Positions 1 to 64,000 of a stretch of 64,000 bases of DNA are shown piece after piece. This DNA comes from CBDUXP01 sp965371225 [NCBI: uncultured bacterium] (GTDB taxonomy: Bacteria; Abyssobacteria; SURF-5; CBDUXP01). The stretch covers positions 1 through 64,000 of the forward strand of contig CBDUXP010000003.1 of the NCBI GenBank assembly GCA_965371225.1, read 5' to 3'. The notes under the pieces were generated by a model. The model was given only the letters and a program-made list of their open reading frames with translations, had not been told where the DNA came from and ran no database searches. The position numbers and the translations under genes were made by a program. How positions within the stretch are numbered: position 1 is the stretch's first letter; each line of letters starts with the position of its first letter.

Positions 1-80
1 CGCACCACGTCGTGCATGAACGCGCGGATGCGGTCCCGCGCTTCGGTCACCTCTGAATCGAGCGTGAAATCAATCGCCAT
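1..80 (-). CDS. Acyl-CoA dehydrogenase, N-terminal fragment (runs off the window)
   Basis: Only the first 26 or so codons are present. They read MAIDFTLDSEVTEARDRIRA and continue with FMHDVV, the usual opening of acyl-CoA dehydrogenases: a short strand followed by the first amphipathic helix of the N-terminal helical domain. The ATG at 78-80 has a strong ribosome-binding site (GGAGGGG, about 8 bases upstream on the minus strand). If the rest conforms, it would oxidise an acyl-CoA to the 2-enoyl-CoA using FAD, in keeping with the many acyl-CoA enzymes in this window. No catalytic residues are visible, so the substrate cannot be inferred. Confidence 0.6.
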   Translation of the reverse strand, partial: MAIDFTLDSEVTEARDRIRAFMHDVV

Positions 81-358
81 GGTCGAGCCCCTCCACGTCC
101 GCCCGGGCGCGCAACGCGGACCTATTCTATCCGGATGGCGCGGGGCCCGCGCCTAGAGCGCGGCGGTGTCCGGTGCCGGGGCGCGGCCGGGGACGGGCAG
201 ACGGAGGAGCAGCTTGCGCAGGAAGGGCCGCGGCTGGAGGACGTCGTCCCCCGCGCCGAGGCGGGGAATGCCGAACGCGATCCAAGACATGACCGCACCG
301 TTGAGCGGTGAGCCGCCATGTGGTTCTTAGGCATATACTGACGCACGACGGGGGACAC

Positions 359-3300
359 ATGCGCTTGCGGGAGGGCACGACGGGCCAGAAGGCGCTGTTC
401 GGCGCGCTGGTGGGGGTGTTTGCGTTTGCCTTCGCTGTGATGCTGGGCTCCGAGGCGCGGGTCGTCGGCAAACCAGACATCGGCTTCCGGTGGTTTACCC
501 ACAGCGGCGGGTCGCCGGGCGCGTTCATGCCCATTCGAGCCGATGTGGCGGAGGCCGGGTTCATCAGTGGGCTTCTCCTGGAGGTAAACGGGCGCGAGGT
601 CCGCGGGCAGTACTGGGACGAGCTTGTCGGCACCGTGCGGACCACCGTCGGCGCGAACAACACCGTGGTGCTCCGTGGTCCGGAAGGGGAGCCCCTGACC
701 GTCACCGTCCCCGTCACGCGCAGGACCTGGGCCGACGTGTGGAACACGCGTCGCATGTACGCGTGCGTCGGCATCGCCCTGTTCGCAACGGGCCTGCTGG
801 CCTTCGCGGTGCGGCCGTTCGGGCCAGCAAGCTGGGCGCTGTTGTGTTTCGGGACCTTCCTTGGCGGCTACACATGCCTGGTGCCCTGGGGCCGGTTGGA
901 TGCCCCGGTGTACTCCGTTGTGGGCGGGCTCTTCGCCGGTATGGGGGGCGGCGCGACTCTCCACCTCACGCTGGCCTTCCCGGTCGAGCATCGCTGGATC
1001 CGCGGGCGGCCGCACCGGGTGCTGTGGTGCTACCTCGTCGGGGCGGCTTGCAGTGCTACGAGCCTCCTCCTTCTTCGCGCCGCGTGGAACCATGACTACC
1101 CGCTGGCTGACCGTCTGTTTCTGGGCCTGTTGGGCATAAACATGCTGGTCATCTGCCTGCACATGGGGCGTCTGGCGTGGTTCGCCGTGGGGGGCTCGGA
1201 CCGTCTCCTCCGCCAGCGCGCCCGTATCCTGTTCCTGGGCGCGGGCCTCACCTTCGGGTCGTACCTCGTGGTGATGTTCTTGCAGTACGTGCTCAATCGG
1301 CGGCTGGACATCGACCACGAACCGTTCCAACTGAGCTGGCCACTGGCGTTCGCCTACGCCACGGTCCGGTACCAGCTCTTCGATCCGCGCATCGTGTGGC
1401 GGCGGGCCGGGGCCCTGGGCTTGGCCGCGGCGGCGGCAGTGGGTGTCGTGTGGCTCGGCGGCCAAGTCTCCCCGGCGCTCGCCGCGATCCTCCTGCTGCC
1501 GATGCTCTACGTGTTCCCGCGCTACAACGCGCGCGTCAACGCGTGGCTGTATCCGAAGCGTGCGGAGTTCCCGGCGCTGCGGCGGGGGATTGGGGACGCG
1601 CTGCTGGGGAGCACCACGCGGGATGACGTGCTCCAGGTGTTGGCGGGGGCGGTGCCGCAGGTGTGCGACACGCCGGGCGGCGCCGCGTTCCTGTTGCCGG
1701 GTGTGGCGGGCACGGGGGAGCGCGTGTCATCGAGCGGCGCGACGGACGTGTCGGACGTGCGCGACCTGGCCGAGGAACCGCTCGTGCAGATGCTGGTGGC
1801 GAGCCACGAGCCGATTAAGCAGGAGAGCATCACCGTCGATCCTCGCTTCGTGCATATTCGGGACGCTTCGCGCGCGTGCATGGACCGGCTGAACGCGAGC
1901 GTGCTGCTGCCCATCGAACGCGAAGGCAAGGTCATCGGCGGCCTCGCCGTGGGCGCACCGACATCCGGCGATGTGTACGACGACGCGGAGCTGGACCTGC
2001 TGAGCGAGCTTGCACACGAGGCCGGCCGCGCACTCGTCACGGCCGAACTGCGGGAAGAGAGCGGGCAGGCGGATGCGCGGAGCGCAGAGCCGGGTGCCGG
2101 GCCGGGCGGCGATAAGGCTTCGGGCGGTGGACGAGAGGAAGGCGTCAGTGCGACGCAAGAGGTGGTGCCGGTGGCAGTGGCCGGCGGGCGGTACGTGGTG
2201 GAGCGGCTGTTGGGCGCCGGTGGGTACAAGCAGGTGTACCTGGCGCACGACACGACGCTGGAGCGCGACGTGGCCCTGGCGCTCATCCGGCCGGAGGTGC
2301 TGACCGCCGCCACGCGCACACGAGTGCAACGCGAAGCGCAGGCCATGGCGCAGTTGGGCGACCACCCGCACATCGTCGGCGTCTACGACCTGGGGGAGAC
2401 CGACGGACAGGTCTACATCGTGAGCCAGTACATGCCGGGGGGGAGCCTGCACGACGAATTGGAGGACGCCGGGGCGCCGTTGCCGATCGCGCGGGCGGTG
2501 CAGATCGGCCTGGACCTGTGCCAAGCGCTCGCGCACGCGCACGCGCACGGGATCGTGCACCGCGACGTGAAACCGGAGAACGTCTGGTTCAGCGGCGGAG
2601 AGGCGGTTGCGCCTGGCGCAGAGCCGGGTGCCGGGTCGGGCGGCTCCAAAGGCGCGGCCCAGTTGGGCGATTTTGGGTTGGCCCTGGCGGCGGGTCAGTC
2701 GCGCATCACGCGCGACCACGCGTTGGTGGGTACCGCCGCGTACATGTCGCCCGAACAGGCGGGGGGCGACACCCCCGACGCGCGCAGCGATCTCTATGCG
2801 CTCGGCGTGGTGCTGTACGAGATGGTAACGGGGGGCCTGCCCTTCACCGGCGCTGACTCGCTCGCGATCCTGCACCAGCACCGGCACGCCGCACCGCAAT
2901 CGCCCACCACGCACAACCCCGATATCCCGCGCGCACTGAACGAGCTCATCATGGCCCTGCTGGAGAAGGAGCCGGCCGCGCGCCCGCAGACTGCCGCCGC
3001 AGTGCTCGAGGGCCTCCGCCACGTCGGGGATGGAAATGCAGCGGCGGAAACGCGGCACCCCATCACCGAGCAGCTCGACGCGGCGGCGGTGTCGGTGTCC
3101 ACCTCGCGTCCGATCGCAGCCGAACCGTTCGTGGGGCGGGAGGTCGAGGTGGCGCGGGCGGAGGGGCTGCTGAGCGAGGCGGTCGGGGGCGCAGGCAAAG
3201 TGCTGCTGCTGGTGGGCGAGCCGGGGATTGGGAAGACGCGGCTGGCGACGGAGTGCGTGGCGCTCGCGGAAGCGCGGGGCATACGCACCCTGTGGGGCCG

Positions 3301-5824
3301 GTGCTACGAGGGCGAAGGGGCGCCCGCGTTCTGGCCCTGGGTGCAGATCCTTCGCAGCTACGTGCGCGACGCCAACACGGAACAACTCCGCGCCGAACTC
3401 GGCGACGGCGCGCCGCGCGTGGCGCAGGTGGTGTCGGACATCCGCACCCGGCTGCCGGACGTGGGCGACCCGCCCACAGTGGAGGGCGAAGCCGCGCGGT
3501 TTATGCTGTTCGACGCGACGACGCGGTTCCTGAAGAATGCGGCGGCCGCGCAGCCCCTCATGCTGGTGCTGGACGACCTGCACTGGGCGGACAAATCGTC
3601 GCTTCTGCTGCTGCAGTTCCTCGCGCGGGAGCTGGCGGACGCGCCGCTATTCGTACTCGGCACGTACCGCGACGTGGAGGTGGACCAGAAGCACCCGTTA
3701 GCCGAAGTGCTCGGGCAATTGGCGCGTGAACCCGTGAGCGCGCGCCTGCACCTGGGCGGCCTCTCGACGCAAGCCGTAGTGGACCTTGTAGAGGCAACGG
3801 GGGCGCAGACCGACGACGCCAACCTGGCCGAACAGGTCTACGACCACACCGAAGGCAATCCCTTCTACATCAAAGAGACCCTGCGGCACCTGGACGAGAC
3901 CGGTGGGGTCATGGCGGACATGGGTGTACCGGATGGGGTGCGCGACGTGATCCGTCTCCGTCTGACCCGGGTGTCGGCGGCCTGCGCGCAGACGCTGATG
4001 GCGGCTGCAGTCATCGGACGGGACTTCGACGACGCGGTGCTGGCCCGCGTGCGCGAGATGGCCACGGCCGACCTGCTGGAGGCATTGGATGAAGCGCAGC
4101 GCGCGGGGCTTATAGAAGACACCCAGCGGCATCCCGCCCGGCGGCGGTTCGTACACGCGTTGATCCGCGAGACCTTGTACGACGGCCTGCCGACGGCGGA
4201 GCGCCTGCAATTGCATGCGCGCGTCGGAGCCGCGCTGGAGACCCAGCACGCGGGCAATCCCGAGCCGGTGCTCGCCGTGCTGGCCCATCACTTCTGCGAA
4301 GCGGCACAGGCCGGGGACAACGTGGAGAAGGCCGTCGACTACTGTGTGCAGGCGGCGGAGCGCGCCACGGTGCAGCACGCGTATGACGAGGCGGCGGCCG
4401 ACTACGAGCGCGTGCTGACGCTGCTGGACGCGCAGGCGCCCGTTAACGACGCGCGGCGCTGTGCGCTGCTGCTGGCGTTCGGCGATGCGCTCATGAACGC
4501 GGGCGAACCGCAGCGGGCCGAGGCGGAGTACACGAGGCTCACCGACCTTGCGCGTGGGCTCGGGGATGCGGCCACATTAGTGCGGGCGGTGAACGAGCTG
4601 GGCTTCATCTACAGGGGCGTCGGGATCCCGCAGCGGTGGTTTGTGGAACTCATCGAAGAGGGCCTGGCCCTCCTGCCGGAGGAGGACAGCGCCGAACGCG
4701 CGATGTTGCTCGCCAATCTGTCGCTCGCTTTCAAATACTACCTCGAGCACCAGCACCGGTGTGCTCCGCTGGGCCACGCCGCGCTCGCCATGGCGCGGCG
4801 CGTTGGTCACCCCCTCGCCCTCACGTGCGCGTTATTCAGCCAATTGGACCTGATGGAAACCCCTCCCGATGCGAAATTACCGATGGCGACCGAGCTGGCG
4901 GACATCAGCAAGCGGTTGGGACGAACCGACTGGAGGGTCCTCGCACTGAACTTTCAAGCCGGGTGCCACCTGCGCCTTGGCGACGTGCGCGCGGCTCGCG
5001 AGAGCGCAGGCGCCCTAATCCGCTTGGCGGAGGAGGTGCCCCTCCCGCTGGCATTGTACACCGCCGGAAAGCAACACACCGCGTTCGCTCTGCTGGAAGG
5101 GCGATTGGATGAGGCCCAGCACTGGGCGCAACGCACCCTAGAAGCGGGTCTGCAATCCCACGCGGGCAACGTCCATACGGTATACCCGCAGCACACGTTC
5201 GTGCTGAGTTGGCTGCGCGGCGACTCCGGGGACTGGGAAGCCTGGTACCGTCCCATGCTTGAAGCGCTTCAGCAGGATAACGCGATTGTGCGAGCCATTC
5301 TCAGCCTGGTCGATGTGATGCAGGGCCGGCGCGAGCGAGCCCGAGCCGTCCTGGACGCGTTTGTCGCAGAAGCGTTCCGGTCGGCGTTGGGGAACTATTA
5401 CGATACCCTGTGGATCCTCGCTCAGTGCGCCGACGTGGCAGCGCAGGTGCCACACCCCCGCGCCGCGGAACTGCTGTATGCGCAGCTGCTCCCGTATGCC
5501 GACCTTGCGGTCGGGCAGGGCTTCAACAACTTCTGCGTGGGGGCGGTCGCCCATTGGCTCGGCCTTTTGGCGGCGACGCTGGAGCGGTGGGACGACGCGG
5601 AGGGGCACTTCGAGGCGGCGCTGGAGATGAACGAACGCATGGGCGCGCGGCCGTGGCTGGCGAACACGCAGTACGAGTACGCGCGCATGCTGCTCGCGCG
5701 CGGCCACGATGCCGACCGGGAAAAGGTCCGCGACCTGCTCACTGCTGCCGCCGCCACGGCGGAGGAGCTGGGCATGCCCCCGCTGCTGCGCGACGCGCGC
5801 GCTCGGCTGAACGAGATAGCCTGA
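359..5824 (+). CDS. Membrane-bound serine/threonine kinase - AAA ATPase - TPR signalling protein with PDZ-like and GAF-like regions
   Basis: A 1821-residue multidomain protein. In order: one membrane segment (about 12-30); a PDZ-like segment predicted outside (about 55-125); roughly seven or eight membrane segments (130-385); a GAF-like domain (405-560); a protein kinase (about 610-880); an AAA_16-type ATPase (Walker A GEPGIGKT near 953-960, Walker B LVLDDLHWAD near 1070); and a long C-terminal TPR-like helical region (about 1320-1815). The kinase has the catalytic loop HRDVKPEN (Asp736) and DFG (Asp771). The usual lysine of the VAIK motif is Ala641, and a lysine (Lys624) sits in the glycine-rich loop GAGGYKQVY. 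About 16 extra residues lie between HRD and DFG. The ATG at 359 has GGGGGA upstream; an in-frame GTG at 308 would add 17 residues. No output domain (DNA-binding or cyclase) was seen. Probably a sensor kinase/ATPase scaffold; the ligand is unknown. Confidence 0.85.
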   Translation: MRLREGTTGQKALFGALVGVFAFAFAVMLGSEARVVGKPDIGFRWFTHSGGSPGAFMPIRADVAEAGFISGLLLEVNGREVRGQYWDELVGTVRTTVGANNTVVLRGPEGEPLTVTVPVTRRTWADVWNTRRMYACVGIALFATGLLAFAVRPFGPASWALLCFGTFLGGYTCLVPWGRLDAPVYSVVGGLFAGMGGGATLHLTLAFPVEHRWIRGRPHRVLWCYLVGAACSATSLLLLRAAWNHDYPLADRLFLGLLGINMLVICLHMGRLAWFAVGGSDRLLRQRARILFLGAGLTFGSYLVVMFLQYVLNRRLDIDHEPFQLSWPLAFAYATVRYQLFDPRIVWRRAGALGLAAAAAVGVVWLGGQVSPALAAILLLPMLYVFPRYNARVNAWLYPKRAEFPALRRGIGDALLGSTTRDDVLQVLAGAVPQVCDTPGGAAFLLPGVAGTGERVSSSGATDVSDVRDLAEEPLVQMLVASHEPIKQESITVDPRFVHIRDASRACMDRLNASVLLPIEREGKVIGGLAVGAPTSGDVYDDAELDLLSELAHEAGRALVTAELREESGQADARSAEPGAGPGGDKASGGGREEGVSATQEVVPVAVAGGRYVVERLLGAGGYKQVYLAHDTTLERDVALALIRPEVLTAATRTRVQREAQAMAQLGDHPHIVGVYDLGETDGQVYIVSQYMPGGSLHDELEDAGAPLPIARAVQIGLDLCQALAHAHAHGIVHRDVKPENVWFSGGEAVAPGAEPGAGSGGSKGAAQLGDFGLALAAGQSRITRDHALVGTAAYMSPEQAGGDTPDARSDLYALGVVLYEMVTGGLPFTGADSLAILHQHRHAAPQSPTTHNPDIPRALNELIMALLEKEPAARPQTAAAVLEGLRHVGDGNAAAETRHPITEQLDAAAVSVSTSRPIAAEPFVGREVEVARAEGLLSEAVGGAGKVLLLVGEPGIGKTRLATECVALAEARGIRTLWGRCYEGEGAPAFWPWVQILRSYVRDANTEQLRAELGDGAPRVAQVVSDIRTRLPDVGDPPTVEGEAARFMLFDATTRFLKNAAAAQPLMLVLDDLHWADKSSLLLLQFLARELADAPLFVLGTYRDVEVDQKHPLAEVLGQLAREPVSARLHLGGLSTQAVVDLVEATGAQTDDANLAEQVYDHTEGNPFYIKETLRHLDETGGVMADMGVPDGVRDVIRLRLTRVSAACAQTLMAAAVIGRDFDDAVLARVREMATADLLEALDEAQRAGLIEDTQRHPARRRFVHALIRETLYDGLPTAERLQLHARVGAALETQHAGNPEPVLAVLAHHFCEAAQAGDNVEKAVDYCVQAAERATVQHAYDEAAADYERVLTLLDAQAPVNDARRCALLLAFGDALMNAGEPQRAEAEYTRLTDLARGLGDAATLVRAVNELGFIYRGVGIPQRWFVELIEEGLALLPEEDSAERAMLLANLSLAFKYYLEHQHRCAPLGHAALAMARRVGHPLALTCALFSQLDLMETPPDAKLPMATELADISKRLGRTDWRVLALNFQAGCHLRLGDVRAARESAGALIRLAEEVPLPLALYTAGKQHTAFALLEGRLDEAQHWAQRTLEAGLQSHAGNVHTVYPQHTFVLSWLRGDSGDWEAWYRPMLEALQQDNAIVRAILSLVDVMQGRRERARAVLDAFVAEAFRSALGNYYDTLWILAQCADVAAQVPHPRAAELLYAQLLPYADLAVGQGFNNFCVGAVAHWLGLLAATLERWDDAEGHFEAALEMNERMGARPWLANTQYEYARMLLARGHDADREKVRDLLTAAAATAEELGMPPLLRDARARLNEIA
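2082..2110 (+). repeat. In-frame 29-bp linker repeat, copy 1
   Basis: Differs at one base of 29 from the copy at 2616-2644. Both are read in the same frame as AEPGAGPGG or AEPGAGSGG. This copy lies in the linker between the GAF-like and kinase domains. Confidence 0.8.
2616..2644 (+). repeat. In-frame 29-bp linker repeat, copy 2, inside the kinase domain
   Basis: Near-identical to 2082-2110 and in the same reading frame. It falls between the HRD catalytic loop and DFG, a place where kinases normally have a short beta hairpin, and it lengthens that segment. Confidence 0.8.
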
Positions 5825-5838
5825 GCCTGCCGCGTGAC

Positions 5839-6711
5839 TCAGGCGGCGTCGGGGCTCTCTGGTTGGGCCGGTTCGGCCGGCTGTTCGAGGGCGTCGCGCA
5901 CCAGCGTCCAGACGCGCGGGGACCACAGCAGCGCGACGTGCCCCACCCCCTCGAGCATGTGCGCCTCCGCGGGGTCGGGGAGGGCCGCCGAACTCGCGGG
6001 GATGACAATGTTGTCATGCACCGTGCAGACGGTCGTGACCGCGACGCCCTGCAACCCCGCCGGATCCTCATCCAGCGCCGTTACGTACGGTGAACCCTGC
6101 GACATGGCCAGCGAGTTGTCCCATGGCCCGAGGGGCGCAGAGCCCGTGCCGTGATGGGGGCTGCCCAGGGTGACGAGATGCTCCACCCGGGCGCGCCCCT
6201 CGAAGCGCTGCACGTAGGCGCGCGCCACGACGCCGCCCATGCTGTGGCACACCAGGTCCACCGTGTCGCTGCCGGTCTCGCCGCAGATGCGTTCCACGGC
6301 GTCGCGCACCTGCTGGGCGAAGTGATCCAGCTCCGCGTTGGGCGGCCAGAGGTTGAGGCTGTAGACCTGCGTCCACCCCCCCAGGCGCAGGCGCACGCCG
6401 TGCGCGATCCACGCGCCGCGGTTGTGCAGATAGCCGTGGACGAGCAGCACGGGCCGGCGCTGGCCGCCGCGACGGCCGAGGGCGAGATAGTCGCCCACGT
6501 AGGCGAGGGGCGTGAGCGCAATGAAGACGCCCCACGCTAGGCCTTCGCCGAGGACGACGAGCGCGCCGGAGAGGATCGCGCCGGGCGTCGCGGCACCGAA
6601 TACCCGCCGGTCCGGCTCGTCGAGCGCCCGCTGGTACGCCCACGTCTGGTAGGAGAGGACGCTGACCACGAAGCCGATGAGCAGGCAGATTTTCAGGTAG
6701 GCCCAGAGCAT
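5839..6711 (-). CDS. Membrane-anchored lipase / alpha-beta hydrolase
   Basis: A 290-residue protein with two hydrophobic N-terminal stretches (about 2-22 and 46-72), then an alpha/beta-hydrolase domain of the PGAP1/triacylglycerol-lipase kind. The oxyanion-hole motif is VLLVHGYLHN, the nucleophile elbow is CHSMGG (in the place of GHSMGG), and the C-terminal histidine lies in EGVGHVALL. SPHHGTG after the elbow is typical of lipases. It probably hydrolyses lipid or acyl esters at the inner membrane. It is transcribed away from cheX and converges on the kinase gene 14 bp away. The start has no strong ribosome-binding site and could lie a few codons downstream. Confidence 0.75.
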   Translation of the reverse strand: MLWAYLKICLLIGFVVSVLSYQTWAYQRALDEPDRRVFGAATPGAILSGALVVLGEGLAWGVFIALTPLAYVGDYLALGRRGGQRRPVLLVHGYLHNRGAWIAHGVRLRLGGWTQVYSLNLWPPNAELDHFAQQVRDAVERICGETGSDTVDLVCHSMGGVVARAYVQRFEGRARVEHLVTLGSPHHGTGSAPLGPWDNSLAMSQGSPYVTALDEDPAGLQGVAVTTVCTVHDNIVIPASSAALPDPAEAHMLEGVGHVALLWSPRVWTLVRDALEQPAEPAQPESPDAA

Positions 6712-6881
6712 GGGGGTGGGAACGCGGCCCTAGTCTACCTGCTGGTGCCACCCAGACCAATGGCGCGTGCCGCATGCGGGGGCGGGCAAATCACGGACCG
6801 ACCGTCTACAATGGAGCTCCGGACTAGCGAGGACGCATCGGCGTAAGGAGAAGCCCAGGCAGCAATGAAGGTATGTAACGC

Positions 6882-7367
6882 ATGACGGTCTTGAAGGCCG
6901 AACACCTCAACCCTTTTCTCGACTCGGCCCGGGACGCGTTCACGATCATGGCCGGGATCGAACTCACGCGATCGAACATCTCGCTCAAGAAGGACTCGGA
7001 CCGGAACGCGGACATCTCGGGCATTATCGGCTTGGCGGGCGACGTCTCGGGATCGATCGTCCTGAACTTTCCGCTGGCAACCGCGAAGGGCATCGTCTCG
7101 AAGTTCCTCGGCGCACCCGTGAACAATCCCCGGGACTACGAGGCGCTGGACGCGGTCGGGGAACTGACTAATATCGTGGCCGGGGGGGCCAAGAGCCGCC
7201 TGTCGGAACTCGGCGTGCACTTCAATATCGGGCTGCCGACGATCATTATTGGCCACAAGCATCAAGTCTGCCGCCCTCGCGGCATCCCGACCCTGTGCGT
7301 CCACTGGGAAACGTCCGAGGGGGGCTTCATCCTCGAGGTCTGTCTCAAGGCTTCCGATCCCGACTAG
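6882..7367 (+). CDS. cheX: CheX-like CheY-P phosphatase domain protein
   Basis: A 161-residue single-domain protein of the CheC/CheX/FliY family. The signature ExxN helix is present in GELTNIVAGGAKSRL: the glutamate and asparagine that act on phospho-CheY are both there, near residues 98-102. The rest follows the CheX pattern: an N-terminal helix, then ISGIIGLAGDVSGSIVLNF. Family members dephosphorylate CheY-P in the cytoplasm. No other chemotaxis gene is nearby, so it may serve a different response regulator. A TACAAT hexamer at 6807-6812 could be the -10 of its promoter. Confidence 0.8.
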   Translation: MTVLKAEHLNPFLDSARDAFTIMAGIELTRSNISLKKDSDRNADISGIIGLAGDVSGSIVLNFPLATAKGIVSKFLGAPVNNPRDYEALDAVGELTNIVAGGAKSRLSELGVHFNIGLPTIIIGHKHQVCRPRGIPTLCVHWETSEGGFILEVCLKASDPD

Positions 7368-7626
7368 CCGCACCGCGGCGCGGATGAACTAGGCACGGGG
7401 GCACCGACCCGCCTGTCGCGCCGTGCGGAGTGTGGGATAAGGTACGCGGGATGGTGTGTGGGGGACCGCGGAGCGGGATGCGGTTCTGTTGGCGGGGCGC
7501 GCCGGTGCTTACGGCGCCCGCCATGGGGCCGTGGATCGGCTTCTACCTTCTAAACGGCCCTGGCTGGCGTGAGGGGCGCAGGTCCGTCCCACGGCGGTGT
7601 GAAGCGGTGGCGAGGACCGCGCCCTC

Positions 7627-9858
7627 ATGATTCATTTCGACGCTGCGACGCGCGTGTTCCACCTGCTGGGGGCTCGCAGCTTTTACGCGTGTCGGGTGGA
7701 TGACGGGGGCCGCGTGGTGCACGTGGGTTGGGGCCCGCGCCCCGCCGGCCTGGGCGACGCGCCGGTGGTGAGCGGTCGCCTGCCCACCGACGCGGCGCCG
7801 TGGGCGGGACAGGACACGCAGGTGCAGCCCGATGAGGTGCTCACCTTCGGGGACTACAGCTATCACGAGGTGACGCTGAAGGTCGCGTTTCCGACGGTTG
7901 CCGGGACGCTCGCCGCCGGGGAAGCGCCGCACGTGCCGGTGCGCGACGTGCGCCTCCGGTACGCCGACCACGACGTGGTGACGGATGCGCAGCCCGGGTT
8001 CGCGCCCACGCATGGCCGGCCCACGTGGCAGACGGCGGATCGGGAGACGCTGCGCATCCGCCTGGAGGACCCGGTGCACCCCTTCGGCGTGACGCTGTGC
8101 CTGCGGCTGACGCCGGAGCACGACGTCATCGAGCGGTGGCTGGAACTGGAGAACCGGGGCGCCGAACCCGTCGCGGTGGAACAATGTTTTTTCGGCAGCC
8201 TGCACTTGCCGGCGGGGCCGGTCGAGCTGACCCACTGCACGGGGGCGTGGGCGGCGGAGTTTTCGACGGAGCGCCGGCAATTACCCGTGGGGCAGACGGT
8301 GCTCGAAAGCCGCACCATCCACACGGGTTGCACGCACCATCCCTTCTTCTTGGTGAATCGCTGCGGCCAGGCGTGGGAGGACAGCGGCGTGGTGTACTTC
8401 GGGCAGCTCGCGTACAGCGGGAACTGGCGCCTCGCGTTCGAGCACCGGCCGGACGGCGCGACGGTGGTACACGGTGGATACAACCCGTTCGATTTCGCGC
8501 TGACGCTGGAGCCGGGTGCGCGGCACGCGACGCCCGCGCTCGTGCACGGCTGCAGCGATGGCGGCTGGGGGGGCGCCAGCCGCCGCATGCACGCGTTCAT
8601 CCGCGAGCGGGTGCTGCCCCGGCCGGCGGAGGGGCCGGAGCTGCGGCCCGTGCTGTTCAACAGTTGGGAGGCGACGTACTTCGACGTGACCCCCGACGGC
8701 CAAGCGGCGCTCGCGCGGCAGGCCGCCGACCTGGGCGTGGAACTGTTCTGCGTGGACGATGGCTGGTTCGGGGGCCGGCGGTATCAGGACGCCGGGCTCG
8801 GCGATTGGGTCGTCAGCCCCGACGTGTTCCCGGACGGCTTGCAGCCGCTCATCGATGAAGTGCGCGGCCTCGGTATGCGCTTCGGGCTCTGGGTCGAGCC
8901 GGAGATGGTCAATCCCAACTCCGATCTCTACCGCGCGCATCCCGAATGGGTGCTGCACTTTCCCGGCCGGCCGCGGACGACGGCGCGCGATCAGCTCATC
9001 TTGGACCTCGGGCGCTCCGAGGTGGTGGAGTATCTCTACACCGCGCTGGACGCCCTGGTGGCGGAGTACGCCATCGACTTCTTCAAGTGGGACATGAACC
9101 GCGCGGCGACGGAGCCGGGATCGGTCGTGGGGAAAGCCATCTGGCGCGCGCACACGGCCGGGGTGTACGCGCTCATGGACCGGCTGCGCTGCGCGCATCC
9201 CCACCTGACCATCGAAAGCTGTTCTAGCGGCGGCGCCCGCATCGATGCCGGCATCCTGGCGCGCACGGACCAGGTCTGGACGAGCGACAACACGGACGCT
9301 TTCGACCGGGTGCGTATTCAGGAGGGGTACAGCCTCGCGTATCCGGCGCGCGCGATGGAATGCTGGGTGACGCACGAGCGGAACCATCAGACCGGGCGCC
9401 GGCTGAGCCTGGACCTGCGCTTCGATGTCGCCATGCGCGGCGCCCTGGGTATCGGGAGTGACTTGAACGCGCTGGACGACCGCGAGCGCCGGACGTACGC
9501 GGAATACATCGCGTTCTACAAGCGCATCCGACCCATCGTGCAGACGGGGACGTGCTATCGCCTGCAACGGCTGGAAGAAGCGGGCGCGTCCATCGTGCAA
9601 TACGTCCTGCCCGACGCCAGCGCGGCGGTCTACTCCGTCGTGGTGGTGGACCGGCGCGTGGGCCAGCGGCTCCCGCCCGCGCGGCTGCGTGGCCTGGATC
9701 CCGCGGCGAGCTATCGGGCGGTGGACCGGGAGGCGACCGAGATCTTTCGCGCGACCGGCACCGAGTTGATGGCGCTCGGGCTGCCGGGCAACGTGGGCGG
9801 CGGGTGGTATGTTCCCGGATATAGCCGCACGCTGCACCTCATGGCGGACCATGCCTGA
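7627..9858 (+). CDS. Alpha-galactosidase, glycoside hydrolase family 36
   Basis: A 743-residue protein matching the full GH36 layout: an N-terminal beta-sandwich, a central TIM barrel and a C-terminal beta domain. The nucleophile is Asp489 in FFKWDMNR and the acid/base is Asp554 in TSDNTDAFDR. The barrel motifs DDGWFGGR, GLWVEPEMV and ESCSSGGARID are all present. It releases terminal alpha-1,6-galactose from oligosaccharides such as melibiose or raffinose. There is no signal peptide, so it should be cytoplasmic, yet no sugar transporter is adjacent. Its last 8 bases overlap the next gene, suggesting translational coupling. Confidence 0.9.
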   Translation: MIHFDAATRVFHLLGARSFYACRVDDGGRVVHVGWGPRPAGLGDAPVVSGRLPTDAAPWAGQDTQVQPDEVLTFGDYSYHEVTLKVAFPTVAGTLAAGEAPHVPVRDVRLRYADHDVVTDAQPGFAPTHGRPTWQTADRETLRIRLEDPVHPFGVTLCLRLTPEHDVIERWLELENRGAEPVAVEQCFFGSLHLPAGPVELTHCTGAWAAEFSTERRQLPVGQTVLESRTIHTGCTHHPFFLVNRCGQAWEDSGVVYFGQLAYSGNWRLAFEHRPDGATVVHGGYNPFDFALTLEPGARHATPALVHGCSDGGWGGASRRMHAFIRERVLPRPAEGPELRPVLFNSWEATYFDVTPDGQAALARQAADLGVELFCVDDGWFGGRRYQDAGLGDWVVSPDVFPDGLQPLIDEVRGLGMRFGLWVEPEMVNPNSDLYRAHPEWVLHFPGRPRTTARDQLILDLGRSEVVEYLYTALDALVAEYAIDFFKWDMNRAATEPGSVVGKAIWRAHTAGVYALMDRLRCAHPHLTIESCSSGGARIDAGILARTDQVWTSDNTDAFDRVRIQEGYSLAYPARAMECWVTHERNHQTGRRLSLDLRFDVAMRGALGIGSDLNALDDRERRTYAEYIAFYKRIRPIVQTGTCYRLQRLEEAGASIVQYVLPDASAAVYSVVVVDRRVGQRLPPARLRGLDPAASYRAVDREATEIFRATGTELMALGLPGNVGGGWYVPGYSRTLHLMADHA

Positions 9859-11299
9859 GCGCCGCGGTCTTGCCGGTCGGAACGCGGTGGCCGCCCTCCG
9901 CTGGTGTCTGTGCGTGGGCGTTCTGTGCTGCGGCTGCGACGGGTTGCTCGGTCGCGAGGAACCCGCGCGCGCACCGACGGAGCTTGAGCGGATCGTCGAG
10001 AAGCTGAATGTGGTAGAAAGCCCCGCCTCCGGCCCGTTCGTCTACCTCACCTGGCAACGCGATCCGAGCACGACCATGACGGTCAACTACCACTCGGCCG
10101 AAGGGGACGTGCCCAGCGTGGTGTACTACGACACGGTGTCGCACGCGGGGAAGGCGCCCGCCGCGTATGCCCATCAGGCCGTGGGCCGCGCACATCGCAT
10201 CGCCAAGCTGGCGGCGAGTCCCGTCATCCACTGGGTCGAACTGACCGGCCTCACGCCGGGCGCGGCGTACTATTTTGTGACCGGCCACCCCGAGGCGACG
10301 GAATACCGGTTCCGCACCATTCCCGACGACGGCCGCGCCTTGCGCTTTGTGGTGGGGGGAGACATGGGGATCTCGCCCGCCACCGTGCCCCCGCTCCTCA
10401 TCCAGGCGGCCCGGCAGGACCCGCACTTCGCCGTCATCGGCGGCGACGTGGCGTATGCCAACGGCCGCTTATCCGCGCCGGCCGTGCGGCGGTGGAACGC
10501 GTGGCTGGCGAACTGGCAGGTGCACATGGTGACGCCGGACGGGTACCTGATCCCCATGGTCATCGCCATCGGCAACCACGAGGTCCGGGGGATGTTCGAC
10601 GGGGCGCCGTATCAGGCGCCCTTCTACTTCTGCTACTTCGCGCAACAGCCCGGCCCCTGCGCGGGGCGTGACGGGTTGTGCGCGCAAGGCGGCGACGACT
10701 GCGCGACCGCGGCGGGCGACAGCGTGTTCGTGCGGCGGTTCGGCCGCGACGTGGTTCTGCTGTTGCTGGACACCTCGCACGTGCGCCACCACGAGGCCCA
10801 GGTGGCGTGGCTCGAGGCGACTCTCCAGGCGCACGCGGAGACGCCGTTCAAGTTCGCGGCGTATCACGTGCCCCTCTTTCCGAGCTACCGCGCCATGGCC
10901 GGGAAATACGAGGTGCGCGGGCGCACCCATTGGTTGGCGCCGTTTGAGACCGGCTGCCTGACTGCCGCATTCGAGCATCACGACCACCGCCTGAAGCGCG
11001 CGCAGAGCCGCCGGCTCGGCGCCGGGTGCGCGGAACCGGTGTTGTTTGTCGGCGACGGATGCTGGGGGCTATCCCCCAGGCAGGCCGAGACCCCGGACAA
11101 CCCGTACGGGGACTTGGCGGAACTGGCTACCTCGGCCGCGGCGGCCCACTTCTGGCGGGTGGACGTGAGCGGGGGCGTCGCGCGCTTTCGCGCCATGGAC
11201 GCGGACGGCGCGGTGCTCGACGAGGTCGTGCGCCACGCGCCCGACGCCGGCCGGGCGAGCGCGGGGACCGGCGCGCGCGCAGGCGGCACCGTCGAGTAG
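9851..11299 (+). CDS. Purple acid phosphatase-like metallophosphoesterase, probable lipoprotein
   Basis: A 482-residue protein. The N-terminus has a hydrophobic stretch ending in LCVGVLCCGCDG, which could be a lipobox. A fibronectin-like N-terminal domain follows, ending in LTGLTPGAAYYF. The metallophosphatase motifs come in order: GGDMG, GGDVAY, GNHE and YHVPLF, then HHDH near the end. These are the metal ligands of the purple acid phosphatase family. It should hydrolyse phosphate esters in the periplasm. The ATG at 9851 was chosen over an earlier in-frame ATG (9809) because it gives a proper signal sequence; it lies inside the last codons of the galactosidase gene. Confidence 0.8.
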   Translation: MPERRGLAGRNAVAALRWCLCVGVLCCGCDGLLGREEPARAPTELERIVEKLNVVESPASGPFVYLTWQRDPSTTMTVNYHSAEGDVPSVVYYDTVSHAGKAPAAYAHQAVGRAHRIAKLAASPVIHWVELTGLTPGAAYYFVTGHPEATEYRFRTIPDDGRALRFVVGGDMGISPATVPPLLIQAARQDPHFAVIGGDVAYANGRLSAPAVRRWNAWLANWQVHMVTPDGYLIPMVIAIGNHEVRGMFDGAPYQAPFYFCYFAQQPGPCAGRDGLCAQGGDDCATAAGDSVFVRRFGRDVVLLLLDTSHVRHHEAQVAWLEATLQAHAETPFKFAAYHVPLFPSYRAMAGKYEVRGRTHWLAPFETGCLTAAFEHHDHRLKRAQSRRLGAGCAEPVLFVGDGCWGLSPRQAETPDNPYGDLAELATSAAAAHFWRVDVSGGVARFRAMDADGAVLDEVVRHAPDAGRASAGTGARAGGTVE

Positions 11300-11341
11300 A
11301 CTCTGGGGACGCGTGGGGGACCGCGTGGGGGAGGTGGACGT

Positions 11342-13327
11342 ATGGAGTACTTTGTGACCGGGGGGACGGGTTTCATCGGCCGTCATCTCCTGGAGGTGCT
11401 CGTGCAGCGCGGCGGGACCGTGCACTGCCTCGTGCGGGAAGGGTCCCGAAGCCGCCTGGAGGCGCAGGTGCGCTCGTGGGGGCTGGCCGATGGTCAGGTG
11501 CGGCCCGTGGTCGGGGACATCTCCCAACCGCACCTGGGGCTCGAGCCGGAGACGCTCGGGGCGTTGGCCGGGACGATCGACCACTTCTTCCACCTGGCGG
11601 CGGTGTACGACATGCGCATGGACGCCGACACCGGCCAGCGCATGAATGTGGATGGGACCCGGCACGCCATCGACGCCGCCCGGGCCGTAGGGGCGGGCTG
11701 TTTCCATCACGTGAGTTCCATCGCCATCGCGGGCGGGTTCCGCGGCAACTTTCTTGAAGCGATGTTCGATGAGGGGCAGGAGTTCGACCATCCGTATTTC
11801 GAAACGAAGTACCGGTCGGAGCAGCTCGTGCGGGCCCTGACCGACCTGCCGTATCGCATTTACCGGCCCGGCGTGGTCGTCGGCCATTCCAAGACCGGGG
11901 TCATGGACAAGCTGGACGGGCCGTACTACCTGTTCAAAACGCTGCAACGCATTCGCGGGCTCCTGCCCTCGTGGGTGCCGCTGATCGGGATCGAGGGCGG
12001 CCGCATCCCGTTGGTGCCCGTGGATTTCGTGGCGCAGGCCATGGACCATCTGGCGCACGCACCGGGCAATGACGGGCGGACCTTCCACTTGGTGGATCCG
12101 AATCCGCACACCGTGGGCGATGCCATCAACATCATCTGCCGCGCGGCGCACGCTCCGGAGTTCGCCATGCGGCTGGACCTGCACCACTTCGCGCGCCTGA
12201 TTCCGAAGACCGTGCGGAGCATGATCGCCGCGATCCCCGCGCTGCGGAGCGTCGCCAACGGGGTGCTCGACGACATGGACATTCCGCCGTCGCTACTGCG
12301 CTACATCGACCTGCCGACCACGTTTGATACGCGCGAGGTCCGGGCCGCGCTCGACGGGTCGGGGATCAGTTGTCCGCCTCTGGAGGAGTATGCGCCGCAG
12401 ATGTGGGACTACTGGGAGCGCCACTTGGACCCATCGGTGCACCGGCGGCGGGACCTTGCCACCTACCTGGAGGGCAAGGTGGTCGTGGTCACCGGCGCGT
12501 CGAGCGGGATCGGCCTCGACGTGGCGAAGCAGGTGGCGGCCCACGGGGGGGTGCCGCTGTTGGTGGCGCGGAGCGTCGACAAACTGGAAGCGGCCGCCCA
12601 GGCGATCAAGGATGCCGGCGGCGACTGTCGCTACTACCCCGCGGACCTGTCGGATCTCGAGGAATGCGACAAGCTGGTCGCGCGCGTGCTCGACGACTTC
12701 GGGTACATCGACATCCTCGTGAACAACGCGGGGCGGTCCATCCGCCGGTCGATCAAACTGTCATACGACCGGTTTCACGACTTCCAGCGCACCATGCAGT
12801 TGAACTACTTCGGCGCGCTCCGGCTGATCCTCGGTTTCTTGCCCAGCATGACCGAACGCAAGCAGGGCCACATTGTGAACGTCTCGAGCATCGGCGTGCA
12901 GGCGGCCGCCGCGCGCTTCTCGGCCTACATCGCGAGCAAGGCGGCGCTCGATACGTTCTCGCGCTCCCTCGCTATCGAGGTGGTGGGCGACAACGTGCGG
13001 GTCACGCGGATTTACATGCCGCTGGTCCGCACGCCGATGATCGCGCCGACCACCATGTACCGGCACATGCCCACGCTGACCTCCGAAGAAGGCGCGCAGC
13101 TCGTCGTGGATTCGTTCCTGACCCGGCCCAAGACGGTCTCCACCCGGCTCGGCACGTTCGCCGCCGTGCTCGAAGCGCTCCTGCCAAACGTCTCGGAGCG
13201 CATTCAGAACATCGCCTTCAAGGTGATGCCGGAAAGTGCGGCCGCCACGGGCAAGCGCGAACTCGACCAGGAAGTCACCGTCGAAGCCGTGGTGCTCTCG
13301 AACCTGCTCCGCGGTATGCACCTGTAG
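11342..13327 (+). CDS. Two-domain fatty acyl-CoA reductase (alcohol-forming), Marinobacter FAR / mycobacterial AcrA1 type
   Basis: A 661-residue fusion of two Rossmann domains. Residues 1 to about 370 form an extended SDR: the nucleotide motif is TGGTGFIG and the catalytic pair lies in YFETK. Residues about 378-650 form a classical SDR with TGASSGIG, NNAG, VSSIG and YIASK. The architecture, length and many segments (IEGGRIPLVPVDFV, NNAGRSIRRS, DRFHDFQRTMQLNYFG) match from memory the Marinobacter fatty acyl-CoA reductase that makes fatty alcohols for wax esters. Mycobacterial AcrA1-type proteins share this form. It would reduce acyl-CoA to aldehyde and then alcohol with NADPH. No wax ester synthase is visible in the window. 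A TAGACT hexamer at 11297-11302 may be its -10. Confidence 0.85.
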   Translation: MEYFVTGGTGFIGRHLLEVLVQRGGTVHCLVREGSRSRLEAQVRSWGLADGQVRPVVGDISQPHLGLEPETLGALAGTIDHFFHLAAVYDMRMDADTGQRMNVDGTRHAIDAARAVGAGCFHHVSSIAIAGGFRGNFLEAMFDEGQEFDHPYFETKYRSEQLVRALTDLPYRIYRPGVVVGHSKTGVMDKLDGPYYLFKTLQRIRGLLPSWVPLIGIEGGRIPLVPVDFVAQAMDHLAHAPGNDGRTFHLVDPNPHTVGDAINIICRAAHAPEFAMRLDLHHFARLIPKTVRSMIAAIPALRSVANGVLDDMDIPPSLLRYIDLPTTFDTREVRAALDGSGISCPPLEEYAPQMWDYWERHLDPSVHRRRDLATYLEGKVVVVTGASSGIGLDVAKQVAAHGGVPLLVARSVDKLEAAAQAIKDAGGDCRYYPADLSDLEECDKLVARVLDDFGYIDILVNNAGRSIRRSIKLSYDRFHDFQRTMQLNYFGALRLILGFLPSMTERKQGHIVNVSSIGVQAAAARFSAYIASKAALDTFSRSLAIEVVGDNVRVTRIYMPLVRTPMIAPTTMYRHMPTLTSEEGAQLVVDSFLTRPKTVSTRLGTFAAVLEALLPNVSERIQNIAFKVMPESAAATGKRELDQEVTVEAVVLSNLLRGMHL

Positions 13328-13366
13328 CGCCGGCCCGCCCCCCGAGCCGGGGGCTGCCTCCGTTAG

Positions 13367-14140
13367 TTAGCGTTGCCGATGCACCATGGTCGCCTTCGGT
13401 TGCGCCGTCGGCATGATGATGACCTCGTGAATGGACACGTGCGGCGGGCGCGTCGCGGCGTATACCACCGCGTCGGCCACGTCTGCGCCGGTCAACGGTT
13501 GCACGCCCGTATACGGTTGTTTTGCCCGTTCCGCGTCGCCGTGAAAGCGCACGAGACTGAACTCCGTCTCGCACAGCCCGGGATCCACCGTCGTCACCCG
13601 CAGGCCGGTGCCGAGCAGGTCCTGGCGCAAACCATCCGTAATGGCGGCGACCGCGCGCTTCGACGCGCAGTACACGTTGCCGCGGGGATAGGTTTCGTGC
13701 CCGGCGATGGAGCCGATATTAATGATGTGGCCGCCGCCGCGGTCCACCATGCCCGGCGCCACCGCCCGCGTCACCCACAGCAGCCCCTTCACGTTGGTAT
13801 CGATCATCTCGTCCCAGTCCTGGGCGCTCCCCTCATAGAGCTTGTCCAGGCCGCGGCTCAGTCCCGCGTTGTTCACCAGAACCTCGATGGGCTGCCACGC
13901 CGGCGGGAGGCCGGTCACGGCCGCGTTCACGGCCGCCCGGTCCCGCACGTCCAGCGTGAAGGTATGGGACTTGGTGCCGTGCGCGTCCCGCAGTTCACCG
14001 GCGAGCTGCTCCAGCCGCTCACCGCGCCGGGCGCACAAGAGCAGCTTGACGCCGAGCGGGGCGAAAGCGCGCGCACAGGCTTCGCCAATCCCCGCACTCG
14101 CGCCCGTGACGAAGACTACGCGGTTCTCGAGATCGTACAT
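13367..14140 (-). CDS. NADP-dependent short-chain dehydrogenase, YdfG-like
   Basis: A 257-residue classical SDR. Visible motifs: TGASAGIG (cofactor), NNAG, a serine in INIGSIAG, and YCASK (Tyr and Lys catalytic). Arginines after the first strand (CARRGERL) suggest NADP. The sequence is closest to the YdfG/3-hydroxy-acid and serine dehydrogenase group, with VDPGLCETEFS and VHEVIIMPT-like features near the end. The ATG at 14138-14140 was preferred to an upstream in-frame start because SDRs begin just before the first strand and GGGAGAG lies upstream. It converges on the acyl-CoA reductase gene. Confidence 0.85.
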   Translation of the reverse strand: MYDLENRVVFVTGASAGIGEACARAFAPLGVKLLLCARRGERLEQLAGELRDAHGTKSHTFTLDVRDRAAVNAAVTGLPPAWQPIEVLVNNAGLSRGLDKLYEGSAQDWDEMIDTNVKGLLWVTRAVAPGMVDRGGGHIINIGSIAGHETYPRGNVYCASKRAVAAITDGLRQDLLGTGLRVTTVDPGLCETEFSLVRFHGDAERAKQPYTGVQPLTGADVADAVVYAATRPPHVSIHEVIIMPTAQPKATMVHRQR

Positions 14141-14219
14141 GCGTGTGGTTCTCTCCCTCTGTCCGCACACGCGGCGTGCGGGATGAGGCGGGGTGCCGAC
14201 ACCTCGCGCGGGGACCCGA

Positions 14220-14927
14220 CTACATACCCGACTTGGCGATGCCGACCGTGCCGCATGCGACGCGCGCGCCCGCGTTCCCCGTCGGCTGGCCGCCGTCGTC
14301 CCGCTTCGCGTGCACGATGACGCCGCGGCCCACGATCGGACTCTTCATCCCCGCGATGGAGATGTTGTTCAGCATGCCCTCGTACCGGGCGTCCCCGTTG
14401 GCGTCGGCGCTCAGGTTACCGAGGTCGCCGGCGTGGCGCGTCGGGGTGGCCGGCAGCGCGTGGGCCACGGCGTGGGGATTGTAATGGCCGCCGGCGCTCT
14501 TCCCGTTCGACCCGCTGCAGTCGCCGTACTCGTGCAGGTGGAAGCCGTGCGTGGTATTCGGCGGCAGCCCGGACACCTGGGCCGTCACGTGGACCCCGTC
14601 GCCCATGCGCATGAAATGCACCGTGCCGTGCGCGTTGTTGCCCGCCGTGGGCCGCAGGACCGCGACGGCGTGGGAGAGGCCGTGGAACGCCGCCGCATGT
14701 TCTTTGTGTTGCTCATGTATACCGGCGTGGTACGGCTGCGACGCCGGAGCCGAGGCCGGAGCTGACGCCGGGGCTGACGCCGGCCCCTGGGCTACGTGCA
14801 GGTGGCCGGCCGCGCCGTCGTGCGCGTGGACGGGCGCGCTCCCGGCGATCAGGATCGCTGCGCCGAGGGCGGACGCCATGCTCAGACGCCAGGCGGGCGC
14901 CGATAGTTCAGGATGCAGATGGGCCAT
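14220..14927 (-). CDS. sodC: Periplasmic Cu/Zn superoxide dismutase
   Basis: A 235-residue protein with an export signal (hydrophobic run LGAAILIAGSAPVHA) and then an Ala/Pro/Ser repeat linker, with PASA repeated at about 49-62. The SOD domain carries the copper histidines in GFHLHEYGDC, the bridging histidine region GGHYNPH, and the last copper histidine in VIVHAKRDD. The two structural cysteines (GDCSG and VACGTVG) are present. It converts superoxide to peroxide and oxygen in the periplasm. The start has a GAGGAG site 9 bases upstream. Confidence 0.92.
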   Translation of the reverse strand: MAHLHPELSAPAWRLSMASALGAAILIAGSAPVHAHDGAAGHLHVAQGPASAPASAPASAPASQPYHAGIHEQHKEHAAAFHGLSHAVAVLRPTAGNNAHGTVHFMRMGDGVHVTAQVSGLPPNTTHGFHLHEYGDCSGSNGKSAGGHYNPHAVAHALPATPTRHAGDLGNLSADANGDARYEGMLNNISIAGMKSPIVGRGVIVHAKRDDGGQPTGNAGARVACGTVGIAKSGM

Positions 14928-15003
14928 GGGATGATCTCCTCAACACTCGAAAGTGAGAATTTGCTTGGTAAGTGCAGACCCGGCTGGCGATCCGCGGGGC
15001 CGC

Positions 15004-15009
15004 ATTATA
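15004..15009 (-). promoter_or_regulatory. Perfect -10 hexamer upstream of sodC
   Basis: On the minus strand this reads TATAAT, about 77 bases upstream of the sodC start. No convincing -35 hexamer is present in the GC-rich sequence behind it. Confidence 0.45.
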
Positions 15010-15044
15010 CCGGACGGCCGATTGCTCAGGCGTCTGGCGCGCGT

Positions 15045-15407
15045 TTACGCCCCGTCCAGCGCGACGATGACGGGTACCGACCGCGTGTACCCGCCGAAGG
15101 GCCGCGAGAGGCGCGCCAGCAGATACTTGCGCAGGACATGGCCGACCGCGGTTTCCCATTCCGCGGGATCGTCCACCACGCGGGCCGCGCCTCGCAGGTT
15201 CGTGCCGGCAATCTCCATCGTCACGGCGCCGTTCGCACGGATGTTCCGGCACCACTGCGGCTCGTCCTTCCCGCCCGCAAGGTAGGCCCTATCGCCGTCG
15301 AGCACGAACCAGAGGGTCACGGTCCGTGGCTGCCCCGACTTGCGCCCGGTGGTCGTCAAGCGGCAGTTCCATTTGCGGTTGAGGCGTGCGTGGTCCGGGG
15401 AGGTCAC
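15045..15407 (-). CDS. Deazaflavin (F420)-dependent nitroreductase-family protein
   Basis: A 120-residue split-barrel protein. TTTGRKSGQPRTVTLWF is the hallmark of the Ddn/F420H2-dependent reductase family, and WCRNIRAN is the second conserved segment. Family members use reduced F420 to reduce quinones or other small molecules in the cytoplasm or at the membrane. The substrate is unknown. Two luciferase-like proteins elsewhere in the window support F420 use by this organism. Confidence 0.8.
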   Translation of the reverse strand: MTSPDHARLNRKWNCRLTTTGRKSGQPRTVTLWFVLDGDRAYLAGGKDEPQWCRNIRANGAVTMEIAGTNLRGAARVVDDPAEWETAVGHVLRKYLLARLSRPFGGYTRSVPVIVALDGA

Positions 15408-15483
15408 GGCCTCAGTGTAGCGGAGTCCCGGCGGCGGAACACTCAGGCAGCGCCCGGGAGCACGCCGGCCCGTCCGCGCGCCG

Positions 15484-16890
15484 CTAGCGCCAGTCGCGGC
15501 CGCCGCGGCGCCGCTTTTCCATCTCTTCCGGACTGCCGTACCAGGCCGGGTTCTCGTCCGAGGGGGTCAGGCGCCGGCGGCGTTCTTCCAAGTTGAAGCG
15601 TGCATCCTGGCCGTCGCCGGGGGCGCTCCGGGCGGACGCCGGGGTCTCCGCGGGCGCGGCGCGCTCCAGCGCTGCCCGGCGGCGTTCCAGGCGGGCGGGC
15701 CAATCCGCCCGCCCCCAGTTGCCGAAATGCGCCGCCCGGGACGCCCCCCAGGCGTTCGCACTGAAGTAGCGCCCGTTCACCACGCGGCCGCGCGGTAGCG
15801 GACCGTCCCAGGTGCGGTGGACGACCCGGCCGTCCACGACCCCCCAACCCTCGTAGCCGGGGTCCGTGCCCACCATCACCAGGCCCGGTTCCGCGGCGGG
15901 ATGCACGATGACGGAGGTGACGTGGTGCTTCGGGTGCGACTGGGGAATGGCATACAAGGCGTCGGGCACCACTGCACAGACGCTCCACGGCTCTGTGGGG
16001 CCGGCCGCCAGGTACCACACCCCCGCGGCGCAACAGTAGTAGAGACCGCCCGTCTCGAACACGTCTTGCTGCGTGTTGACGCCGACGGCCACGCGGGTGC
16101 CCGGGATGCGCTCGAACACCGGTGCCCCGTAGTACGTCACGTCAAGATGTCGCTCGCCGGCCACGCGCCGCATCTCGACCCGCGCCACTTCCGCGAGGGC
16201 GGCGCGATGTTCGCGCGTGCCCGGAATCGCGGCGAGGACATACCCGCGCTCGTGTTCCGGCGGGATCTCTTTGAACAGGGGGGGGAGCGTCTCCACGGGT
16301 GACCACGCCTCGGTCAGGCGTGGGGCCCGGTACCACCGTCCTCCCACCAGCAAGTAGTAGTGATTGTCCCGCCCATAGAAAAACAGGTCGGCGTCCGTGG
16401 AGCGCACCGCATGGACCCCGCCGGCATCACCGATGCGCTCCAGCACCAACGCGCCTTTCACATTTACGAGGACCGTACGATGCGTCCGGACGTAGACGGT
16501 CGGCCGCGCACTCCGCTTAACGGCCGCCGCACCTTCGGGAGCGGGCAGGGCGGCGAGCGCTTTGGGGACTCGCCCGCGCCGGTCGTACGTCCCCTCCAGT
16601 TCCGGGGCCGTGAGCCAGTACTTGCCCACCCGCGTCCAGAAATGCCCGGTCTCCGTCGCCCGGTAGAGTTTGGCGGAAGCGTTCGCGATGCGCTCCACCG
16701 TGCCCTCCGCGGCGACCGGCAGGTACAGGGGCTCGCCCGCCACCTGCACGACCAGCGCCGGGCCTTCCGTCACGATGATCTGCGTCGCCGCGGCGTCGGC
16801 CACCTGCGCGCACACCGGGCGCGCCAGCACGCACGTAAAGAGGATGGTGGCCACGCCGAGCCGGGGCACCATCGCGCGCGTCGGTTTCAC
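15484..16890 (-). CDS. Exported protein with repeated WYxAP-type modules, function unknown
   Basis: About 468 residues from a GTG at 16888-16890 (GGGGGGG just upstream) or about 462 from the ATG at 16870-16872. The signal sequence LGVATILFTCVLARPVCAQ is followed by at least three copies of a module in which aromatic pairs precede a Gly-x-Trp-Tyr: WTRVGKYWLTAPELEG, YYLLVGGRWYRAPRLTE and YYCCAAGVWYLAAGPTE. The family occurs in several proteobacteria, sometimes labelled carbohydrate-binding, without proven function. The C-terminus is highly charged and rich in Arg and Glu. The open frame continues upstream to 17709, but that part is antisense to the hydrolase gene and is not used. Confidence 0.65.
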   Translation of the reverse strand: MKPTRAMVPRLGVATILFTCVLARPVCAQVADAAATQIIVTEGPALVVQVAGEPLYLPVAAEGTVERIANASAKLYRATETGHFWTRVGKYWLTAPELEGTYDRRGRVPKALAALPAPEGAAAVKRSARPTVYVRTHRTVLVNVKGALVLERIGDAGGVHAVRSTDADLFFYGRDNHYYLLVGGRWYRAPRLTEAWSPVETLPPLFKEIPPEHERGYVLAAIPGTREHRAALAEVARVEMRRVAGERHLDVTYYGAPVFERIPGTRVAVGVNTQQDVFETGGLYYCCAAGVWYLAAGPTEPWSVCAVVPDALYAIPQSHPKHHVTSVIVHPAAEPGLVMVGTDPGYEGWGVVDGRVVHRTWDGPLPRGRVVNGRYFSANAWGASRAAHFGNWGRADWPARLERRRAALERAAPAETPASARSAPGDGQDARFNLEERRRRLTPSDENPAWYGSPEEMEKRRRGGRDWR

Positions 16891-16958
16891 CGCCCCCCCT
16901 GCCCGCTCACCCGCATGCGCCCAGTGTAGCAGCGCCGCGCGGCCGGCCTTGCGCCCGG

Positions 16959-18011
16959 TCAGGCGGCCGCGGTTTCCGGGGCGGGGGCAGCGGCGCCGGC
17001 GGCTGAAGGCGCGGCCAGGTACAACTGCAAGAAGTGGTGCATGTCCCGTAGGCACGCGCGCGAGCGGAGGATACTCAGGTGGCCCTCCGGATACCGCAGG
17101 ATGGGCGGATGGTCCCAGGCGTGCCAGAGGCGCTCCAAGTCCGCCGCGTAGCACACCCGGTCGTACTTGGCTTCCACGAGCAGCAGGCGGTCGCGCGCGA
17201 TTGCCGGCGGGTGCTGAAACGGATCGAGCGGTTGCAGGAGCGCGTGCACGTCCGCGGCCGTGCCGCCCGCCGCCGCGAAATCTTCGCGCATGACCTGACA
17301 CAGCCCGGACTGAAACAGCGGCCCCACCATGTCCGCGGCGGGAATCATGGCGACGCAGCAGCTCAGGCGCGGTTCCCGCGCGATCGCGAGCAGCCCCATG
17401 ATGCCGCCCATGCTGCACCCCCAGTACCCGACGCGCGGCGCCACCGTCTGCGCCCAGCTCACGGCGGCCTTCACATCCCACACCGATTGCACGTAGCCCT
17501 GCCCGGCGGTGAAGATGTCGCCGGAGAACATCAGTTCCCCGCTCATGAGGCCCGCCGGGGTGCGCCGCATGTGGTAGGGCGGATGCATGAGGCCGAAGGT
17601 CAAGCCGCGGCGACTGACCGCGCGCGCCCACAGGCGGAAGGGCCATTCGTTCAGCCGGTGCGCCCCGGTGAGCACGCCCGGGTAGCCGAGCACGATGCCG
17701 TTCCCCCAACCGTCGCCGGGCCGGTACACGTCGATGTGCACCGTGTCATTCTCCGGGTGCGCGCTGGGGCTCTGACTGGGGAAGCTGACGTGCAGATCGG
17801 GGGTCATCCCGCCGGCGTCGGCCACCTCCTCGACCGTCACCTCGGGCTGGGGTGGGGACTCCAGGCCGGGTGGCTGCAGGGGCGACCCCGCCTGGCGCAG
17901 GGTCTCGAGCGCCTCCGGGTCCGGCTGGTGGCGGTGCCGGCGCAGGCCCAGCGTCGCCAGGATGAGGCGGAAGCCCACATCATCAATAGCGGTGGCCGCG
18001 ACGCGAAGCAT
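16959..18011 (-). CDS. Alpha/beta hydrolase
   Basis: A 350-residue protein with the nucleophile elbow GCSMGG, an acid residue in AKYDRVCY, and a C-terminal histidine in PEGHLSIL. Residues GYPGVLTGAH look like the oxyanion strand region. It resembles the abhydrolase-18 and acyl-esterase groups more than classical lipases. The N-terminal 80 residues are variable and Pro/Gln-rich. There is no clear signal peptide after the ATG at 18009-18011; the open frame extends further upstream, but into Arg-rich sequence unlike protein. The substrate is unknown. Confidence 0.7.
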   Translation of the reverse strand: MLRVAATAIDDVGFRLILATLGLRRHRHQPDPEALETLRQAGSPLQPPGLESPPQPEVTVEEVADAGGMTPDLHVSFPSQSPSAHPENDTVHIDVYRPGDGWGNGIVLGYPGVLTGAHRLNEWPFRLWARAVSRRGLTFGLMHPPYHMRRTPAGLMSGELMFSGDIFTAGQGYVQSVWDVKAAVSWAQTVAPRVGYWGCSMGGIMGLLAIAREPRLSCCVAMIPAADMVGPLFQSGLCQVMREDFAAAGGTAADVHALLQPLDPFQHPPAIARDRLLLVEAKYDRVCYAADLERLWHAWDHPPILRYPEGHLSILRSRACLRDMHHFLQLYLAAPSAAGAAAPAPETAAA

Positions 18012-18187
18012 GGATGCACTCTCGCCCACCGGGCGTGGCTTGTCAAGCGAACGGCGGCGGTGAACGGCGCGGGCGCGGCGCGGGGTGCCGGCCTGATAGA
18101 ATCGCGGGCGAACGCGGCGCCAGGCGCGCCGCAAGGCCCCGGCGGGCGCCCAGAGTGGGGGGACTCGCCGGCGGGGGGAGGCATGCC

Positions 18188-19060
18188 ATGCCCGTGCGTA
18201 GCGCTGCGGTGGGGGCGCAAACCGAACCGCAGATTGTGGAGATCACCACCCGCGCGACCATGGCGTTCGCCGCCGGAGTGGGGGATGCGAATCCGGCGTA
18301 CTTGGACGACGCCGCAGCCGACGGAGTGGTCGCGCCGCCGACCATGTGCGCCGCCCTCGAATGGCCTCTTGCGCTCGCGGTGCGGCGCATCGGCGAGCTG
18401 GGCTTAACCGACGACGAGGCGTTGCGCATCGTTCACGCCGAACAGGATTCGGAATTCCACCGGCTCATCCGGCCGGGCGACCGCCTGCGCACGGAGGCCA
18501 CCATCGTGCAGGTGCGGGCCATCAAACCGGGCGCGTATCTGCTTACGAAATTCGCGACCGTGGACGATGCCACGAACGATCCCGTCGTCACGACTTTCTC
18601 GGCGTCCATCGCGCGGGGCGTCGAGGTGGACGGCGATGACTTGCAGGTGGAGGGACCGCAGCCGCTGCGGACCGCGGCGGACGAGCCGACCATGCCGGGC
18701 ACCGTCGCCATCGGGATCACCCCGGAAGCGGCGCACGTGTACACCGAATGCGCGAATATCTGGAATCCTATCCACACGGAGCGGCGCGTGGCGCTCGCGG
18801 CGGGCCTGCCGGAGATCATCCTGCACGGGACGGCGCTCTGGGCGATTGCGGCCCGCGAACTGGTGAACCGGTGCGCCGACGGCGACCCCGCGCGGCTCAA
18901 GCGCCTCGCCGGCCGCTTCTCGGCGATGGTGGTGCCCGGAAGCACGGTGGCCCTGCAGTACGGGTTGCAGCGCGGTGAACCGGCGACGGTGCCGTTCATC
19001 ATGCGTAACACCGTCGGCGACACGGCCATCTCCCACGGCGCCGCCCTGCTCGCGCCCTAA
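18188..19060 (+). CDS. MaoC-like hydratase/dehydratase, double hot-dog
   Basis: A 290-residue protein with an N-terminal FAS1-like dehydratase half and a C-terminal MaoC half. The C-terminal half has the hydratase motif NPIHTERRVALAAGLPEI followed by ILHGTALW, where Asn and His are the active-site positions. The N-terminal half has GVGDANPAYLDD and VVAPPTMCAAL. It would hydrate a 2-enoyl-CoA, or dehydrate a 3-hydroxyacyl-CoA. The ATG at 18188 has GGGGGAGG 7 bases upstream. A TAGAAT hexamer at 18097-18102 may be the -10. It is divergent from the hydrolase gene. Confidence 0.82.
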   Translation: MPVRSAAVGAQTEPQIVEITTRATMAFAAGVGDANPAYLDDAAADGVVAPPTMCAALEWPLALAVRRIGELGLTDDEALRIVHAEQDSEFHRLIRPGDRLRTEATIVQVRAIKPGAYLLTKFATVDDATNDPVVTTFSASIARGVEVDGDDLQVEGPQPLRTAADEPTMPGTVAIGITPEAAHVYTECANIWNPIHTERRVALAAGLPEIILHGTALWAIAARELVNRCADGDPARLKRLAGRFSAMVVPGSTVALQYGLQRGEPATVPFIMRNTVGDTAISHGAALLAP

Positions 19061-19105
19061 CAGCGGCGCGAGGGTGCGAGCGCGTGTCTGGGCCGTGCGG
19101 ACCGC

Positions 19106-20500
19106 CTAGAACGTGAACACGGTCTGGACGTACCACCAGTCGGCGTCGTCGTCCGGGCCCGAGTCGTCCACGAAATCCCCGGTGAAGAAGTGGCTGTAGC
19201 CGCCCTGGAGTATCCAGTGCTTGTAGAACGTCCACTTGGCCGTCAGGTCGAGTTCCGTGCCCACGAACGCATCCGCTTGCGCCGTCGCGGGCCGGATGAC
19301 GCCGCCGCCCGCGTTCTGCCAGGGCGCCCGGCTGGGCTCGGCGAGCCAGAAGGCGTGGTAGTCGAGCTTCAGCAGGAGGGATTTGTAGGGCTTTGCCGAT
19401 AGCTCCAGTTGCGCGTTGTGCAGGTTCCGCCACCCAAAGCGGTCCATGTATCCATAGTGGAGGTGATTAGTGGGGAAGAGGTTGTCGAACGTGTTGTTCT
19501 CCCCGTCGGTCGGATCGTCGTCACCGGACGCGAAGTTATATTGCGCGCCGACTCGCGGGGTGGCCGCGACGTTCTGGAACGTGTAGCCGCCGCCCAGGTG
19601 CAGCGCGAACGCCTGGTGCTCCAGGGCGCTGGTGAATTTCCCGTCCTGATAGACCACCTCCCCGTCCACGTCGACCGCTTTGTCCGCCAGCAGCTTCGCC
19701 TCGAATCGCATGCCGACGGAATGCGTCTCGCGGCCGTCGATACTCCCTGGCCCGATGTCGTCCTGCTCGTGGCGAAGGTAGTACAGCTCCGTCTTGCCCC
19801 AGTCGTAGCCGTGATACTGCACGTAGACACCGGACAGGTTGTTGTTCGGGTCGTTGTTATTCGCGTGCCCGTCGAACGGGGTCACCACGTCGTTGTAGAA
19901 CGCGTGCAGCCACCACGTCTCTTCCTCCCACGCCGCCCGCACGCCTTGGAACGACCGGCCCACGTTGCTCCACGCAAACGCGCCCACGAGGCGCTCGTTC
20001 CCGTAGGCCAGGGCATACCGCCCGCCCCGGAGGGTGAGCTGCGGGATGTCCGCCAGGTTCCGCACCTCCGCGTACGCCTGGAAGATGTCCAGCCGGTCCT
20101 GCGACGCGCCCGGGCCGAACCGCACGGTGCGCGAGTTATTGTTATCCAGCTCATAGGCGTGGGAACTCTGCAGCTCCCCGACGAGGCGCAGGTTCTCGTG
20201 CGCCTGCAGGTCCGCCTTCAGCCGAAAGCGCAGGAGCCCCCAGGTTTCATCCAGGAAATCGCGGTTGACGCTGTCGTTGAAGTCGAACTCGCTGCGCGAT
20301 TCGACCCGATTGCGAATAGAGCCGCTGAGCGTGAGTTTGCCGTCGCCGTAGGTGGTGTAGTCCTCGACCCAGCCGAAGGGATCTTCCCCCTCCTGTTTCA
20401 GCAGGTCGGCCTCGACATCGAACCCCGCCGCGGGCATCGCCGCAAGCAACGTCCCGACCATTGCAGCGCCCCACCAGGCCCCGTACCGTGTCGCCCGCAT
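19106..20500 (-). CDS. Outer-membrane beta-barrel porin, alginate-export (AlgE-like) family
   Basis: A 464-residue protein with a signal peptide (WWGAAMVGTLLAAMPAAG) and alternating aromatic/hydrophobic strands throughout, ending in TVFTF: a C-terminal Phe is the usual signal for barrel insertion. The N-terminal pattern LRFRLKADLQAHENLRLVGE, then LRGGRYALAYGNERLVG, matches the alginate-export family. Acidic Asn/Asp loops (NNNDPNNN, SGDDDPTDGENN) are probably extracellular. The start has AGAGGAGA 7 bases upstream. Divergence from the nitrite/sulfite reductase gene suggests it may pass an anion or small acid related to that pathway, which is inference only. Confidence 0.78.
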   Translation of the reverse strand: MRATRYGAWWGAAMVGTLLAAMPAAGFDVEADLLKQEGEDPFGWVEDYTTYGDGKLTLSGSIRNRVESRSEFDFNDSVNRDFLDETWGLLRFRLKADLQAHENLRLVGELQSSHAYELDNNNSRTVRFGPGASQDRLDIFQAYAEVRNLADIPQLTLRGGRYALAYGNERLVGAFAWSNVGRSFQGVRAAWEEETWWLHAFYNDVVTPFDGHANNNDPNNNLSGVYVQYHGYDWGKTELYYLRHEQDDIGPGSIDGRETHSVGMRFEAKLLADKAVDVDGEVVYQDGKFTSALEHQAFALHLGGGYTFQNVAATPRVGAQYNFASGDDDPTDGENNTFDNLFPTNHLHYGYMDRFGWRNLHNAQLELSAKPYKSLLLKLDYHAFWLAEPSRAPWQNAGGGVIRPATAQADAFVGTELDLTAKWTFYKHWILQGGYSHFFTGDFVDDSGPDDDADWWYVQTVFTF

Positions 20501-20561
20501 GTGTGGTCTCCTCTTCCCCGCTTGGAGGCAGTGTGCACCGCTCCTCGTGGTGACGTAAATA

Positions 20562-20590
20562 ATCATAATAAAAGACCTGGGTATCCTCAA
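20562..20590 (-). promoter_or_regulatory. Sigma-70-type promoter for the porin gene
   Basis: On the minus strand: TTGAGG (20585-20590), a 17-base spacer, then TATGAT (20562-20567). Transcription would start near 20555, leaving a leader of about 55 bases before the ATG. The -35 overlaps the direct repeat pair at 20578-20601. Confidence 0.65.
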
Positions 20591-20601
20591 TGGGTATCCT
20601 C
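20578..20601. repeat. Tandem direct repeat (11 bp twice) at the porin promoter
   Basis: TGGGTATCCTC occurs at 20578-20588 and again at 20591-20601, 13 bases apart. This spacing places the two sites close to one helical turn apart over the -35 of the porin promoter, as expected for a regulator site. Confidence 0.6.
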
Positions 20602-20667
20602 GAATTGAACGAAGACGGTGCCGGTATGTCTTGCCCTGCTGGACCGGGCATGCTATGTTCGCGCAGG

Positions 20668-20681
20668 GATAGATAACTATC
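20668..20681. promoter_or_regulatory. Inverted repeat upstream of the nitrite/sulfite reductase gene
   Basis: GATAG-ATAA-CTATC is a perfect 5-bp inverted repeat with a 4-base centre, followed directly by TTGACC. It lies about 125 bases upstream of the reductase start and could be an operator. No family consensus was recognised. Confidence 0.4.
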
Positions 20682-20806
20682 TTGACCGAAATAGTCGTCT
20701 TTAGGGACTTTGCGCGCGCGCCACGCGGCGGCCAGAGTGAAGGCATGCAGAATCCCGCGTGGGGCGGGCGGATACCCGGTCGCCGCCCGGGAAGGGGATA
20801 GGACCG

Positions 20807-22987
20807 ATGGAAGTCGATCTAAGCCGTGTAGACGCCGTCCACGCGAAGGAGATTCGCGAGATGGTGGAAGAGATCGCGAAGAAGGAAGCGGGCAGCGTCT
20901 CCCATACCCAGTTCCTGGGTTTTCGCCTGCAACAGGGCGTGTACGGGCAGCGGGAGGTGGTGGACGTCCAGATGGTGCGCTGCAAAATCCCCGGCGGCGT
21001 CATCACGGGCGACCAACTGACCAAGCTCGCGCAGATCGGCCGGCGCTGGACCCACCAGATCGCCCATCTCACCACCCGGCAAGACATTCAGTGGCACTAC
21101 GTGAAGCTGCACGACGCGCCCCAGGTGCTGGCCGAACTGGCCGAGGCGGGAATCACCACCCGCGAAGCCTGCGGCAACACGGTCCGCAACGTGACGTGCG
21201 ACGTGTTCGCGGGGGTGCAGGCGGACGAGCCGTTCGACGTGACCCCGCACGCGTGCGCGTTGAGTGCGTTCCTGCTGCGGCACCCGTTGAACAAGAGCCT
21301 GGCCCGCAAATTCAAGATCACCTTTAGCGGCAGCCCGGCCGACCACGGCCTGACGGCGATGCACGACATCGGCCTGCGCGCGGAGATGCGCGATGGGCAG
21401 GAAGGCTTCCGCGTGGTCATCGGCGGCGCCCTGGGCAACAGCCCGCAAGAGGCGGCGCTGCTCACCGACTTCGTGCCGACGCGGGACGTGCCGCGGTTGG
21501 CGGAGGCGGTGCTGTCCATCTTCGAGCGGCACGGGGACAAGACGAACCGAAACCGGGCGCGCATGAAGTTTGTCCTGCGCCGCCTCGGGATTGACGTGTT
21601 GCGCACGCAGATCATGGAGGTCTTCGAACAACTGGGCGCCGACCACCGGGGCGCGGATTTCGTGGAGACCTACGTGGCCGAGCACGGCGAGGAAACCCCC
21701 CGCCCCACCGGCTGGGACGGGCCCGCCACGGATGCCGCGAACCCCGCGTATCAAACGTGGCTGCGGACGAACGTGCGGCCCCAGAAGCAGGACGGCTATT
21801 CCACCGTCGCGGTGAAATTGACCCTGGGGGATATCCACGTGGACAAGCTGGAGCGGCTCGGGCCGCTGGTGGAGGCCATCACCGGCGCGCCGGTGCGCCT
21901 GATGCTGACGCAGGACGTGCTGCTGCGCTGGGTGCCGACCGCGGACCTGCCCAAGCTGCACGCGGCGCTGGCGGACATGGGCCTGGCGGATGCGGGGGCG
22001 TTCAGTCTCGCGAACGTCACGTGCTGCCCCGGCGCGCAGACCTGCAACCTGGGGATCACCTCGAGCCGCGGCCTCGCCGAGGACCTCTCCGCCATTTGGG
22101 CCCCGAAGAACGGCGAGCTGGCCGACGTGGATGACGTGCGCATCAAGATCAGCGGGTGCCCGAATTCCTGCGGCCAACACCACGTGGCGAGTATCGGGTT
22201 CCACGGCGCCGCGCGGAAAGTGAACGGCAAGCTGACGCCCCATTACGAACTGTACCTGGGCGGCGGCTGCGGGGACACTACCGCGCACTTCAGTAAGGGC
22301 ATCAAGAAGGTCCCGGCCAAGAAGGCGGCGGCGGTGGTCGAGATATTGATCGAGACCTATCGCGCGCAGCGCCAGGAGGGACAGCGCTTTGACGACTGGG
22401 CCCGCACCCTCGATCGCAAAGCCGTCAGCGCGATCGTGGATCCCGTGATCGCGCTCCCCGATCCGGCCGAGGATCCCGACGCATACCGGGATTACTTCGG
22501 GGAGGGGCAAGACTTCAGCATCGACGGCCGCGGACAGGGCGAGTGCGCGGGCACGGTCAGCAACAACATCGAGGAAAAGCTCACGCTGAGCCGCGGGATG
22601 CTCGAACGGGCGGAGGCCGACACGGCGGACGGGAAATGGCGCGCCGCCTACGGGCAGATCGACCGCGCCGTCGTGGCGGCCGCGCGGGCGCTGCTGTTCA
22701 CGGAAGGCATGGACCACGACACCGACGGCGAGGCGGTCACCGCCTTTCAGAAGCTGGTGCTGGACTTGGGCGTGGTGGCGGACGTCTTCGAGGCGTTGGT
22801 GAACTCGGTCGGCCGCACGCCGGAGACGGTCGACGAAGGGACGGTGCGGCCGCGACTGGACCTGGCGCACGCGTTCCTGACCAGTTGCGACCGCGCGTAC
22901 CAGTTCATCTTGAAACACGAAAAGCTGCGGCTCAAATCGGTGGCGGAAATGGACGCCGCGGAAGCCGTGGAAGCCGCGAACGCTTAG
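20807..22987 (+). CDS. Siroheme nitrite/sulfite reductase with an extra C-terminal helical (HEPN-like) domain
   Basis: A 726-residue protein. Residues 1 to about 560 form the ferredoxin-type nitrite/sulfite reductase with its two pseudo-repeats (FRLQQGVYGQR and KIPGG in the first half). The 4Fe-4S/siroheme cysteines are Cys407 and Cys413 (CPGAQTC) and Cys451 and Cys455 (CPNSC). It reduces nitrite to ammonia or sulfite to sulfide with six electrons; sequence alone does not choose. Residues about 585-726 are an extra all-helical domain (LSRGMLERAEADTADGKW, then AYGQIDRAVVAAARALL) that looks like a HEPN domain. There is no signal peptide, so it is cytoplasmic. The ATG at 20807 follows GGGGATAGGA; an earlier in-frame ATG at 20759 lacks support. 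Confidence 0.85.
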   Translation: MEVDLSRVDAVHAKEIREMVEEIAKKEAGSVSHTQFLGFRLQQGVYGQREVVDVQMVRCKIPGGVITGDQLTKLAQIGRRWTHQIAHLTTRQDIQWHYVKLHDAPQVLAELAEAGITTREACGNTVRNVTCDVFAGVQADEPFDVTPHACALSAFLLRHPLNKSLARKFKITFSGSPADHGLTAMHDIGLRAEMRDGQEGFRVVIGGALGNSPQEAALLTDFVPTRDVPRLAEAVLSIFERHGDKTNRNRARMKFVLRRLGIDVLRTQIMEVFEQLGADHRGADFVETYVAEHGEETPRPTGWDGPATDAANPAYQTWLRTNVRPQKQDGYSTVAVKLTLGDIHVDKLERLGPLVEAITGAPVRLMLTQDVLLRWVPTADLPKLHAALADMGLADAGAFSLANVTCCPGAQTCNLGITSSRGLAEDLSAIWAPKNGELADVDDVRIKISGCPNSCGQHHVASIGFHGAARKVNGKLTPHYELYLGGGCGDTTAHFSKGIKKVPAKKAAAVVEILIETYRAQRQEGQRFDDWARTLDRKAVSAIVDPVIALPDPAEDPDAYRDYFGEGQDFSIDGRGQGECAGTVSNNIEEKLTLSRGMLERAEADTADGKWRAAYGQIDRAVVAAARALLFTEGMDHDTDGEAVTAFQKLVLDLGVVADVFEALVNSVGRTPETVDEGTVRPRLDLAHAFLTSCDRAYQFILKHEKLRLKSVAEMDAAEAVEAANA

Positions 22988-23318
22988 GGCCCGCGCCGCG
23001 TCCACTCGCGCGGCCCCTCGGCGCAAACCCGACTCAATTCCTCCGGTTCCGGACCCGCTTGGGCCACTGTGAGCCGTCTTACAGCCTCCCCGTGCTCTCG
23101 CTTGAATACTTGCCCCGCGGACACGGAGGGGTATGCCGAGGGGTCCTCAGCCGGAAGCGCTCCGGTCGGCCGCGCCAAGCGGGGCCGGACGAGCCAGAGC
23201 GCGTTCGCACTTGCGCGCTGCACGAACGGGTGTAGCGGGCCAGTCGGCGTTGTCGGGCCGTGGGCGTGAGTACCCGGATTCCGGAAACGTTTCGACACAC
23301 ACCATAGGGAGGAACAGT
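22988..23318. other. Intergenic region before the cytochrome genes
   Basis: 331 bases without a convincing gene. The sequence is GC-rich. Near the 3' end it has a palindromic TTCCGGAA and then the strong ribosome-binding site AGGGAGGA of the cytochrome gene. No standard promoter hexamer pair was recognised. Confidence 0.5.
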
Positions 23319-23900
23319 ATGAAGCGCACGATCGCCCTGGCAGTCGCGGCCACGTTCGCGGTGGCCACCACGGTGGCATGGGCCGGCAGCCTCAATGAGC
23401 CGCTGACCGACGCCGACAAGCAGATGATGAAGAACGGCGCCATGAAGAACATGGACCGCATCATGCACGGCATGGGGCCGCAAGGCATGATGGAGTACCT
23501 GGCGGCGGCACAGCAAACCTCGATGGCGAACGGCAAGCGGCTGTTCAGCAACACCGGCCTCAGCACGAACAACCGGAGCTGCGCCACGTGTCACCCGGGC
23601 GGCGGCACCACCGGCGGCGAAGTGGAAACCCCCATGCCCAGCGAAGCGACCGGCAAGCCGTACAAGCTCCCGGTCCCGTCGCTGATCGGCGCGGCGGCCA
23701 CGTTCCCCAAGTTCAAGGTGCCGAACGACAAGGTCATCACCCTGGCGATGATGAACAACAACTGCAAGATGATGTTCCTCGGCTCCCGCCCCCTGGCGTT
23801 GGATAGCGCAGAGGCGCGCGACCTGGCCGCGTACGTGGCGTCCCTGAGCAATGAGGAGCGCGTGGACGTGGGCAAGATGCCCCGGATGATGATGAAGTAG
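23319..23900 (+). CDS. Periplasmic c-type cytochrome with one CxxCH, related to dihaem cytochromes
   Basis: A 193-residue exported protein (signal TIALAVAATFAVATTVAWAG). One haem site, CATCH, lies at 88-92. The C-terminal half (NNNCKMMFLGSRPLALDS, then AEARDLAAYVASLS) resembles the second half of dihaem cytochromes of the SoxA/thiosulfate-dehydrogenase kind, but Cys149 is not part of a CxxCH. The protein is rich in methionine (MGPQGMMEY, MPRMMMK). It probably carries electrons in the periplasm. The start has an excellent AGGGAGGA site. It is the first of three tightly linked genes. Confidence 0.8.
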   Translation: MKRTIALAVAATFAVATTVAWAGSLNEPLTDADKQMMKNGAMKNMDRIMHGMGPQGMMEYLAAAQQTSMANGKRLFSNTGLSTNNRSCATCHPGGGTTGGEVETPMPSEATGKPYKLPVPSLIGAAATFPKFKVPNDKVITLAMMNNNCKMMFLGSRPLALDSAEARDLAAYVASLSNEERVDVGKMPRMMMK

Positions 23901-23917
23901 CGTACGGGACGCAACAT

Positions 23918-24949
23918 TTGACAACCCGACGTTGTGGTAGGGGGCCCCTCACAGGCATAAGCCTCGGGGCCCTCCTTCTCTGTCTCCTGCCGGCGTTCGC
24001 GCGTGCCGACGACGACCCGTGGGCGGGCACACCGCAGCAGGCGTTCTTTGAGAGCACGGTGCAGCAGCGCTACCAGTGCGTCACGTGCCATACGATCATG
24101 GAGGGCGGGGGGACGGTCGGGCCGATCCTCAACCAGGTGGGGCGACGGCGGTCCGAGGCCTGGATTCGGCGCTGGCTTGCCGATCCGCAAGCGATAAAGC
24201 CGGGCACCAAGATGCCCCGGTTCGAGTTCAGGCCCGAAGAATTCGAAGAGGCCGTCGCGCATCTGAGCAGGCTGAGCATGCCCGTGGACAGCCAGACGAT
24301 CCTCGCGGGCGCCGGGTCCGACGCGGCGAAGGGCGAGGCGCTGTTTCAGGCCTACGACTGTTACGCTTGCCACCGGGTCGGGGCGGACGGCCGGTTCGTG
24401 GGGCCGGACCTGACCTGGGTCGGCGTGCGCAAGCGCCGGGAGTGGGAGCGGGTGTGGCTGCGCGAACCGGACGCGTTCAAACCGGGCACCTTCATGCCGG
24501 ACTTTGGGCTGACCGCGCCCGAGGTGGAGGCGTTGACTGCGTTCCTGCATGGGCTGGAGGGTCAGCGGAACGAAGAGGCGCAGGCCTGGGAGTTCCGGAT
24601 GAACTTCTTTCTCATCAACGACCCGGACGAAGCGGGCGAGTTGGTCTTCAAGCGGATGGCGTGCTGGAGCTGTCACGGGGAGGGCGGCGCCGGCGGCGTG
24701 CCGAACCCGAACATGGCGCCGGACGAAGTGATGCCGCCGCTGCGCACGGCGACGGTGGACTACACGCGGGACGCGCTGTGGGAACGCCTGCGCGTGCGGC
24801 ACGTGCCGGAGGCGCTCGATCCCGCCCAGCCCGCGCCGCCGTTCGACTGCCCGCCCCTCGCGACCGCGCTGACCGAGTCCGAGTTCGACCTGCTGTACGC
24901 GTATTTGCAAACCCTGGCGCCGAAGAAACGCGAATGGAAGTTCAAGTAA
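23918..24949 (+). CDS. Tri-haem periplasmic c-type cytochrome (three monohaem domains)
   Basis: A 343-residue protein, from a TTG start, with a signal sequence ISLGALLLCLLPAFARA. The three haem motifs are CVTCH (54-58), CYACH (148-152) and CWSCH (249-253), spaced about 100 residues apart. Candidate axial methionines lie in GTKMPRF and GTFMPDF. The first two domains are alike (GPILNQVG and GPDLTWVG; IRRWLADPQAIKPGTKMP and WERVWLREPDAFKPGTFMP), which suggests an internal duplication. It should transfer electrons in the periplasm. The TTG start follows only a weak ribosome-binding site, so the true start may differ. Its stop overlaps the next ATG (TAATG). Confidence 0.83.
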   Translation: MTTRRCGRGPLTGISLGALLLCLLPAFARADDDPWAGTPQQAFFESTVQQRYQCVTCHTIMEGGGTVGPILNQVGRRRSEAWIRRWLADPQAIKPGTKMPRFEFRPEEFEEAVAHLSRLSMPVDSQTILAGAGSDAAKGEALFQAYDCYACHRVGADGRFVGPDLTWVGVRKRREWERVWLREPDAFKPGTFMPDFGLTAPEVEALTAFLHGLEGQRNEEAQAWEFRMNFFLINDPDEAGELVFKRMACWSCHGEGGAGGVPNPNMAPDEVMPPLRTATVDYTRDALWERLRVRHVPEALDPAQPAPPFDCPPLATALTESEFDLLYAYLQTLAPKKREWKFK

Positions 24950-25680
24950 TGCCCATGATTCACCAATGGCGACTCGCGTGTGCGGGTTCCCTCGCTGCCA
25001 TGCTGCTGGCCGGCCCGGGTGCCGCCGTCGCGTACGAAGAGGCGACCGTCGAGAACGGCGGGACCGTCGCCGGGCGTATCTGGTTTCCCGGCGAACACCC
25101 GGAATCGGAATCCTTCAAGGTGCCCAAGGACAATCACGTCTGCGGCATCCGGAAGCGCGATCAGACCTTCATCGTCGACGGCACGTCCGGCGGCTTGAAG
25201 AACGCGGTCATCGAAATCGTGGGCGTCAGCGCCGGCAAGCCGCTCGCGCTGCCCGGCCCTACACTGGACCAGGCGGAGTGTACCTATGTGCCGCACCTGC
25301 AGGTCGCCGCGCTCGGCACGCAAGTCGTGATTACGAATAGCGACCCGATCTTGCACAACATCCATGCGTGGGTGGGTGACAAGACGCTCTTCAACGTGGC
25401 GCAACCGCCGGTGGGCAAGCTGCAGTTCAGGCAAGACCTTGCCGAGGTGGGGCCGGTGCGCGTCGTGTGCGACGTGCACGATTGGATGGCGGCGTATGTT
25501 TACGTGGTGGACCACCCGTACGTGGCGGTCACGGATGCGGCCGGGCGGTTTACGATTCCCGACGTTCCCCCCGGCACGTACACCCTCAAGGTGTGGCACG
25601 AAGGCCTTGGCGAAGTCACGCGCGAGGTGACGGTTACCGCCGGCGACACCGCGACCGAAGACTTCGAAATCGGCAAGTAG
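24949..25680 (+). CDS. Cupredoxin-like methylamine-utilisation-type protein with carboxypeptidase-regulatory domain
   Basis: A 243-residue exported protein (signal CAGSLAAMLLAGPGAAVA). The cupredoxin part has likely copper ligands His136 (LHNIHAW), Cys174 and His177 (VCDVHDWM) and Met180. The C-terminal part (GRFTIPDVPPGTYTLKVWHE) is a carboxypeptidase-regulatory-like beta sandwich. This fusion is common in proteins labelled methylamine utilisation protein. It would be a periplasmic copper electron carrier. Overlap with the cytochrome stop codon indicates that the two are cotranslated. No methylamine dehydrogenase genes are present nearby. Confidence 0.75.
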   Translation: MPMIHQWRLACAGSLAAMLLAGPGAAVAYEEATVENGGTVAGRIWFPGEHPESESFKVPKDNHVCGIRKRDQTFIVDGTSGGLKNAVIEIVGVSAGKPLALPGPTLDQAECTYVPHLQVAALGTQVVITNSDPILHNIHAWVGDKTLFNVAQPPVGKLQFRQDLAEVGPVRVVCDVHDWMAAYVYVVDHPYVAVTDAAGRFTIPDVPPGTYTLKVWHEGLGEVTREVTVTAGDTATEDFEIGK

Positions 25681-25768
25681 CACCGCGCCGGCTGCTGGGA
25701 TGGCGCGTGCGGGCGGAAGTGACCGAGGGTACAGTACAGGCGTTGATCCGTGACGTGATCGTGAGCCA

Positions 25769-26611
25769 ATGAGATTCCGAGTGCGTAAACTGCGCCTGCT
25801 GGGTGTCGTTGTGCTTCTCTCTTTTCTGATTTGGCTTGTCCGCGTGTCCGCGAATCAATTTCTCGAAGAGTCACACCCTCGGTCAGCTGAAGAACCCCTT
25901 TACGGCTTCGAGAGTGTTGATGCTCGCGAGTTCTGGCCACGTTCATTGGGAATGGATGCCCCCGTGTATATTCGAGGAGCCACCTTCGCGAATAGAGCCA
26001 TCATTGAAGAACTGCTTCTTGACTTTCAGGCGCTGAACTTCCGGTGGCCAGACAAGTACCTCCCAGTCCCACCCCATTATTCGGCTCACACTCTGAGTCC
26101 GGGAAAAGGCATGATCCTTGGTGTACGGCATTTGTATGTGGACTGCCCCAACTGCTCGCATAGGCAGCCTATTAATACTTGGATCACAATCTACTGTCCC
26201 GCTGGCTTGAAGCATAGCCAAACGTCCTTGAGTTTCCCCGACGAGGCGATACTCTTGTTCACAACGGGGGCAGCGGTCGGATTTGCGAAGGCCGGCACAA
26301 TACGCATCGATGTTGCAGAAGACCGGACACTGGTCACCACTATTGATGCGCATGTACGAACGTGGAACCTCGCGGAGCCTAGTCGCCCTGACACGATGCG
26401 GTTTCTGGATTTTGCGATCTCCGGCGAATACACATTCTCCCCAATGGCACTACAAGAATACGAGACATGGGAGCGCCACCGCCCCACATTTGAAGAATTT
26501 CGCTACGCCTATGAAACGTCTACTGACGAATTGCCTGGTGTGACTGTGGTGGACGACGAGAAGCAGATTACGAGCTGGTCCGACCTGGAGACGAGTCCTC
26601 TTCAAGAATGA
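25769..26611 (+). CDS. Membrane-anchored protein of unknown function in a low-GC island
   Basis: A 280-residue protein not recognised. One membrane segment near the N-terminus (LGVVVLLSFLIWLVRVSA) is followed by a soluble domain. A CPNC pair lies about residue 126. Base use is very different from the neighbours: 60-base samples counted by hand gave about 47-53% G+C, against 77% in the reductase gene. A TACAGT hexamer lies about 35 bases upstream of the ATG. The composition suggests recent transfer. Confidence 0.55.
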   Translation: MRFRVRKLRLLGVVVLLSFLIWLVRVSANQFLEESHPRSAEEPLYGFESVDAREFWPRSLGMDAPVYIRGATFANRAIIEELLLDFQALNFRWPDKYLPVPPHYSAHTLSPGKGMILGVRHLYVDCPNCSHRQPINTWITIYCPAGLKHSQTSLSFPDEAILLFTTGAAVGFAKAGTIRIDVAEDRTLVTTIDAHVRTWNLAEPSRPDTMRFLDFAISGEYTFSPMALQEYETWERHRPTFEEFRYAYETSTDELPGVTVVDDEKQITSWSDLETSPLQE

Positions 26612-26618
26612 AGATGTC

Positions 26619-26729
26619 ATGAAAATCGACCATCTGCAGCGCGTTAGCGAGCACGTTGTCAGTCGCCGCTTGCTACAGGCCAACCTCTTAGCGGCTCGTC
26701 TCTTGGAAGATAAGCCGGAGGATACATGA
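26619..26729 (+). CDS. Possible 36-residue small protein
   Basis: A short frame directly after the island gene encodes a helical, charged peptide (MKIDHLQRVSEHVVSRRLLQ, then ANLLAARLLEDKPEDT). It has the same low-GC composition. The ribosome-binding site is weak. It may be a real small gene or the remnant of a longer one. Confidence 0.25.
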   Translation: MKIDHLQRVSEHVVSRRLLQANLLAARLLEDKPEDT

Positions 26730-26818
26730 TCAGCCACGGTATGCGATCCCGCAACGGCCATTCCTACAAGGCATGTAGGTATTGGGGTGCGCGCCGGCCC
26801 CGGGGGCTGGGGCGCTGC

Positions 26819-27889
26819 TTATGGCGCGGCGGGGTGGGAGATGCGCACGCCGGTCTGCGCTTCGACGAGGGCGCGCAGGCGGGGGTAGTCCCACTCGGCC
26901 GCGTGCCCGACTCCTTCATACGTGGGTGCGTCCGCCAGGTGCCCGTCATACCCGCCTAGTTCTTGCACGGCGCGGATCACTTGGGCGTACCGCAGCCGCG
27001 CGGGGTCCAGCGGTCGCGTGCGCTGGTACTCGCGCAGGTACGACCGGGTGATCCCCCGGGTCAGCCACCGGACGGCCGGTTGCAACACGGCCGGCAGGTT
27101 GATCCGGCTGAGCGTCAAGATCACGCACGTGTTGCCCACGTCGAATTCCGGGTCCGCGATGACCACCCGCGACCAATCGACAATGCCCGTCACCCGCCCA
27201 TCCTCCCGCAGGATGTTCAGCGGATGAAAATCCCCGTGGCAGACGACCGGGTGCGCGGGGGCCGCCGGCAGGTGCTCCTCCAGCCAGGGGACGGCGGGTA
27301 GCAAGCCGGGCAGCGCGTTCCGCTCGATCCGCGCCCGCATCTCTTCCACCCACGCCCCAACGTCCAGCAGATCGCCGGCTAGGGAGGACTCGGCAAGCCG
27401 GCGCCGCAACGGTTCGGGATCGAGCGCGTGCAGGCGCACTTGCATGTCGGCCAGGGTGCGGGGGATTTCCGCCTGCAAGCGGGGAAGGCTGAGGAGGAGG
27501 CGGGGGATCGACCCAATCTCGCTGCCCATGACCTGCCCGGCCGCCCGCTCCATGATGACGAACGGTCCGCCCAGCCCCGCGTCGGCGTGCGCGTGCGCGT
27601 GTACGACGCGGGGGACCGGGAACCCCAGCTCGGCGAGGGTGTTGTGAACCGCCTCTTCCCAGAGGCACTGGCCGTCGCGCTTGCTGGGCCGCACATGCAC
27701 GCGCAGGATCAGCGGGCCGGCGAAGGGCTCCGGCGGTTCCTGCAACTCAAACCCATAGATGGCCGTTTCATTCCCGCCCAAGATGCGGGTCGGGACCGTC
27801 GCGTATCGCAACCCCGGCGCGGCAAGCGCGAGCCGGAGGTGGGTGAGCAGCGCGTCGGCGACGCGCGCATCCGTGCGACAGTGCTGCAT
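26819..27889 (-). CDS. Phosphotransferase family protein (aminoglycoside-phosphotransferase/choline-kinase fold)
   Basis: A 356-residue protein. The catalytic Brenner motif is HGDFHPLNIL and the metal-binding aspartate is in GIVDWS. The N-lobe has LILRVHVRP in the lysine strand and FVIMERAAGQVM at the hinge. Members phosphorylate small molecules or act in acyl-CoA metabolism; the substrate is unknown. The ATG at 27887-27889 follows AAGAGAG, while an in-frame GTG at 27932-27934 would add 15 residues. Confidence 0.8.
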   Translation of the reverse strand: MQHCRTDARVADALLTHLRLALAAPGLRYATVPTRILGGNETAIYGFELQEPPEPFAGPLILRVHVRPSKRDGQCLWEEAVHNTLAELGFPVPRVVHAHAHADAGLGGPFVIMERAAGQVMGSEIGSIPRLLLSLPRLQAEIPRTLADMQVRLHALDPEPLRRRLAESSLAGDLLDVGAWVEEMRARIERNALPGLLPAVPWLEEHLPAAPAHPVVCHGDFHPLNILREDGRVTGIVDWSRVVIADPEFDVGNTCVILTLSRINLPAVLQPAVRWLTRGITRSYLREYQRTRPLDPARLRYAQVIRAVQELGGYDGHLADAPTYEGVGHAAEWDYPRLRALVEAQTGVRISHPAAP

Positions 27890-28029
27890 GTGCTCTCTTG
27901 TAACCCTACGCAGCACCCCGGCCTGGGGATTCACCGTCGTACCGGAAATGTTGGCGGCGCCGTGGGCGTGACGGGGGACGGGGGACGGGATACACTGACG
28001 CGCCCGAGGATGGCTGGAGGAGGACTCCC

Positions 28030-28872
28030 ATGCATTACGGTCTGACGATTTTCCCGACGGACTACACCATTACGCCGGTGGATTTGGCGCGGGCGGCCGA
28101 GGAGCGCGGCTTCGAATCCGTCTGGGTGGCAGAGCACACGCACATTCCCGCCTCCCGGAAATCCCCCTGGCCCGGCGGGGCGGACCTGCCGCAGGAATAT
28201 TTCGACCTGCTCGATCCGTTCGTGGCGCTTACCGCCATGGCCGCGGTGACCACGACCCTGAAGGTCGCCACCGGCGTGTGCCTGGTGGCGCAGCACGATC
28301 CCATCTATCTCGCAAAGCAGATCGCGTCCCTGGACCAGGTTTCCAACGGCCGCTTCCTCTTCGGCGTGGGCGGCGGCTGGAACGTGGAGGAGCTGGAGAA
28401 CCACCGCCGGCCGTTCGACCGCCGGTGGAAAGTGGTGCGCGAGTCCATCGAGGCGATGAAAGCGATCTGGGCCAACGACCAGGCGGAGTACCACGGCGAG
28501 TTCGTGGACTTCGATCCGATCTTCTCCAACCCGAAGCCGGTGCAGCAGCCCCATCCGCCGATCCACGTGGGCGGCGTCGCGCCCTGGAACATTCGCCGCG
28601 CGGTGCGCTACGGCAACGGCTGGATCCCCATCGGCGTGCAGGGCGATCCCGTGGCCCAGATCGGCGACCTGCGCCGGGCGGCCGAAGAAGCGGGACGCGA
28701 TCCGGACTCGATGGAGGTCACGATCTACGGCGTCCCGAACGATGCGGACGCCCTGGGCCGGATGGAAGAGGCCGGGGTCACCCGGGCGGTGTTCGGCCTG
28801 CCGCCGCGCGGGAAGGATGACATACTCCCGCGGCTGGACCGGTACGCGCAGACCATCGGCGCCCTGGCGTGA
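28030..28872 (+). CDS. Luciferase-like (LLM class) F420-dependent oxidoreductase
   Basis: A 280-residue TIM-barrel protein of the bacterial-luciferase superfamily. Characteristic segments are AAEERGFESVWVAEHTHIP, ATGVCLVAQHDPIYLAKQIA, LDQVSNGRFLFGVGGGWN and PHPPIHVGG. Its group uses F420 rather than FMN. It oxidises or reduces a small organic substrate that cannot be inferred. The nearby TACACT (27991-27996) could be the -10. A GGAGGA site lies before the ATG. Confidence 0.85.
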   Translation: MHYGLTIFPTDYTITPVDLARAAEERGFESVWVAEHTHIPASRKSPWPGGADLPQEYFDLLDPFVALTAMAAVTTTLKVATGVCLVAQHDPIYLAKQIASLDQVSNGRFLFGVGGGWNVEELENHRRPFDRRWKVVRESIEAMKAIWANDQAEYHGEFVDFDPIFSNPKPVQQPHPPIHVGGVAPWNIRRAVRYGNGWIPIGVQGDPVAQIGDLRRAAEEAGRDPDSMEVTIYGVPNDADALGRMEEAGVTRAVFGLPPRGKDDILPRLDRYAQTIGALA

Positions 28873-28902
28873 CGCGCCGCCGGCCCGCGGGCGGGGCGGC
28901 GC

Positions 28903-29538
28903 CTAGCTGAGCGGGGGCAGGGGCGGATACCGGGTGGCGTTCCAGCTGGGACGCGTGTGCAGCCGGGATTCCCACGCCCGGCACCGGTGGAGATCCCTGG
29001 GCAGGGCCAGGCCGAACGCGGGAAAGATCTGGAGCCGTTGCATGAACGCGATATCGGCGATGGAGAAATCGCCGACCAGGTACGGCTCGTTGGTGAGCAC
29101 GGTCTCCAAGTAACGGAACACGTCCAGCACGCGGTCGGCTAGCACGGCGGTCGCCGCGGCATCGGGCCCGACCGGCGGCGGATGGCGCGCCGCGTCCCAG
29201 TACGCCCGGAAGGCGGGGGTGAGGGCCTGGTCGTTGTACCGGTCGAGCGCGTGCATGCGCGCACGGCGCAGCGGGTCCCCGGGAATCAGCGGCGGGTCCG
29301 GGTAGCGCGCGTCCAGGAACTCGATGATCGGGGTCGATTCGGGGACGCAGGTCCCGTCTTCCAATTCCAACGTCGGCACCAGGCCCAAGGGATTTTTCTG
29401 CAGGTACGCGGGGTCCTGCTTCTCCTCCGGGGTGAGCACCACGCACGAGACGGTCTCCGTGAGTCCCTTCTCCGCCAGGGCGATCCGGACCTTCTGGGAA
29501 TAGCCGGAGTAGCGGCCAACGTAGAGTCGCAGAAGCAT
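28903..29538 (-). CDS. Glutathione S-transferase family protein
   Basis: A 211-residue protein with an N-terminal thioredoxin-like domain (LYVGRYSGYSQKVRIALAEKG, then NPLGLVPTLELEDG and ESTPIIEFLD, the glutathione-binding segments) and a C-terminal helical domain (LVGDFSIADIAFMQRL). Ser or Tyr near SGYSQ is the likely catalytic residue. It should conjugate glutathione or act as a related isomerase. An ATG at 29536-29538 matches the first beta strand. Confidence 0.8.
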   Translation of the reverse strand: MLLRLYVGRYSGYSQKVRIALAEKGLTETVSCVVLTPEEKQDPAYLQKNPLGLVPTLELEDGTCVPESTPIIEFLDARYPDPPLIPGDPLRRARMHALDRYNDQALTPAFRAYWDAARHPPPVGPDAAATAVLADRVLDVFRYLETVLTNEPYLVGDFSIADIAFMQRLQIFPAFGLALPRDLHRCRAWESRLHTRPSWNATRYPPLPPLS

Positions 29539-29656
29539 GCCTCCCTTCGGGTGCTCGCAGGAAAGCACATGATATCAGAAGTATCAATAGCGCTTATTCT
29601 GCTAGCATTGAAGGCCTGCATCTTGCTTCTCTAGGGGCAAGGTTGGCGCACCGTAG

Positions 29657-29671
29657 CCCGACTGTCTCGGG
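29657..29671. repeat. Short hairpin repeat, REP-like
   Basis: CCCGA-CTGTC-TCGGG is a perfect 5-bp stem, preceded by GTAG. It looks like the dispersed extragenic palindromes at 36401 and 55425 but has different stem bases. Confidence 0.35.
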
Positions 29672-29893
29672 TGCCGGCGTCGCCAATTTGGCTGCACAAA
29701 CGGCCCAGGTGATTGGCGTCCGCATGTGTGCAGCGTAACCTGTTGTGCATAAGTGTGTTACACGGATTATCGCCAGGGCTGGCGCGATGAGAATGTACCA
29801 GAAAGGTCGGCGATCGCGGGCATAGGCCTGGCCCGGAGCCATGGGGCAACATGAAACGACCAAAAATTGTGACTGATATTTCAATAATCGTCC

Positions 29894-29922
29894 TTGGAAT
29901 TTATTAGTATTAGCAGTATCAT
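29894..29922 (+). promoter_or_regulatory. Sigma-70-type promoter of the pilin-like operon
   Basis: TTGGAA (29894-29899), a 17-base spacer, then TATCAT (29917-29922) in an AT-rich stretch. Transcription would start near 29929, leaving about 43 bases of leader. GGAG at 29960-29963 is the ribosome-binding site of the first gene. Confidence 0.65.
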
Positions 29923-29971
29923 TGATATGAACTGTCCGCTGCATACCAGCCCGCCCTGTGGAGCACCCCTT

Positions 29972-30493
29972 ATGACGTCTGAACTGGACCGGATCCGCCC
30001 CACCCGCCGCTCGCGCGGGATGACCCTGCTGGAAGTGATGGTGGCCATGGGCGTCTTGGCCGTCGGCATGGCCGGCTTGGCGGCGTCGCTGATGGGGGCC
30101 ATGACCAGCGCCGCATACAGCAAATCCCAGATGATCGCGCTCCAGGATGCGAAGGCCTTGATGGAAGTGCTGCAGGAGCTGCCGCAGGCCGGGTCGCCGG
30201 GGGACGCAGACACGCTGCTGGACGTGGCGACGAACATCAATCTGGGGAACCAGAACCCCGGCGGGGCCATTACCCTGCCCATCGGCGCCCAGGCGAACCG
30301 GCCGGGGGAGACCTTCCGGGTGAGTGTGATCTTCCCGCCCGGCATGGGGGCCCCTGTCCCGCTGGTCCCGGTGTTGCCGGCGACGATCCCCAATGCGACG
30401 CGGGACGAATACGAAATCCTGGTCGTGGTGAGCTGGTTCGAGGGCCGGCGCTTCACTTCGATCACCGTCCGAACCATAAGGAACCTGTTCTAA
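29972..30493 (+). CDS. Type IV prepilin-like minor pilin, PilV-like
   Basis: A 173-residue protein. The class III signal is RSRG followed by MTLLEVMVAMGVLAVGMAGL, with cleavage expected after Gly16 and Glu at position +5 of the mature protein. The long hydrophobic helix and the GMTLLEVMVAM wording are typical of PilV. Minor pilins prime or decorate type IV pili or pseudopili after processing by prepilin peptidase. The globular part is not further recognised. Its stop overlaps the next start (TAATG). It is the first gene of a three-gene operon. Confidence 0.82.
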   Translation: MTSELDRIRPTRRSRGMTLLEVMVAMGVLAVGMAGLAASLMGAMTSAAYSKSQMIALQDAKALMEVLQELPQAGSPGDADTLLDVATNINLGNQNPGGAITLPIGAQANRPGETFRVSVIFPPGMGAPVPLVPVLPATIPNATRDEYEILVVVSWFEGRRFTSITVRTIRNLF

Positions 30494-31257
30494 TGCAGCG
30501 CACCCTCATACCCGTTCGCCAGCGCGCCGCGCGCCCCCGGGGATTCACCATCGTCGAAATCACGGTGGCGTCCGCGGTTCTGCTGATCGTCATCGGCCTC
30601 GTCTACCCGATGCACCACGCCACGATCCAGGCGAAGCAGCAGGAGGAACTGAGCCTCATGGCGCAGCAGCACGCGCGCCTGGCCATCGACCGGATCAGCG
30701 AGGAGCTGCGCATGGCGAGCCCCGCGACCCTGAACCCGACCGGGCTGGAGCCGGGGATCGATCTAGGGACCATCAACCAGAACTTCATCCAGTTCCAGAC
30801 CGTGACGTGGGACGGCGCCCTGAACGAACGCACGAATTCCACCTGGACCCAGTATCAGATCGGGCCGGGTGGCACCACAGTGGAGCGGGTGATCTATGCG
30901 GAAGGCGACCCGCTCTTGCCCGCGGTCCTGACGCCGGTGGCCACCTTCACCGTGGCCCAGTACATTTTCATCGAGCCGGACCTGAACGCTAACGGCGTCC
31001 TCGAAGCCAACGAGGATGTGAACCGTGACGGCCGGCGGCAAAACGGCCTGTTCTTCACCGTGCTGCAGGAAGACGTGAATGATGACGACATGCTGGGGGC
31101 AGCGGAAGACCAGAACAACAATGGTCGGATGGATGCCCGGCTGCTGGTGACCGTGGACACCCGGGTGACCAGTGTCGGGGTGGCCGGCGGCACCGGCTAC
31201 GCCTCGGTGACGACGATTGTAGACCTCCGCAATTCGGATGTGGCGAGCGGCGCCTAG
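30493..31257 (+). CDS. Type IV prepilin-like protein, PilW-like, with calcium-binding-type repeats
   Basis: A 254-residue protein. The prepilin signal RPRG is followed by FTIVEITVASAVLLIVIG, with cleavage after Gly17 and Glu at +5. The C-terminal half has two Asp/Asn-rich loops of the EF-hand/dockerin style: DLNANGVLEANEDVNRDG (about 160-180) and DVNDDDMLGAAEDQNNNG (about 192-212). These probably bind calcium. Together with its neighbours it forms a minor-pilin set resembling PilV-PilW-PilX, but no main pilin or assembly ATPase is in the window. Confidence 0.8.
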   Translation: MQRTLIPVRQRAARPRGFTIVEITVASAVLLIVIGLVYPMHHATIQAKQQEELSLMAQQHARLAIDRISEELRMASPATLNPTGLEPGIDLGTINQNFIQFQTVTWDGALNERTNSTWTQYQIGPGGTTVERVIYAEGDPLLPAVLTPVATFTVAQYIFIEPDLNANGVLEANEDVNRDGRRQNGLFFTVLQEDVNDDDMLGAAEDQNNNGRMDARLLVTVDTRVTSVGVAGGTGYASVTTIVDLRNSDVASGA

Positions 31258-31268
31258 GAGTAAACCTT

Positions 31269-33734
31269 ATGCGAGTCAGTACCCAGTTCTTCCGCCATGC
31301 CCTGCGCCCGCTCCGTGCGGACCGGGGGGTGGCGCTAGTGTTTACCTTCTTCCTGCTCCTCATCCTGCTGGCGAGCGCGTCGGCCATGGCCTTTGCCGCC
31401 TGGAGCGAGAACCAGATGATCGAGCGGGAGGAAAACCTGACGAAAGCCGTCTACGGTGCGGAAGCGGGCGGGGCCATGGTCGAGAACATGGTCTGGAACG
31501 ACTACCTGAACGCGCGCGCCGGCATACCCGATGTTATTGGGGACTATCAGGGTTGGCTGAACGGCGTGATCCCCGTGGGCACCACGAACGTGGCGGTGCC
31601 GGTGGTGCAGCTTGACGGCATGACCGGCATCAACACCGTCCAGGTCCGGCGGACGGATTCGGTGTTCCGGACCATCCTGAACGTCAATGTGCTGGGCATG
31701 GACCGGTTTAACAATCCCCGGCGCGTCCTGGAGCACCTGGTGATCCAGGGCGAGTACTCGACGGACACGAACTTCTCGGTCATGGCGCGCAACCTGGAGT
31801 GCATCTTCTGCCACGCGGAGATCGACAGCGCGCCACGGTTTTACAACACCAACCCCAACCGGTACGGGTTCTTCGAGCGGGTGCGCGTGGGCGCGCTCGG
31901 CGACTCGATGAATCGCGATCCCACTGGGGCGACGGGGCTGATCTTCGACACCCGGATCGCCGGCACCCTGTACACCCAGGGCCTGCTCACGAACAAGCCC
32001 ACCGGGACCGCGATGACTCAGGGTGAAATCGCGGCCTCCGACTTCGACGCCTACCAGTTCGATCCCACGACCAATTACATCGACCAGGACCCGTTTACGG
32101 GCGCCATGACGCAGGTGAACCTGGTGCAGGCCGCTACCATCGCCGGTTCGCTGGTGCCCGGCGCGAACCTGTACATGGATTACCCCACCGTCCCCGCCGA
32201 CCAGACCGACGGGGAGATCCCCGCGTCCGCGCCGGAAGTCTTCCCGGATGTGGACGGTGACCGGCTGGTCTCGGCCCCGGACGTGGCGGCCCGGTGGTCG
32301 GATATCCAGTCCGAGGTCGGGCTCCGCGCGCCGGGAACCATCAGCGGCGGCATCATTCGCAATATCGCGATCGGCGGTACCTACAATTCGGGCAGTCTGC
32401 CGGCCGGCGGCAACATCGCCTCGATCGACGCCGCGGGGGGCGGCGTGCACACGGGCAACGTGATCATGTACGGCACGGGGGGCAATCCGCTCATGCTGAA
32501 CCGGACCGTGCTCATCGACGGCGACCTGATCATTCAGGGGGTCGTGGAGGGCGAAGGCCAGATCTACGTCAGCGGCAACATCTATGTGACCGGGGACCTC
32601 ACCTACAACGACGGCCCGCAGTGGGGCCGGACGGCCAACGGCCGGAAGAACCTGCTCATGCTGCGCGCCGGCGGCAGCGTCCTGGTCAACGACTTCCTGA
32701 CCCCGCAGCGGGCGTACGACCCGACGACGGGCGCACTCCTCGGCGGCGCCACCGGCGTCCCGGACATTGACGACGACACCGTGGTCGATGAAGGCAACCA
32801 TCGCGACAACGCCGTCGACTGGAGTTATGCGATGGAACAGATCTCGTTCTACAACCGCGAGGCCTGGACCCCGACCCAGCAGCGGTTGCAGAAGAACAAC
32901 GGTACGCCGGGCACCCCCATGGGCACGACCAACAACTCCACCTACGACGCGGCCTTCCGGCCCATCTATATGCGCATGGGCGAGAACGATCCCGTGTACG
33001 TGTTCGCACTGCAGGACGGCGATCCGTTCGGTGGGCCCGGGCGGGTCGGCACCTACTGGGTCAATGTGAACGAGTCGTGGCGCGGCGACATCCGGCCCAC
33101 CAGCTACGTGATCAATGAGGACATCGCCATCGGCTTCAACGGCGAGCGCGTCGTCGACGCCGCCGGGCAGTTGGTAACCGGTGGGTTCAACGCCAACGGC
33201 GTCCTCGACACCGAAGACGGGAACGGGAATGGCATCCTCAACCCCGGTGAGGACGCGAACGGCAACGGGGTGCTGGACACCGAAGACCTGAACGACAACG
33301 GTGTCCTGGACATCGGCCCGATCATCATGCTGTCCGATGCCGACGTGGCGGCCCAGAACGGGGTGATCATTCAGTTGACCCCCAACGCCGCGTGGATCAG
33401 TGACCGCAACCTGAAGTCCTTCTGGATCAACAGCAATACCGCGCGGGCGGCCGGCGCGCCCGTCACCATCAACGCTGGGCTGCACGCGGACAGCACGATC
33501 ATGGCCATCGCGCGGAACAATTCGCGCTACCAGCGGGCCAGCTTCGGCCAGTTCACGCTCAACGGCCTGGTGATGGGCCGGCACCTGTCCATTCTGGCCA
33601 CGGCCGACACGGCGCTGGGCGTCACGACCGGCTTCCGCATGTACTACGATCCGCGCCTCGTCGCGTTCAAGACCACCGTGATCACCAACCCGGTGACGAT
33701 CCAGCGCGTCGCGATGGAGTACATGAAGAACTAA
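31269..33734 (+). CDS. Large PilX-like pilin-associated protein with a CxxCH motif and calcium-type repeats
   Basis: An 821-residue protein. The start RADRG followed by VALVFTFFLLLILLASASAM is a PilX/GspK-like N-terminus; the usual Glu at +5 is missing, as in those families. It is far longer than ordinary PilX. A haem-type motif CIFCH occurs at 178-182. Residues about 400-450 (GDLIIQGVVEGEGQIYVSGN) look like a beta-helix. Four Asp/Asn-Gly loops near 638-680 (NANGVLDTEDGNGNG, then NGNGVLDTEDLNDNG) look calcium-binding. It may sit at the pilus tip or be pilus-associated, but export of the full protein and haem attachment are not shown. It follows the PilW-like gene by 11 bases. Confidence 0.75.
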   Translation: MRVSTQFFRHALRPLRADRGVALVFTFFLLLILLASASAMAFAAWSENQMIEREENLTKAVYGAEAGGAMVENMVWNDYLNARAGIPDVIGDYQGWLNGVIPVGTTNVAVPVVQLDGMTGINTVQVRRTDSVFRTILNVNVLGMDRFNNPRRVLEHLVIQGEYSTDTNFSVMARNLECIFCHAEIDSAPRFYNTNPNRYGFFERVRVGALGDSMNRDPTGATGLIFDTRIAGTLYTQGLLTNKPTGTAMTQGEIAASDFDAYQFDPTTNYIDQDPFTGAMTQVNLVQAATIAGSLVPGANLYMDYPTVPADQTDGEIPASAPEVFPDVDGDRLVSAPDVAARWSDIQSEVGLRAPGTISGGIIRNIAIGGTYNSGSLPAGGNIASIDAAGGGVHTGNVIMYGTGGNPLMLNRTVLIDGDLIIQGVVEGEGQIYVSGNIYVTGDLTYNDGPQWGRTANGRKNLLMLRAGGSVLVNDFLTPQRAYDPTTGALLGGATGVPDIDDDTVVDEGNHRDNAVDWSYAMEQISFYNREAWTPTQQRLQKNNGTPGTPMGTTNNSTYDAAFRPIYMRMGENDPVYVFALQDGDPFGGPGRVGTYWVNVNESWRGDIRPTSYVINEDIAIGFNGERVVDAAGQLVTGGFNANGVLDTEDGNGNGILNPGEDANGNGVLDTEDLNDNGVLDIGPIIMLSDADVAAQNGVIIQLTPNAAWISDRNLKSFWINSNTARAAGAPVTINAGLHADSTIMAIARNNSRYQRASFGQFTLNGLVMGRHLSILATADTALGVTTGFRMYYDPRLVAFKTTVITNPVTIQRVAMEYMKN

Positions 33735-33868
33735 GCGCCCGCCCGGCGGTTGGCTCCCGCGCCCCACGCGCTCGCGGCGTCCGTGCCCCCGGTACGGCCC
33801 GCAAGCGCGCGGGGCGTTCGCCTTTTCCGCCCGTGCTACACTGCGGCGCCTATGCCCCCCGCCGCCGC

Positions 33869-34876
33869 ATGAACATCCTCGGCGTGAGCCTGCCGGGCTT
33901 GCACGACATGGACGGCGGCCGGGTGCGCGACTTCGCGCAGTTCCTCGAAGCCGAAGGGCTCGGCGGCTTCTTCAGCACCGAATCGAACGCGCACGATATC
34001 TTTACCACCCTCGCGGCCGCGGCCGGCGCGACGGAGACGATTCGCCTCGGCGCCGCCGTCCAACCCATCTACACCCGCACGCCTACCGTCGCGGCCCAAT
34101 CCTGGATAACCCTGGATCGCCTGTCCGGCGGTCGCGCGCTGGTGGGGCTCGGCGTCAGCAGCCCCGCCATCATGGAACGCTGGAACGGGGTCGCACTGCG
34201 CCGCCCGCTACGCGCGATGCGGGAGTACGTGGAGGTGCTGCGCGCGATCTTTGCCGGCGGCAAGGTGAACTATGCGGGGGAGGTGTATCAGGTGGACGGC
34301 TTTCGGCCGGGCCTGTCGCCCATGCAGGCCGCGCCGCCCATCTATCTCGCGGCGCTCAATCCGAAGATGCTGCGCCTGGCCGGGGAAATCGCGGACGGGG
34401 TGTTGCTCAACTTGACGCCCGTCGGGGAGATCCCCAGCGCCATTGCGGAGGTCGAATCCGGCATCGCCGCGGCCGGCCGCCGCCGTGAGGACGTGCATAT
34501 CTCCGCGGTGTTGCGCGTCTGCGCGTGCGGCGCCGACCGCGCGAGCGCGGACCTGTCCGGCCGCATGCAATTGCTCACCTATGTCATGGCGCCCCAGTAC
34601 CGCATGATGTTCACTCGCCACGGCTTTGGCGAGGACTGCGACCGGCTGCACGACCGGTGGGCGGCGGGCGACCGCAGCGGGGCGCTCGACGCGATCGGCC
34701 AACCCATGCTCGACGCCCTGCTTGGCATCGGCGAGCCCGACAAGGTGGTGGCCGACGTGCGCCGGCTGGCGGAGAGCGGCGCGGACAGCGTGCAGCTTCA
34801 GGCTTTCGCGCCGCCCGACGCCGGCGACGGGTGGGCGCACGTGAAAGACACCCTCCGGGCCGTCGCCGCCGGCTAG
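33869..34876 (+). CDS. Luciferase-like (LLM class) oxidoreductase, probably F420-dependent
   Basis: A 335-residue protein of the bacterial-luciferase superfamily. Segments are FSTESNAHDIFTTLAAAAGA, IYTRTPTVAAQSWITLDRLS, GRALVGLGVSSPAI and PPIYLAALNPKMLRLAGEIADGV. It is more distant from the protein at 28030-28872 than a recent duplicate would be. The substrate is unknown. A TACACT hexamer (33837-33842) is a possible -10. The ATG at 33869 fits the first strand; a start 12 codons upstream is also open. Confidence 0.78.
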   Translation: MNILGVSLPGLHDMDGGRVRDFAQFLEAEGLGGFFSTESNAHDIFTTLAAAAGATETIRLGAAVQPIYTRTPTVAAQSWITLDRLSGGRALVGLGVSSPAIMERWNGVALRRPLRAMREYVEVLRAIFAGGKVNYAGEVYQVDGFRPGLSPMQAAPPIYLAALNPKMLRLAGEIADGVLLNLTPVGEIPSAIAEVESGIAAAGRRREDVHISAVLRVCACGADRASADLSGRMQLLTYVMAPQYRMMFTRHGFGEDCDRLHDRWAAGDRSGALDAIGQPMLDALLGIGEPDKVVADVRRLAESGADSVQLQAFAPPDAGDGWAHVKDTLRAVAAG

Positions 34877-34887
34877 CTCCCGGCTAT

Positions 34888-34915
34888 TTGACATGCTGAC
34901 GGTATCTGGTATCGT
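34888..34915 (+). promoter_or_regulatory. Promoter with consensus -35
   Basis: TTGACA (34888-34893), a 16-base spacer, then TATCGT (34910-34915). It lies about 40 bases upstream of the toroid-fold gene and is followed by an AT-rich leader. Confidence 0.55.
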
Positions 34916-34955
34916 ACGTTGAACTTTCGCTATTTTATCGCTAGGGGGCGGGCGC

Positions 34956-35888
34956 ATGAAACCACTTTCCGGACAGGCATTCGAGCGGGCCCGCACGTTC
35001 ATGCGGACGCAGGCGCGGGCCCTGGACGCCCGGCGGTTCGAGCATGCGTTCGAGGGAGGCGCCGCGGAGGCGGTGGTCGACGCGCTCGCCGCGTATCGGA
35101 ACGACGACGGGGGATTCGGCCGGGCGCTCGAACCCGACTGCCGCTATGACGGCTCGTGGCCTGTGGCGACCACCGTCGCGCTGGCGTGCCTGCACGAGGT
35201 CGGCGTGCCAGCCGATGCGCCGCTGGTGCGGGGCGCCGTGGATTACCTCCTGACGGCCTTCGATGCCGACAACCAGCTGTGGCCGTTTTCGCTGCCCGGG
35301 ATGAACGCGGTGCCACACGCACCGTGGTGGCACTACGGCGACAAGCCTGCGTCGCAGGACGAATTCGCGCTGGTGAACCCGCTCTTTGCCGCGGTGGGCT
35401 GTCTCCACGCGTATGCGCCCGGCGTGCCCAAGACCTTCCTGCGCGACGTGACCGCGGTCGCCATGGCCCGCTTGGACGCGCAGCCGGATGCCATGGAGAA
35501 GCACGTGTTCCGCGATGCGCTCTTCATGCAGCAGCACCTGCCCGAGTCCGAGCGGGCCGTAGCGGTACAAAAACTGCGCCGGGCCGCCCCCGTCATCGTC
35601 GAGCGGGATCCGGCTCAGTGGTCCACCTATTGCGCCGGGCCCCTGTGGTGCGCGCCCACCCCGGAGGCCCCCACGGCCGATCTCGTGCGGGCGGACCTGG
35701 ACGCACACTTGGATTTCGAGATCGAGCGGCAGGCCGCCGACGGCTCGTGGAAGCCGCCGTGGACGTGGTTGGGGAATGAGGAGCAGTATCCCGACGCGTG
35801 GGCCCAGGCGGAACGGGAATGGGCGGGGCAGCTCACACTGGACATGCTCCGGACGCTGCGGGCGCACGGGTGCATCGCGGGAGTGTAG
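34956..35888 (+). CDS. Predicted alpha/alpha-toroid (terpenoid cyclase/prenyltransferase-like) protein
   Basis: A 310-residue protein with repeated motifs typical of toroid folds: YRNDDGGFGRALEPD, WPVATTVALACL and FEIERQAADGSWKPPW. Related proteins are usually labelled prenyltransferase or squalene-oxidase-like hypothetical proteins. The DXDD cyclase motif was not found, so cyclase activity is not supported. It is followed 9 bases later by the next gene. A GGGGGC stretch upstream acts as the likely ribosome-binding site. Confidence 0.6.
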   Translation: MKPLSGQAFERARTFMRTQARALDARRFEHAFEGGAAEAVVDALAAYRNDDGGFGRALEPDCRYDGSWPVATTVALACLHEVGVPADAPLVRGAVDYLLTAFDADNQLWPFSLPGMNAVPHAPWWHYGDKPASQDEFALVNPLFAAVGCLHAYAPGVPKTFLRDVTAVAMARLDAQPDAMEKHVFRDALFMQQHLPESERAVAVQKLRRAAPVIVERDPAQWSTYCAGPLWCAPTPEAPTADLVRADLDAHLDFEIERQAADGSWKPPWTWLGNEEQYPDAWAQAEREWAGQLTLDMLRTLRAHGCIAGV

Positions 35889-35897
35889 GAGGAGCGC

Positions 35898-36362
35898 ATG
35901 GTGACGTGGATGACTTTTGCTGACGCCGATCCCGAAATGGCCGGCGCCGGCCAGAAGCTGCTCGCGCAGGGGATCGCGTACCTGGCCACGACGCGGAAGG
36001 ATGGCGCGCCTCGCGTGCATCCCGTCACGCCCGTGCTGGCCGACGGCCGGCTGTACGTGGCCATACCGCCGAGCTCGCCGAAAGGCCACGACCTGCGGCG
36101 GGACGGGCGGTACGCCCTCCACGCGCTGCCCGGCAAGGTTGACGATGAATTCATGGTGGCCGGCCGCGCGCGCGTTGCCGAGGACGCGGCCACGCGCGAC
36201 ACCGTGCGCGCCGCTGCGAACCACGCAATCCATGACGACGACGTGCTATTCGAGTTTCGGTTCGACCGGGCGCTCTGGGGGTGGTGGGAGAACGTCGGCC
36301 AGCCGAACACGCGTCCCGTCCGGCGCTGGTGGCGCGCGGGGGAGGCCACGCCTTCATATTGA
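35898..36362 (+). CDS. Pyridoxamine 5'-phosphate oxidase-like split-barrel protein
   Basis: A 154-residue protein of the FMN/F420-binding split-barrel superfamily. The opening strands AYLATTRKDGAPRVHPVTPV and the segment SPKGHDLRRDGRYALHA are typical. The exact cofactor (FMN, F420 or haem) is not certain. It sits directly behind the toroid-fold gene and is likely in the same transcript. Family members are often small general reductases. Confidence 0.75.
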   Translation: MVTWMTFADADPEMAGAGQKLLAQGIAYLATTRKDGAPRVHPVTPVLADGRLYVAIPPSSPKGHDLRRDGRYALHALPGKVDDEFMVAGRARVAEDAATRDTVRAAANHAIHDDDVLFEFRFDRALWGWWENVGQPNTRPVRRWWRAGEATPSY

Positions 36363-36400
36363 GAACGGCACATCTCGCGGAGGAAGATTTACTCCGGCGT

Positions 36401-36425
36401 GTAGGGGCGAATCTTGTATTCGCCC
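36401..36425. repeat. REP-like extragenic palindrome
   Basis: GTAGGGGCGAAT-CTTGT-ATTCGCCC: an 8-bp perfect stem (36405-36412 with 36418-36425) between two genes. Its first bases GTAGGGGC are shared with the hairpin at 55425-55450. Confidence 0.55.
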
Positions 36426-36489
36426 AGGCCCCACGGGCGTATAGTGGTACAGGCTCGCGGAAGTCCCTGGGTGCAGAAGGAGGCATACC

Positions 36490-36894
36490 ATGGTGACGAA
36501 AACCGCTGCGAATCCCGGCTGGGCGCGCTTCGACGCCTGGGCGGGCATCGAGCCTACTATCCGTATCGGCAACCTGGTCTTCACCAGCGGGTCGACGCCC
36601 ACGGAACCCGACGGCGCTCTGGTGGGGCTGGCCGATCTCAACGCCCAAACGCGCCAGGCCCTGGCCAACCTGGAAACCATGCTCACCACGGCCGGCAGCA
36701 GTGTGGCCGACCTGGTGGAGATGACGGTCTTCCTGGTCGAACCCTCGCTCAAGGACGGCATGGGCGACTGGGCGCCGGCGCTGCTCCAGTTCACGGGCCG
36801 CACGCAGGTCGCCGTCACGGTGGTCGGCGTGAGCAGCCTGGCCTTCGACGGGCAGTTGATCGAGATCAAGGCGGTGGCCGCGGTGCTGGACTGA
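36490..36894 (+). CDS. RidA/YjgF-family protein
   Basis: A 134-residue protein of the Rid family (LVFTSGSTPTEPDGALVG, then QTRQALANLETMLTTAGSS and MTVFLVEP). The typical catalytic Arg in the C-terminal strand is not obvious: VGVSSLAFDGQLIEIKAV is in its place, which suggests it belongs to a RidA subgroup outside the classic deaminase. It may protect against reactive enamine/imine intermediates. A TATAGT hexamer at 36440-36445 is a possible -10, and an AGAAGGAGG site precedes the ATG. Confidence 0.78.
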   Translation: MVTKTAANPGWARFDAWAGIEPTIRIGNLVFTSGSTPTEPDGALVGLADLNAQTRQALANLETMLTTAGSSVADLVEMTVFLVEPSLKDGMGDWAPALLQFTGRTQVAVTVVGVSSLAFDGQLIEIKAVAAVLD

Positions 36895-36907
36895 GCGGGC
36901 CGCGGGC

Positions 36908-37312
36908 CTACGCGGGGCCGGCGTACTTCAGGTGGCTGCCGCAGCCCCGGCGACAGTCCGACGCGCCAAATCCGGCGACGGGGAGGATGCCGCCCGTGCG
37001 CAGGTTCAGCGTGCACTCGTCCGCGGTGAACCGGTGGACCTCCTCGACGGTTACGCCAGGCGCTGCGAGCAGGTAATCGATATGCCAGCGGAGCGGCTTG
37101 TGCTTCGTGCGGTGGCGGCGCAGGCGCGCGCCCATGTTCCGCCGCGCGCTGCCCGTGTACACGTAGCGCCCGGCCGGGAAGTGGAACGTTCCCAGGCGGC
37201 CGACCGTGACCGACACGCGCCGCGGAACATCGATGTGCAGTTGATACGAGCGGTGGGGCGAAGCAGGCGCCAGGACGGCCGCAGCGTCGGGGTGGCTCGG
37301 TGCGCGGGGCAC
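36908..37312 (-). CDS. GIY-YIG nuclease-family protein (DUF123)
   Basis: A 134-residue protein. SVTVGRLGTFHFPAGRYVYTGSA is the DUF123 form of the GIY-YIG fold: the G-Y region is AGRYVYTGSA, the RLRRH segment follows, and WHIDYLL is the family-specific end. A C-terminal cysteine-rich stretch (CTLNLRTGG, then SDCRRGCGSH) is also typical. The activity is not established. It is on the minus strand and convergent with the RidA-like gene. Confidence 0.75.
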   Translation of the reverse strand: MPRAPSHPDAAAVLAPASPHRSYQLHIDVPRRVSVTVGRLGTFHFPAGRYVYTGSARRNMGARLRRHRTKHKPLRWHIDYLLAAPGVTVEEVHRFTADECTLNLRTGGILPVAGFGASDCRRGCGSHLKYAGPA

Positions 37313-37319
37313 GGACGGG

Positions 37320-37724
37320 CTACTCGAGTTCGGCGAGCTTGGCCTGCATCTTCTGGCCGACGATGGCCATGAGTTCCGTGAGCGCGTTCGCCGGGCGGAT
37401 CATGACGTCCAGGTGCTGCACGAGCCCGGCGTCGTTCAGGGTGATGAGGTCGATGCCGTGCAGGCCGAGGTCTCCCACGCGGCCGCGAAATTCCAGGGCG
37501 AGTTCGTTCCCGTCAATCCACTGCCGGTGGTAGGTGAAATCTTCGAAGGTTTCCACGAGCACGCCGAGCAGGCGCTCCACGACCGGCTTGCCCTGCAGTT
37601 CCGTCCAGTACGGCGGCGCGCCCATGGAGATGTCCTCCGCCAGCAGCACTGCCAGCGCCGCCGCATCAGCCCCTTCCACTGCCGCATGCCACTGTGCCAA
37701 CCAGGTTTCTACGTTAGCGCTCAT
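37320..37724 (-). CDS. NTF2-like (SnoaL-type) fold protein
   Basis: A 134-residue single-domain protein with a cone-shaped NTF2-like pattern: WLAQWHAAVEGADAAALAVL, then TELQGKPVVERLLG and LITLNDAGLVQHLDVMIRP. Such proteins act as isomerases, hydratases or binding domains for small hydrophobic molecules, and sequence alone does not tell which. The ATG at 37722-37724 has GGAGAAGGAG upstream. Confidence 0.7.
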   Translation of the reverse strand: MSANVETWLAQWHAAVEGADAAALAVLLAEDISMGAPPYWTELQGKPVVERLLGVLVETFEDFTYHRQWIDGNELALEFRGRVGDLGLHGIDLITLNDAGLVQHLDVMIRPANALTELMAIVGQKMQAKLAELE

Positions 37725-37744
37725 GTTGTGCTCCTTCTCCCTGA

Positions 37745-37776
37745 TTGAAACCACAGATGAACACGGATAAACACAG
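37745..37776. repeat. Left 32-bp inverted repeat of the GxxExxY unit
   Basis: Matches the reverse complement of 38262-38293 at 31 of 32 bases. It contains a 10-base tandem element (two tracts near GATGAACACG). It sits between the NTF2-like and GxxExxY genes. Confidence 0.85.
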
Positions 37777-37794
37777 CTGTCACCATGGGAGTTC

Positions 37795-38271
37795 TTAGTT
37801 GTTCAGCAGACGCTTGATTTCGACTTTCGGGTTGCCGAAGTTCAGAAGCAGGCACCCCGGTAGCCCTGTCGCCCGGAGGTAATTTAGGCATTGTGCCGTG
37901 TGGATATCATCAAGCTTCTTTACGGCCTTCAGTTCCACCAGGACACGCCCGTCCACTAGGACGTCTGCCACATACTCGCCAACGACAATCCCGTCGTAAT
38001 GCACAGTTATTGGATACTGCTGTTCAACCTGCAGGCCGACTCGGCGCAGTTCATGTACCAGCGCGTTTTCATACACCTTTTCCAGAAAGCCTGCACCCAG
38101 CGCGTTGCTGACACCGAATGCGGCTCCAATGACCTGTTCTGTGAGGGCGTTGAATTCCGCACGTGGGCTGTGAGCTGCCATCGGCTGCGCGTCAGTCATG
38201 GCTGGGCCGGCGCGCCTTTCGATAGCGTGCTGTGGCTTGTTGGGCGGACTGTGAAGTTTATCTGTGTTCAT
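37795..38271 (-). CDS. GxxExxY protein inside a repeat-flanked unit
   Basis: A 158-residue protein with the family motif GAGFLEKVYENAL (G-x2-E-x2-Y) and a downstream segment VADVLVDGRVLVELKAVKK resembling a nuclease-fold core (Asp, then Glu-x-Lys). The function is not established. Inverted repeats flank it, and its ATG at 38269-38271 lies inside the right-hand repeat, so the first codons (MNTD) come from the repeat. An alternative ATG at 38197-38199 gives a shorter protein. The composition is lower in G+C than the neighbours. Confidence 0.75.
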   Translation of the reverse strand: MNTDKLHSPPNKPQHAIERRAGPAMTDAQPMAAHSPRAEFNALTEQVIGAAFGVSNALGAGFLEKVYENALVHELRRVGLQVEQQYPITVHYDGIVVGEYVADVLVDGRVLVELKAVKKLDDIHTAQCLNYLRATGLPGCLLLNFGNPKVEIKRLLNN

Positions 38272-38293
38272 CCGTGTTCATCTGTGGTTTCAA
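38262..38293. repeat. Right 32-bp inverted repeat of the GxxExxY unit
   Basis: Reverse-complement partner of 37745-37776 (one mismatch in 32). It overlaps the start of the GxxExxY gene and ends 5 bases before the stop codon of the thiamine-diphosphate enzyme gene. Confidence 0.85.
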
Positions 38294-38297
38294 CACT

Positions 38298-39932
38298 CTA
38301 AATATATGTTCCGCCGGAGAAGGCGACGTCCTGGCGCATGATGACGTTGACGCAGGCGGGTTTGCCGCTCGCGAAGGCCCGCTCCAACGCCGGCCGGATC
38401 TCGCCCGGCTCGGTCACGTACTCCCCGTGCCCGCCGAGCGCCTCCACCACCTTGTCGTAGCGCGTGTACTCCAGGCGCGTCGCCACCACCCGGTCCTCAC
38501 CGTAGATGGCGTACTGGGGCCGCATCATTTGCCCCCACGCCGCGTCGTTCCCCACGATCCCGACGATCGGCAACTTGAACCGCACCGCCGTGTCGAATTC
38601 GAAGCCGTTCAACCCGAATGAACCGTCGCCGTACACGATGAGCACCCGTTTCTCCGGATGCGCCAGTTTCGCGGCCAGGCCGAACGGCATGCCCACGCCG
38701 AGCGTTCCCAGCGGCCCCGGATCCATCCAGTAGCCGTTCTTGGGGATCTTGAGCACTTTCGCGCACTTGGCCACGATGTCGCCGCCGTCGCCGATCACGA
38801 TGTCGTCGTCCCCCACGAAGTCTGCAATCTCCTTGCACAGCCGTTGCGGGTCGATGGGCACCTCGTCGGACGTGAGCTGTGCCTGGAGCGCGGCATCGGC
38901 CTCGTGCTCCTGCGCGCGCAGCTCGTCGCACATCTGCGCCCAGCTCAAATCGAGCCCCTTCTCGTCGATCACGTCGCACATGGCGTCAAAGATCAGCCCC
39001 AGGTTGCCCACCAGCCCGACGTCGGCCATGCGGTTCTGCCCGATGAGGATGGCGTCCATGTCCATCTGGATGATCTTCGCGTCCGGCGGGATCGAATCGC
39101 CGTACTTCATGCGGAAGTCGAGCAACGTACCCGCGAGGATCACGCAGTCGGTAGCTTCGAGCTGTTCGCGCCGGGTGCGGTTGAAGAAGTAGGGCGAGTC
39201 GTGGGCGATTTGCCCCCGTCCCATCCCATTGGCGTAGCCGGGTATTTTGACCTTCTCGAGGAAGCGGTTGAGCGCCGCGCCGCCTTCGGACCATTTCACC
39301 GCCGTGCCGGCCATGACCATGGGACGCTGCGCCTCGGCCAGCGTGTTCACGGCCTGTTCGATGAGGGCGCGTTCCGGCACCAGCCGCGCCGGCCGCATGG
39401 GCGTGACGACGCGCGCGCGGTCCGGGTTGTAGCCGCCCGAGAGCACGTCGATGGGGATTTCCAGGTACGCGGGGCCGGGCGTGCCGGCCAGGGCGTGCCG
39501 GATACCCAGTTCGATGAATTCCGCAATGCGATCGGTTTCGTAGACGGCGTCGACCCACTTGGTGATGGGGCGCATGACGCTCACGTGGTCCATCTCTTGC
39601 AGCGCGCCGCGGCGCAGTTGTCCCAGCGGGCCCTGGCCGCCGATGACCAGGATGGGGGAGTTCGCCCGCCACGCATTCGCGATGCCCGTGACGCCGTCCG
39701 TGGCGCCGGGGCCGGCCGTGAGCACGGCGACGCCGACCCGCCCCGGGTGCAGCCGCGCCCACGCATCGGCCGCGTGCACCGCCGCCTGCTCGTGGCGCAC
39801 GTCCACCACCTTGATGCCCTCGTCCAGGCACCCGTCGTAGATGGCCATCACGTGCCCGCCGGACAGCGTGAAAATGCACTCCACCCCCGCCGCCTTCAAT
39901 GCCTTCGCGGCCAGTTTTCCACCGTGGCTCAT
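38298..39932 (-). CDS. Thiamine-diphosphate enzyme, 2-hydroxyacyl-CoA lyase / acetolactate synthase family
   Basis: A 544-residue protein with the usual three domains. The cofactor-activating glutamate is in VRHEQAAVHAADAWAR; the ThDP/Mg motif is GDGSFGLNGFEFDTAV continuing to GNDAAWG. It resembles 2-hydroxyacyl-CoA lyases and oxalyl-CoA decarboxylases as well as acetolactate synthases, and the family cannot be separated from this sequence alone. Divergence from an acyl-CoA synthetase and an alpha-methylacyl-CoA racemase favours a CoA-ester substrate. The ATG at 39930-39932 follows GAAGGA; a longer open frame upstream is Arg/Pro-rich and was not used. Confidence 0.72.
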   Translation of the reverse strand: MSHGGKLAAKALKAAGVECIFTLSGGHVMAIYDGCLDEGIKVVDVRHEQAAVHAADAWARLHPGRVGVAVLTAGPGATDGVTGIANAWRANSPILVIGGQGPLGQLRRGALQEMDHVSVMRPITKWVDAVYETDRIAEFIELGIRHALAGTPGPAYLEIPIDVLSGGYNPDRARVVTPMRPARLVPERALIEQAVNTLAEAQRPMVMAGTAVKWSEGGAALNRFLEKVKIPGYANGMGRGQIAHDSPYFFNRTRREQLEATDCVILAGTLLDFRMKYGDSIPPDAKIIQMDMDAILIGQNRMADVGLVGNLGLIFDAMCDVIDEKGLDLSWAQMCDELRAQEHEADAALQAQLTSDEVPIDPQRLCKEIADFVGDDDIVIGDGGDIVAKCAKVLKIPKNGYWMDPGPLGTLGVGMPFGLAAKLAHPEKRVLIVYGDGSFGLNGFEFDTAVRFKLPIVGIVGNDAAWGQMMRPQYAIYGEDRVVATRLEYTRYDKVVEALGGHGEYVTEPGEIRPALERAFASGKPACVNVIMRQDVAFSGGTYI

Positions 39933-40140
39933 CGCGCGATCCTTCCCGCCTGCGTGGGGACCGCCCGCCGGGCGCGGACGGCCCACCGCGTGCCCCCTCG
40001 CGGTGCGTGTAGCCGGATTCGGGCAGGCAGCGCCACAGCATATCCCAGCCTTCGGCGGCCGGTCACTAGGTCCGGCTGCCCCCGCGCGATACAATGCGCG
40101 GTCTGCGTTCCCGCCGGACGCCGCGCGCAAAGAGCACCCG

Positions 40141-41808
40141 ATGACCTTCAGCCTCGCACGCCTCCAGGAAGTCCTCGCCGCGGCGGTTCCCGACCGGGAG
40201 CTGCTGGTGTGGCGGGACCGGCGGTTTACGTGGGGCGCGTACCACGATCGGTGCCGGCGGCTCGCGAACCTGCTACTCGCGCGCGGGCTGGGCACGGTCA
40301 AGCCGCGGGCGGAGTGTGCACCGTGGGAATCCGGCCAGGATCACGTGGCGCTGTACCTGTACAACGGCAACGAATACCTGGAAGGCATGTCCGGCGCCTT
40401 CCTCGCGCGCACGATTCCCGTGAATGTGAACTACCGGTACGTGGCGGACGAGTTGGAATACCTGTTGCGGGACTCGGGGGCGAAGGCGATCGTGTACCAC
40501 GCGCGGTTCGCGGCCACGATCGCCGAGGTCCGGGACCGCTTGCCAGATCTCCAGGTGTTCCTGCAGGTGGACGACGGATCGGCCACGCCGCTCCTCGATG
40601 GGGCCGAAGAGTACGAAGCCGCGCTCGCGGCCGCGCCGAATCACCGGCCGCGCGACGATTATTCCGCGGATGACGGCTACATTCTTTATACGGGCGGCAC
40701 GACCGGCATGCCCAAGGGCGTGCTGTGGCGCCATGAGGATATCTTCTTCGCGGCGTTGGGTGGCCACCCGCCCGGCGGTGGCGAACCCGTGGGGTCGCTG
40801 GAGGAGGTGGTCGAGCGCGCGACGAACAGCAACGGGATGCCGCGCGTGTTGACCGCGCCGCCGTTCATGCATGGCGCCGCGCACTGGGTCGCCTACCTGG
40901 TCATGCACGGGGGCGGCACCGTCATCGTGTCGTCGCAGGTGGAAGCCCTCGATCCGGATGATGTGTGGTCCACCGTGGAGCGCGAGCAGGTCATGTCGGT
41001 CCTGATCGTGGGCGATGCGTTCGCGGCCCCGCTGTTAGCGCAGTTGGAGGCGAAGGCCTACGACCTCAGCTGCCTGATCGGCCTGGCCAACAGCGGGGCG
41101 GTCCTCTCGCCGCACAACAAGCAGGCGTTCCACGAGAAGCTGCCGCACATGATGATTCTCGACGCGCTGGGCTCGTCCGAAACCGGCGCGCAGGCGACGC
41201 TGGCGACCACCGCCGGCGATGCCGAGCAATCCACGTTCCAGCTCCGCCCCACGTCCATCGTGCTGCGCGACGATCTGTCCGGCGAATTGCCGCGGGACAG
41301 CGAGGACATCGGCTGGTTGGCACAGACCGGCTGGCTCCCCCTCGGCTATCTGAACGATCCCGAGAAGACGCAGCAGACCTTCGTCACCATCAACGGCACT
41401 CGGTACGCCGTCACTGGCGACCACGTGCGGTATGCGCCCGACGGCATGTTGCAGCTCTTCGGCCGCGGATCCGTGTGCATCAACAGCGGCGGCGAGAAAA
41501 TCTACGTCGAGGAGGTGGAGAGCGTGCTGCGCAGCCATCCGGCTGTGGCGGACGCGGTGGTGGTGGGTATGCCGCACGACCGCTGGGGCCAGCAGGTGAC
41601 CGCGGTGGTGCAACCGGTGCCCGGCGCGGTGCCCACGCTCGACGACCTGCGCAGCCACGCGGCCGCGCACCTGGCCCCGTACAAATTGCCCAAGGTGCTC
41701 GTGCTCGTGGACCAGATGGTGCGCAGCCCGAGCGGCAAAGCCGATTACAAGTGGGCCGCCGCGCGTGCGCGGGACGCGTTGCGTGCGTCGGCGCCATCCG
41801 CGACGTGA
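40141..41808 (+). CDS. Acyl-CoA synthetase (AMP-forming)
   Basis: A 555-residue ANL-family enzyme. The P-loop-type motif YTGGTTGMPKGV, the ALGSSETGAQ segment, the TGDHV motif and the C-terminal lysine in RSPSGKADY are all present, so the adenylation and thioester steps appear intact. It would activate a fatty or aromatic acid to its CoA ester; the chain length is unknown. A TACAAT hexamer at 40090-40095 may be its -10. It begins a rightward cluster with the racemase and a hydrolase. Confidence 0.85.
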   Translation: MTFSLARLQEVLAAAVPDRELLVWRDRRFTWGAYHDRCRRLANLLLARGLGTVKPRAECAPWESGQDHVALYLYNGNEYLEGMSGAFLARTIPVNVNYRYVADELEYLLRDSGAKAIVYHARFAATIAEVRDRLPDLQVFLQVDDGSATPLLDGAEEYEAALAAAPNHRPRDDYSADDGYILYTGGTTGMPKGVLWRHEDIFFAALGGHPPGGGEPVGSLEEVVERATNSNGMPRVLTAPPFMHGAAHWVAYLVMHGGGTVIVSSQVEALDPDDVWSTVEREQVMSVLIVGDAFAAPLLAQLEAKAYDLSCLIGLANSGAVLSPHNKQAFHEKLPHMMILDALGSSETGAQATLATTAGDAEQSTFQLRPTSIVLRDDLSGELPRDSEDIGWLAQTGWLPLGYLNDPEKTQQTFVTINGTRYAVTGDHVRYAPDGMLQLFGRGSVCINSGGEKIYVEEVESVLRSHPAVADAVVVGMPHDRWGQQVTAVVQPVPGAVPTLDDLRSHAAAHLAPYKLPKVLVLVDQMVRSPSGKADYKWAAARARDALRASAPSAT

Positions 41809-41833
41809 CGGCTGGGCGCATTCGGAGGTGGGT

Positions 41834-42985
41834 ATGGGACCGTTGAGCGGTATCAAAGTATTGGAGATGGCGGGGCTGGCGCCGGGGCCTTACTGTGGGA
41901 TGATCCTCGCCGACTTCGGGGCCGACGTGATCCGCGTCGACCGCGTCCCGCGGCGCACGCCCAGCCCGAACCCGATTCAGGATGCGCTCGCCCGCGGCAA
42001 ACGGTCCATCGGCATCGACCTGAAACACCCGGATGGGGTGGCCGCCCTGCTCGACCTGCTCGAACAGGGGGATGTGCTCGTGGATACCTTCCGGCCCGGG
42101 GTCATGGAGCGGCTGGGGCTCGGGCCGGACGTGGCCCTCGCGCGCAATCCCCGCCTGGTGTACAGCCGGCTCACTGGCTGGGGGCAGGAGGGGCCGTACG
42201 CGGCGATGGCGGGACACGACATCAATTACATCGCGGTGTCGGGCACCCTGTCCGCGTTCGGGCGCAAAGGGGAGAAGCCCCTGGCGCCGGTGAACCTGCT
42301 GGGTGACTTCGCGGGCGGCGGCATGCTGTGTGCCATGGGCATTCTGCTGGCGCTGGTGGAGCGCGCGTCCTCGGGCGAGGGCCAGGTGGTGGACGCCGCC
42401 ATGGTGGACGGGGCGGCAAACATCGGGTCGTTCCTCTTCGGGTTTCAGCGCAGCGGCCTCTGGCACGAGCGGGGGACGAACATGCTCGATACCGGCGCGC
42501 ACTTTTACGACACGTACGAAACGAAGGACGGCAAGTACATGTCGGTGGGCGCCATTGAGCCGCAGTTCTACGCCGAGTTCGTGTCGCGATTGGGTGTGGA
42601 TCCCGATGCCCTGCCGAGCCAGATGGACCAGGACGAATGGCCGACGGCCAAGGCGATGGTGGCCGAGGCGTTCCGCGCGAAAACCCGCGACGAATGGTGC
42701 GCCATTTACGACGGCACGGACGCCTGCGTCGCGCCGGTGCTGGACCTGGGCGAGGTCATGGCGCATCCCCACAACCAGGCGCGGCAGTTGCTCGAGCCCG
42801 GCATCCCCGCGCCCGTGCCGGCTCCCCGGCTGTCCCGCACGCCGGGCGACGGCGGCGGCAGCGCGCCGCTGGCCGGGGCGGACACGCGCGCGGTCCTCGA
42901 CGAAATGGGGTTCGCGGCGGAGCGGATCGAGGCCCTGTTCGCCGCGGGCGCGGTGGGCGACGGGACGACGCCCGAAAGCCCGTGA
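41834..42985 (+). CDS. Alpha-methylacyl-CoA racemase (class III CoA-transferase fold)
   Basis: A 383-residue protein. LEMAGLAPGPYCGMILADFG is the N-terminal family signature. TGWGQEGPYAAMAGHDINYI, then GRKGEKPLAPVNLLGDFAGG, are typical of AMACR rather than of formyl-CoA transferase; the catalytic His in AGHD and the Asp in GDFAGG fit the racemase. It interconverts (R)- and (S)-2-methylacyl-CoA, a step needed for branched-chain or sterol side-chain degradation. GGAGGTGGG precedes the ATG. It lies 25 bases after the synthetase gene. Confidence 0.85.
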   Translation: MGPLSGIKVLEMAGLAPGPYCGMILADFGADVIRVDRVPRRTPSPNPIQDALARGKRSIGIDLKHPDGVAALLDLLEQGDVLVDTFRPGVMERLGLGPDVALARNPRLVYSRLTGWGQEGPYAAMAGHDINYIAVSGTLSAFGRKGEKPLAPVNLLGDFAGGGMLCAMGILLALVERASSGEGQVVDAAMVDGAANIGSFLFGFQRSGLWHERGTNMLDTGAHFYDTYETKDGKYMSVGAIEPQFYAEFVSRLGVDPDALPSQMDQDEWPTAKAMVAEAFRAKTRDEWCAIYDGTDACVAPVLDLGEVMAHPHNQARQLLEPGIPAPVPAPRLSRTPGDGGGSAPLAGADTRAVLDEMGFAAERIEALFAAGAVGDGTTPESP

Positions 42986-43005
42986 ATGGAACCGGGCGAG
43001 CGAGC

Positions 43006-43785
43006 ATGAAAGGCATCGGCGGAGTCCTCTTGGCGTTCCTGTTCGCGCTGCCGGCGTTCGCGGACGTGCGCGGCGAGGTCGTCGAGTACCGGGACGGGGA
43101 CGTAGTGCTGGAGGGGTACCTCGCGTATGACGACGCGCAGACCGGGCCGCGGCCCGGCATCCTGGTGGTCCATGCGTGGAAAGGGCACGGCGAGTACGTG
43201 CGCAGCCGGGCGCGACAGCTCGCGCAGTTGGGTTACGTGGCGTTCGCGCTGGACATCTACGGCAAGGGCGTGCGCGCGGCGGATAACCGGGAAGCGACCG
43301 CCCTGGCCGGCAAGTACAAGGGGGATCGCGCGCTCATGCGGTCGCGCGCGCGCGCGGCGTTCGACGTGCTGCGCGCGAATGCCAAGGTGGATGGCCGGCG
43401 CACGGCGGTGATGGGCTACTGCTTTGGGGGCACGGTCGCGCTCGAACTGGCACGCAGCGGGGCGCCGCTGGCCGGCGCGGTCAGTTTCCACGGTGGCTTG
43501 GACACGCCCATTCCCGAAGATGCGAAACAGATTCGCTGCCGCGTGCTCGCGCTGCACGGCGCCGACGATCCCTACGTGAAGCCCGCCGAGGTGGCCGCGT
43601 TCCAGCAGGAGATGCGCGCGGCCGGTGTGGACTGGCAGATGGTCATGTACGGCGGCGCGGTGCACAGCTTCACGGACGCGGGCGCGGGCACCGATACCGC
43701 GCGTGGGGCCGCGTACAACGCCAGCGCGGATCGGCGGTCGTGGGAGGCGATGCGGACGTTCTTCGCCGAGATCTTCTCCGAGTAA
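43006..43785 (+). CDS. Exported dienelactone hydrolase family protein
   Basis: A 259-residue protein with a signal peptide (GGVLLAFLFALPAFA). The nucleophile is the cysteine in GYCFGG, the acid residue is in GADDPYV, and the histidine is in GGAVHSFTD: the full Cys-Asp-His triad of the dienelactone hydrolase family. WKGHGEYVRSRARQLAQLG is also typical. It probably hydrolyses esters or lactones in the periplasm. It follows the racemase gene by 20 bases and is likely in the same transcript. Confidence 0.82.
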   Translation: MKGIGGVLLAFLFALPAFADVRGEVVEYRDGDVVLEGYLAYDDAQTGPRPGILVVHAWKGHGEYVRSRARQLAQLGYVAFALDIYGKGVRAADNREATALAGKYKGDRALMRSRARAAFDVLRANAKVDGRRTAVMGYCFGGTVALELARSGAPLAGAVSFHGGLDTPIPEDAKQIRCRVLALHGADDPYVKPAEVAAFQQEMRAAGVDWQMVMYGGAVHSFTDAGAGTDTARGAAYNASADRRSWEAMRTFFAEIFSE

Positions 43786-43872
43786 CGCAGGCTCCCGCAG
43801 CGCCCCCTTCGCGTCACGTCAACCGAGGCGGCCGCTGAAGGGCAACTTGGGGCGTGGCCCGTCGCACCGGGC

Positions 43873-44799
43873 ATGTATTCAGCAATGACGGCCACCTTGG
43901 ATCGACACCCTCATCTCATTGGCTACGGCCTGGCGCTGGGCGCCGCCGCGGCCGTGGGGTTCACCCCCGTCGCCAGCAAGGTGCTCCTCGGCCACATGCA
44001 CGTGCTGACTTTCGGCGTGATCTGGTTCGGCTGCGCGGCCCTCTTCGCGCTGCTCACCCTGCTCGCACAGGGTCGCGGCCGCACCTTGGTGTTGCGGGGC
44101 CGGGTCTTCGCCGCCGCGGCCGGGGTTGGGATCACCAACGGGCTCGCGGGCGCCCTGTTCTTCCGGGCGGTGCAACTGACGGATCCGGCGCTCGTCGCGT
44201 TCTTTTCCCGGCCGGGCACGATCCTGGTCGTGCTCGCCGGCGTGATCTTTTTTCACGAACGCCTCGCCCGCCTGGAATGGCTCGGCATCGCCATCGTCGT
44301 CCTCGGCAGCGGGCTCATGGGGGTGGTGTCCTCGGCCATTCAGTTGCAGGCCTTCGTGCTGGTGATCCTCAACTCCGTCCTGCTTAGCGTGTCCATGACG
44401 CTGGCGAAGGCCGCCGTGGCGTCCGTCCCCCCGCTGGTGCTCGTGGCCTATCGCGCGTGTTTCACCTCCGCCACGTTCGGCGTCATGTCCCTGGCGGTCG
44501 GAGCGTGGGAGTTCCCCCTGGGCGGGTACCTGTGGGCGCTCCCCGTGGGCGCGTTTTGCGGCCCCTTCTTCTCCTTCGTCCTCTTATACGCGGCGTTCAC
44601 GCGCCTGTCCATGAGCCGCGCCTCCGTCGTGCACTCCGCGTACCCGCTCTTCACCACGCTCTACGGGTGGCTGCTGCTCGGGGCGGGCTGGGTGCCCGTG
44701 CAACTCATGGGCGGCCTCCTCGCCACCGGAGGGATCGGCCTGCTCGTCGCGCGGCACCCGCAGGCCGTGCGCGTCGCGGACGCGCCTACAGCGAAGTAG
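43873..44799 (+). CDS. DMT-superfamily (EamA) transporter
   Basis: A 308-residue protein with about ten membrane segments in two EamA repeats. PVASKVLLGHMHVLTFGVIW lies in the first repeat; FFSRPGTILVVLAGVIFFHERL is the conserved end of that repeat; ASVVHSAYPLFTTLYGWLLLG is the matching part of the second. It should export or import a small metabolite across the inner membrane. Two ATGs (43873 and 43885) are possible starts. The gene overlaps the convergent methyltransferase gene by 14 bases. Confidence 0.8.
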   Translation: MYSAMTATLDRHPHLIGYGLALGAAAAVGFTPVASKVLLGHMHVLTFGVIWFGCAALFALLTLLAQGRGRTLVLRGRVFAAAAGVGITNGLAGALFFRAVQLTDPALVAFFSRPGTILVVLAGVIFFHERLARLEWLGIAIVVLGSGLMGVVSSAIQLQAFVLVILNSVLLSVSMTLAKAAVASVPPLVLVAYRACFTSATFGVMSLAVGAWEFPLGGYLWALPVGAFCGPFFSFVLLYAAFTRLSMSRASVVHSAYPLFTTLYGWLLLGAGWVPVQLMGGLLATGGIGLLVARHPQAVRVADAPTAK

Positions 44800-45454
44800 G
44801 AGCGCCACCGGTCGCTGCCGCGGGCTTCACCGCCACCGCCACCATCAAACCCCAGAGCAGGCTGATCTTGAACCGGCGCTGGGAAACGGTCTGCAAGCCC
44901 GCCGCCGTCAACTGTCCATCGCATTCCCGGAGCGTGTACATCCGGTAGTGGGCGGGGTCCACAAGCCGCAGGTACCACTGGCACAACTTGCAGGTCCAGT
45001 AGTCGTGGCACCAGTCCACCACCACCAGGCGTCCGCCGGGTTTCAGGACGCGGCGCATCTCTTCCACCGTGCGGGCGGGCTCGCGAAAGTAGTGGAACGC
45101 GTTCGTGCTCACGACCACCTCGAAACTCTCGTCGGCAAAGGGGAGGTCGGCCGCGTTCGCGGCTGCGAACGCCGCGCCGGGGTGGTGCGCGAGTTTGCGG
45201 ACGGCTCGCGCGAGCATCCCTTCGCTGAGGTCCATGCCCACGAGCGCCAGGTCCGGCCACTGGCCCGCCAAACGGCGCACCAGTTCCCCCGTCCCGCAGC
45301 CCAGGTCCAGCACGCGCTCGCCGCCCGTGCAGTTCAGGTGGTCTAGCGCCGCGCCGATGGTCGCGGCCGTGTAGCGGGACCAGCGCTGGTCGTACGCCGC
45401 CGCATCCGCGTTGTAGCGTGCGCGGACCGGGGCGGTGGAGTCAGGATCGGGCAT
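44786..45454 (-). CDS. Class I SAM-dependent methyltransferase
   Basis: A 222-residue protein with the SAM-binding motif VLDLGCGTG, an acidic residue in VGMDLSEGML, and motif-II/III-like LPFADESFEVVVSTNAFHY and LKPGGRLVVVDW. It groups with small UbiE/COQ5-like methyltransferases, but the substrate is unclear. The C-terminal KISLLWGLMVAVAVKPAA is hydrophobic and may bind lipid or membrane. Confidence 0.82.
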   Translation of the reverse strand: MPDPDSTAPVRARYNADAAAYDQRWSRYTAATIGAALDHLNCTGGERVLDLGCGTGELVRRLAGQWPDLALVGMDLSEGMLARAVRKLAHHPGAAFAAANAADLPFADESFEVVVSTNAFHYFREPARTVEEMRRVLKPGGRLVVVDWCHDYWTCKLCQWYLRLVDPAHYRMYTLRECDGQLTAAGLQTVSQRRFKISLLWGLMVAVAVKPAAATGGAPTSL

Positions 45455-45475
45455 GGGGGCTTCCGGCCGGTCCGG

Positions 45476-46969
45476 TTACCGCCAAGTGGCGACATGGTCC
45501 AGCGGAAAGAGGGGCCGGGTAACGCGCGTGTAGGGCAGCTTGCGCACGTCCACGTGCGTGGGTCCCGGTGTGTTCACCCAGATACACTGGTGCGCCATGG
45601 GACCGTAAACCGCCATGTGGCGAAACATGCTCTTGACCACCACGGCGCGCGCGTCCGCCGGCTCGAGGCCCACGCTCCGGAACACGGCGGGATCGTGGCC
45701 GGGGCTCGGCCGCTCGCTGATGACGAGGCGGATACCGCCGGCGCCGAACACCACCGTGCGCCCGCGGTCGAACACCACGCCCGCGTCCGTGGGCGATTCC
45801 ATCGCGACGCGGCCCTCATGCTTGGAGAGCAGCGTGCCGGTCACCTCCACCGGGGGGAAGAACATGCCCGCCAGCGTGGCGCCGAGGGACAGCGTGACGT
45901 GCTCGCCCGTGGCGCAGTCGTAGAGCCGCGCCACGGCCGCCGGGTCCGTCAGGGGCAGGTAGATGGGCAGGTCGCCGCAATCGCCTTCCAGAAACGCGCG
46001 CAACAGCACGGGGGAATCCCCGGCGGCGCCCGCGTTGACCGTGTCGCCCAGGTCGCCGATGACGATGGGGCCGCCGTCCGCCTCGCGCACCACCGCCACC
46101 GCCTCCTCGACCGTCACGCTCATGCTCGTGGCTTCATCGCCCGCGCCGCGCATGGCCCACGCCTGCTCGCTCAGCTCGTCGCAGAGGCGTTGCGCCAGGG
46201 CGGGGTCATTGTCGGTCACCACCACCTGCGCCCAGCCCAGCTCAGGCACGTCGATGAAGGGGTGCACCGCGAAGTTGGAGCAGGCGAGCACGCCCGGTTC
46301 CGTCTCCCGCGCGGCGCAGAACGCGTACAGGTTCTGGTAGTCGCAGGGGAAGATGGTCATCTGCGAGTTGCCCGGCGCGATGGTGGGCAGCTTGCGCCAC
46401 GCCATGGTGGGGACCGCGTGTCCGTCCAGCGTGCGGAGCAGCAGCCGGCCCGCGCGCAGGCCGGTCTCGCGCATGTCCGTGTGCGGGTTGCAGTGGTACC
46501 CCACGAGCGCGGTGGCGCAGTCCACCATGCGCTGCGTCACGTTGGCGTGCAGGTCCAGCGTGGCGACCACGGGCAGGTCCGGCCCCACCACCCCGCGGAC
46601 CATGGCCAGCAGCTCGCCCTCGGGATCGTCGCACCCCTCCGCCACCATGGAGCCGTGCAGCGCGAGGTAGACGCCGTCCAGCGGCATGGCCTCCTTGATG
46701 CCTTGCACGATGCCGTCCCGCAGGTCCTCGTACACCGCCTGCACCACGGGCCCGCACGGCCACGCCGCGCCCGCGCGCGTGCCGATCGGGGTGATGTCCG
46801 ACCGTCCCGCGCACGCCTCCAGGAACCCCGCTATTTCCGTGCTCTCTGGGGCGGCGTGCAGGAACACCTGTCCCTCGTGCCACGCCAGCGCCTCGAACGC
46901 CGCCCGGTCCGTCAGCAGCGGCGAAAACGACGCCGTCTCCTGAAACATCACGCCGACGGCAATCTTCAT
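45476..46969 (-). CDS. M81 family metallopeptidase (MlrC-like)
   Basis: A 497-residue protein with the N-terminal MlrC/M81 domain (VGVMFQETASFSP, then LHGSMVAEGCDDPEGELLAMV and LDLHANVT) and the C-terminal half (IVIGDLGDTVNAGAAGDSP). The metal-binding His residues lie in LHANVT and GYHCNPHTDMRETG. The microcystin-degrading MlrC is the founding member; most relatives have unknown substrates. The ATG at 46967-46969 fits the first strand; an upstream start would add 14 residues. Confidence 0.85.
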   Translation of the reverse strand: MKIAVGVMFQETASFSPLLTDRAAFEALAWHEGQVFLHAAPESTEIAGFLEACAGRSDITPIGTRAGAAWPCGPVVQAVYEDLRDGIVQGIKEAMPLDGVYLALHGSMVAEGCDDPEGELLAMVRGVVGPDLPVVATLDLHANVTQRMVDCATALVGYHCNPHTDMRETGLRAGRLLLRTLDGHAVPTMAWRKLPTIAPGNSQMTIFPCDYQNLYAFCAARETEPGVLACSNFAVHPFIDVPELGWAQVVVTDNDPALAQRLCDELSEQAWAMRGAGDEATSMSVTVEEAVAVVREADGGPIVIGDLGDTVNAGAAGDSPVLLRAFLEGDCGDLPIYLPLTDPAAVARLYDCATGEHVTLSLGATLAGMFFPPVEVTGTLLSKHEGRVAMESPTDAGVVFDRGRTVVFGAGGIRLVISERPSPGHDPAVFRSVGLEPADARAVVVKSMFRHMAVYGPMAHQCIWVNTPGPTHVDVRKLPYTRVTRPLFPLDHVATWR

Positions 46970-47036
46970 GGCGCGCAATGTACCAGATGGAGCACGAGAC
47001 GCGGCGGCCATGTGCAGGCGTCGTGCGCGCGCGCCG

Positions 47037-47981
47037 CTAGCGCCGGCTGATCGTGCCGGGCAGAATGTGGCTGTAGGGTTGCCGGAGGAGGCGGGTGCGG
47101 GCGAAGCGGTGCAGCTTGCGCGCGGCGAGCACGTAGGTCCAGATGTTCGCGTCGGCGGCGTAGTACTTCTCTACGGCCTCGCGGGTGGGGGGGCGGACGT
47201 CCAGGTGCACGCCGGGGCCGTCTAGCCAGGCCGCGAATTCTTCGAGCGCCAGGTCCACCCGGTCCGCGCAGCCTTCCTTGATGAAGTTGCCGGCGATGTC
47301 CACGAGCGTGACGTGCAGCCGGTGGTAACGGTCCAGAACGCCCTGCAGCTCGAACTTGCGCATGTACCACCGCAGCGGCGGCGGCAGGGCGCGCACGAGC
47401 ACGTCCCAGTCCATGACCTCCGCGCCGTTCCGCCGCATGAAGGGCGCGCCCACGTCAATGTAGACGGGCCGCTGGTCGGCGGGCCCACCGCACGTCCACG
47501 ACCAGTTGGAAATCTGCGCGTCGACGCCGAGGGAGAGCTGCCCCGGTTCGCGGTTCGCCGCGTACACCCCGCCGAGGGCCGTGAGGACAGCGCGCAGCAG
47601 TTCGCGCAACGCGGTCTCGTCGCCACTCTTGAGGATCGCGTTGCCGATTGTTTCCGGCAGCAGGGCGGGTTGCACGAGGTAGACCACGCGGCCGTTGCGC
47701 GGCGTGTCCACCGGATGACACATCGTGGGAATAACATTGACGCCCCGCTCGGCGAGCGCGGCGCAGTACTCGCCGATGACGCGCGTGAAGTCGGCGACTT
47801 CCTCTTCACGGAGGAAGCCCGCCATGCGCTTGAAGACGTACCCGTCGCACGCGGCAAACTGCAGCACGGCGGAGATTTCACCGTAGCCGATGATGGTTAC
47901 GTCCATGTCCCCGGCAGTGGGGCGCGCGGGGTCGAGCTGCGCCTCGTACCGGTGCACCAGGTCCAGGTCCGGAGCGATCAC
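47037..47981 (-). CDS. Protein-kinase-like-fold protein of unknown function (DUF6206-like)
   Basis: A 314-residue protein. The N-terminal segment GYGEISAVLQFAACDGYVFKRMAGF looks like the first strands of the aminoglycoside-phosphotransferase/kinase-like fold: a glycine loop is followed by a lysine strand. The later pieces DAQISNWSW and VYIDVGAPF could be the catalytic and DFG-like segments, but the HGDxHxxN motif is missing. It resembles hypothetical proteins I associate with DUF6206, an assignment from memory. It lies in a minus-strand run with the MOSC, aminotransferase and M81 genes. Confidence 0.5.
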   Translation of the reverse strand: MIAPDLDLVHRYEAQLDPARPTAGDMDVTIIGYGEISAVLQFAACDGYVFKRMAGFLREEEVADFTRVIGEYCAALAERGVNVIPTMCHPVDTPRNGRVVYLVQPALLPETIGNAILKSGDETALRELLRAVLTALGGVYAANREPGQLSLGVDAQISNWSWTCGGPADQRPVYIDVGAPFMRRNGAEVMDWDVLVRALPPPLRWYMRKFELQGVLDRYHRLHVTLVDIAGNFIKEGCADRVDLALEEFAAWLDGPGVHLDVRPPTREAVEKYYAADANIWTYVLAARKLHRFARTRLLRQPYSHILPGTISRR

Positions 47982-47999
47982 CGGGGATTCCCTCGGGAG

Positions 48000-48863
48000 T
48001 CAGTCAACGAGGTCGACGGGGTCCCCAACGGATACCGTGGCCGGCGTGGCGATGGTCGCGTAGACGCCCAGGTTCTGGTTCGCGTCCCGCACCAGGGCGC
48101 GCAAGATTTGCGGGTCCTTCGGCAGGTCCGCGAACCCGAGCGTGGGCATGACGCACCGGGGGCACACGACCGTGCACTGGACGGTCGCACCGCCGATGCG
48201 CAGGGTTTGGCCTTCCCACGCGCTTTCGACGAATCCCGTTGCGCCGTTGGTCGTCTCGATCAGGAAGTTCGGGCGGAAACGCCGGACGTCGATCTTGGAT
48301 TCCGGGACGAAGGATTGCAGGTGCGCGAGCGACGCGTCGGTCATCAACATCAAGGGGAAGGCGTCGAAGTACGTGCCCGGCGGCGATTCGAACTCCATCA
48401 ATTCCGGCGGGAACACGGACAAGTCGGGCAACGGCTCGTCCGGCAGCCGCCCGAAGACGGAGCGCCACTCCTGCTCGAGATCGTCGTACGCGGGCGCGCC
48501 GCGGCGGTAGTGGTCCAATTGATCGGCGGGCAGCAGCGGCCACAGGGTCACCGGCTGCCCCAACGCCGCGGTCAGCTGCTCCGCCACGTCCGGCGCGTCA
48601 GTCGATACGGTATCGCCGTGGGGCAACGTCATCTCCGCGTTGCCGGCGTGCGCCGCGGTCGGTTCGGTCGGGTACCGCGCGCCACACTGCATGAGCGCGG
48701 GGATTTTCTTCGCGCCGCGGATGCCGCCCTTGACCTCGTCGCGGACGGCCCACGCGCGGTCGCCGGGAATGCCCCCGGGGCCCAGTTCGACCTGGGTCAT
48801 GCGCTCGCCCCCCATGGATTTCACGGGATAGCGCCAGATCTCTGCGATTCGTCCAACTTGCAC
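48000..48863 (-). CDS. MOSC-domain protein
   Basis: A 287-residue protein with an N-terminal beta-barrel (IWRYPVKSMGGERMTQVELG, then GIPGDRAWAV) and a C-terminal MOSC domain (RRFRPNFLIET, then TVVCPRCVMPTLGFADLP). The conserved cysteine is in CPRC. MOSC proteins bind molybdenum cofactor or a sulfur carrier and act in sulfur or nitrogen-oxide chemistry. The layout is that of mARC/YcbX-like proteins, but no ferredoxin domain is attached. Confidence 0.82.
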   Translation of the reverse strand: MQVGRIAEIWRYPVKSMGGERMTQVELGPGGIPGDRAWAVRDEVKGGIRGAKKIPALMQCGARYPTEPTAAHAGNAEMTLPHGDTVSTDAPDVAEQLTAALGQPVTLWPLLPADQLDHYRRGAPAYDDLEQEWRSVFGRLPDEPLPDLSVFPPELMEFESPPGTYFDAFPLMLMTDASLAHLQSFVPESKIDVRRFRPNFLIETTNGATGFVESAWEGQTLRIGGATVQCTVVCPRCVMPTLGFADLPKDPQILRALVRDANQNLGVYATIATPATVSVGDPVDLVD

Positions 48864-48889
48864 TGGCAGCTTCTTTCGGGGTGGCTCCG

Positions 48890-50149
48890 CTAGCTGCGGA
48901 GGATGGGCGCCGCCTGCTCGTAGGCGGCCTCGACCCGGTCGAGCGTCTCGCGCGCCTGCGCTTCATCGATGATGAGGGGTGGCAGGAACTGGCTTACGGT
49001 GGGGTCGTTGTTCGCGTGGAGGGTGAGGATGCCATGATCGTAAAAAGTCTTCGTCATGATGGGGCCGCACATCTCGGTGGCCATCTTGATGCCGATCATC
49101 AGGCCGCGCTGGCGAATGTCGAGGATGACGTCGGGAAACTTGGTCTGGATGGTGTTGAGGCCCTCGCCGAAGAGCGCCGCCATCTCGTTTACGTGGTGCA
49201 GGAACGCCGGGTCCGCCGACAGGTCGAGCACCTTGAGCGCCACGTGGCAGCCGATTTCGGACCCGCCGAAAGTGGACACGTGGATGAACGGATTGGAATC
49301 GAAGAACACGTTCAGGAACGGGCGGTAGCAGGTGGCCGTCAGGGGGTACATGCCGCCGCTGAGCCCCTTGGCGGTCACGAGAATGTCGGGCACCACGCCG
49401 GGCCAATGCTCGATGCCCCAAAGCTTGCCCGTGCGCGCCAGGCCGCTCTGCACCTCGTCCAGGATCATGATCGCGTTGTGCGTGTCGCACAGGTCGCGCA
49501 CGCCGGCGAAATAATCCTCGTCCGCGATGCGCATGCCCAGCGTCGCCGGGATCGTTTCGAAGATGACCGCAGCGGTGTCGCGATCGATCTCGGCGCGCAA
49601 CGCGGGCAAGTCGTTGAACGGCACCTGCACGAACCCCGGCGCCAGCGGCTCGAACGGCGCCTTGTACTGCGAGTCGCCGGCCGCGAGCGCCAAGCCCGTG
49701 TGCCCGTGGTACCCCCCGATGGCCGAGATGACCTTCGTCTTGCGGGTGTAGCCCCGCGCGAGTTTGATGGCCGTGTCGATCGCCTCGCCGCCGCTGACGC
49801 CGAACACCGTGTACTGAATGTCCCCCGGCGTGAGTTCCGCCAGGCGCGCCCCAAGCGTGGCCCGGTGCTCCGTGATCAGGTGGTGGTTGCCGATGTCCAG
49901 CTCGGTCATCGCCTCGGTCAGCGTGGCGATAATCTCCGGGTGGCGATGGCCCAGGTTGAAGACGCCCCCGTTGCAGTGGCAGTTGATCAGGCGCTTGTCG
50001 CCCTCCACGTCCCAGACATAGCACCCGTCGCGCCGGCCGAAGATGAAGTCCATCCCGTAGCCCTGCCAGGTCTCCACCTTGCCGGAGCTGACGTGCCGCG
50101 CGAATTTGTCAACGATTACGTCCTTGGCGTCCTGCTGGATGTATTGCAT
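48890..50149 (-). CDS. Class III PLP-dependent aminotransferase
   Basis: A 419-residue protein. The pattern NLGHRHPEI, the phosphate-binding segment GVSGGEAIDTAI, the aromatic-PLP segment GGYHGHTG, the LDEVQSGLARTG motif (Asp binding the pyridine nitrogen) and the catalytic lysine TAKGLSGG are all present. It moves an amino group between an omega- or alpha-amine and a keto acid; the substrate is unclear (acetylornithine/GABA type is the closest general match). It ends the minus-strand run with the MOSC gene, 26 bases apart. Confidence 0.87.
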   Translation of the reverse strand: MQYIQQDAKDVIVDKFARHVSSGKVETWQGYGMDFIFGRRDGCYVWDVEGDKRLINCHCNGGVFNLGHRHPEIIATLTEAMTELDIGNHHLITEHRATLGARLAELTPGDIQYTVFGVSGGEAIDTAIKLARGYTRKTKVISAIGGYHGHTGLALAAGDSQYKAPFEPLAPGFVQVPFNDLPALRAEIDRDTAAVIFETIPATLGMRIADEDYFAGVRDLCDTHNAIMILDEVQSGLARTGKLWGIEHWPGVVPDILVTAKGLSGGMYPLTATCYRPFLNVFFDSNPFIHVSTFGGSEIGCHVALKVLDLSADPAFLHHVNEMAALFGEGLNTIQTKFPDVILDIRQRGLMIGIKMATEMCGPIMTKTFYDHGILTLHANNDPTVSQFLPPLIIDEAQARETLDRVEAAYEQAAPILRS

Positions 50150-50400
50150 GCTACCTCTCGGTCCCCCCGATCATCCCGCGCCGGCTCCACCACGGCCGGT
50201 GCGCCGCCCGCAGGATATCAGAGGGCCGGCAGCGGGGCGGAGACCTGGAGGGGCCGGAGACCGGTGCTAATGGCAATTACGAAACGAACCCATAGCAGGT
50301 TTTTTGTGTTGTAACTGTTTGTAAATAAATGAGTTATGACTCTGCATGGCCCGGAACGAGTTAATGGGGTTGCCGAAAGGCTCGCGCAGCCGCAAACTGT

Positions 50401-50429
50401 TTGACAGCCTTAGGATACCAACCTAGACT
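50401..50429 (+). promoter_or_regulatory. Sigma-70-type promoter of the DUF6599-DUF362 operon
   Basis: TTGACA (50401-50406, consensus), a 17-base spacer, then TAGACT (50424-50429). Transcription would start near 50436, about 50 bases before the chosen ATG. Confidence 0.72.
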
Positions 50430-50438
50430 TGGCTAGGT
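50421..50438. promoter_or_regulatory. Palindrome over the -10 and start site, likely operator
   Basis: ACCTAG-ACTTGG-CTAGGT: perfect 6-bp arms with a 6-base centre. It covers the -10 hexamer and the expected start of transcription, the usual place for a repressor site. Confidence 0.5.
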
Positions 50439-50485
50439 GCCGCCCGCTGGCGGAGGGGGTTTCTGCGCCGTCTGCCCTCCAGCTC

Positions 50486-51517
50486 ATGCCGAATTTTCGC
50501 CTTCCCAGTCGCCGCATGTGGCGAACCGCCGTGCCGCGGGGAGAACGGGTCGCCGGGGCCGTGATCCTGCTTTTGCTCCTTGGCACAGGGGTGGCCATCG
50601 CCGTCAAGGGCCAGGTCTACGATCCGGACCTGTTCGCGCTGAATGATGACCTGCTGGGGGAGGCGCCTTCCCCGTTCGCGCGCGTGCTGCCGGTGTCTTG
50701 GGAGTCACCGACCTGGCAACCGGCGCAGACGGTCGAGCGCTATGGGCCCAATAACCTGTACGAGAAGATCAACGGCCGGGCCGATGAGTATCTGGCCTAC
50801 TCGGTGCAGGGGCTGGAGGTGCAGAGCTTCACCGCGCAGCCGGACGACGGGCGCTTCGTCGACGTCTACCTGTACGACATGGGGACGCCGTTGGACGCGT
50901 TCGGCATTTTCTCGACCGAACGGACGCCGGGGGCCGATCCGGTGACGCTGGGCAAGGAGGGCTACGACGCCCAGGGTTCCATCTTCTTCCATCAGAGTCA
51001 GTTCTACGCGCAAGTGATACCGGCGGAAGCGGATCCGGAATCTCTGGAAGCGGCCCTGACCATTGCGCAGCTCGTGGCGGCGATGTTGCCCGCGGACGCC
51101 GAAGACGCCGCGGGGGATCCAGCGGCGCTGCTCCCGCCGGACGGGTTGGACCCGGAGTCGGTCCAGTACGTGAAGGAAGACGTGCTGGGGCTGGACTTCC
51201 TGCGCAACGGCATCATGGCCACCTATGAGATAGCCGGCGAGAGCCTGAGCGTGTTCCTCATCCGCGAGGAGAGCCCGGACACGGCCGCCGCGGCGCTCGA
51301 CCAGTATGCCGCGTACATTGCGCGCTACGGCACCGTCGTGCAGGACGCGTCCACGGCCCGGGGCCGCTGGATCGTTGGAGATGTCAGCGGGTTCTTCGAC
51401 GTGGTCTTTACGCAGGGCGAGTGGATCGGCGGCGTCTCCGGCGCGATGGCGCGGGAACCCGCCGAGCGTCTGGCCGAGCAGACGCGCGCCGCGTTGCCGG
51501 CGGGGAACGAAGCATGA
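50486..51517 (+). CDS. Exported/membrane-anchored DUF6599-family protein
   Basis: A 343-residue protein with a membrane segment near the N-terminus (VAGAVILLLLLGTGVAIAV). The segment YGPNNLYEKINGRADEYLAY is the mark of the DUF6599 family, followed by FVDVYLYDMGTPLDAFGIFS. The function is unknown. The family is often found beside DUF362 iron-sulfur or redox genes, which fits here. The ATG at 50486 has only a weak ribosome-binding site; another in-frame ATG lies at 50516. Its stop overlaps the next start (ATGA). Confidence 0.75.
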   Translation: MPNFRLPSRRMWRTAVPRGERVAGAVILLLLLGTGVAIAVKGQVYDPDLFALNDDLLGEAPSPFARVLPVSWESPTWQPAQTVERYGPNNLYEKINGRADEYLAYSVQGLEVQSFTAQPDDGRFVDVYLYDMGTPLDAFGIFSTERTPGADPVTLGKEGYDAQGSIFFHQSQFYAQVIPAEADPESLEAALTIAQLVAAMLPADAEDAAGDPAALLPPDGLDPESVQYVKEDVLGLDFLRNGIMATYEIAGESLSVFLIREESPDTAAAALDQYAAYIARYGTVVQDASTARGRWIVGDVSGFFDVVFTQGEWIGGVSGAMAREPAERLAEQTRAALPAGNEA

Positions 51518-52488
51518 CCACGGGGCCCCTGAGCCGGCGCGACTTTCTCCGGCGCGCGGGCATGACCGCCGGTGTGGCAGCCGGCGTGGGTGTCGGCTTC
51601 CCCCTCATTCACAATCGCGAGTCGCGGTTCGCGCCGGCGCCCCCGATCCGGCTGCGCACGTGGGGGGTGGATCGGGCGCTGCTGCGCAATGACCTCGCCA
51701 TCATCCACGGGGAGGACGCGGAGGCGATGGTCCGCGCGGCGTTCGGTGCGCTGGGCGGCATCGAGACGTTCATCAGCAAAGGGGATGTGGTGCTGCTGAA
51801 GCCGAACGTGGCCTTCGATCGGTCGCCGCGGCTGGGCGCGACGACGAACCCCGAGATTTTGAAGGCGGTGGCGCGCTTGGTCCGCGAGGCGGGGGCGGCG
51901 GAAATCCTGGTCGCGGACAACCCGATCAATAGCCCCGAGGGCTGTTTCCACAAGTCGGGGATCGGGCCGGCGGCGCGCGAGGTCGGCGCCCGGCTCGTCC
52001 TGCCGACGCCGGACACGTTCGCGCGCATCGATACCGGGGGAGAGGCCATCGGTGTGTGGCAAGCGATGGCGAAACCCTTGAACCGCGCGGACAAGGTCAT
52101 CGGCGTGGCCCCGTTGAAGGACCACAACCTGTGCGAAGCCTCCATGGCCATGAAGAATTGGTACGGCTTGCTCGGCGGCGCACGGAACCGCTTCCATCAG
52201 GACATCTACACGACGGTGGCGGACCTGAGCGGCATGATCACCCCGACGCTGGTGATCCTGGACGCCACGCGCATTCTGATGAGCAACGGGCCCACGGGCG
52301 GGAGCCTCAACGACGTGAAGCCCGGCGATACGATCATCGCCAGCATCGATCAGGTGGCCTGCGACACGATCGGCTACGGGTTGCTGGAGCGCGATTACAC
52401 GCAGTTGGCCTACCTGCACAAGGCCGAGGCCCGCGGGATCGGCACGACGGACTGGCGCAGTCTGCGCTGGGTGGAACACACGGTCTAG
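51514..52488 (+). CDS. Tat-exported DUF362 protein
   Basis: A 324-residue protein with a twin-arginine signal [10 protein letters not shown] followed by [15 protein letters not shown]. The rest matches DUF362: [31 protein letters not shown] and [16 protein letters not shown]. This copy has no 4Fe-4S cysteine cluster, which some family members carry. The role is unknown, and export through Tat implies a folded, probably cofactor-containing protein. Start codon and previous stop overlap (ATGA), so it is coupled to the DUF6599 gene. Confidence 0.85.
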
Positions 52489-52496
52489 GGCGGCGG

Positions 52497-54077
52497 ATGC
52501 GTCTCACTCACGTCCGCATCGTCGCGCAGGTGTTCTTCTTCAGCCTGTTCGTCTTCTTCTCCGTGGTGACGTCGGAAGCCTTACTGAAAGGCTACCCGGT
52601 CTCTATCATCCTCGAAGCCGATCCGTTGGTGGCCGTCGCCACCGTCCTGACGACGCACTCGTTGTACAAGGACCTGCTGTGGTCGCTGGTCCTCATCGTG
52701 CCGACCCTGCTGCTGGGCCGATTCTTCTGCAACTGGATCTGCCCCTATGGCATTCTGCACCACTTCGTGGGCTGGGTCTTCAACGTCCGCAACACACAGG
52801 AACGCATCGAGAGCAACCGCTACCGGCCGCTGTTCGCGCTCAAGTACTACATCCTGATCTTCATGGCGGTGGCCGCGGTCCTCGGGAGCCTGCAGATCGG
52901 GTTGCTGGACCCCATCGCGATGCTGCACCGCTCGTTCACGTCCGCGGTCCTGCCTATGCTGGCCCTGCCCTCCGGCGCCCTCTACACGGAACCGCCCACG
53001 TATCTCGGCGCGTGGGTGATCGGCTTCATCCTGTTCGCGCTGGTCGCGGCGAACCTGGCGATCCCGCGCTTCTTCTGCCGCGTGCTCTGTCCCCTGGGCG
53101 CGCTGCTCGGCGTACTCAGCCGCTTCAGCCTGTGGCGCATCGAACGGGATCCCGCCAAGTGTACGGACTGCGATTTGTGCCTCACGGCGTGCGAAGGCGC
53201 CTCGGACCCGCATACCCAAGTCCGCATGTCGGAGTGCTTCGTGTGTTTCAATTGCGTGGACGACTGCCCGCACGACGCCATCACCTTCGCGTTCCTGCCC
53301 GACTTCACCCACCAGGTGACCGATCCGCAGGTGCCGCGCCGGCGCGCCGTGCTCGCCACGCTCGCCGGCCTGATGTTCTTCCCCTTCGCGCGCACGGGGG
53401 GCAACACCCGGCGCAACTTCAAGAAGGAAGTGATCCGGCCGCCCGGCTCCCTTGCCGAACCCGAGTTCCTCGCCACGTGCATCAAGTGCGACCAGTGCAT
53501 CCGCGTGTGCCCCGGCAACGTGTTGCAGCCGGCCGGATTCGAGGCGGGCGTGGAGGGGCTCTGGACGCCGATCATGAGCATGCAGTCGGGCTACTGCCAG
53601 CTGAATTGCGTGCTCTGCGGGGAGGTGTGCCCCACGGGGGCGATTCAGGGTATAACATTGGCCGAGAAGCTCGGCTTGGGCGACTTCACCGAGGTGGGAC
53701 CGGTGAAGACCGGCACGGCGTTTTACGACCGCGGCCGGTGTTTGCCCTGGGCGATGGACACGCCCTGCGTGGTGTGCGAAGAGGTGTGTCCGACGTCGCC
53801 CAAAGCGATCTTTGCGCGGGAGGTCCAGAGTACGGACCGCTGGGGAAATGAGATCACGTTAGGGGTGCCCTACGTGGACCCGACGTTGTGCATCGGGTGC
53901 GGCGTCTGCGAGCATGAGTGCCCGGTGGTGGATTTTGCCGCGATTCGGGTGACCGCCATCGGGGAGACGCGGTCCCAGGATCGCCGGTTGATTTTGGAAA
54001 CCATCACCACGGCGCGTGCGACGACAAGCAGTCCCGTACAGGTGTACACGCCGGATACAATGCAACGGACCAGCTAG
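52497..54077 (+). CDS. NapH/MauN-like membrane polyferredoxin
   Basis: A 526-residue protein. The N-terminal part has about five membrane segments and two CxxxCP motifs ([10 protein letters not shown] and [10 protein letters not shown]) characteristic of NapH/NosR-type quinol-linked proteins. The rest carries several 4Fe-4S clusters: [53 protein letters not shown] and [12 protein letters not shown]. It should pass electrons from menaquinol through the membrane to the periplasm, or the reverse. It follows the DUF362 gene by 8 bases, in one operon. Confidence 0.85.
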
Positions 54078-54172
54078 GCAATCGGGGGAGCGACAACGCT
54101 GCGCGTTATACTGCCCCGGGGCTGGCGGGCACCGCCCGGGCCCGCAACTGGCAAGGAAGGATAGTCTTGGCT

Positions 54173-55402
54173 ATGGCTCACAGTTCTGGCGAGAGCACAC
54201 GACGGACATTCATCAAGCAGACGGGGACGGCCGGTGCAGGCCTGGCCCTGGGGGCGCTGGGCGCTGGCGCCGCGCCCGCCGCGGCGGCACGGACCCCGCG
54301 CTTCGGTGCGGAGGCGCCTCTCCAGGTCGCGCAGGCGGCGACGGGGACCATTCCGGCCAAACGGCTGGGCAAGACGGATGTATCCGTGCCCGTGCTGGGC
54401 GCCGGTACGGCGCTGCTGGTCACGCCCATCCTGCTCAATCGGGCCCTGGACGCGGGCATCACCTTCATCGATACCGCGGAAGGGTACGGCAATGGCCGGA
54501 GCGAAACTGCCGTCGGGAAAATTCTCGCGGCGAACGGCAAGCGGGACGACTGCTGGATCGTCACCAAGACCGGCGACCACAAGTGGCAGAACCTCGAGTC
54601 GCACCTGGACGGGTCGCTGAAGCGGCTGCAGACCGACTACGTGGACATCCTGTACCTGCACAACCTGGGCGATCCGGCCAAGCTGGACGACGCCATGGGG
54701 CAGGAGGCGGCGCGGCTGATTGCCACGGGCAAGGTGCGCCACTTCGGCTTCAGCTCCCACCACCGGAACATGCTGGCCACCATGGAGCGGGCCGCGGAGG
54801 TGGACTACATCGAAGCCATCATGTTCAAGTACAACTTCCGCGACTACGACAACGCGGAGTTGAACCGGGTCATGGACGCGTGCCACGCGGCGGATATCGG
54901 TCTCGTGGCCATGAAGACGCAGGGCGGCGCCGTGTCATTCCAGGACCGGGTCGATCCCTTCGCGCAGGCGGGGCTGAACAAGTACCAGGCGGCGCTGAAG
55001 GCGGTGTACGCGGACGAGCGGATTGCTTCCATCGTGTCCGCCATGAAAAACGTCCGGCAGGTGGAACAGAACAGCGCTGCCGCCAAAAACCCGCAGCTGA
55101 CGCTACGGGAGCGGGAGGCGCTGCACGAGTACCGGGTGGCGACGAGCCGGGAATACTGCCGCGGCTGCGGACAGCATTGCATGACGCAGGTGGCCGCGGA
55201 CACGAACGTGCCCGACATCATGCGGCAGTTGATGTACTACGAGAACTACGGCGACCGCCGGCAGGCGCGCACGTTGTTCAACCGCCTCCCGGCCGCGGAA
55301 CGCCGGATCGCGGGCGTGGACTTCCGGGCCGCCGAGGCGGCCTGTCCGTATGGCCTCAAGATCGGCGAGATGATGGAACGCGCCGGGGCGTTGCTCGTCT
55401 AA
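54173..55402 (+). CDS. Tat-exported aldo/keto reductase with C-terminal iron-sulfur-type cysteines
   Basis: A 409-residue protein. Twin-arginine signal STRRTFIKQTGTAGAGLALG, then an AKR barrel: KRLGKTDVSVPVLGAGTALL, FIDTAEGYGNGRSE (catalytic Asp and Tyr), the lysine in IVTKTGDH, and the strand DILYLHNLG. The C-terminus has CRGCGQHC (Cys329, Cys332, Cys336) and a later ACPYG (Cys391), a 4Fe-4S-type set seen in one AKR subgroup. Export suggests an electron partner other than NADPH, perhaps the polyferredoxin next door. TTG at 54167 is an alternative start behind AAGGAAGG. Confidence 0.85.
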   Translation: MAHSSGESTRRTFIKQTGTAGAGLALGALGAGAAPAAAARTPRFGAEAPLQVAQAATGTIPAKRLGKTDVSVPVLGAGTALLVTPILLNRALDAGITFIDTAEGYGNGRSETAVGKILAANGKRDDCWIVTKTGDHKWQNLESHLDGSLKRLQTDYVDILYLHNLGDPAKLDDAMGQEAARLIATGKVRHFGFSSHHRNMLATMERAAEVDYIEAIMFKYNFRDYDNAELNRVMDACHAADIGLVAMKTQGGAVSFQDRVDPFAQAGLNKYQAALKAVYADERIASIVSAMKNVRQVEQNSAAAKNPQLTLREREALHEYRVATSREYCRGCGQHCMTQVAADTNVPDIMRQLMYYENYGDRRQARTLFNRLPAAERRIAGVDFRAAEAACPYGLKIGEMMERAGALLV

Positions 55403-55424
55403 CCGCTGACTCTTCGATAGGACG

Positions 55425-55450
55425 GTAGGGGCCGGTCTTCAGACCGGCCC
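55425..55450. terminator. Hairpin between the AKR and ferredoxin genes
   Basis: GTAGGGGCCGGTC-TTCA-GACCGGCCC: a 9-bp GC-rich stem with a 4-base loop, followed by TTATCTCTTT. It could end transcripts from both sides. It also has the GTAGGGGC opening of the extragenic palindrome at 36401. Confidence 0.6.
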
Positions 55451-55475
55451 TTATCTCTTTGCGGGTGAGCGGGCG

Positions 55476-56075
55476 CTACGCTGCGAGCGGCTGGATCTGC
55501 ACGGCCTTGGGCGTGGTCGGGCACACCTGTTCGCACAGGCCGCAGCCGACGCAGTGCGTGGCGCTGACCGCCACCGCGCCCGCTTCCGTCAGCCCGATGG
55601 CCGTGCGCCCGATGGGACAGCTCTCGATGCACGCCACGCAGGACTCGCCGTGCGACCGCACGCACTGGCGAAGGTCCACCTGCGCCAGCCCGATGCGAAT
55701 CTGATCCCGGAGCAGCGGCGTAAGGGCGCCGCTGGGACACGCGTCCATGCACGCGAGACTGTCGCACACCACGCACGCCCGTTGGCTGGGGATGATGACC
55801 GGCGTACCGCTGCGATTCGGATCCGGATCGACTAGCGCCTGGATCGCGTCCGCCGGGCACGCGTCCATGCAGTTTCCGCTCCGGTAGCACGTGGTCAGGA
55901 AGGCCGCCTCCGGGAGCGCACCCGGCGGGCGCAATTGGGGCGGGGCGGGCGGCCTGCCGGGGAGCGGCACCGCGTTGTCCACCACGTCCGCGACGGGGCC
56001 CGCCATCTTCAGCAGCGCGTGGCGGAAGAACCCCCGCCGGCCGGAAGGCGAATCGGGTGGGCGCTCGTCAGGCAC
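55476..56075 (-). CDS. NapG/NapF-like ferredoxin with four 4Fe-4S clusters
   Basis: A 199-residue protein with twin-arginine-like start GRRGFFRHALL, no long hydrophobic run, then four cysteine groups: CYRSGNCMDACP, CVVCDSLACMDACP, CVRSHGESCVACIESCP and CVGCGLCEQVCP. The layout is that of NapG/MauM-type periplasmic ferredoxins. It faces the operon at 50.5-55.4 kb across a hairpin and so is probably transcribed separately, but it may be a partner of the NapH-like protein. Confidence 0.82.
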   Translation of the reverse strand: MPDERPPDSPSGRRGFFRHALLKMAGPVADVVDNAVPLPGRPPAPPQLRPPGALPEAAFLTTCYRSGNCMDACPADAIQALVDPDPNRSGTPVIIPSQRACVVCDSLACMDACPSGALTPLLRDQIRIGLAQVDLRQCVRSHGESCVACIESCPIGRTAIGLTEAGAVAVSATHCVGCGLCEQVCPTTPKAVQIQPLAA

Positions 56076-56125
56076 GGCTACGTCACGTTCCTGCTACCGG
56101 GGCGGCATGCATCCCGCCCGACTCG

Positions 56126-56362
56126 CTATTCGGCGTCCACCGCCCGGGGCTTCGCGGCCGGCTTCTGGAGTTGCTTCTCCAACTGGTTGACGCGCCGGGT
56201 GAGTTGCTCGAAGGTTTTGCGCACGCCCGCGGGGAGGGTGGCGCAGGACTCGCAGTGAAACCGCGTGGCCGCGGACCGCGCCACCGGGTAGGTGAACGTC
56301 GTCCCACAGCCCTTGCACTTCCGCCGGCTGACGCCTTCCGCGTCCCGCTTTGCCTTGGGCAT
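56126..56362 (-). CDS. Small zinc-ribbon protein
   Basis: A 78-residue protein with two CxxC pairs (CKGC and CESC) about 20 residues apart, forming a likely zinc ribbon, and a C-terminal charged helix (FEQLTRRVNQLEKQLQKP) that may form a coiled coil. No further assignment is possible. It precedes the enoyl-CoA hydratase end by 9 bases on the same strand. Confidence 0.65.
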   Translation of the reverse strand: MPKAKRDAEGVSRRKCKGCGTTFTYPVARSAATRFHCESCATLPAGVRKTFEQLTRRVNQLEKQLQKPAAKPRAVDAE

Positions 56363-56371
56363 GAGGCGCGC

Positions 56372-57157
56372 CTAGAGGTGTTTGAATTGAGGCTTGCGCT
56401 TTTCCTTGAAGGCCTTGAGCCCCTCGCGGCCGTCGGGGTGCGAGGCGCAGTGGCGCAGCGCGGCGCGCTCGCGTTCGATGTGCGTCTCGAAGGCGGTGTC
56501 GAAGGAATCCGTGAGCAACTGCTTGCACTGGCCGAACGCTTCGAGGGACCCGGCCGCGACCCGTTGCGCGAGGGCGACGGCTTCGTCCACCGTCTGCCCG
56601 TCGGGCACCACCTTGGTCACCAGCCCCCACTCGAGTGCTTTCTGCGCGTCGATGGGTTCGTCAAACGCCGCGATCTCCAGCGCCCGCGCAATGCCCACCA
56701 GGCGCGGCAGGGCGTAGGTCCCGCCGCCGTCGATGCTGAGGCCGCTCGAGGTGTACGCCTGCCGGTACGTGGCGGACTCGGCCATCACGCGGAAATCGCA
56801 GTTCAGGGCGATGGAGAAGCCCGCGCCCGCCGCAATCCCGTTGACCGCGGCGACGACGGGTTTGCGCATACGCCGGATTTCGAGCACGGCGCCGTGCAGC
56901 CGCGCGGCGAGGGTGTGAAAGCCCGCTACCGGCCCCTCGGGCAATCCGAGCAGCCACTTCATATCTCCGCCGGCGCTGAACGCGCGCCCTTCGCCCGAAA
57001 TCACGATTCCGCGCACAGCCGGGTCGACCGCGAGCCCCACGAGCGTGTTCGTAAACAGCTCCATGACTTGCCCGTTCAAGGCATTGAGCACCTCGGGACG
57101 GTTGAAGAGGATTCTAGCGATCGGGCCATCCTGGTTCAGGATCACGGTGTCGGACAT
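56372..57157 (-). CDS. Enoyl-CoA hydratase/isomerase family protein
   Basis: A 261-residue crotonase-fold protein: RILFNRPEVLNALN, then AFSAGGDMKWLLG (the first oxyanion-hole segment) and AAVNGIAAGAGFSIALNCDFR with GIDGG-like GLSIDGGGTYALPRLVG. The usual catalytic Glu at the hydratase position is not clearly present, so it may be an isomerase-type or other crotonase. The ATG at 57155-57157 has GGAGG upstream; a longer open frame upstream was not used. Confidence 0.82.
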   Translation of the reverse strand: MSDTVILNQDGPIARILFNRPEVLNALNGQVMELFTNTLVGLAVDPAVRGIVISGEGRAFSAGGDMKWLLGLPEGPVAGFHTLAARLHGAVLEIRRMRKPVVAAVNGIAAGAGFSIALNCDFRVMAESATYRQAYTSSGLSIDGGGTYALPRLVGIARALEIAAFDEPIDAQKALEWGLVTKVVPDGQTVDEAVALAQRVAAGSLEAFGQCKQLLTDSFDTAFETHIERERAALRHCASHPDGREGLKAFKEKRKPQFKHL

Positions 57158-57213
57158 GTACGCAACCTCCGGGTTTCCCATACACAACTCTAACACCGGA
57201 CCCCGGGGGCAAG

Positions 57214-57612
57214 TTAGCTTCCGTCGGGCGGCTCCACGGGGGGGAGCCCGAGCCGGTCCCGCAGCCCGTCGTCGGCGTCCAGGGTGCGCTCCAGGGCCGA
57301 GGTGGTCATCAGATGGACGGCTCCGCTGGCGAACCGCACGTGGCTGGCCGGCGGCAGGGTGGGGTACTGGAGCACCCGGTGGCGGCTGTCCCGCTCGTAC
57401 CCCACCACCAGCTTCGGCTCCTGGCAGTCGGGCGGAATCTCCCGCCACACCCACGCATCCCCGTCGCCGGGCGCGGCGTCCGCCAGCGCGCTTGCCGCCC
57501 GGTCGGCTGCGGCTTGGCCTCCGCGCACCTGCCACCACAGGGCCGCGCCGTGGAACAACGCGCCGGCGGCGATGGCGAGCAGGCCGAGGAGTGGCGTAGA
57601 CAGACCGAGCAT
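57214..57612 (-). CDS. Hypothetical protein with one N-terminal membrane segment
   Basis: A 132-residue protein starting with a hydrophobic helix (LGLSTPLLGLLAIAAGALFHGAALW), followed by a soluble part not recognised. No motifs stand out. The start has no strong ribosome-binding site. Confidence 0.45.
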   Translation of the reverse strand: MLGLSTPLLGLLAIAAGALFHGAALWWQVRGGQAAADRAASALADAAPGDGDAWVWREIPPDCQEPKLVVGYERDSRHRVLQYPTLPPASHVRFASGAVHLMTTSALERTLDADDGLRDRLGLPPVEPPDGS

Positions 57613-57668
57613 GGCACCAGTATAAATAGCCGCTTCCGGTCCCGCCCGGCAGGCGGCAGGATCGCCCC

Positions 57669-58442
57669 ATGCCCTCGACGAACGCGCAAGAGATTTACGG
57701 CCAGGCCGGGTTCGCCTGCCGCATGGACTGGGGCCTCCGTGGCGCTATGGATGCGGCGGAGCGCGGCGACGTCCTCATCGTCGTGGACGTGCTCAGCTTT
57801 TCCTCGACCACGACTACCGCGATCTCATTCGACGTGGACATTTTTCCGTTCCCCATGCGCGATGGAGCGCAAGAGTTCGCCGGGCAGGTCGGGGCGGACC
57901 TCCGGCAGGGCGATGCCGTCCCCAAGGGCAAGCGCGCCCTCTCGCCGAACCTGTTCGGCCCGGCGGATCGGGGCAAGCGCTTCGTGCTCTGCTCCCCCAA
58001 CGGCGCTACTTGCTCGCACGCCGCACCTCATGTCCCCGCCCTCTTCGCCGGGTGCCTGCTGAACGCGTCGGCCGTCGCGCAGGCGGCGGCGCGTGCGCGG
58101 GCCGAGGCCGGGGGGAGTGTGACCGTCATCGCGTGCGGGGAAAAGTGGCGGGATCTGCGCGAAGGCGAAGATGCGCTGCGCCCGTGCATCGAGGACTATT
58201 TAGGCGCGGGGGCGATTCTCGCGTCCCTCGACGGTACGCGGTCTCCCGAGGCCCAGGTCTGTGCGGCGGCGTTCGAGGGCCTGCGCGCACAGCTCGAGGC
58301 GTTGGTCTGGGAGTCCGCCAGCGGGCGCGAGCTGCGCGCGTGGGGATTCGACGAGGACGTGCGGGAGTGCGGGCGGCTGGATGTCACCGACGCGGTGCCG
58401 ATCCTGATCGATCGGCGGTTCACGCCCCTGGGCCGCCGCTAG
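57669..58442 (+). CDS. 2-phosphosulfolactate phosphatase family protein (ComB-like)
   Basis: A 257-residue protein matching the ComB family: VLIVVDVLSFSSTTTTAI, RFVLCSPNGATCSHAA, GSVTVIACGEKWRD and LRPCIEDYLGAGAILASL. The founding enzyme removes phosphate from 2-phosphosulfolactate in coenzyme M synthesis. Here no other coenzyme M genes are seen, so the substrate may be different. A TATAAA hexamer at 57621-57626 could be a -10. Its stop overlaps the convergent radical SAM gene by 4 bases. Confidence 0.8.
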   Translation: MPSTNAQEIYGQAGFACRMDWGLRGAMDAAERGDVLIVVDVLSFSSTTTTAISFDVDIFPFPMRDGAQEFAGQVGADLRQGDAVPKGKRALSPNLFGPADRGKRFVLCSPNGATCSHAAPHVPALFAGCLLNASAVAQAAARARAEAGGSVTVIACGEKWRDLREGEDALRPCIEDYLGAGAILASLDGTRSPEAQVCAAAFEGLRAQLEALVWESASGRELRAWGFDEDVRECGRLDVTDAVPILIDRRFTPLGRR

Positions 58443-59383
58443 TTCCCAGGCGCGTCCCAGGGCCCCGGCAGGCGGGCCGCCGCGGCGAAGACGCCCCACG
58501 ACCCGCACCGCTCGCAGTCCACGTCGTTCCCGTAGCAGCAGAAGGGAGTCGTGAAGTGGTCCCCGTCAATGTATAGCGGTAAGGTTGTCTGCAAGAGCGG
58601 GCAGTGGTCCGTGACGAGTTTCGAGGTGGCGGGACGCATTAGTTCGAGACTGCGGCTGGAGTTCCAAATGAACTCGGGATACAGGTGTTTGAGATCGATG
58701 ACCAGGTCGATAGCAGTCTCGCGCTCTTCGAGGGTGTCCCACGCGCGCGGCGAGACCTCGCCCGCGCGCGGCACGTAGAAGCTGAACGTCAGCCCCTGCA
58801 CCTTCGTCGGGAGCAACGCGTGCACCAGGTCGTCCAGGCGGTATTGGTTCTCGCGGTGCAAGACGCATTGCACCATGATGGTGGGTTGGAAGTCGTCCGG
58901 GACCGCCGCGACCGTGGCCAGCACCGTGTCGAACACGCCCTCGCCGCGCACCGGATCGTTGACGTCTTTCGGCCCGTCCAGCGAGATGACGTACGTGAGG
59001 TCGGGACCGAAGTCTTTCAGCGGGATGGTGCCGTTGGTGGTGATCGTATTGTGCTCGAACAGGGTGACGCCCCGCTTGAGGAGGCGCCAGCGAATCATCG
59101 GTTCGCCGCCCATCCACAACATGCGTCGGATTCCGTGCCGGTCGCGGAGGCGGCGCAATTCGGCAAGCACGCGTGCGGGTGACATTTCCCCGTCGGAATC
59201 GTTCGGGTTCCCGTCGCGGTACACGAAGCAGTGCGCACACGTTAGGTTGCAGCGGTTGGTGACGTTCACCATCGCGCTCGGGTACTGCGGCGGCGGCTCC
59301 ATGGTCAGCCGCTGCGGGCCCAGGGAGACGGGCAGGACACCCCGTGGCGCGCGGTCGAGCGGCTGCGCTGAGGTTTCACTCAT
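58439..59383 (-). CDS. Radical SAM protein
   Basis: A 314-residue protein with the cluster motif CNLTCAHC (Cys-x3-Cys-x2-Cys), GGEP in WMGGEPMIRW, and further radical SAM features (TTNGT, YVISLDG). C-terminal cysteines (DHCPLLQ, FCCYGNDVDCERCGSWG) look like a shortened SPASM-type region for a second cluster. The product is unknown; it resembles hopanoid/anaerobic-maturase-like proteins only in a general way. Confidence 0.8.
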   Translation of the reverse strand: MSETSAQPLDRAPRGVLPVSLGPQRLTMEPPPQYPSAMVNVTNRCNLTCAHCFVYRDGNPNDSDGEMSPARVLAELRRLRDRHGIRRMLWMGGEPMIRWRLLKRGVTLFEHNTITTNGTIPLKDFGPDLTYVISLDGPKDVNDPVRGEGVFDTVLATVAAVPDDFQPTIMVQCVLHRENQYRLDDLVHALLPTKVQGLTFSFYVPRAGEVSPRAWDTLEERETAIDLVIDLKHLYPEFIWNSSRSLELMRPATSKLVTDHCPLLQTTLPLYIDGDHFTTPFCCYGNDVDCERCGSWGVFAAAARLPGPWDAPGN

Positions 59384-59526
59384 GACTCGTTCACCGGCGC
59401 CGGGCGGCCGAATATCCGCATATCACCTCTCGATATCCGAAGTTCAGTATACGCCCTGATCTCCCATAGGGAGGGAGCGGGTTTGCGCCGGCGGCGGTCG
59501 CCCTGGCTCCGGTTCCACCCCGTGGC

Positions 59527-59532
59527 TATAAT
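59527..59532 (+). promoter_or_regulatory. Perfect -10 hexamer before the menaquinone operon
   Basis: TATAAT at 59527-59532, about 57 bases before the first start codon. The -35 region is GC-rich and weak. Confidence 0.5.
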
Positions 59533-59589
59533 GGGGCGGCTCGCCGGTATCCCGCGCCGGCCCCCCGCCGCAGAGTTGCTGTAAAATCA

Positions 59590-60450
59590 ATGGCCACAAC
59601 AGCTTCCATTCCTGCTCGATTGGCGACCTACGGCCGGTTCGTCACCATCGAGCACACCGTGTTCTCGATCCCCGTGATCCTGGCCGGCACCCTCCTCGCG
59701 GCCGGCGGCTGGCCCAGCGGACGGGTCCTGGTGCTGATCGTGTTGGCCGGCACAGGGGCCCGGACCGCGGCCCTCGGCCTCAACCGGATCATCGACCGCC
59801 GGCTGGACGCGCAGAATCCGCGGACGGCGACCCGGGAGCTGGCCACGGGGGAAATCGGCTTTCTGGAGGCGTGGGGGGTGGTCCTGGGCGGTGCTGCGCT
59901 GTACCTCGGGTCGGCCGCGGCGCTGAACCGGTGGTGTTTGCTCCTGTCGCCGCTCCCCCTGGCCGCGTTCGTCGCGTACCCCTATCTCAAGCGATTCACG
60001 GCCCTGGCGCACTACGGCGTGGGCTTCTGCCTGGCCCTGGCGCCGTGCGGCGGCTGGATGGCAGTCCGCGGTTCCTGGGAGGGCGTGGGCCCGGTGCTGC
60101 TGCTCGCCCTGTTCACGTGGGGCTGGGTCGCCGGGTTCGACATCATTTACGCGTGCCTGGACGTGGACTTCGATCGCGAAGCCGGTCTGCACTCTCTGCC
60201 GGCGCGCTTCGCCGCGCCCCGGGCCTTGAGCATTGCGGCAGCTACGCACGCCGTGGCGTTCGCGGCGTTGCTGCTCCTGACGGTCACGACCCTGCAAGGC
60301 CTGCTGTCGTACGTGCTACTTGCGGCCGTGGGCGGACTGCTCGTCATGGAGCATCGGTATGCGCACAACGCGGACCTCGCCTTCTTCAAGATCAACACCG
60401 TCGTGGGCTGCATGGTGTTCGCCCAGGTGTGGGCGGGGCTGGGAGGCTGA
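59590..60450 (+). CDS. mqnP: UbiA-family prenyltransferase of the menaquinone (futalosine) pathway
   Basis: A 286-residue integral membrane protein with about eight segments. The first Asp motif is NRIIDRRLDAQNPRTATREL and the second is YACLDVDFDREAGLHSLPAR, both binding the prenyl diphosphate through Mg. Its place directly before UbiX, UbiD, MqnE and MqnA indicates that it prenylates 1,4-dihydroxy-6-naphthoate (MqnP) rather than 4-hydroxybenzoate. It is the first gene of a run with gaps of 3 bases or overlaps. Confidence 0.85.
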   Translation: MATTASIPARLATYGRFVTIEHTVFSIPVILAGTLLAAGGWPSGRVLVLIVLAGTGARTAALGLNRIIDRRLDAQNPRTATRELATGEIGFLEAWGVVLGGAALYLGSAAALNRWCLLLSPLPLAAFVAYPYLKRFTALAHYGVGFCLALAPCGGWMAVRGSWEGVGPVLLLALFTWGWVAGFDIIYACLDVDFDREAGLHSLPARFAAPRALSIAAATHAVAFAALLLLTVTTLQGLLSYVLLAAVGGLLVMEHRYAHNADLAFFKINTVVGCMVFAQVWAGLGG

Positions 60451-60453
60451 CCG

Positions 60454-61005
60454 GTGCGCGTCGTAGTGGGCGTGACGGGGGCCACGGGCGCGCCGATGCT
60501 GAAGCGCTTTCTCGAACGCTGTCCCGGAGACAAGTACCTCATCATGAGTCAGTGGGGCCGGGCGGTCGTCCACATGGAGCTGGGTCTGCGTCCGGAGGAT
60601 TTGGATCCGCTCGTGGCGGCGCGATTCGCGGACACGGATCTCAGCGCGCCGTTCGCGTCCGGTGGCAACTCTTTCGACGCCTACGTGATCCTGCCGTGCA
60701 CGACGAACACGCTGGCCAAGATTGCGGCGGGCATCGGCGACACGCTCGTGACCCGCTGCGCGCACGTGGCGCTGAAGGAGCGGCGGCGGTTGATCCTCTG
60801 CATCCGGGAGATGCCGTGGACGACCATCGACTGCCGCAACGCGCTGACCCTGTCCGAAGCCGGCGCTATCATCGCCCCCCTGTCGCCACCCATGTACACA
60901 GACCCGGGCACGGTCGAAGATATCGTCGAGGCTTTTACCGATCGGTTGCTGGGCTTGCTGGGGGAACCTCTGGCCGACGGGTGGCGATGCGACGAACTCG
61001 TGTAG
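60454..61005 (+). CDS. ubiX: UbiX-family flavin prenyltransferase
   Basis: A 183-residue flavoprotein starting at GTG: VVVGVTGATGAPMLKRFLE binds FMN, and ILPCTTNTLAKIAAGIGDTL and LCIREMPWTTIDCRNALTL are conserved. It makes prenylated FMN, the cofactor of the UbiD-type enzyme encoded next. In futalosine-pathway organisms the UbiX/UbiD pair removes the carboxyl group of the naphthoate. It overlaps the UbiD gene by 19 bases. Confidence 0.88.
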   Translation: MRVVVGVTGATGAPMLKRFLERCPGDKYLIMSQWGRAVVHMELGLRPEDLDPLVAARFADTDLSAPFASGGNSFDAYVILPCTTNTLAKIAAGIGDTLVTRCAHVALKERRRLILCIREMPWTTIDCRNALTLSEAGAIIAPLSPPMYTDPGTVEDIVEAFTDRLLGLLGEPLADGWRCDELV

Positions 61006-62762
61006 GCGCGGACGATCTCCAGAGTTTCCTCCGCGTCCTGGAGCAGAACGGCGAACTCCAGCGGGTGACGTGCGAGGTGGACCCGGTCCTGGAAATCACG
61101 GGCATCGCGACGCGCACGGTGCGGGAGCAGGGGCCCGCGCTGCTCTTCGAGAACGTGAAGGGCTCCCCGTACCCGTTGGCGATCAACGTCCTGGGCAGCA
61201 TGCGCCGCGTGGAGCTGGCGTTGCGCCGCCACCCCGCAGAGGTGGGGGAGGAGCTGTACAAGTTCGTCGAGCGGGCCAACCCGCCCTCGCTGAAGAACCT
61301 GCTCTCCGTGCGCCGCACGCTATACAAACTGCGGCACATGCGGACACCCCGCGTCAAAGTCGGCCCCGCCACCACCAGCGAAGAGCCCGACCTGACCACG
61401 CTGCCGATCCTGAAAACCTGGCCGGAGGACGGCGGGCGTTTCATCACGCTTGGGCTCGTGCTCACGCGGGACCCGGCGACCGATCGCCGGAACATGGGTA
61501 TCTATCGCATGCAGGTCTTCACGCGGAGCAAAACCGGTATGCACTGGCAGATTCAGAAGGGCGGGGCCTTTCACGCGGACGAGGCCAAACGCCGGAAGCA
61601 GGAGTTGCCGGTCGCCGCCGTCTGTGGCACGGACCCGTGCCTCCTGCTCGCGGCGATTTCTCCCTTGCCCGAAGGGATGGATGAAGTGGCGTTCAGCGGT
61701 TTCCTGCGGGGCAAGCCCACGCCGGTCCGCCGCATCGGTCCCCACGGCATCGCGGTCCCGGCCAACGCGGAATTCATCCTGGAGGGGAGCGTGGACCCGA
61801 ACGAGCTGCGCATGGAGGGCCCGTTCGGCGACCACTTCGGCCATTACTCGCTCGCCGCACCCTATCCGGTGTTCAACATCCACGCGATACACCGCCGGCC
61901 CGAGCCGGTGTACCAGGCGACCGTCGTGGGGAAACCGCCACAGGAAGACCGGTACCTGGGCGACGCCGTGAATCACATCTTTCTGCCGCTGCTCAAGGTG
62001 ATCCAGCCGGAGATTGCGGACCTCTGGGCGTACTACGAGGCGGGATTCCACAACCTGCTGGTGGTCTCCGTAAAGGAGCGGTATGCCCGCGAGGGGTTCA
62101 AGACGGCGCTGAAGGTGCTTGGGGAGGGCCAACTGGCGCTCAGCAAGTGCGTCATCATTGTGCCGGAGGGCGTCGACCCACGCGACTGGTCCGCCGTGCT
62201 GCGGTGCGTGCACCAGCGGTGCGATCCCCAGTCGGACATCCACGTGATTCCCACGGCGGTGGTCGACACGCTGGATTTCACGAGCCGCACGGCGGAAGTG
62301 GGGGGGAAGCTGATCTGGTACGCGGCTGGACCGCCCGGGGAGAACCTGCGAGAGGTGCCCGAAGAGTTGAATCCCCGGACCGTGGACGACCGCGTGAGCG
62401 AAGCGCGGTTGTGGGGAGGGACGTACCTGGTCGTGAAGGTACAGGATTCCGCCGCCGCCCCGGACATCCTGATGCGGCTTGTGTCAGAGTATAGGGACGT
62501 CGGCCTCACGGCGATTGCCGCGGTGAGCGGGGATGTCACCTTGGATGATCGGGAGTCCGTCCTGTGGGGCATCTACACGCGGTTCGATCCGGCGCGCGAC
62601 TGCGTGGTGGCCGGCGCGCGCGCGGACGGGCCGGTCGCCCGTTGGGAGGGGCCTCTGGGCATCGATGCCACGTGGAAACCGGGATACCCGAAGGCGCTGG
62701 AGCTGCCGCGGGATATTGAGGATACGGTCACGCAACGATGGTCGCAGTACTTGACACCGTAG
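60987..62762 (+). CDS. ubiD: UbiD-family decarboxylase (prenylated-FMN-dependent)
   Basis: A 591-residue protein. Family segments: LEQNGELQRVTCEVDPVLEI, MGIYRMQVFTRSKTGMHWQ, then EGPFGDHFGHYSL (active-site loop with Glu and Asp) and SGDVTLDDRESVLWGIYTRF. It would decarboxylate the prenylated naphthoate in menaquinone synthesis (the step called MqnL in the futalosine literature). The ATG at 60987 lies inside the UbiX gene; the stop codon overlaps the MqnE start by 25 bases. Confidence 0.87.
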   Translation: MRRTRVGADDLQSFLRVLEQNGELQRVTCEVDPVLEITGIATRTVREQGPALLFENVKGSPYPLAINVLGSMRRVELALRRHPAEVGEELYKFVERANPPSLKNLLSVRRTLYKLRHMRTPRVKVGPATTSEEPDLTTLPILKTWPEDGGRFITLGLVLTRDPATDRRNMGIYRMQVFTRSKTGMHWQIQKGGAFHADEAKRRKQELPVAAVCGTDPCLLLAAISPLPEGMDEVAFSGFLRGKPTPVRRIGPHGIAVPANAEFILEGSVDPNELRMEGPFGDHFGHYSLAAPYPVFNIHAIHRRPEPVYQATVVGKPPQEDRYLGDAVNHIFLPLLKVIQPEIADLWAYYEAGFHNLLVVSVKERYAREGFKTALKVLGEGQLALSKCVIIVPEGVDPRDWSAVLRCVHQRCDPQSDIHVIPTAVVDTLDFTSRTAEVGGKLIWYAAGPPGENLREVPEELNPRTVDDRVSEARLWGGTYLVVKVQDSAAAPDILMRLVSEYRDVGLTAIAAVSGDVTLDDRESVLWGIYTRFDPARDCVVAGARADGPVARWEGPLGIDATWKPGYPKALELPRDIEDTVTQRWSQYLTP

Positions 62763-63871
62763 AGTTGGAGCAGTGTCGCGACGCGCGCCTGCCGGCCATC
62801 TGGGCCAAGGTGCAGGCGGGCGAGCGGCTCGGGCGCGAGGACGGGGTCGCCCTGTTCGAGACGGAGGATCTCTTGACGCTCGGCCGGATGGCCAACGCGG
62901 TCAAGGAACGCCTGAGCGGCGACGACGTGTATTTCGTCGTGAACCGCCAACTGAACCCGACGAATAAGTGCGCGCTCAGTTGCAAGTTCTGCGATTACGC
63001 CAAGACCAACGCGGACAAAGACGGTTACGAGATGACGCGCGAAGAGATCCTCGCGCACTGCGGGCCCGACGTGAGCGAGGTCCACATTGTCAGCGGCCTG
63101 CATCCGAAGTGGAAGTACGAGCAGTACGTCGACATCGTGCGCGCGATTCGCGCGCACAACCCCACCATTCAGATCAAGGCCTGGACGGCGGTGGAGATCG
63201 ATTTTTTTGCGCGGCTGGCGCGGAAGAGCACCCGGACCGTGCTCGAGGAGATGCGCGAGGTCGGGATGCAGACCATGCCCGGCGGCGGTTGCGAAATATT
63301 CAGCAAGCGTGTGAAGAAAGCGCTCTTCAACGCGAAGATCGGGGAGAAGCCCTGGCTCCAGGTGCATCGTGAGGCGCACGAGCTGGGCATCAAGACGAAC
63401 TGCACGATGCTCTACGGCCACATCGAGACGTATGCGGAGCGGGTGGACCACATCCTGAAGCTGCGTGACCTGGAAGACGAGGCGCCGGGCTTCCTGGCGT
63501 TCATTCCCCTGGCGTACCAGATTGGCTATACCAAGCTGGTGGACCGCCAGGCCTCCGCGATCGAGGATCTGAAGACCGTGGCGGTGTCGCGCTTGCTCTT
63601 CGACAACATCCCGCACGTCAAGGCGTATTGGGTCATGCTGGGGGAGGCGACCGCCACGATCGCGCTCAACTTCGGCGCGAGCGATATGGATGGCACCATT
63701 GGCCGCGAACGTATCGCCCACGCGGCCCTCGCGGACTCGCCGGACGGCTTGGAGCGGGAGCACATGACGCGGCTCATCCGCGACGCGCGCCGCCGGCCCG
63801 TCGAGCGCGACGCCCTGTACAACATTGTCCGGACGTACGAACGAACGGATCCCCGTGGCCGTCGTCGGTAG
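62738..63871 (+). CDS. mqnE: Aminofutalosine synthase, radical SAM (MqnE)
   Basis: A 377-residue radical SAM enzyme. The cluster motif is CALSCKFCDYAK; other MqnE features are VSEVHIVSGLHPKWKYEQYV, IKAWTAVEIDFF and MPGGGCEIFSKRV. It makes aminofutalosine from 3-[(1-carboxyvinyl)oxy]benzoate and SAM, the first committed ring step after MqnA. Its last bases overlap the MqnA start by 17. Confidence 0.9.
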   Translation: MVAVLDTVELEQCRDARLPAIWAKVQAGERLGREDGVALFETEDLLTLGRMANAVKERLSGDDVYFVVNRQLNPTNKCALSCKFCDYAKTNADKDGYEMTREEILAHCGPDVSEVHIVSGLHPKWKYEQYVDIVRAIRAHNPTIQIKAWTAVEIDFFARLARKSTRTVLEEMREVGMQTMPGGGCEIFSKRVKKALFNAKIGEKPWLQVHREAHELGIKTNCTMLYGHIETYAERVDHILKLRDLEDEAPGFLAFIPLAYQIGYTKLVDRQASAIEDLKTVAVSRLLFDNIPHVKAYWVMLGEATATIALNFGASDMDGTIGRERIAHAALADSPDGLEREHMTRLIRDARRRPVERDALYNIVRTYERTDPRGRRR

Positions 63872-64000
63872 GATTCCCTACCTCAATTGCGCGCTGTTCT
63901 TCGACCGCTGGGGCGAGGGAGGGCCGGCCTTGGTGGATCTGCCGCCGCGCCAGTTGGGGGAGGAGGCGATGGCCGGGCGCATCGACGCGGGGCCCATGGC
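63855..64000 (+). CDS. mqnA: Chorismate dehydratase MqnA, N-terminal fragment (runs off the window)
   Basis: About 48 codons from a GTG start: VAVVGRIPYLNCALFFDRWG and later GRIDAGPMA. RIPYLN and DAGP are the hallmark segments of MqnA, which makes 3-[(1-carboxyvinyl)oxy]benzoate from chorismate. It overlaps the end of MqnE, so the order UbiA-UbiX-UbiD-MqnE-MqnA is a single cotranscribed unit, and further futalosine genes may follow beyond the window. Confidence 0.8.
   Translation, partial: MAVVGRIPYLNCALFFDRWGEGGPALVDLPPRQLGEEAMAGRIDAGPM

What the first reader, a model, noticed from the sequence alone, without database searches (positions are those of the whole stretch)
50486..55402. Periplasmic redox operon DUF6599 - Tat-DUF362 - NapH-like polyferredoxin - Tat aldo/keto reductase
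Four consecutive genes, the first two overlapping and the third 8 bases on, encode two families of unknown function, a membrane polyferredoxin with two CxxxCP motifs and about six clusters, and an exported AKR. Quinol could feed the NapH-like protein, whose clusters pass electrons to the exported reductase or DUF362. An exported AKR without periplasmic NADPH would need such a donor. I know of no characterised system with this composition.
Basis: partly seen in the sequence, partly recalled or inferred. Interest (0 to 1): 0.75.

Follow-up and report, generated by a model that had tools for sequence, protein, structure and literature searches.

The report
Exported LarA-like enzyme with quinone-linked wiring
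A widely conserved bacterial gene set appears to send a relative of the nickel enzyme lactate racemase out of the cytoplasm and wire it to the respiratory chain, and it may be one of the missing users of a rare nickel cofactor.

Summary
Gene 3 is a NapH-NapG fusion of a published Sec/Tat-inserted polyferredoxin type. The main new point is gene 2. Its model has the LarA (lactate racemase) cofactor-domain fold (Z 17.4; best unrelated 5.5); its invariant His204 and Lys214 align with LarA His174 and Lys184, the lysine that holds the nickel-pincer nucleotide (NPN). LarC is in 48 of 50 operon genomes searched, and in 17 of the 18 that lack LarA. In some Verrucomicrobiota lar genes sit beside, or in line with, the DUF362-polyferredoxin pair. 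Best reading: a Tat-exported NPN enzyme linked to the quinone pool. Against it: sequence-profile similarity to LarA is marginal, the LarA C-terminal domain is absent, and 11 sampled genomes with a strong DUF362 match lack LarC. NPN binding and net redox chemistry are inferred, not shown.

The parts
50486..51517 (+). DUF6599 protein: one N-terminal membrane helix (about 19-46) and two predicted Mog1/PsbP-like domains, presumably outside the cytoplasm
   Evidence: PF20244; hydropathy; AF2 pLDDT 92; best fold matches 1vr8 Z 12.0 over 120 residues and PknH/TiME ectodomains Z about 10; the Mog1/PsbP name for the fold is partly recalled
51514..52488 (+). Tat-type DUF362 protein with the LarA cofactor-domain fold; His204, Lys214 and His228 are the candidate NPN-site residues
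   Evidence: PF04015, TAT model, fold match Z 17.4 to LarA-family structures, conservation
52497..54077 (+). NapH-NapG fusion polyferredoxin with 28 conserved Cys and an internal twin-arginine stretch before the NapG half
   Evidence: NCBIfam NapH on 5-266 and NapG on 288-487, both far below their equivalog cut-offs; same architecture as the polytopic polyferredoxin of PMC5449189
54173..55402 (+). Tat-type aldo/keto reductase with tetrad D100 Y105 K132 H163 and C-terminal Cys 329, 332, 336 and 391
   Evidence: PF00248; alignment of 41 AKRs
55476..56075 (-). Convergent NapG-like ferredoxin with a twin-arginine N-terminus (read by eye); possible extra electron carrier
   Evidence: NapG/MauM models 103.6 and 96.5 bits, below cut-off; near the operon in L001, L002 and L003 of 80 loci

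Best explanation
The unit is an envelope redox system built around a LarA-like enzyme. The DUF362 protein folds in the cytoplasm, where LarB, LarE and LarC would make NPN and it would be fixed to Lys214 with nickel held by His228; the folded protein is then exported by Tat. The NapH-NapG polyferredoxin is inserted by Sec and Tat together, so that its NapG half lies outside and joins DUF362 to the (mena)quinone pool. NPN would take a hydride from, or give one to, a hydroxy/carbonyl compound (His204 as acid/base), and the polyferredoxin would carry the electrons to or from quinone, making the hidden redox step of LarA a net redox reaction. The exported AKR would work on the same or the next metabolite; DUF6599 would be a membrane-anchored scaffold. 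Shown by computation: gene set, fold, residue conservation, gene linkage, genome co-occurrence. Inferred: NPN binding (my estimate 0.6), electron flow between DUF362 and the polyferredoxin (0.55), direction and substrate (unknown), roles of AKR and DUF6599 (weak).
For: Fold: the 12 best-matching PDB entries are LarA-type (11 lactate/malate racemase or LarA-like entries and 4nar), Z 15.2-17.4; next 5.5. Sequence: one of two LarA homologues scanned scores 23.3 bits, E 7.5e-5, with Pfam DUF362 (cut-off 24); hhalign of 75 DUF362s against 18 LarA homologues gives P 0.0079 and puts His204/Lys214 on LarA His/Lys. His204 and Lys214: 75 of 75; His228: 63 of 75, the other 12 having His one column earlier. 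LarA roles of K184, His200 and His174: PMC11770544 passages. Genomes (50 of the 80 loci): LarC in 48 of 50, or 43 of 45 without the five whose lar genes I had already seen; 17 of 18 LarA-less ones have LarC (14 of 15 likewise), 14 of them LarB, LarC and LarE. DUF362 against LarC: odds ratio 10.6 in 193 Verrucomicrobiota, 10.7 in 179 Acidobacteriota. Linkage: lar genes in 5 of 80 loci, at 230, 285, 375, 1166 and 6808 bases from gene 3; same-strand DUF362-PFD-larE-larB-larC in L102 and DUF362-PFD-larB-larC in L101.
Against: The narrow DUF362 profile shows no similarity to LarA; the wider one has a probability of only 5%. No LarA_C domain and no Lar_N hit in gene 2. The position that I place by hand at LarA His108 is Asn in 62 of 75. 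DUF362 without LarC: 15 of 103 Verrucomicrobiota and 7 of 96 Acidobacteriota genomes; of 11 such genomes with strong DUF362 matches 10 also lack LarB, and four of those ten (L104, L106, L109, L110) keep the His/Lys/His residues and the polyferredoxin neighbour. LarA itself lacks LarC at similar rates (18 of 84, 8 of 92). With stricter DUF362 cut-offs the odds ratios fall (7.5 and 6.5), and for the strongest matches alone the link is not significant (5 of 5, p 0.16; 10 of 10, p 0.07). Fisher tests ignore kinship. Of the control genomes, Bacteroides ihuae has DUF362 without LarC. The window holds no lar genes and its genome is not held.
Confidence: 0.45

Rival explanations
1. DUF362 carries NPN but only isomerises; the polyferredoxin uses quinol to keep the labile cofactor reduced or to reactivate it in the envelope, as NosR-type proteins are thought to do for their enzyme (recalled).
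For: Same linkage and co-occurrence data; LarA chemistry is an isomerisation (PMC11770544 passages); cofactor-loaded LarA homologues are called labile (PMC11796402 passages).
Against: Four clusters in the half that should lie outside, and 28 conserved Cys, suggest a catalytic wire; one of the two catalytic His positions of LarA racemases is mostly Asn here by my placement.
Confidence: 0.18
2. DUF362 has the LarA fold but uses another cofactor or none; the link with larBCE reflects shared ancestry and life style.
For: DUF362 with the same residues in genomes without LarC and LarB; marginal sequence-profile similarity to LarA.
Against: Direct larE-larB-larC linkage, larBCE sets without LarA in 14 operon genomes, and a 10-residue His-Lys spacing as in LarA.
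Confidence: 0.22
3. One reading: quinol electrons go through the polyferredoxin to the exported AKR, DUF362 being auxiliary.
For: RRx[FL] start in 38 of 40 AKRs and same strand in 24 of 24 near cases; CxxC and the later Cys in 37 of 41.
Against: No AKR nearby in 17 of 41 assessable loci; an AKR hit in 1 of 12 second-subfamily DUF362 regions; AKR tetrad intact.
Confidence: 0.12

Closest known systems
LarA lactate racemase superfamily (Lar_N/LarA_C, NPN enzymes)
   Same: Cofactor-domain fold; His-(10)-Lys spacing; a following His; linkage and co-occurrence with larB/C/E
   Different: Tat-type signal, one domain only, marginal sequence similarity, no conserved His at the position placed at His108, constant polyferredoxin partner
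LarA-like enzymes with one catalytic histidine (LarASp, LarABw; PMC12611868, abstract and sections 2.1 and 2.5 read)
   Same: Also have Asn in place of one of the two catalytic His; structures 9q3j/9q3k match the model at Z 15.7/15.2
   Different: There the His174 position is Asn; here the His174 equivalent is invariant and the other site (placed by hand) is mostly Asn
Polytopic polyferredoxin of delta proteobacterium MLMS-1 (Tooke et al. 2017, PMC5449189; passages and section 9 read)
   Same: NapH-NapG fusion, internal twin-arginine before the last helix, seven clusters' worth of Cys
   Different: No partner enzyme is named in what I read; here it is tied to DUF362
NapGH quinol dehydrogenase of periplasmic nitrate reduction
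   Same: Domain homology of both halves
   Different: Scores far below the equivalog cut-offs (91 against 269 and 81 against 234 bits); nitrate reductase genes were not searched for
Glucose-fructose oxidoreductase (recalled)
   Same: Precedent for a Tat-exported oxidoreductase that leaves with its nucleotide cofactor bound
   Different: Different fold family; no quinone wiring

Membership tests
LarA superfamily (NPN enzymes) | LarA cofactor-domain fold | tested here: met
   Z 17.4, rmsd 3.0, 207 residues, model 65-295 on chain 34-265 of 6d6z; Foldseek E 1.2e-5 but TM-score only 0.44 for its best hit
LarA superfamily (NPN enzymes) | Lysine for NPN (K184) and catalytic His (H174) | tested here: met
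   Lys214 and His204, 75 of 75; in register in the hhalign alignment, which has low probability
LarA superfamily (NPN enzymes) | Nickel ligand His200 | tested here: inconclusive
   His228 or its one-column shift conserved (63 + 12 of 75) but 13-14 instead of 16 residues after the Lys; placed by reading, not by a tool alignment
LarA superfamily (NPN enzymes) | Second catalytic His (H108) and phosphate Arg75 | tested here: inconclusive
   By hand placement: Asn136 in 62 of 75, His in 10; no invariant Arg at the Arg75 loop, Lys96 and Asn98 invariant instead
LarA superfamily (NPN enzymes) | Lar_N and LarA_C domains by Pfam | tested here: not met
   Gene 2 hits only DUF362; the reverse hit of one LarA homologue to DUF362 is just under cut-off
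LarA superfamily (NPN enzymes) | Bound NPN | not testable with these tools
   needs protein
DUF362 (PF04015, clan CL0471) | Pfam match over cut-off | tested here: met
   149.9 bits, cut-off 24; clan shared with LarA according to PMC11770544
Dual Sec/Tat polytopic polyferredoxin | NapH-NapG fusion with twin arginine before the last helix | tested here: met
   Domains; RR in 79 of 80, RRx[hydrophobic] in 78 of 80
Dual Sec/Tat polytopic polyferredoxin | Tat-dependent export of the C-terminal half | not testable with these tools
   shown by others with reporter fusions for the MLMS-1 protein (PMC5449189)
Aldo/keto reductase | Pfam match and D-Y-K-H tetrad | tested here: met
   117.8 bits; 41 of 41 rows
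Aldo/keto reductase | Use of NAD(P)H | not testable with these tools
   needs assay

The most novel reading that the evidence does not exclude
Tat-exported DUF362 proteins are one of the unknown NPN-binding proteins implied by larBCE genomes without larA, and with the NapH-NapG polyferredoxin they form the first NPN-dependent net redox enzyme, coupled to the quinone pool outside the cytoplasm.
Probability: 0.38. Interest if true: 0.93.

Novelty: new variant of a known kind. Interest (0 to 1): 0.8.

Why it matters
PMC11796402 (passages read) states that about 15% of the genomes analysed have larB, larE and larC but no larA, and suggests NPN-binding proteins that are not LarA-like. DUF362 is a concrete candidate: right fold, matching lysine and histidine, gene linkage and co-occurrence. 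If true, it assigns a cofactor to a large family of unknown function, puts NPN into envelope respiration, and gives a partner to the Sec/Tat polyferredoxins. The test is simple: co-express DUF362 with larBCE and look for nickel and the NPN mass.

Tried and rejected
Profile comparison of the narrow DUF362 alignment A1 with LarA alignment A3: no signal. PDB sequence search with A1: no hit up to E 10. DUF6599 fold search: Foldseek gave nothing under E 0.001; VIA gave small domains (1vr8, PknH, TiME, PsbP), so only a fold hint. Literature: 'DUF6599' 0 papers. 'DUF362' as a word beginning gave 9 papers, but as a whole word only 3 (PMC5742341, PMC7955657, PMC11770544); passages read in all three; a fourth that I opened proved to be about DUF3623. 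The three give DUF362 no cofactor beyond its association with iron-sulfur domains and its clan with LarA. 'nickel-pincer nucleotide' since 2025: 4 papers, 3 listed. These searches cover only the held open-access library. AKR as centre of the system: rejected for weak linkage. Operon-type or strongest DUF362 matches against LarC alone are not significant in the phylum samples (5 of 5, p 0.16; 10 of 10, p 0.07), because LarC is common there; the strong odds ratios rest on all DUF362 types.

Rows dropped: of 318 relatives the tool kept the best 80. Of these 80 loci 50 were given to the genome searches, chosen by hand for spread over phyla, before any LarC count by genome but including the five loci with lar genes already seen. 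Fifteen weak partial Lar_N hits (about 20-23 bits) were not counted as LarA in Verrucomicrobiota (99 became 84); in Acidobacteriota all 92 were kept. Loci with too little flank were left out of the linkage counts. L007 was left out of the polyferredoxin alignment for length. The samples include the centre genomes G018 and G050, which were known to have the operon. L101, L102 and L116 were fetched because larC and DUF362 hits lay on one contig.
Full report
Observation. The four genes are present as described. Gene 1 (50486-51517) is DUF6599, gene 2 (51514-52488) DUF362 with a Tat signal, gene 3 (52497-54077) a NapH/NapG-like protein and gene 4 (54173-55402) an aldo/keto reductase. Genes 1 and 2 overlap by 4 bases, gene 3 follows after 8, gene 4 after 95. 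A fifth gene, convergent at 55476-56075, encodes a NapG-like ferredoxin with a twin-arginine start. No whole genome is held for the window.

Conservation. A scan of species genomes with gene 3 gave 318 relatives, of which the tool kept 80 loci. Their record titles include Verrucomicrobia, Planctomycetes, Armatimonadetes, Acidobacteria, Gemmatimonadetes, Deltaproteobacteria and Myxococcales, Latescibacterota, Hydrogenedentota, Rokubacteria and Poribacteria, each with at least one locus that has DUF362 in place. DUF362 lies directly upstream in 60 of the 65 loci with at least 1.5 kb of upstream sequence, DUF6599 in 52 of 58 with at least 3 kb, an AKR within 5 kb in 24 of 41 with enough flank (11 upstream, 13 downstream, all 24 on the same strand). 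Clustering of ORFs around the loci, judged by eye, showed no other neighbour family of like frequency; most further large clusters looked like shadow ORFs of these genes. The separate NapG ferredoxin is near in L001, L002 and L003 only.

Gene 3. NCBIfam finds NapH on residues 5-266 and NapG on 288-487, well under the equivalog cut-offs. In an alignment of 80 proteins (the window and 79 relatives) 27 of its 28 Cys are kept in 80 of 80 and one in 79 of 80; they make two CxxxCP motifs and six four-Cys groups. A twin-arginine followed by a hydrophobic stretch sits between the two halves (RR in 79 of 80). This is the architecture of the polytopic polyferredoxin that Tooke et al. (PMC5449189; passages and section 9 read) describe as a NapH-NapG fusion with seven predicted clusters, four of them outside, inserted by Sec and Tat. 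So the NapG half is most likely outside the cytoplasm.

Gene 2. The AlphaFold model built on 50 sequences is confident (pLDDT 91.8). Foldseek's 13 PDB hits with E under 0.001 are all LarA or malate racemase type (TM-scores by query length 0.36-0.48). VIA-align gives Z 15.2-17.4 for the 12 best entries, all LarA-type (including 4nar, which a LarA profile also finds), and 5.5 for the next. The aligned part is LarA up to about residue 270, the cofactor domain; the LarA C-terminal domain has no counterpart. PMC11770544 (passages read) puts DUF362 and LarA in the same Pfam clan, used DUF362 only as an outgroup, and gives the LarA roles: K184 holds NPN, His200 binds nickel, R75 the phosphate, His108 and His174 are acid/base. 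In 75 DUF362 proteins His204 and Lys214 are invariant, ten residues apart as in LarA; a further His follows 14 (or 13) residues after the Lys, against 16 in LarA. Sequence support is weak but in register: hhalign P 0.0079 with a probability of 5%; one of two LarA homologues scanned reaches 23.3 bits against Pfam DUF362, cut-off 24; the narrower alignment gave no signal. The position that I place at LarA His108 is Asn in 62 of 75. PMC12611868 (abstract and sections 2.1 and 2.5 read) describes LarA-like enzymes with Asn in place of the other His and Lys in place of the phosphate Arg. RRx[FLIVM] occurs near the start of 48 of 59 related DUF362s; for 11 it was not seen with the starts that my script chose.

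Link to the cofactor. In 5 of 80 loci (L023, L027, L030, L034, L045) larB, larC and larE lie near the operon (larE as a homologous ORF; larB and larC), the nearest lar gene being 375, 285, 1166, 230 and 6808 bases from gene 3. In two further Verrucomicrobiota, picked because larC and DUF362 hits were close, the pair is in line with lar genes: DUF362-polyferredoxin-larE-larB-larC in L102 and DUF362-polyferredoxin-larB-larC in L101. These belong to a second Tat-DUF362 subfamily, 26-30% identical to the window protein. Of the 16 DUF362 regions fetched, 16 have a NapHG-like neighbour (12 second-subfamily, 4 first; the one in L116 only 53 bits).

Genome co-occurrence. Of 50 operon genomes (50 of the 80 loci) 48 have LarC, 46 LarB and 45 LarE over cut-off, 32 LarA. 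Of the 18 without LarA 17 have LarC, 14 have all three biosynthesis genes, and 9 have LarC with exactly one DUF362 gene. Without the five genomes whose lar genes I had already seen, LarC is in 43 of 45, and in 14 of 15 LarA-less ones. In 193 Verrucomicrobiota genomes: DUF362 and LarC 88, DUF362 only 15, LarC only 32, neither 58 (odds ratio 10.6, p 6e-13); in the 109 LarA-less ones 39, 6, 15, 49 (odds ratio 21). LarA against LarC there: 3.7. In 179 Acidobacteriota: 89, 7, 45, 38 (10.7, p 3e-9); in the 87 LarA-less ones 35, 6, 15, 31 (12.1); LarA against LarC 7.8. With stricter DUF362 cut-offs the ratios are lower: 7.5 overall and 14.5 in LarA-less Verrucomicrobiota (at least 150 bits), 6.5 and 5.1 in Acidobacteriota (E up to 1e-25); for the strongest matches alone 5 of 5 and 10 of 10 have LarC, which is not significant. 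Kinship is not corrected for. Many LarC genomes without LarA have no DUF362 by this profile (15 of 54 and 15 of 50), so other NPN users must exist too. Among 14 control genomes LarC is in 6, LarA in 2, DUF362 in 5; Synechococcus elongatus and Haloferax volcanii have LarC and DUF362 without LarA, whereas Corynebacterium glutamicum and Methanocaldococcus jannaschii have LarC with neither, and Bacteroides ihuae DUF362 without LarC. PMC8305020 (passages read) notes larBCE in Haloferax volcanii and a possible enzyme with the pincer cofactor.

Contrary results. Eleven genomes with strong DUF362 matches lack LarC and ten of these also lack LarB. Three of them (L104, L106, L110) have DUF362s 60-63% alike, so they may be one loss, but L109 is separate; these four keep the key residues and the polyferredoxin neighbour. 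LarA itself shows the same kind of exception (18 of 84 and 8 of 92), so this does not separate the two, but larBCE dependence is not universal.

Genes 1 and 4. DUF6599 models as a membrane helix plus two small domains of a Mog1/PsbP-like kind; its role is a guess. The AKR has the catalytic tetrad in 41 of 41 aligned proteins and the C-terminal Cys in 37 of 41, so it probably still uses a nicotinamide nucleotide, perhaps carried out with it as in glucose-fructose oxidoreductase (recalled).

Mechanism. The simplest reading is a Tat-exported NPN enzyme wired to quinone through a NapHG-type polyferredoxin. Direction is open: NapGH is a quinol dehydrogenase (PMC5449189), but oxidation of a hydroxy compound by quinone is the easier direction in energy terms (general knowledge). 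DUF362 is often found with iron-sulfur domains in other proteins (PMC5742341, PMC7955657; passages), which fits a redox role. Genes that look like futalosine-type menaquinone synthesis lie downstream in the window (pathway assignment recalled).

Verdict. I found no description of the unit in the literature searched here; it is made of known parts, with a directly testable and unusual prediction.

Noticed in passing
window 59590-63871: UbiA prenyltransferase, flavoprotein of UbiX type, UbiD and a CofH/MqnC-type radical SAM protein in a row: looks like part of a futalosine menaquinone gene cluster.
   Followed up: partly
window 55476-56075 (-): NapG-like ferredoxin convergent with the AKR; near the operon only in the closest relatives L001-L003.
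   Followed up: partly
G094:C67:168375-168521, G112:C4:95752-95898 and similar: Proteins of about 380 aa match Lar_N only over profile 144-194 at 20-23 bits, probably the His174-Lys184 region: perhaps another family with the same site.
   Followed up: no
Verrucomicrobiota and Acidobacteriota samples: LarA-type genes occur without LarC in 18 of 84 and 8 of 92 genomes; how these get NPN is unclear.
   Followed up: no
L014, L022, L051: Two tandem AKRs upstream of DUF6599 instead of one.
   Followed up: no
L029, 11818-13470 and L046, 12626-14032: Planctomycete loci without a near AKR have other genes downstream, the L046 one with a twin-arginine motif near its N-terminus; possible alternative partners.
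   Followed up: no
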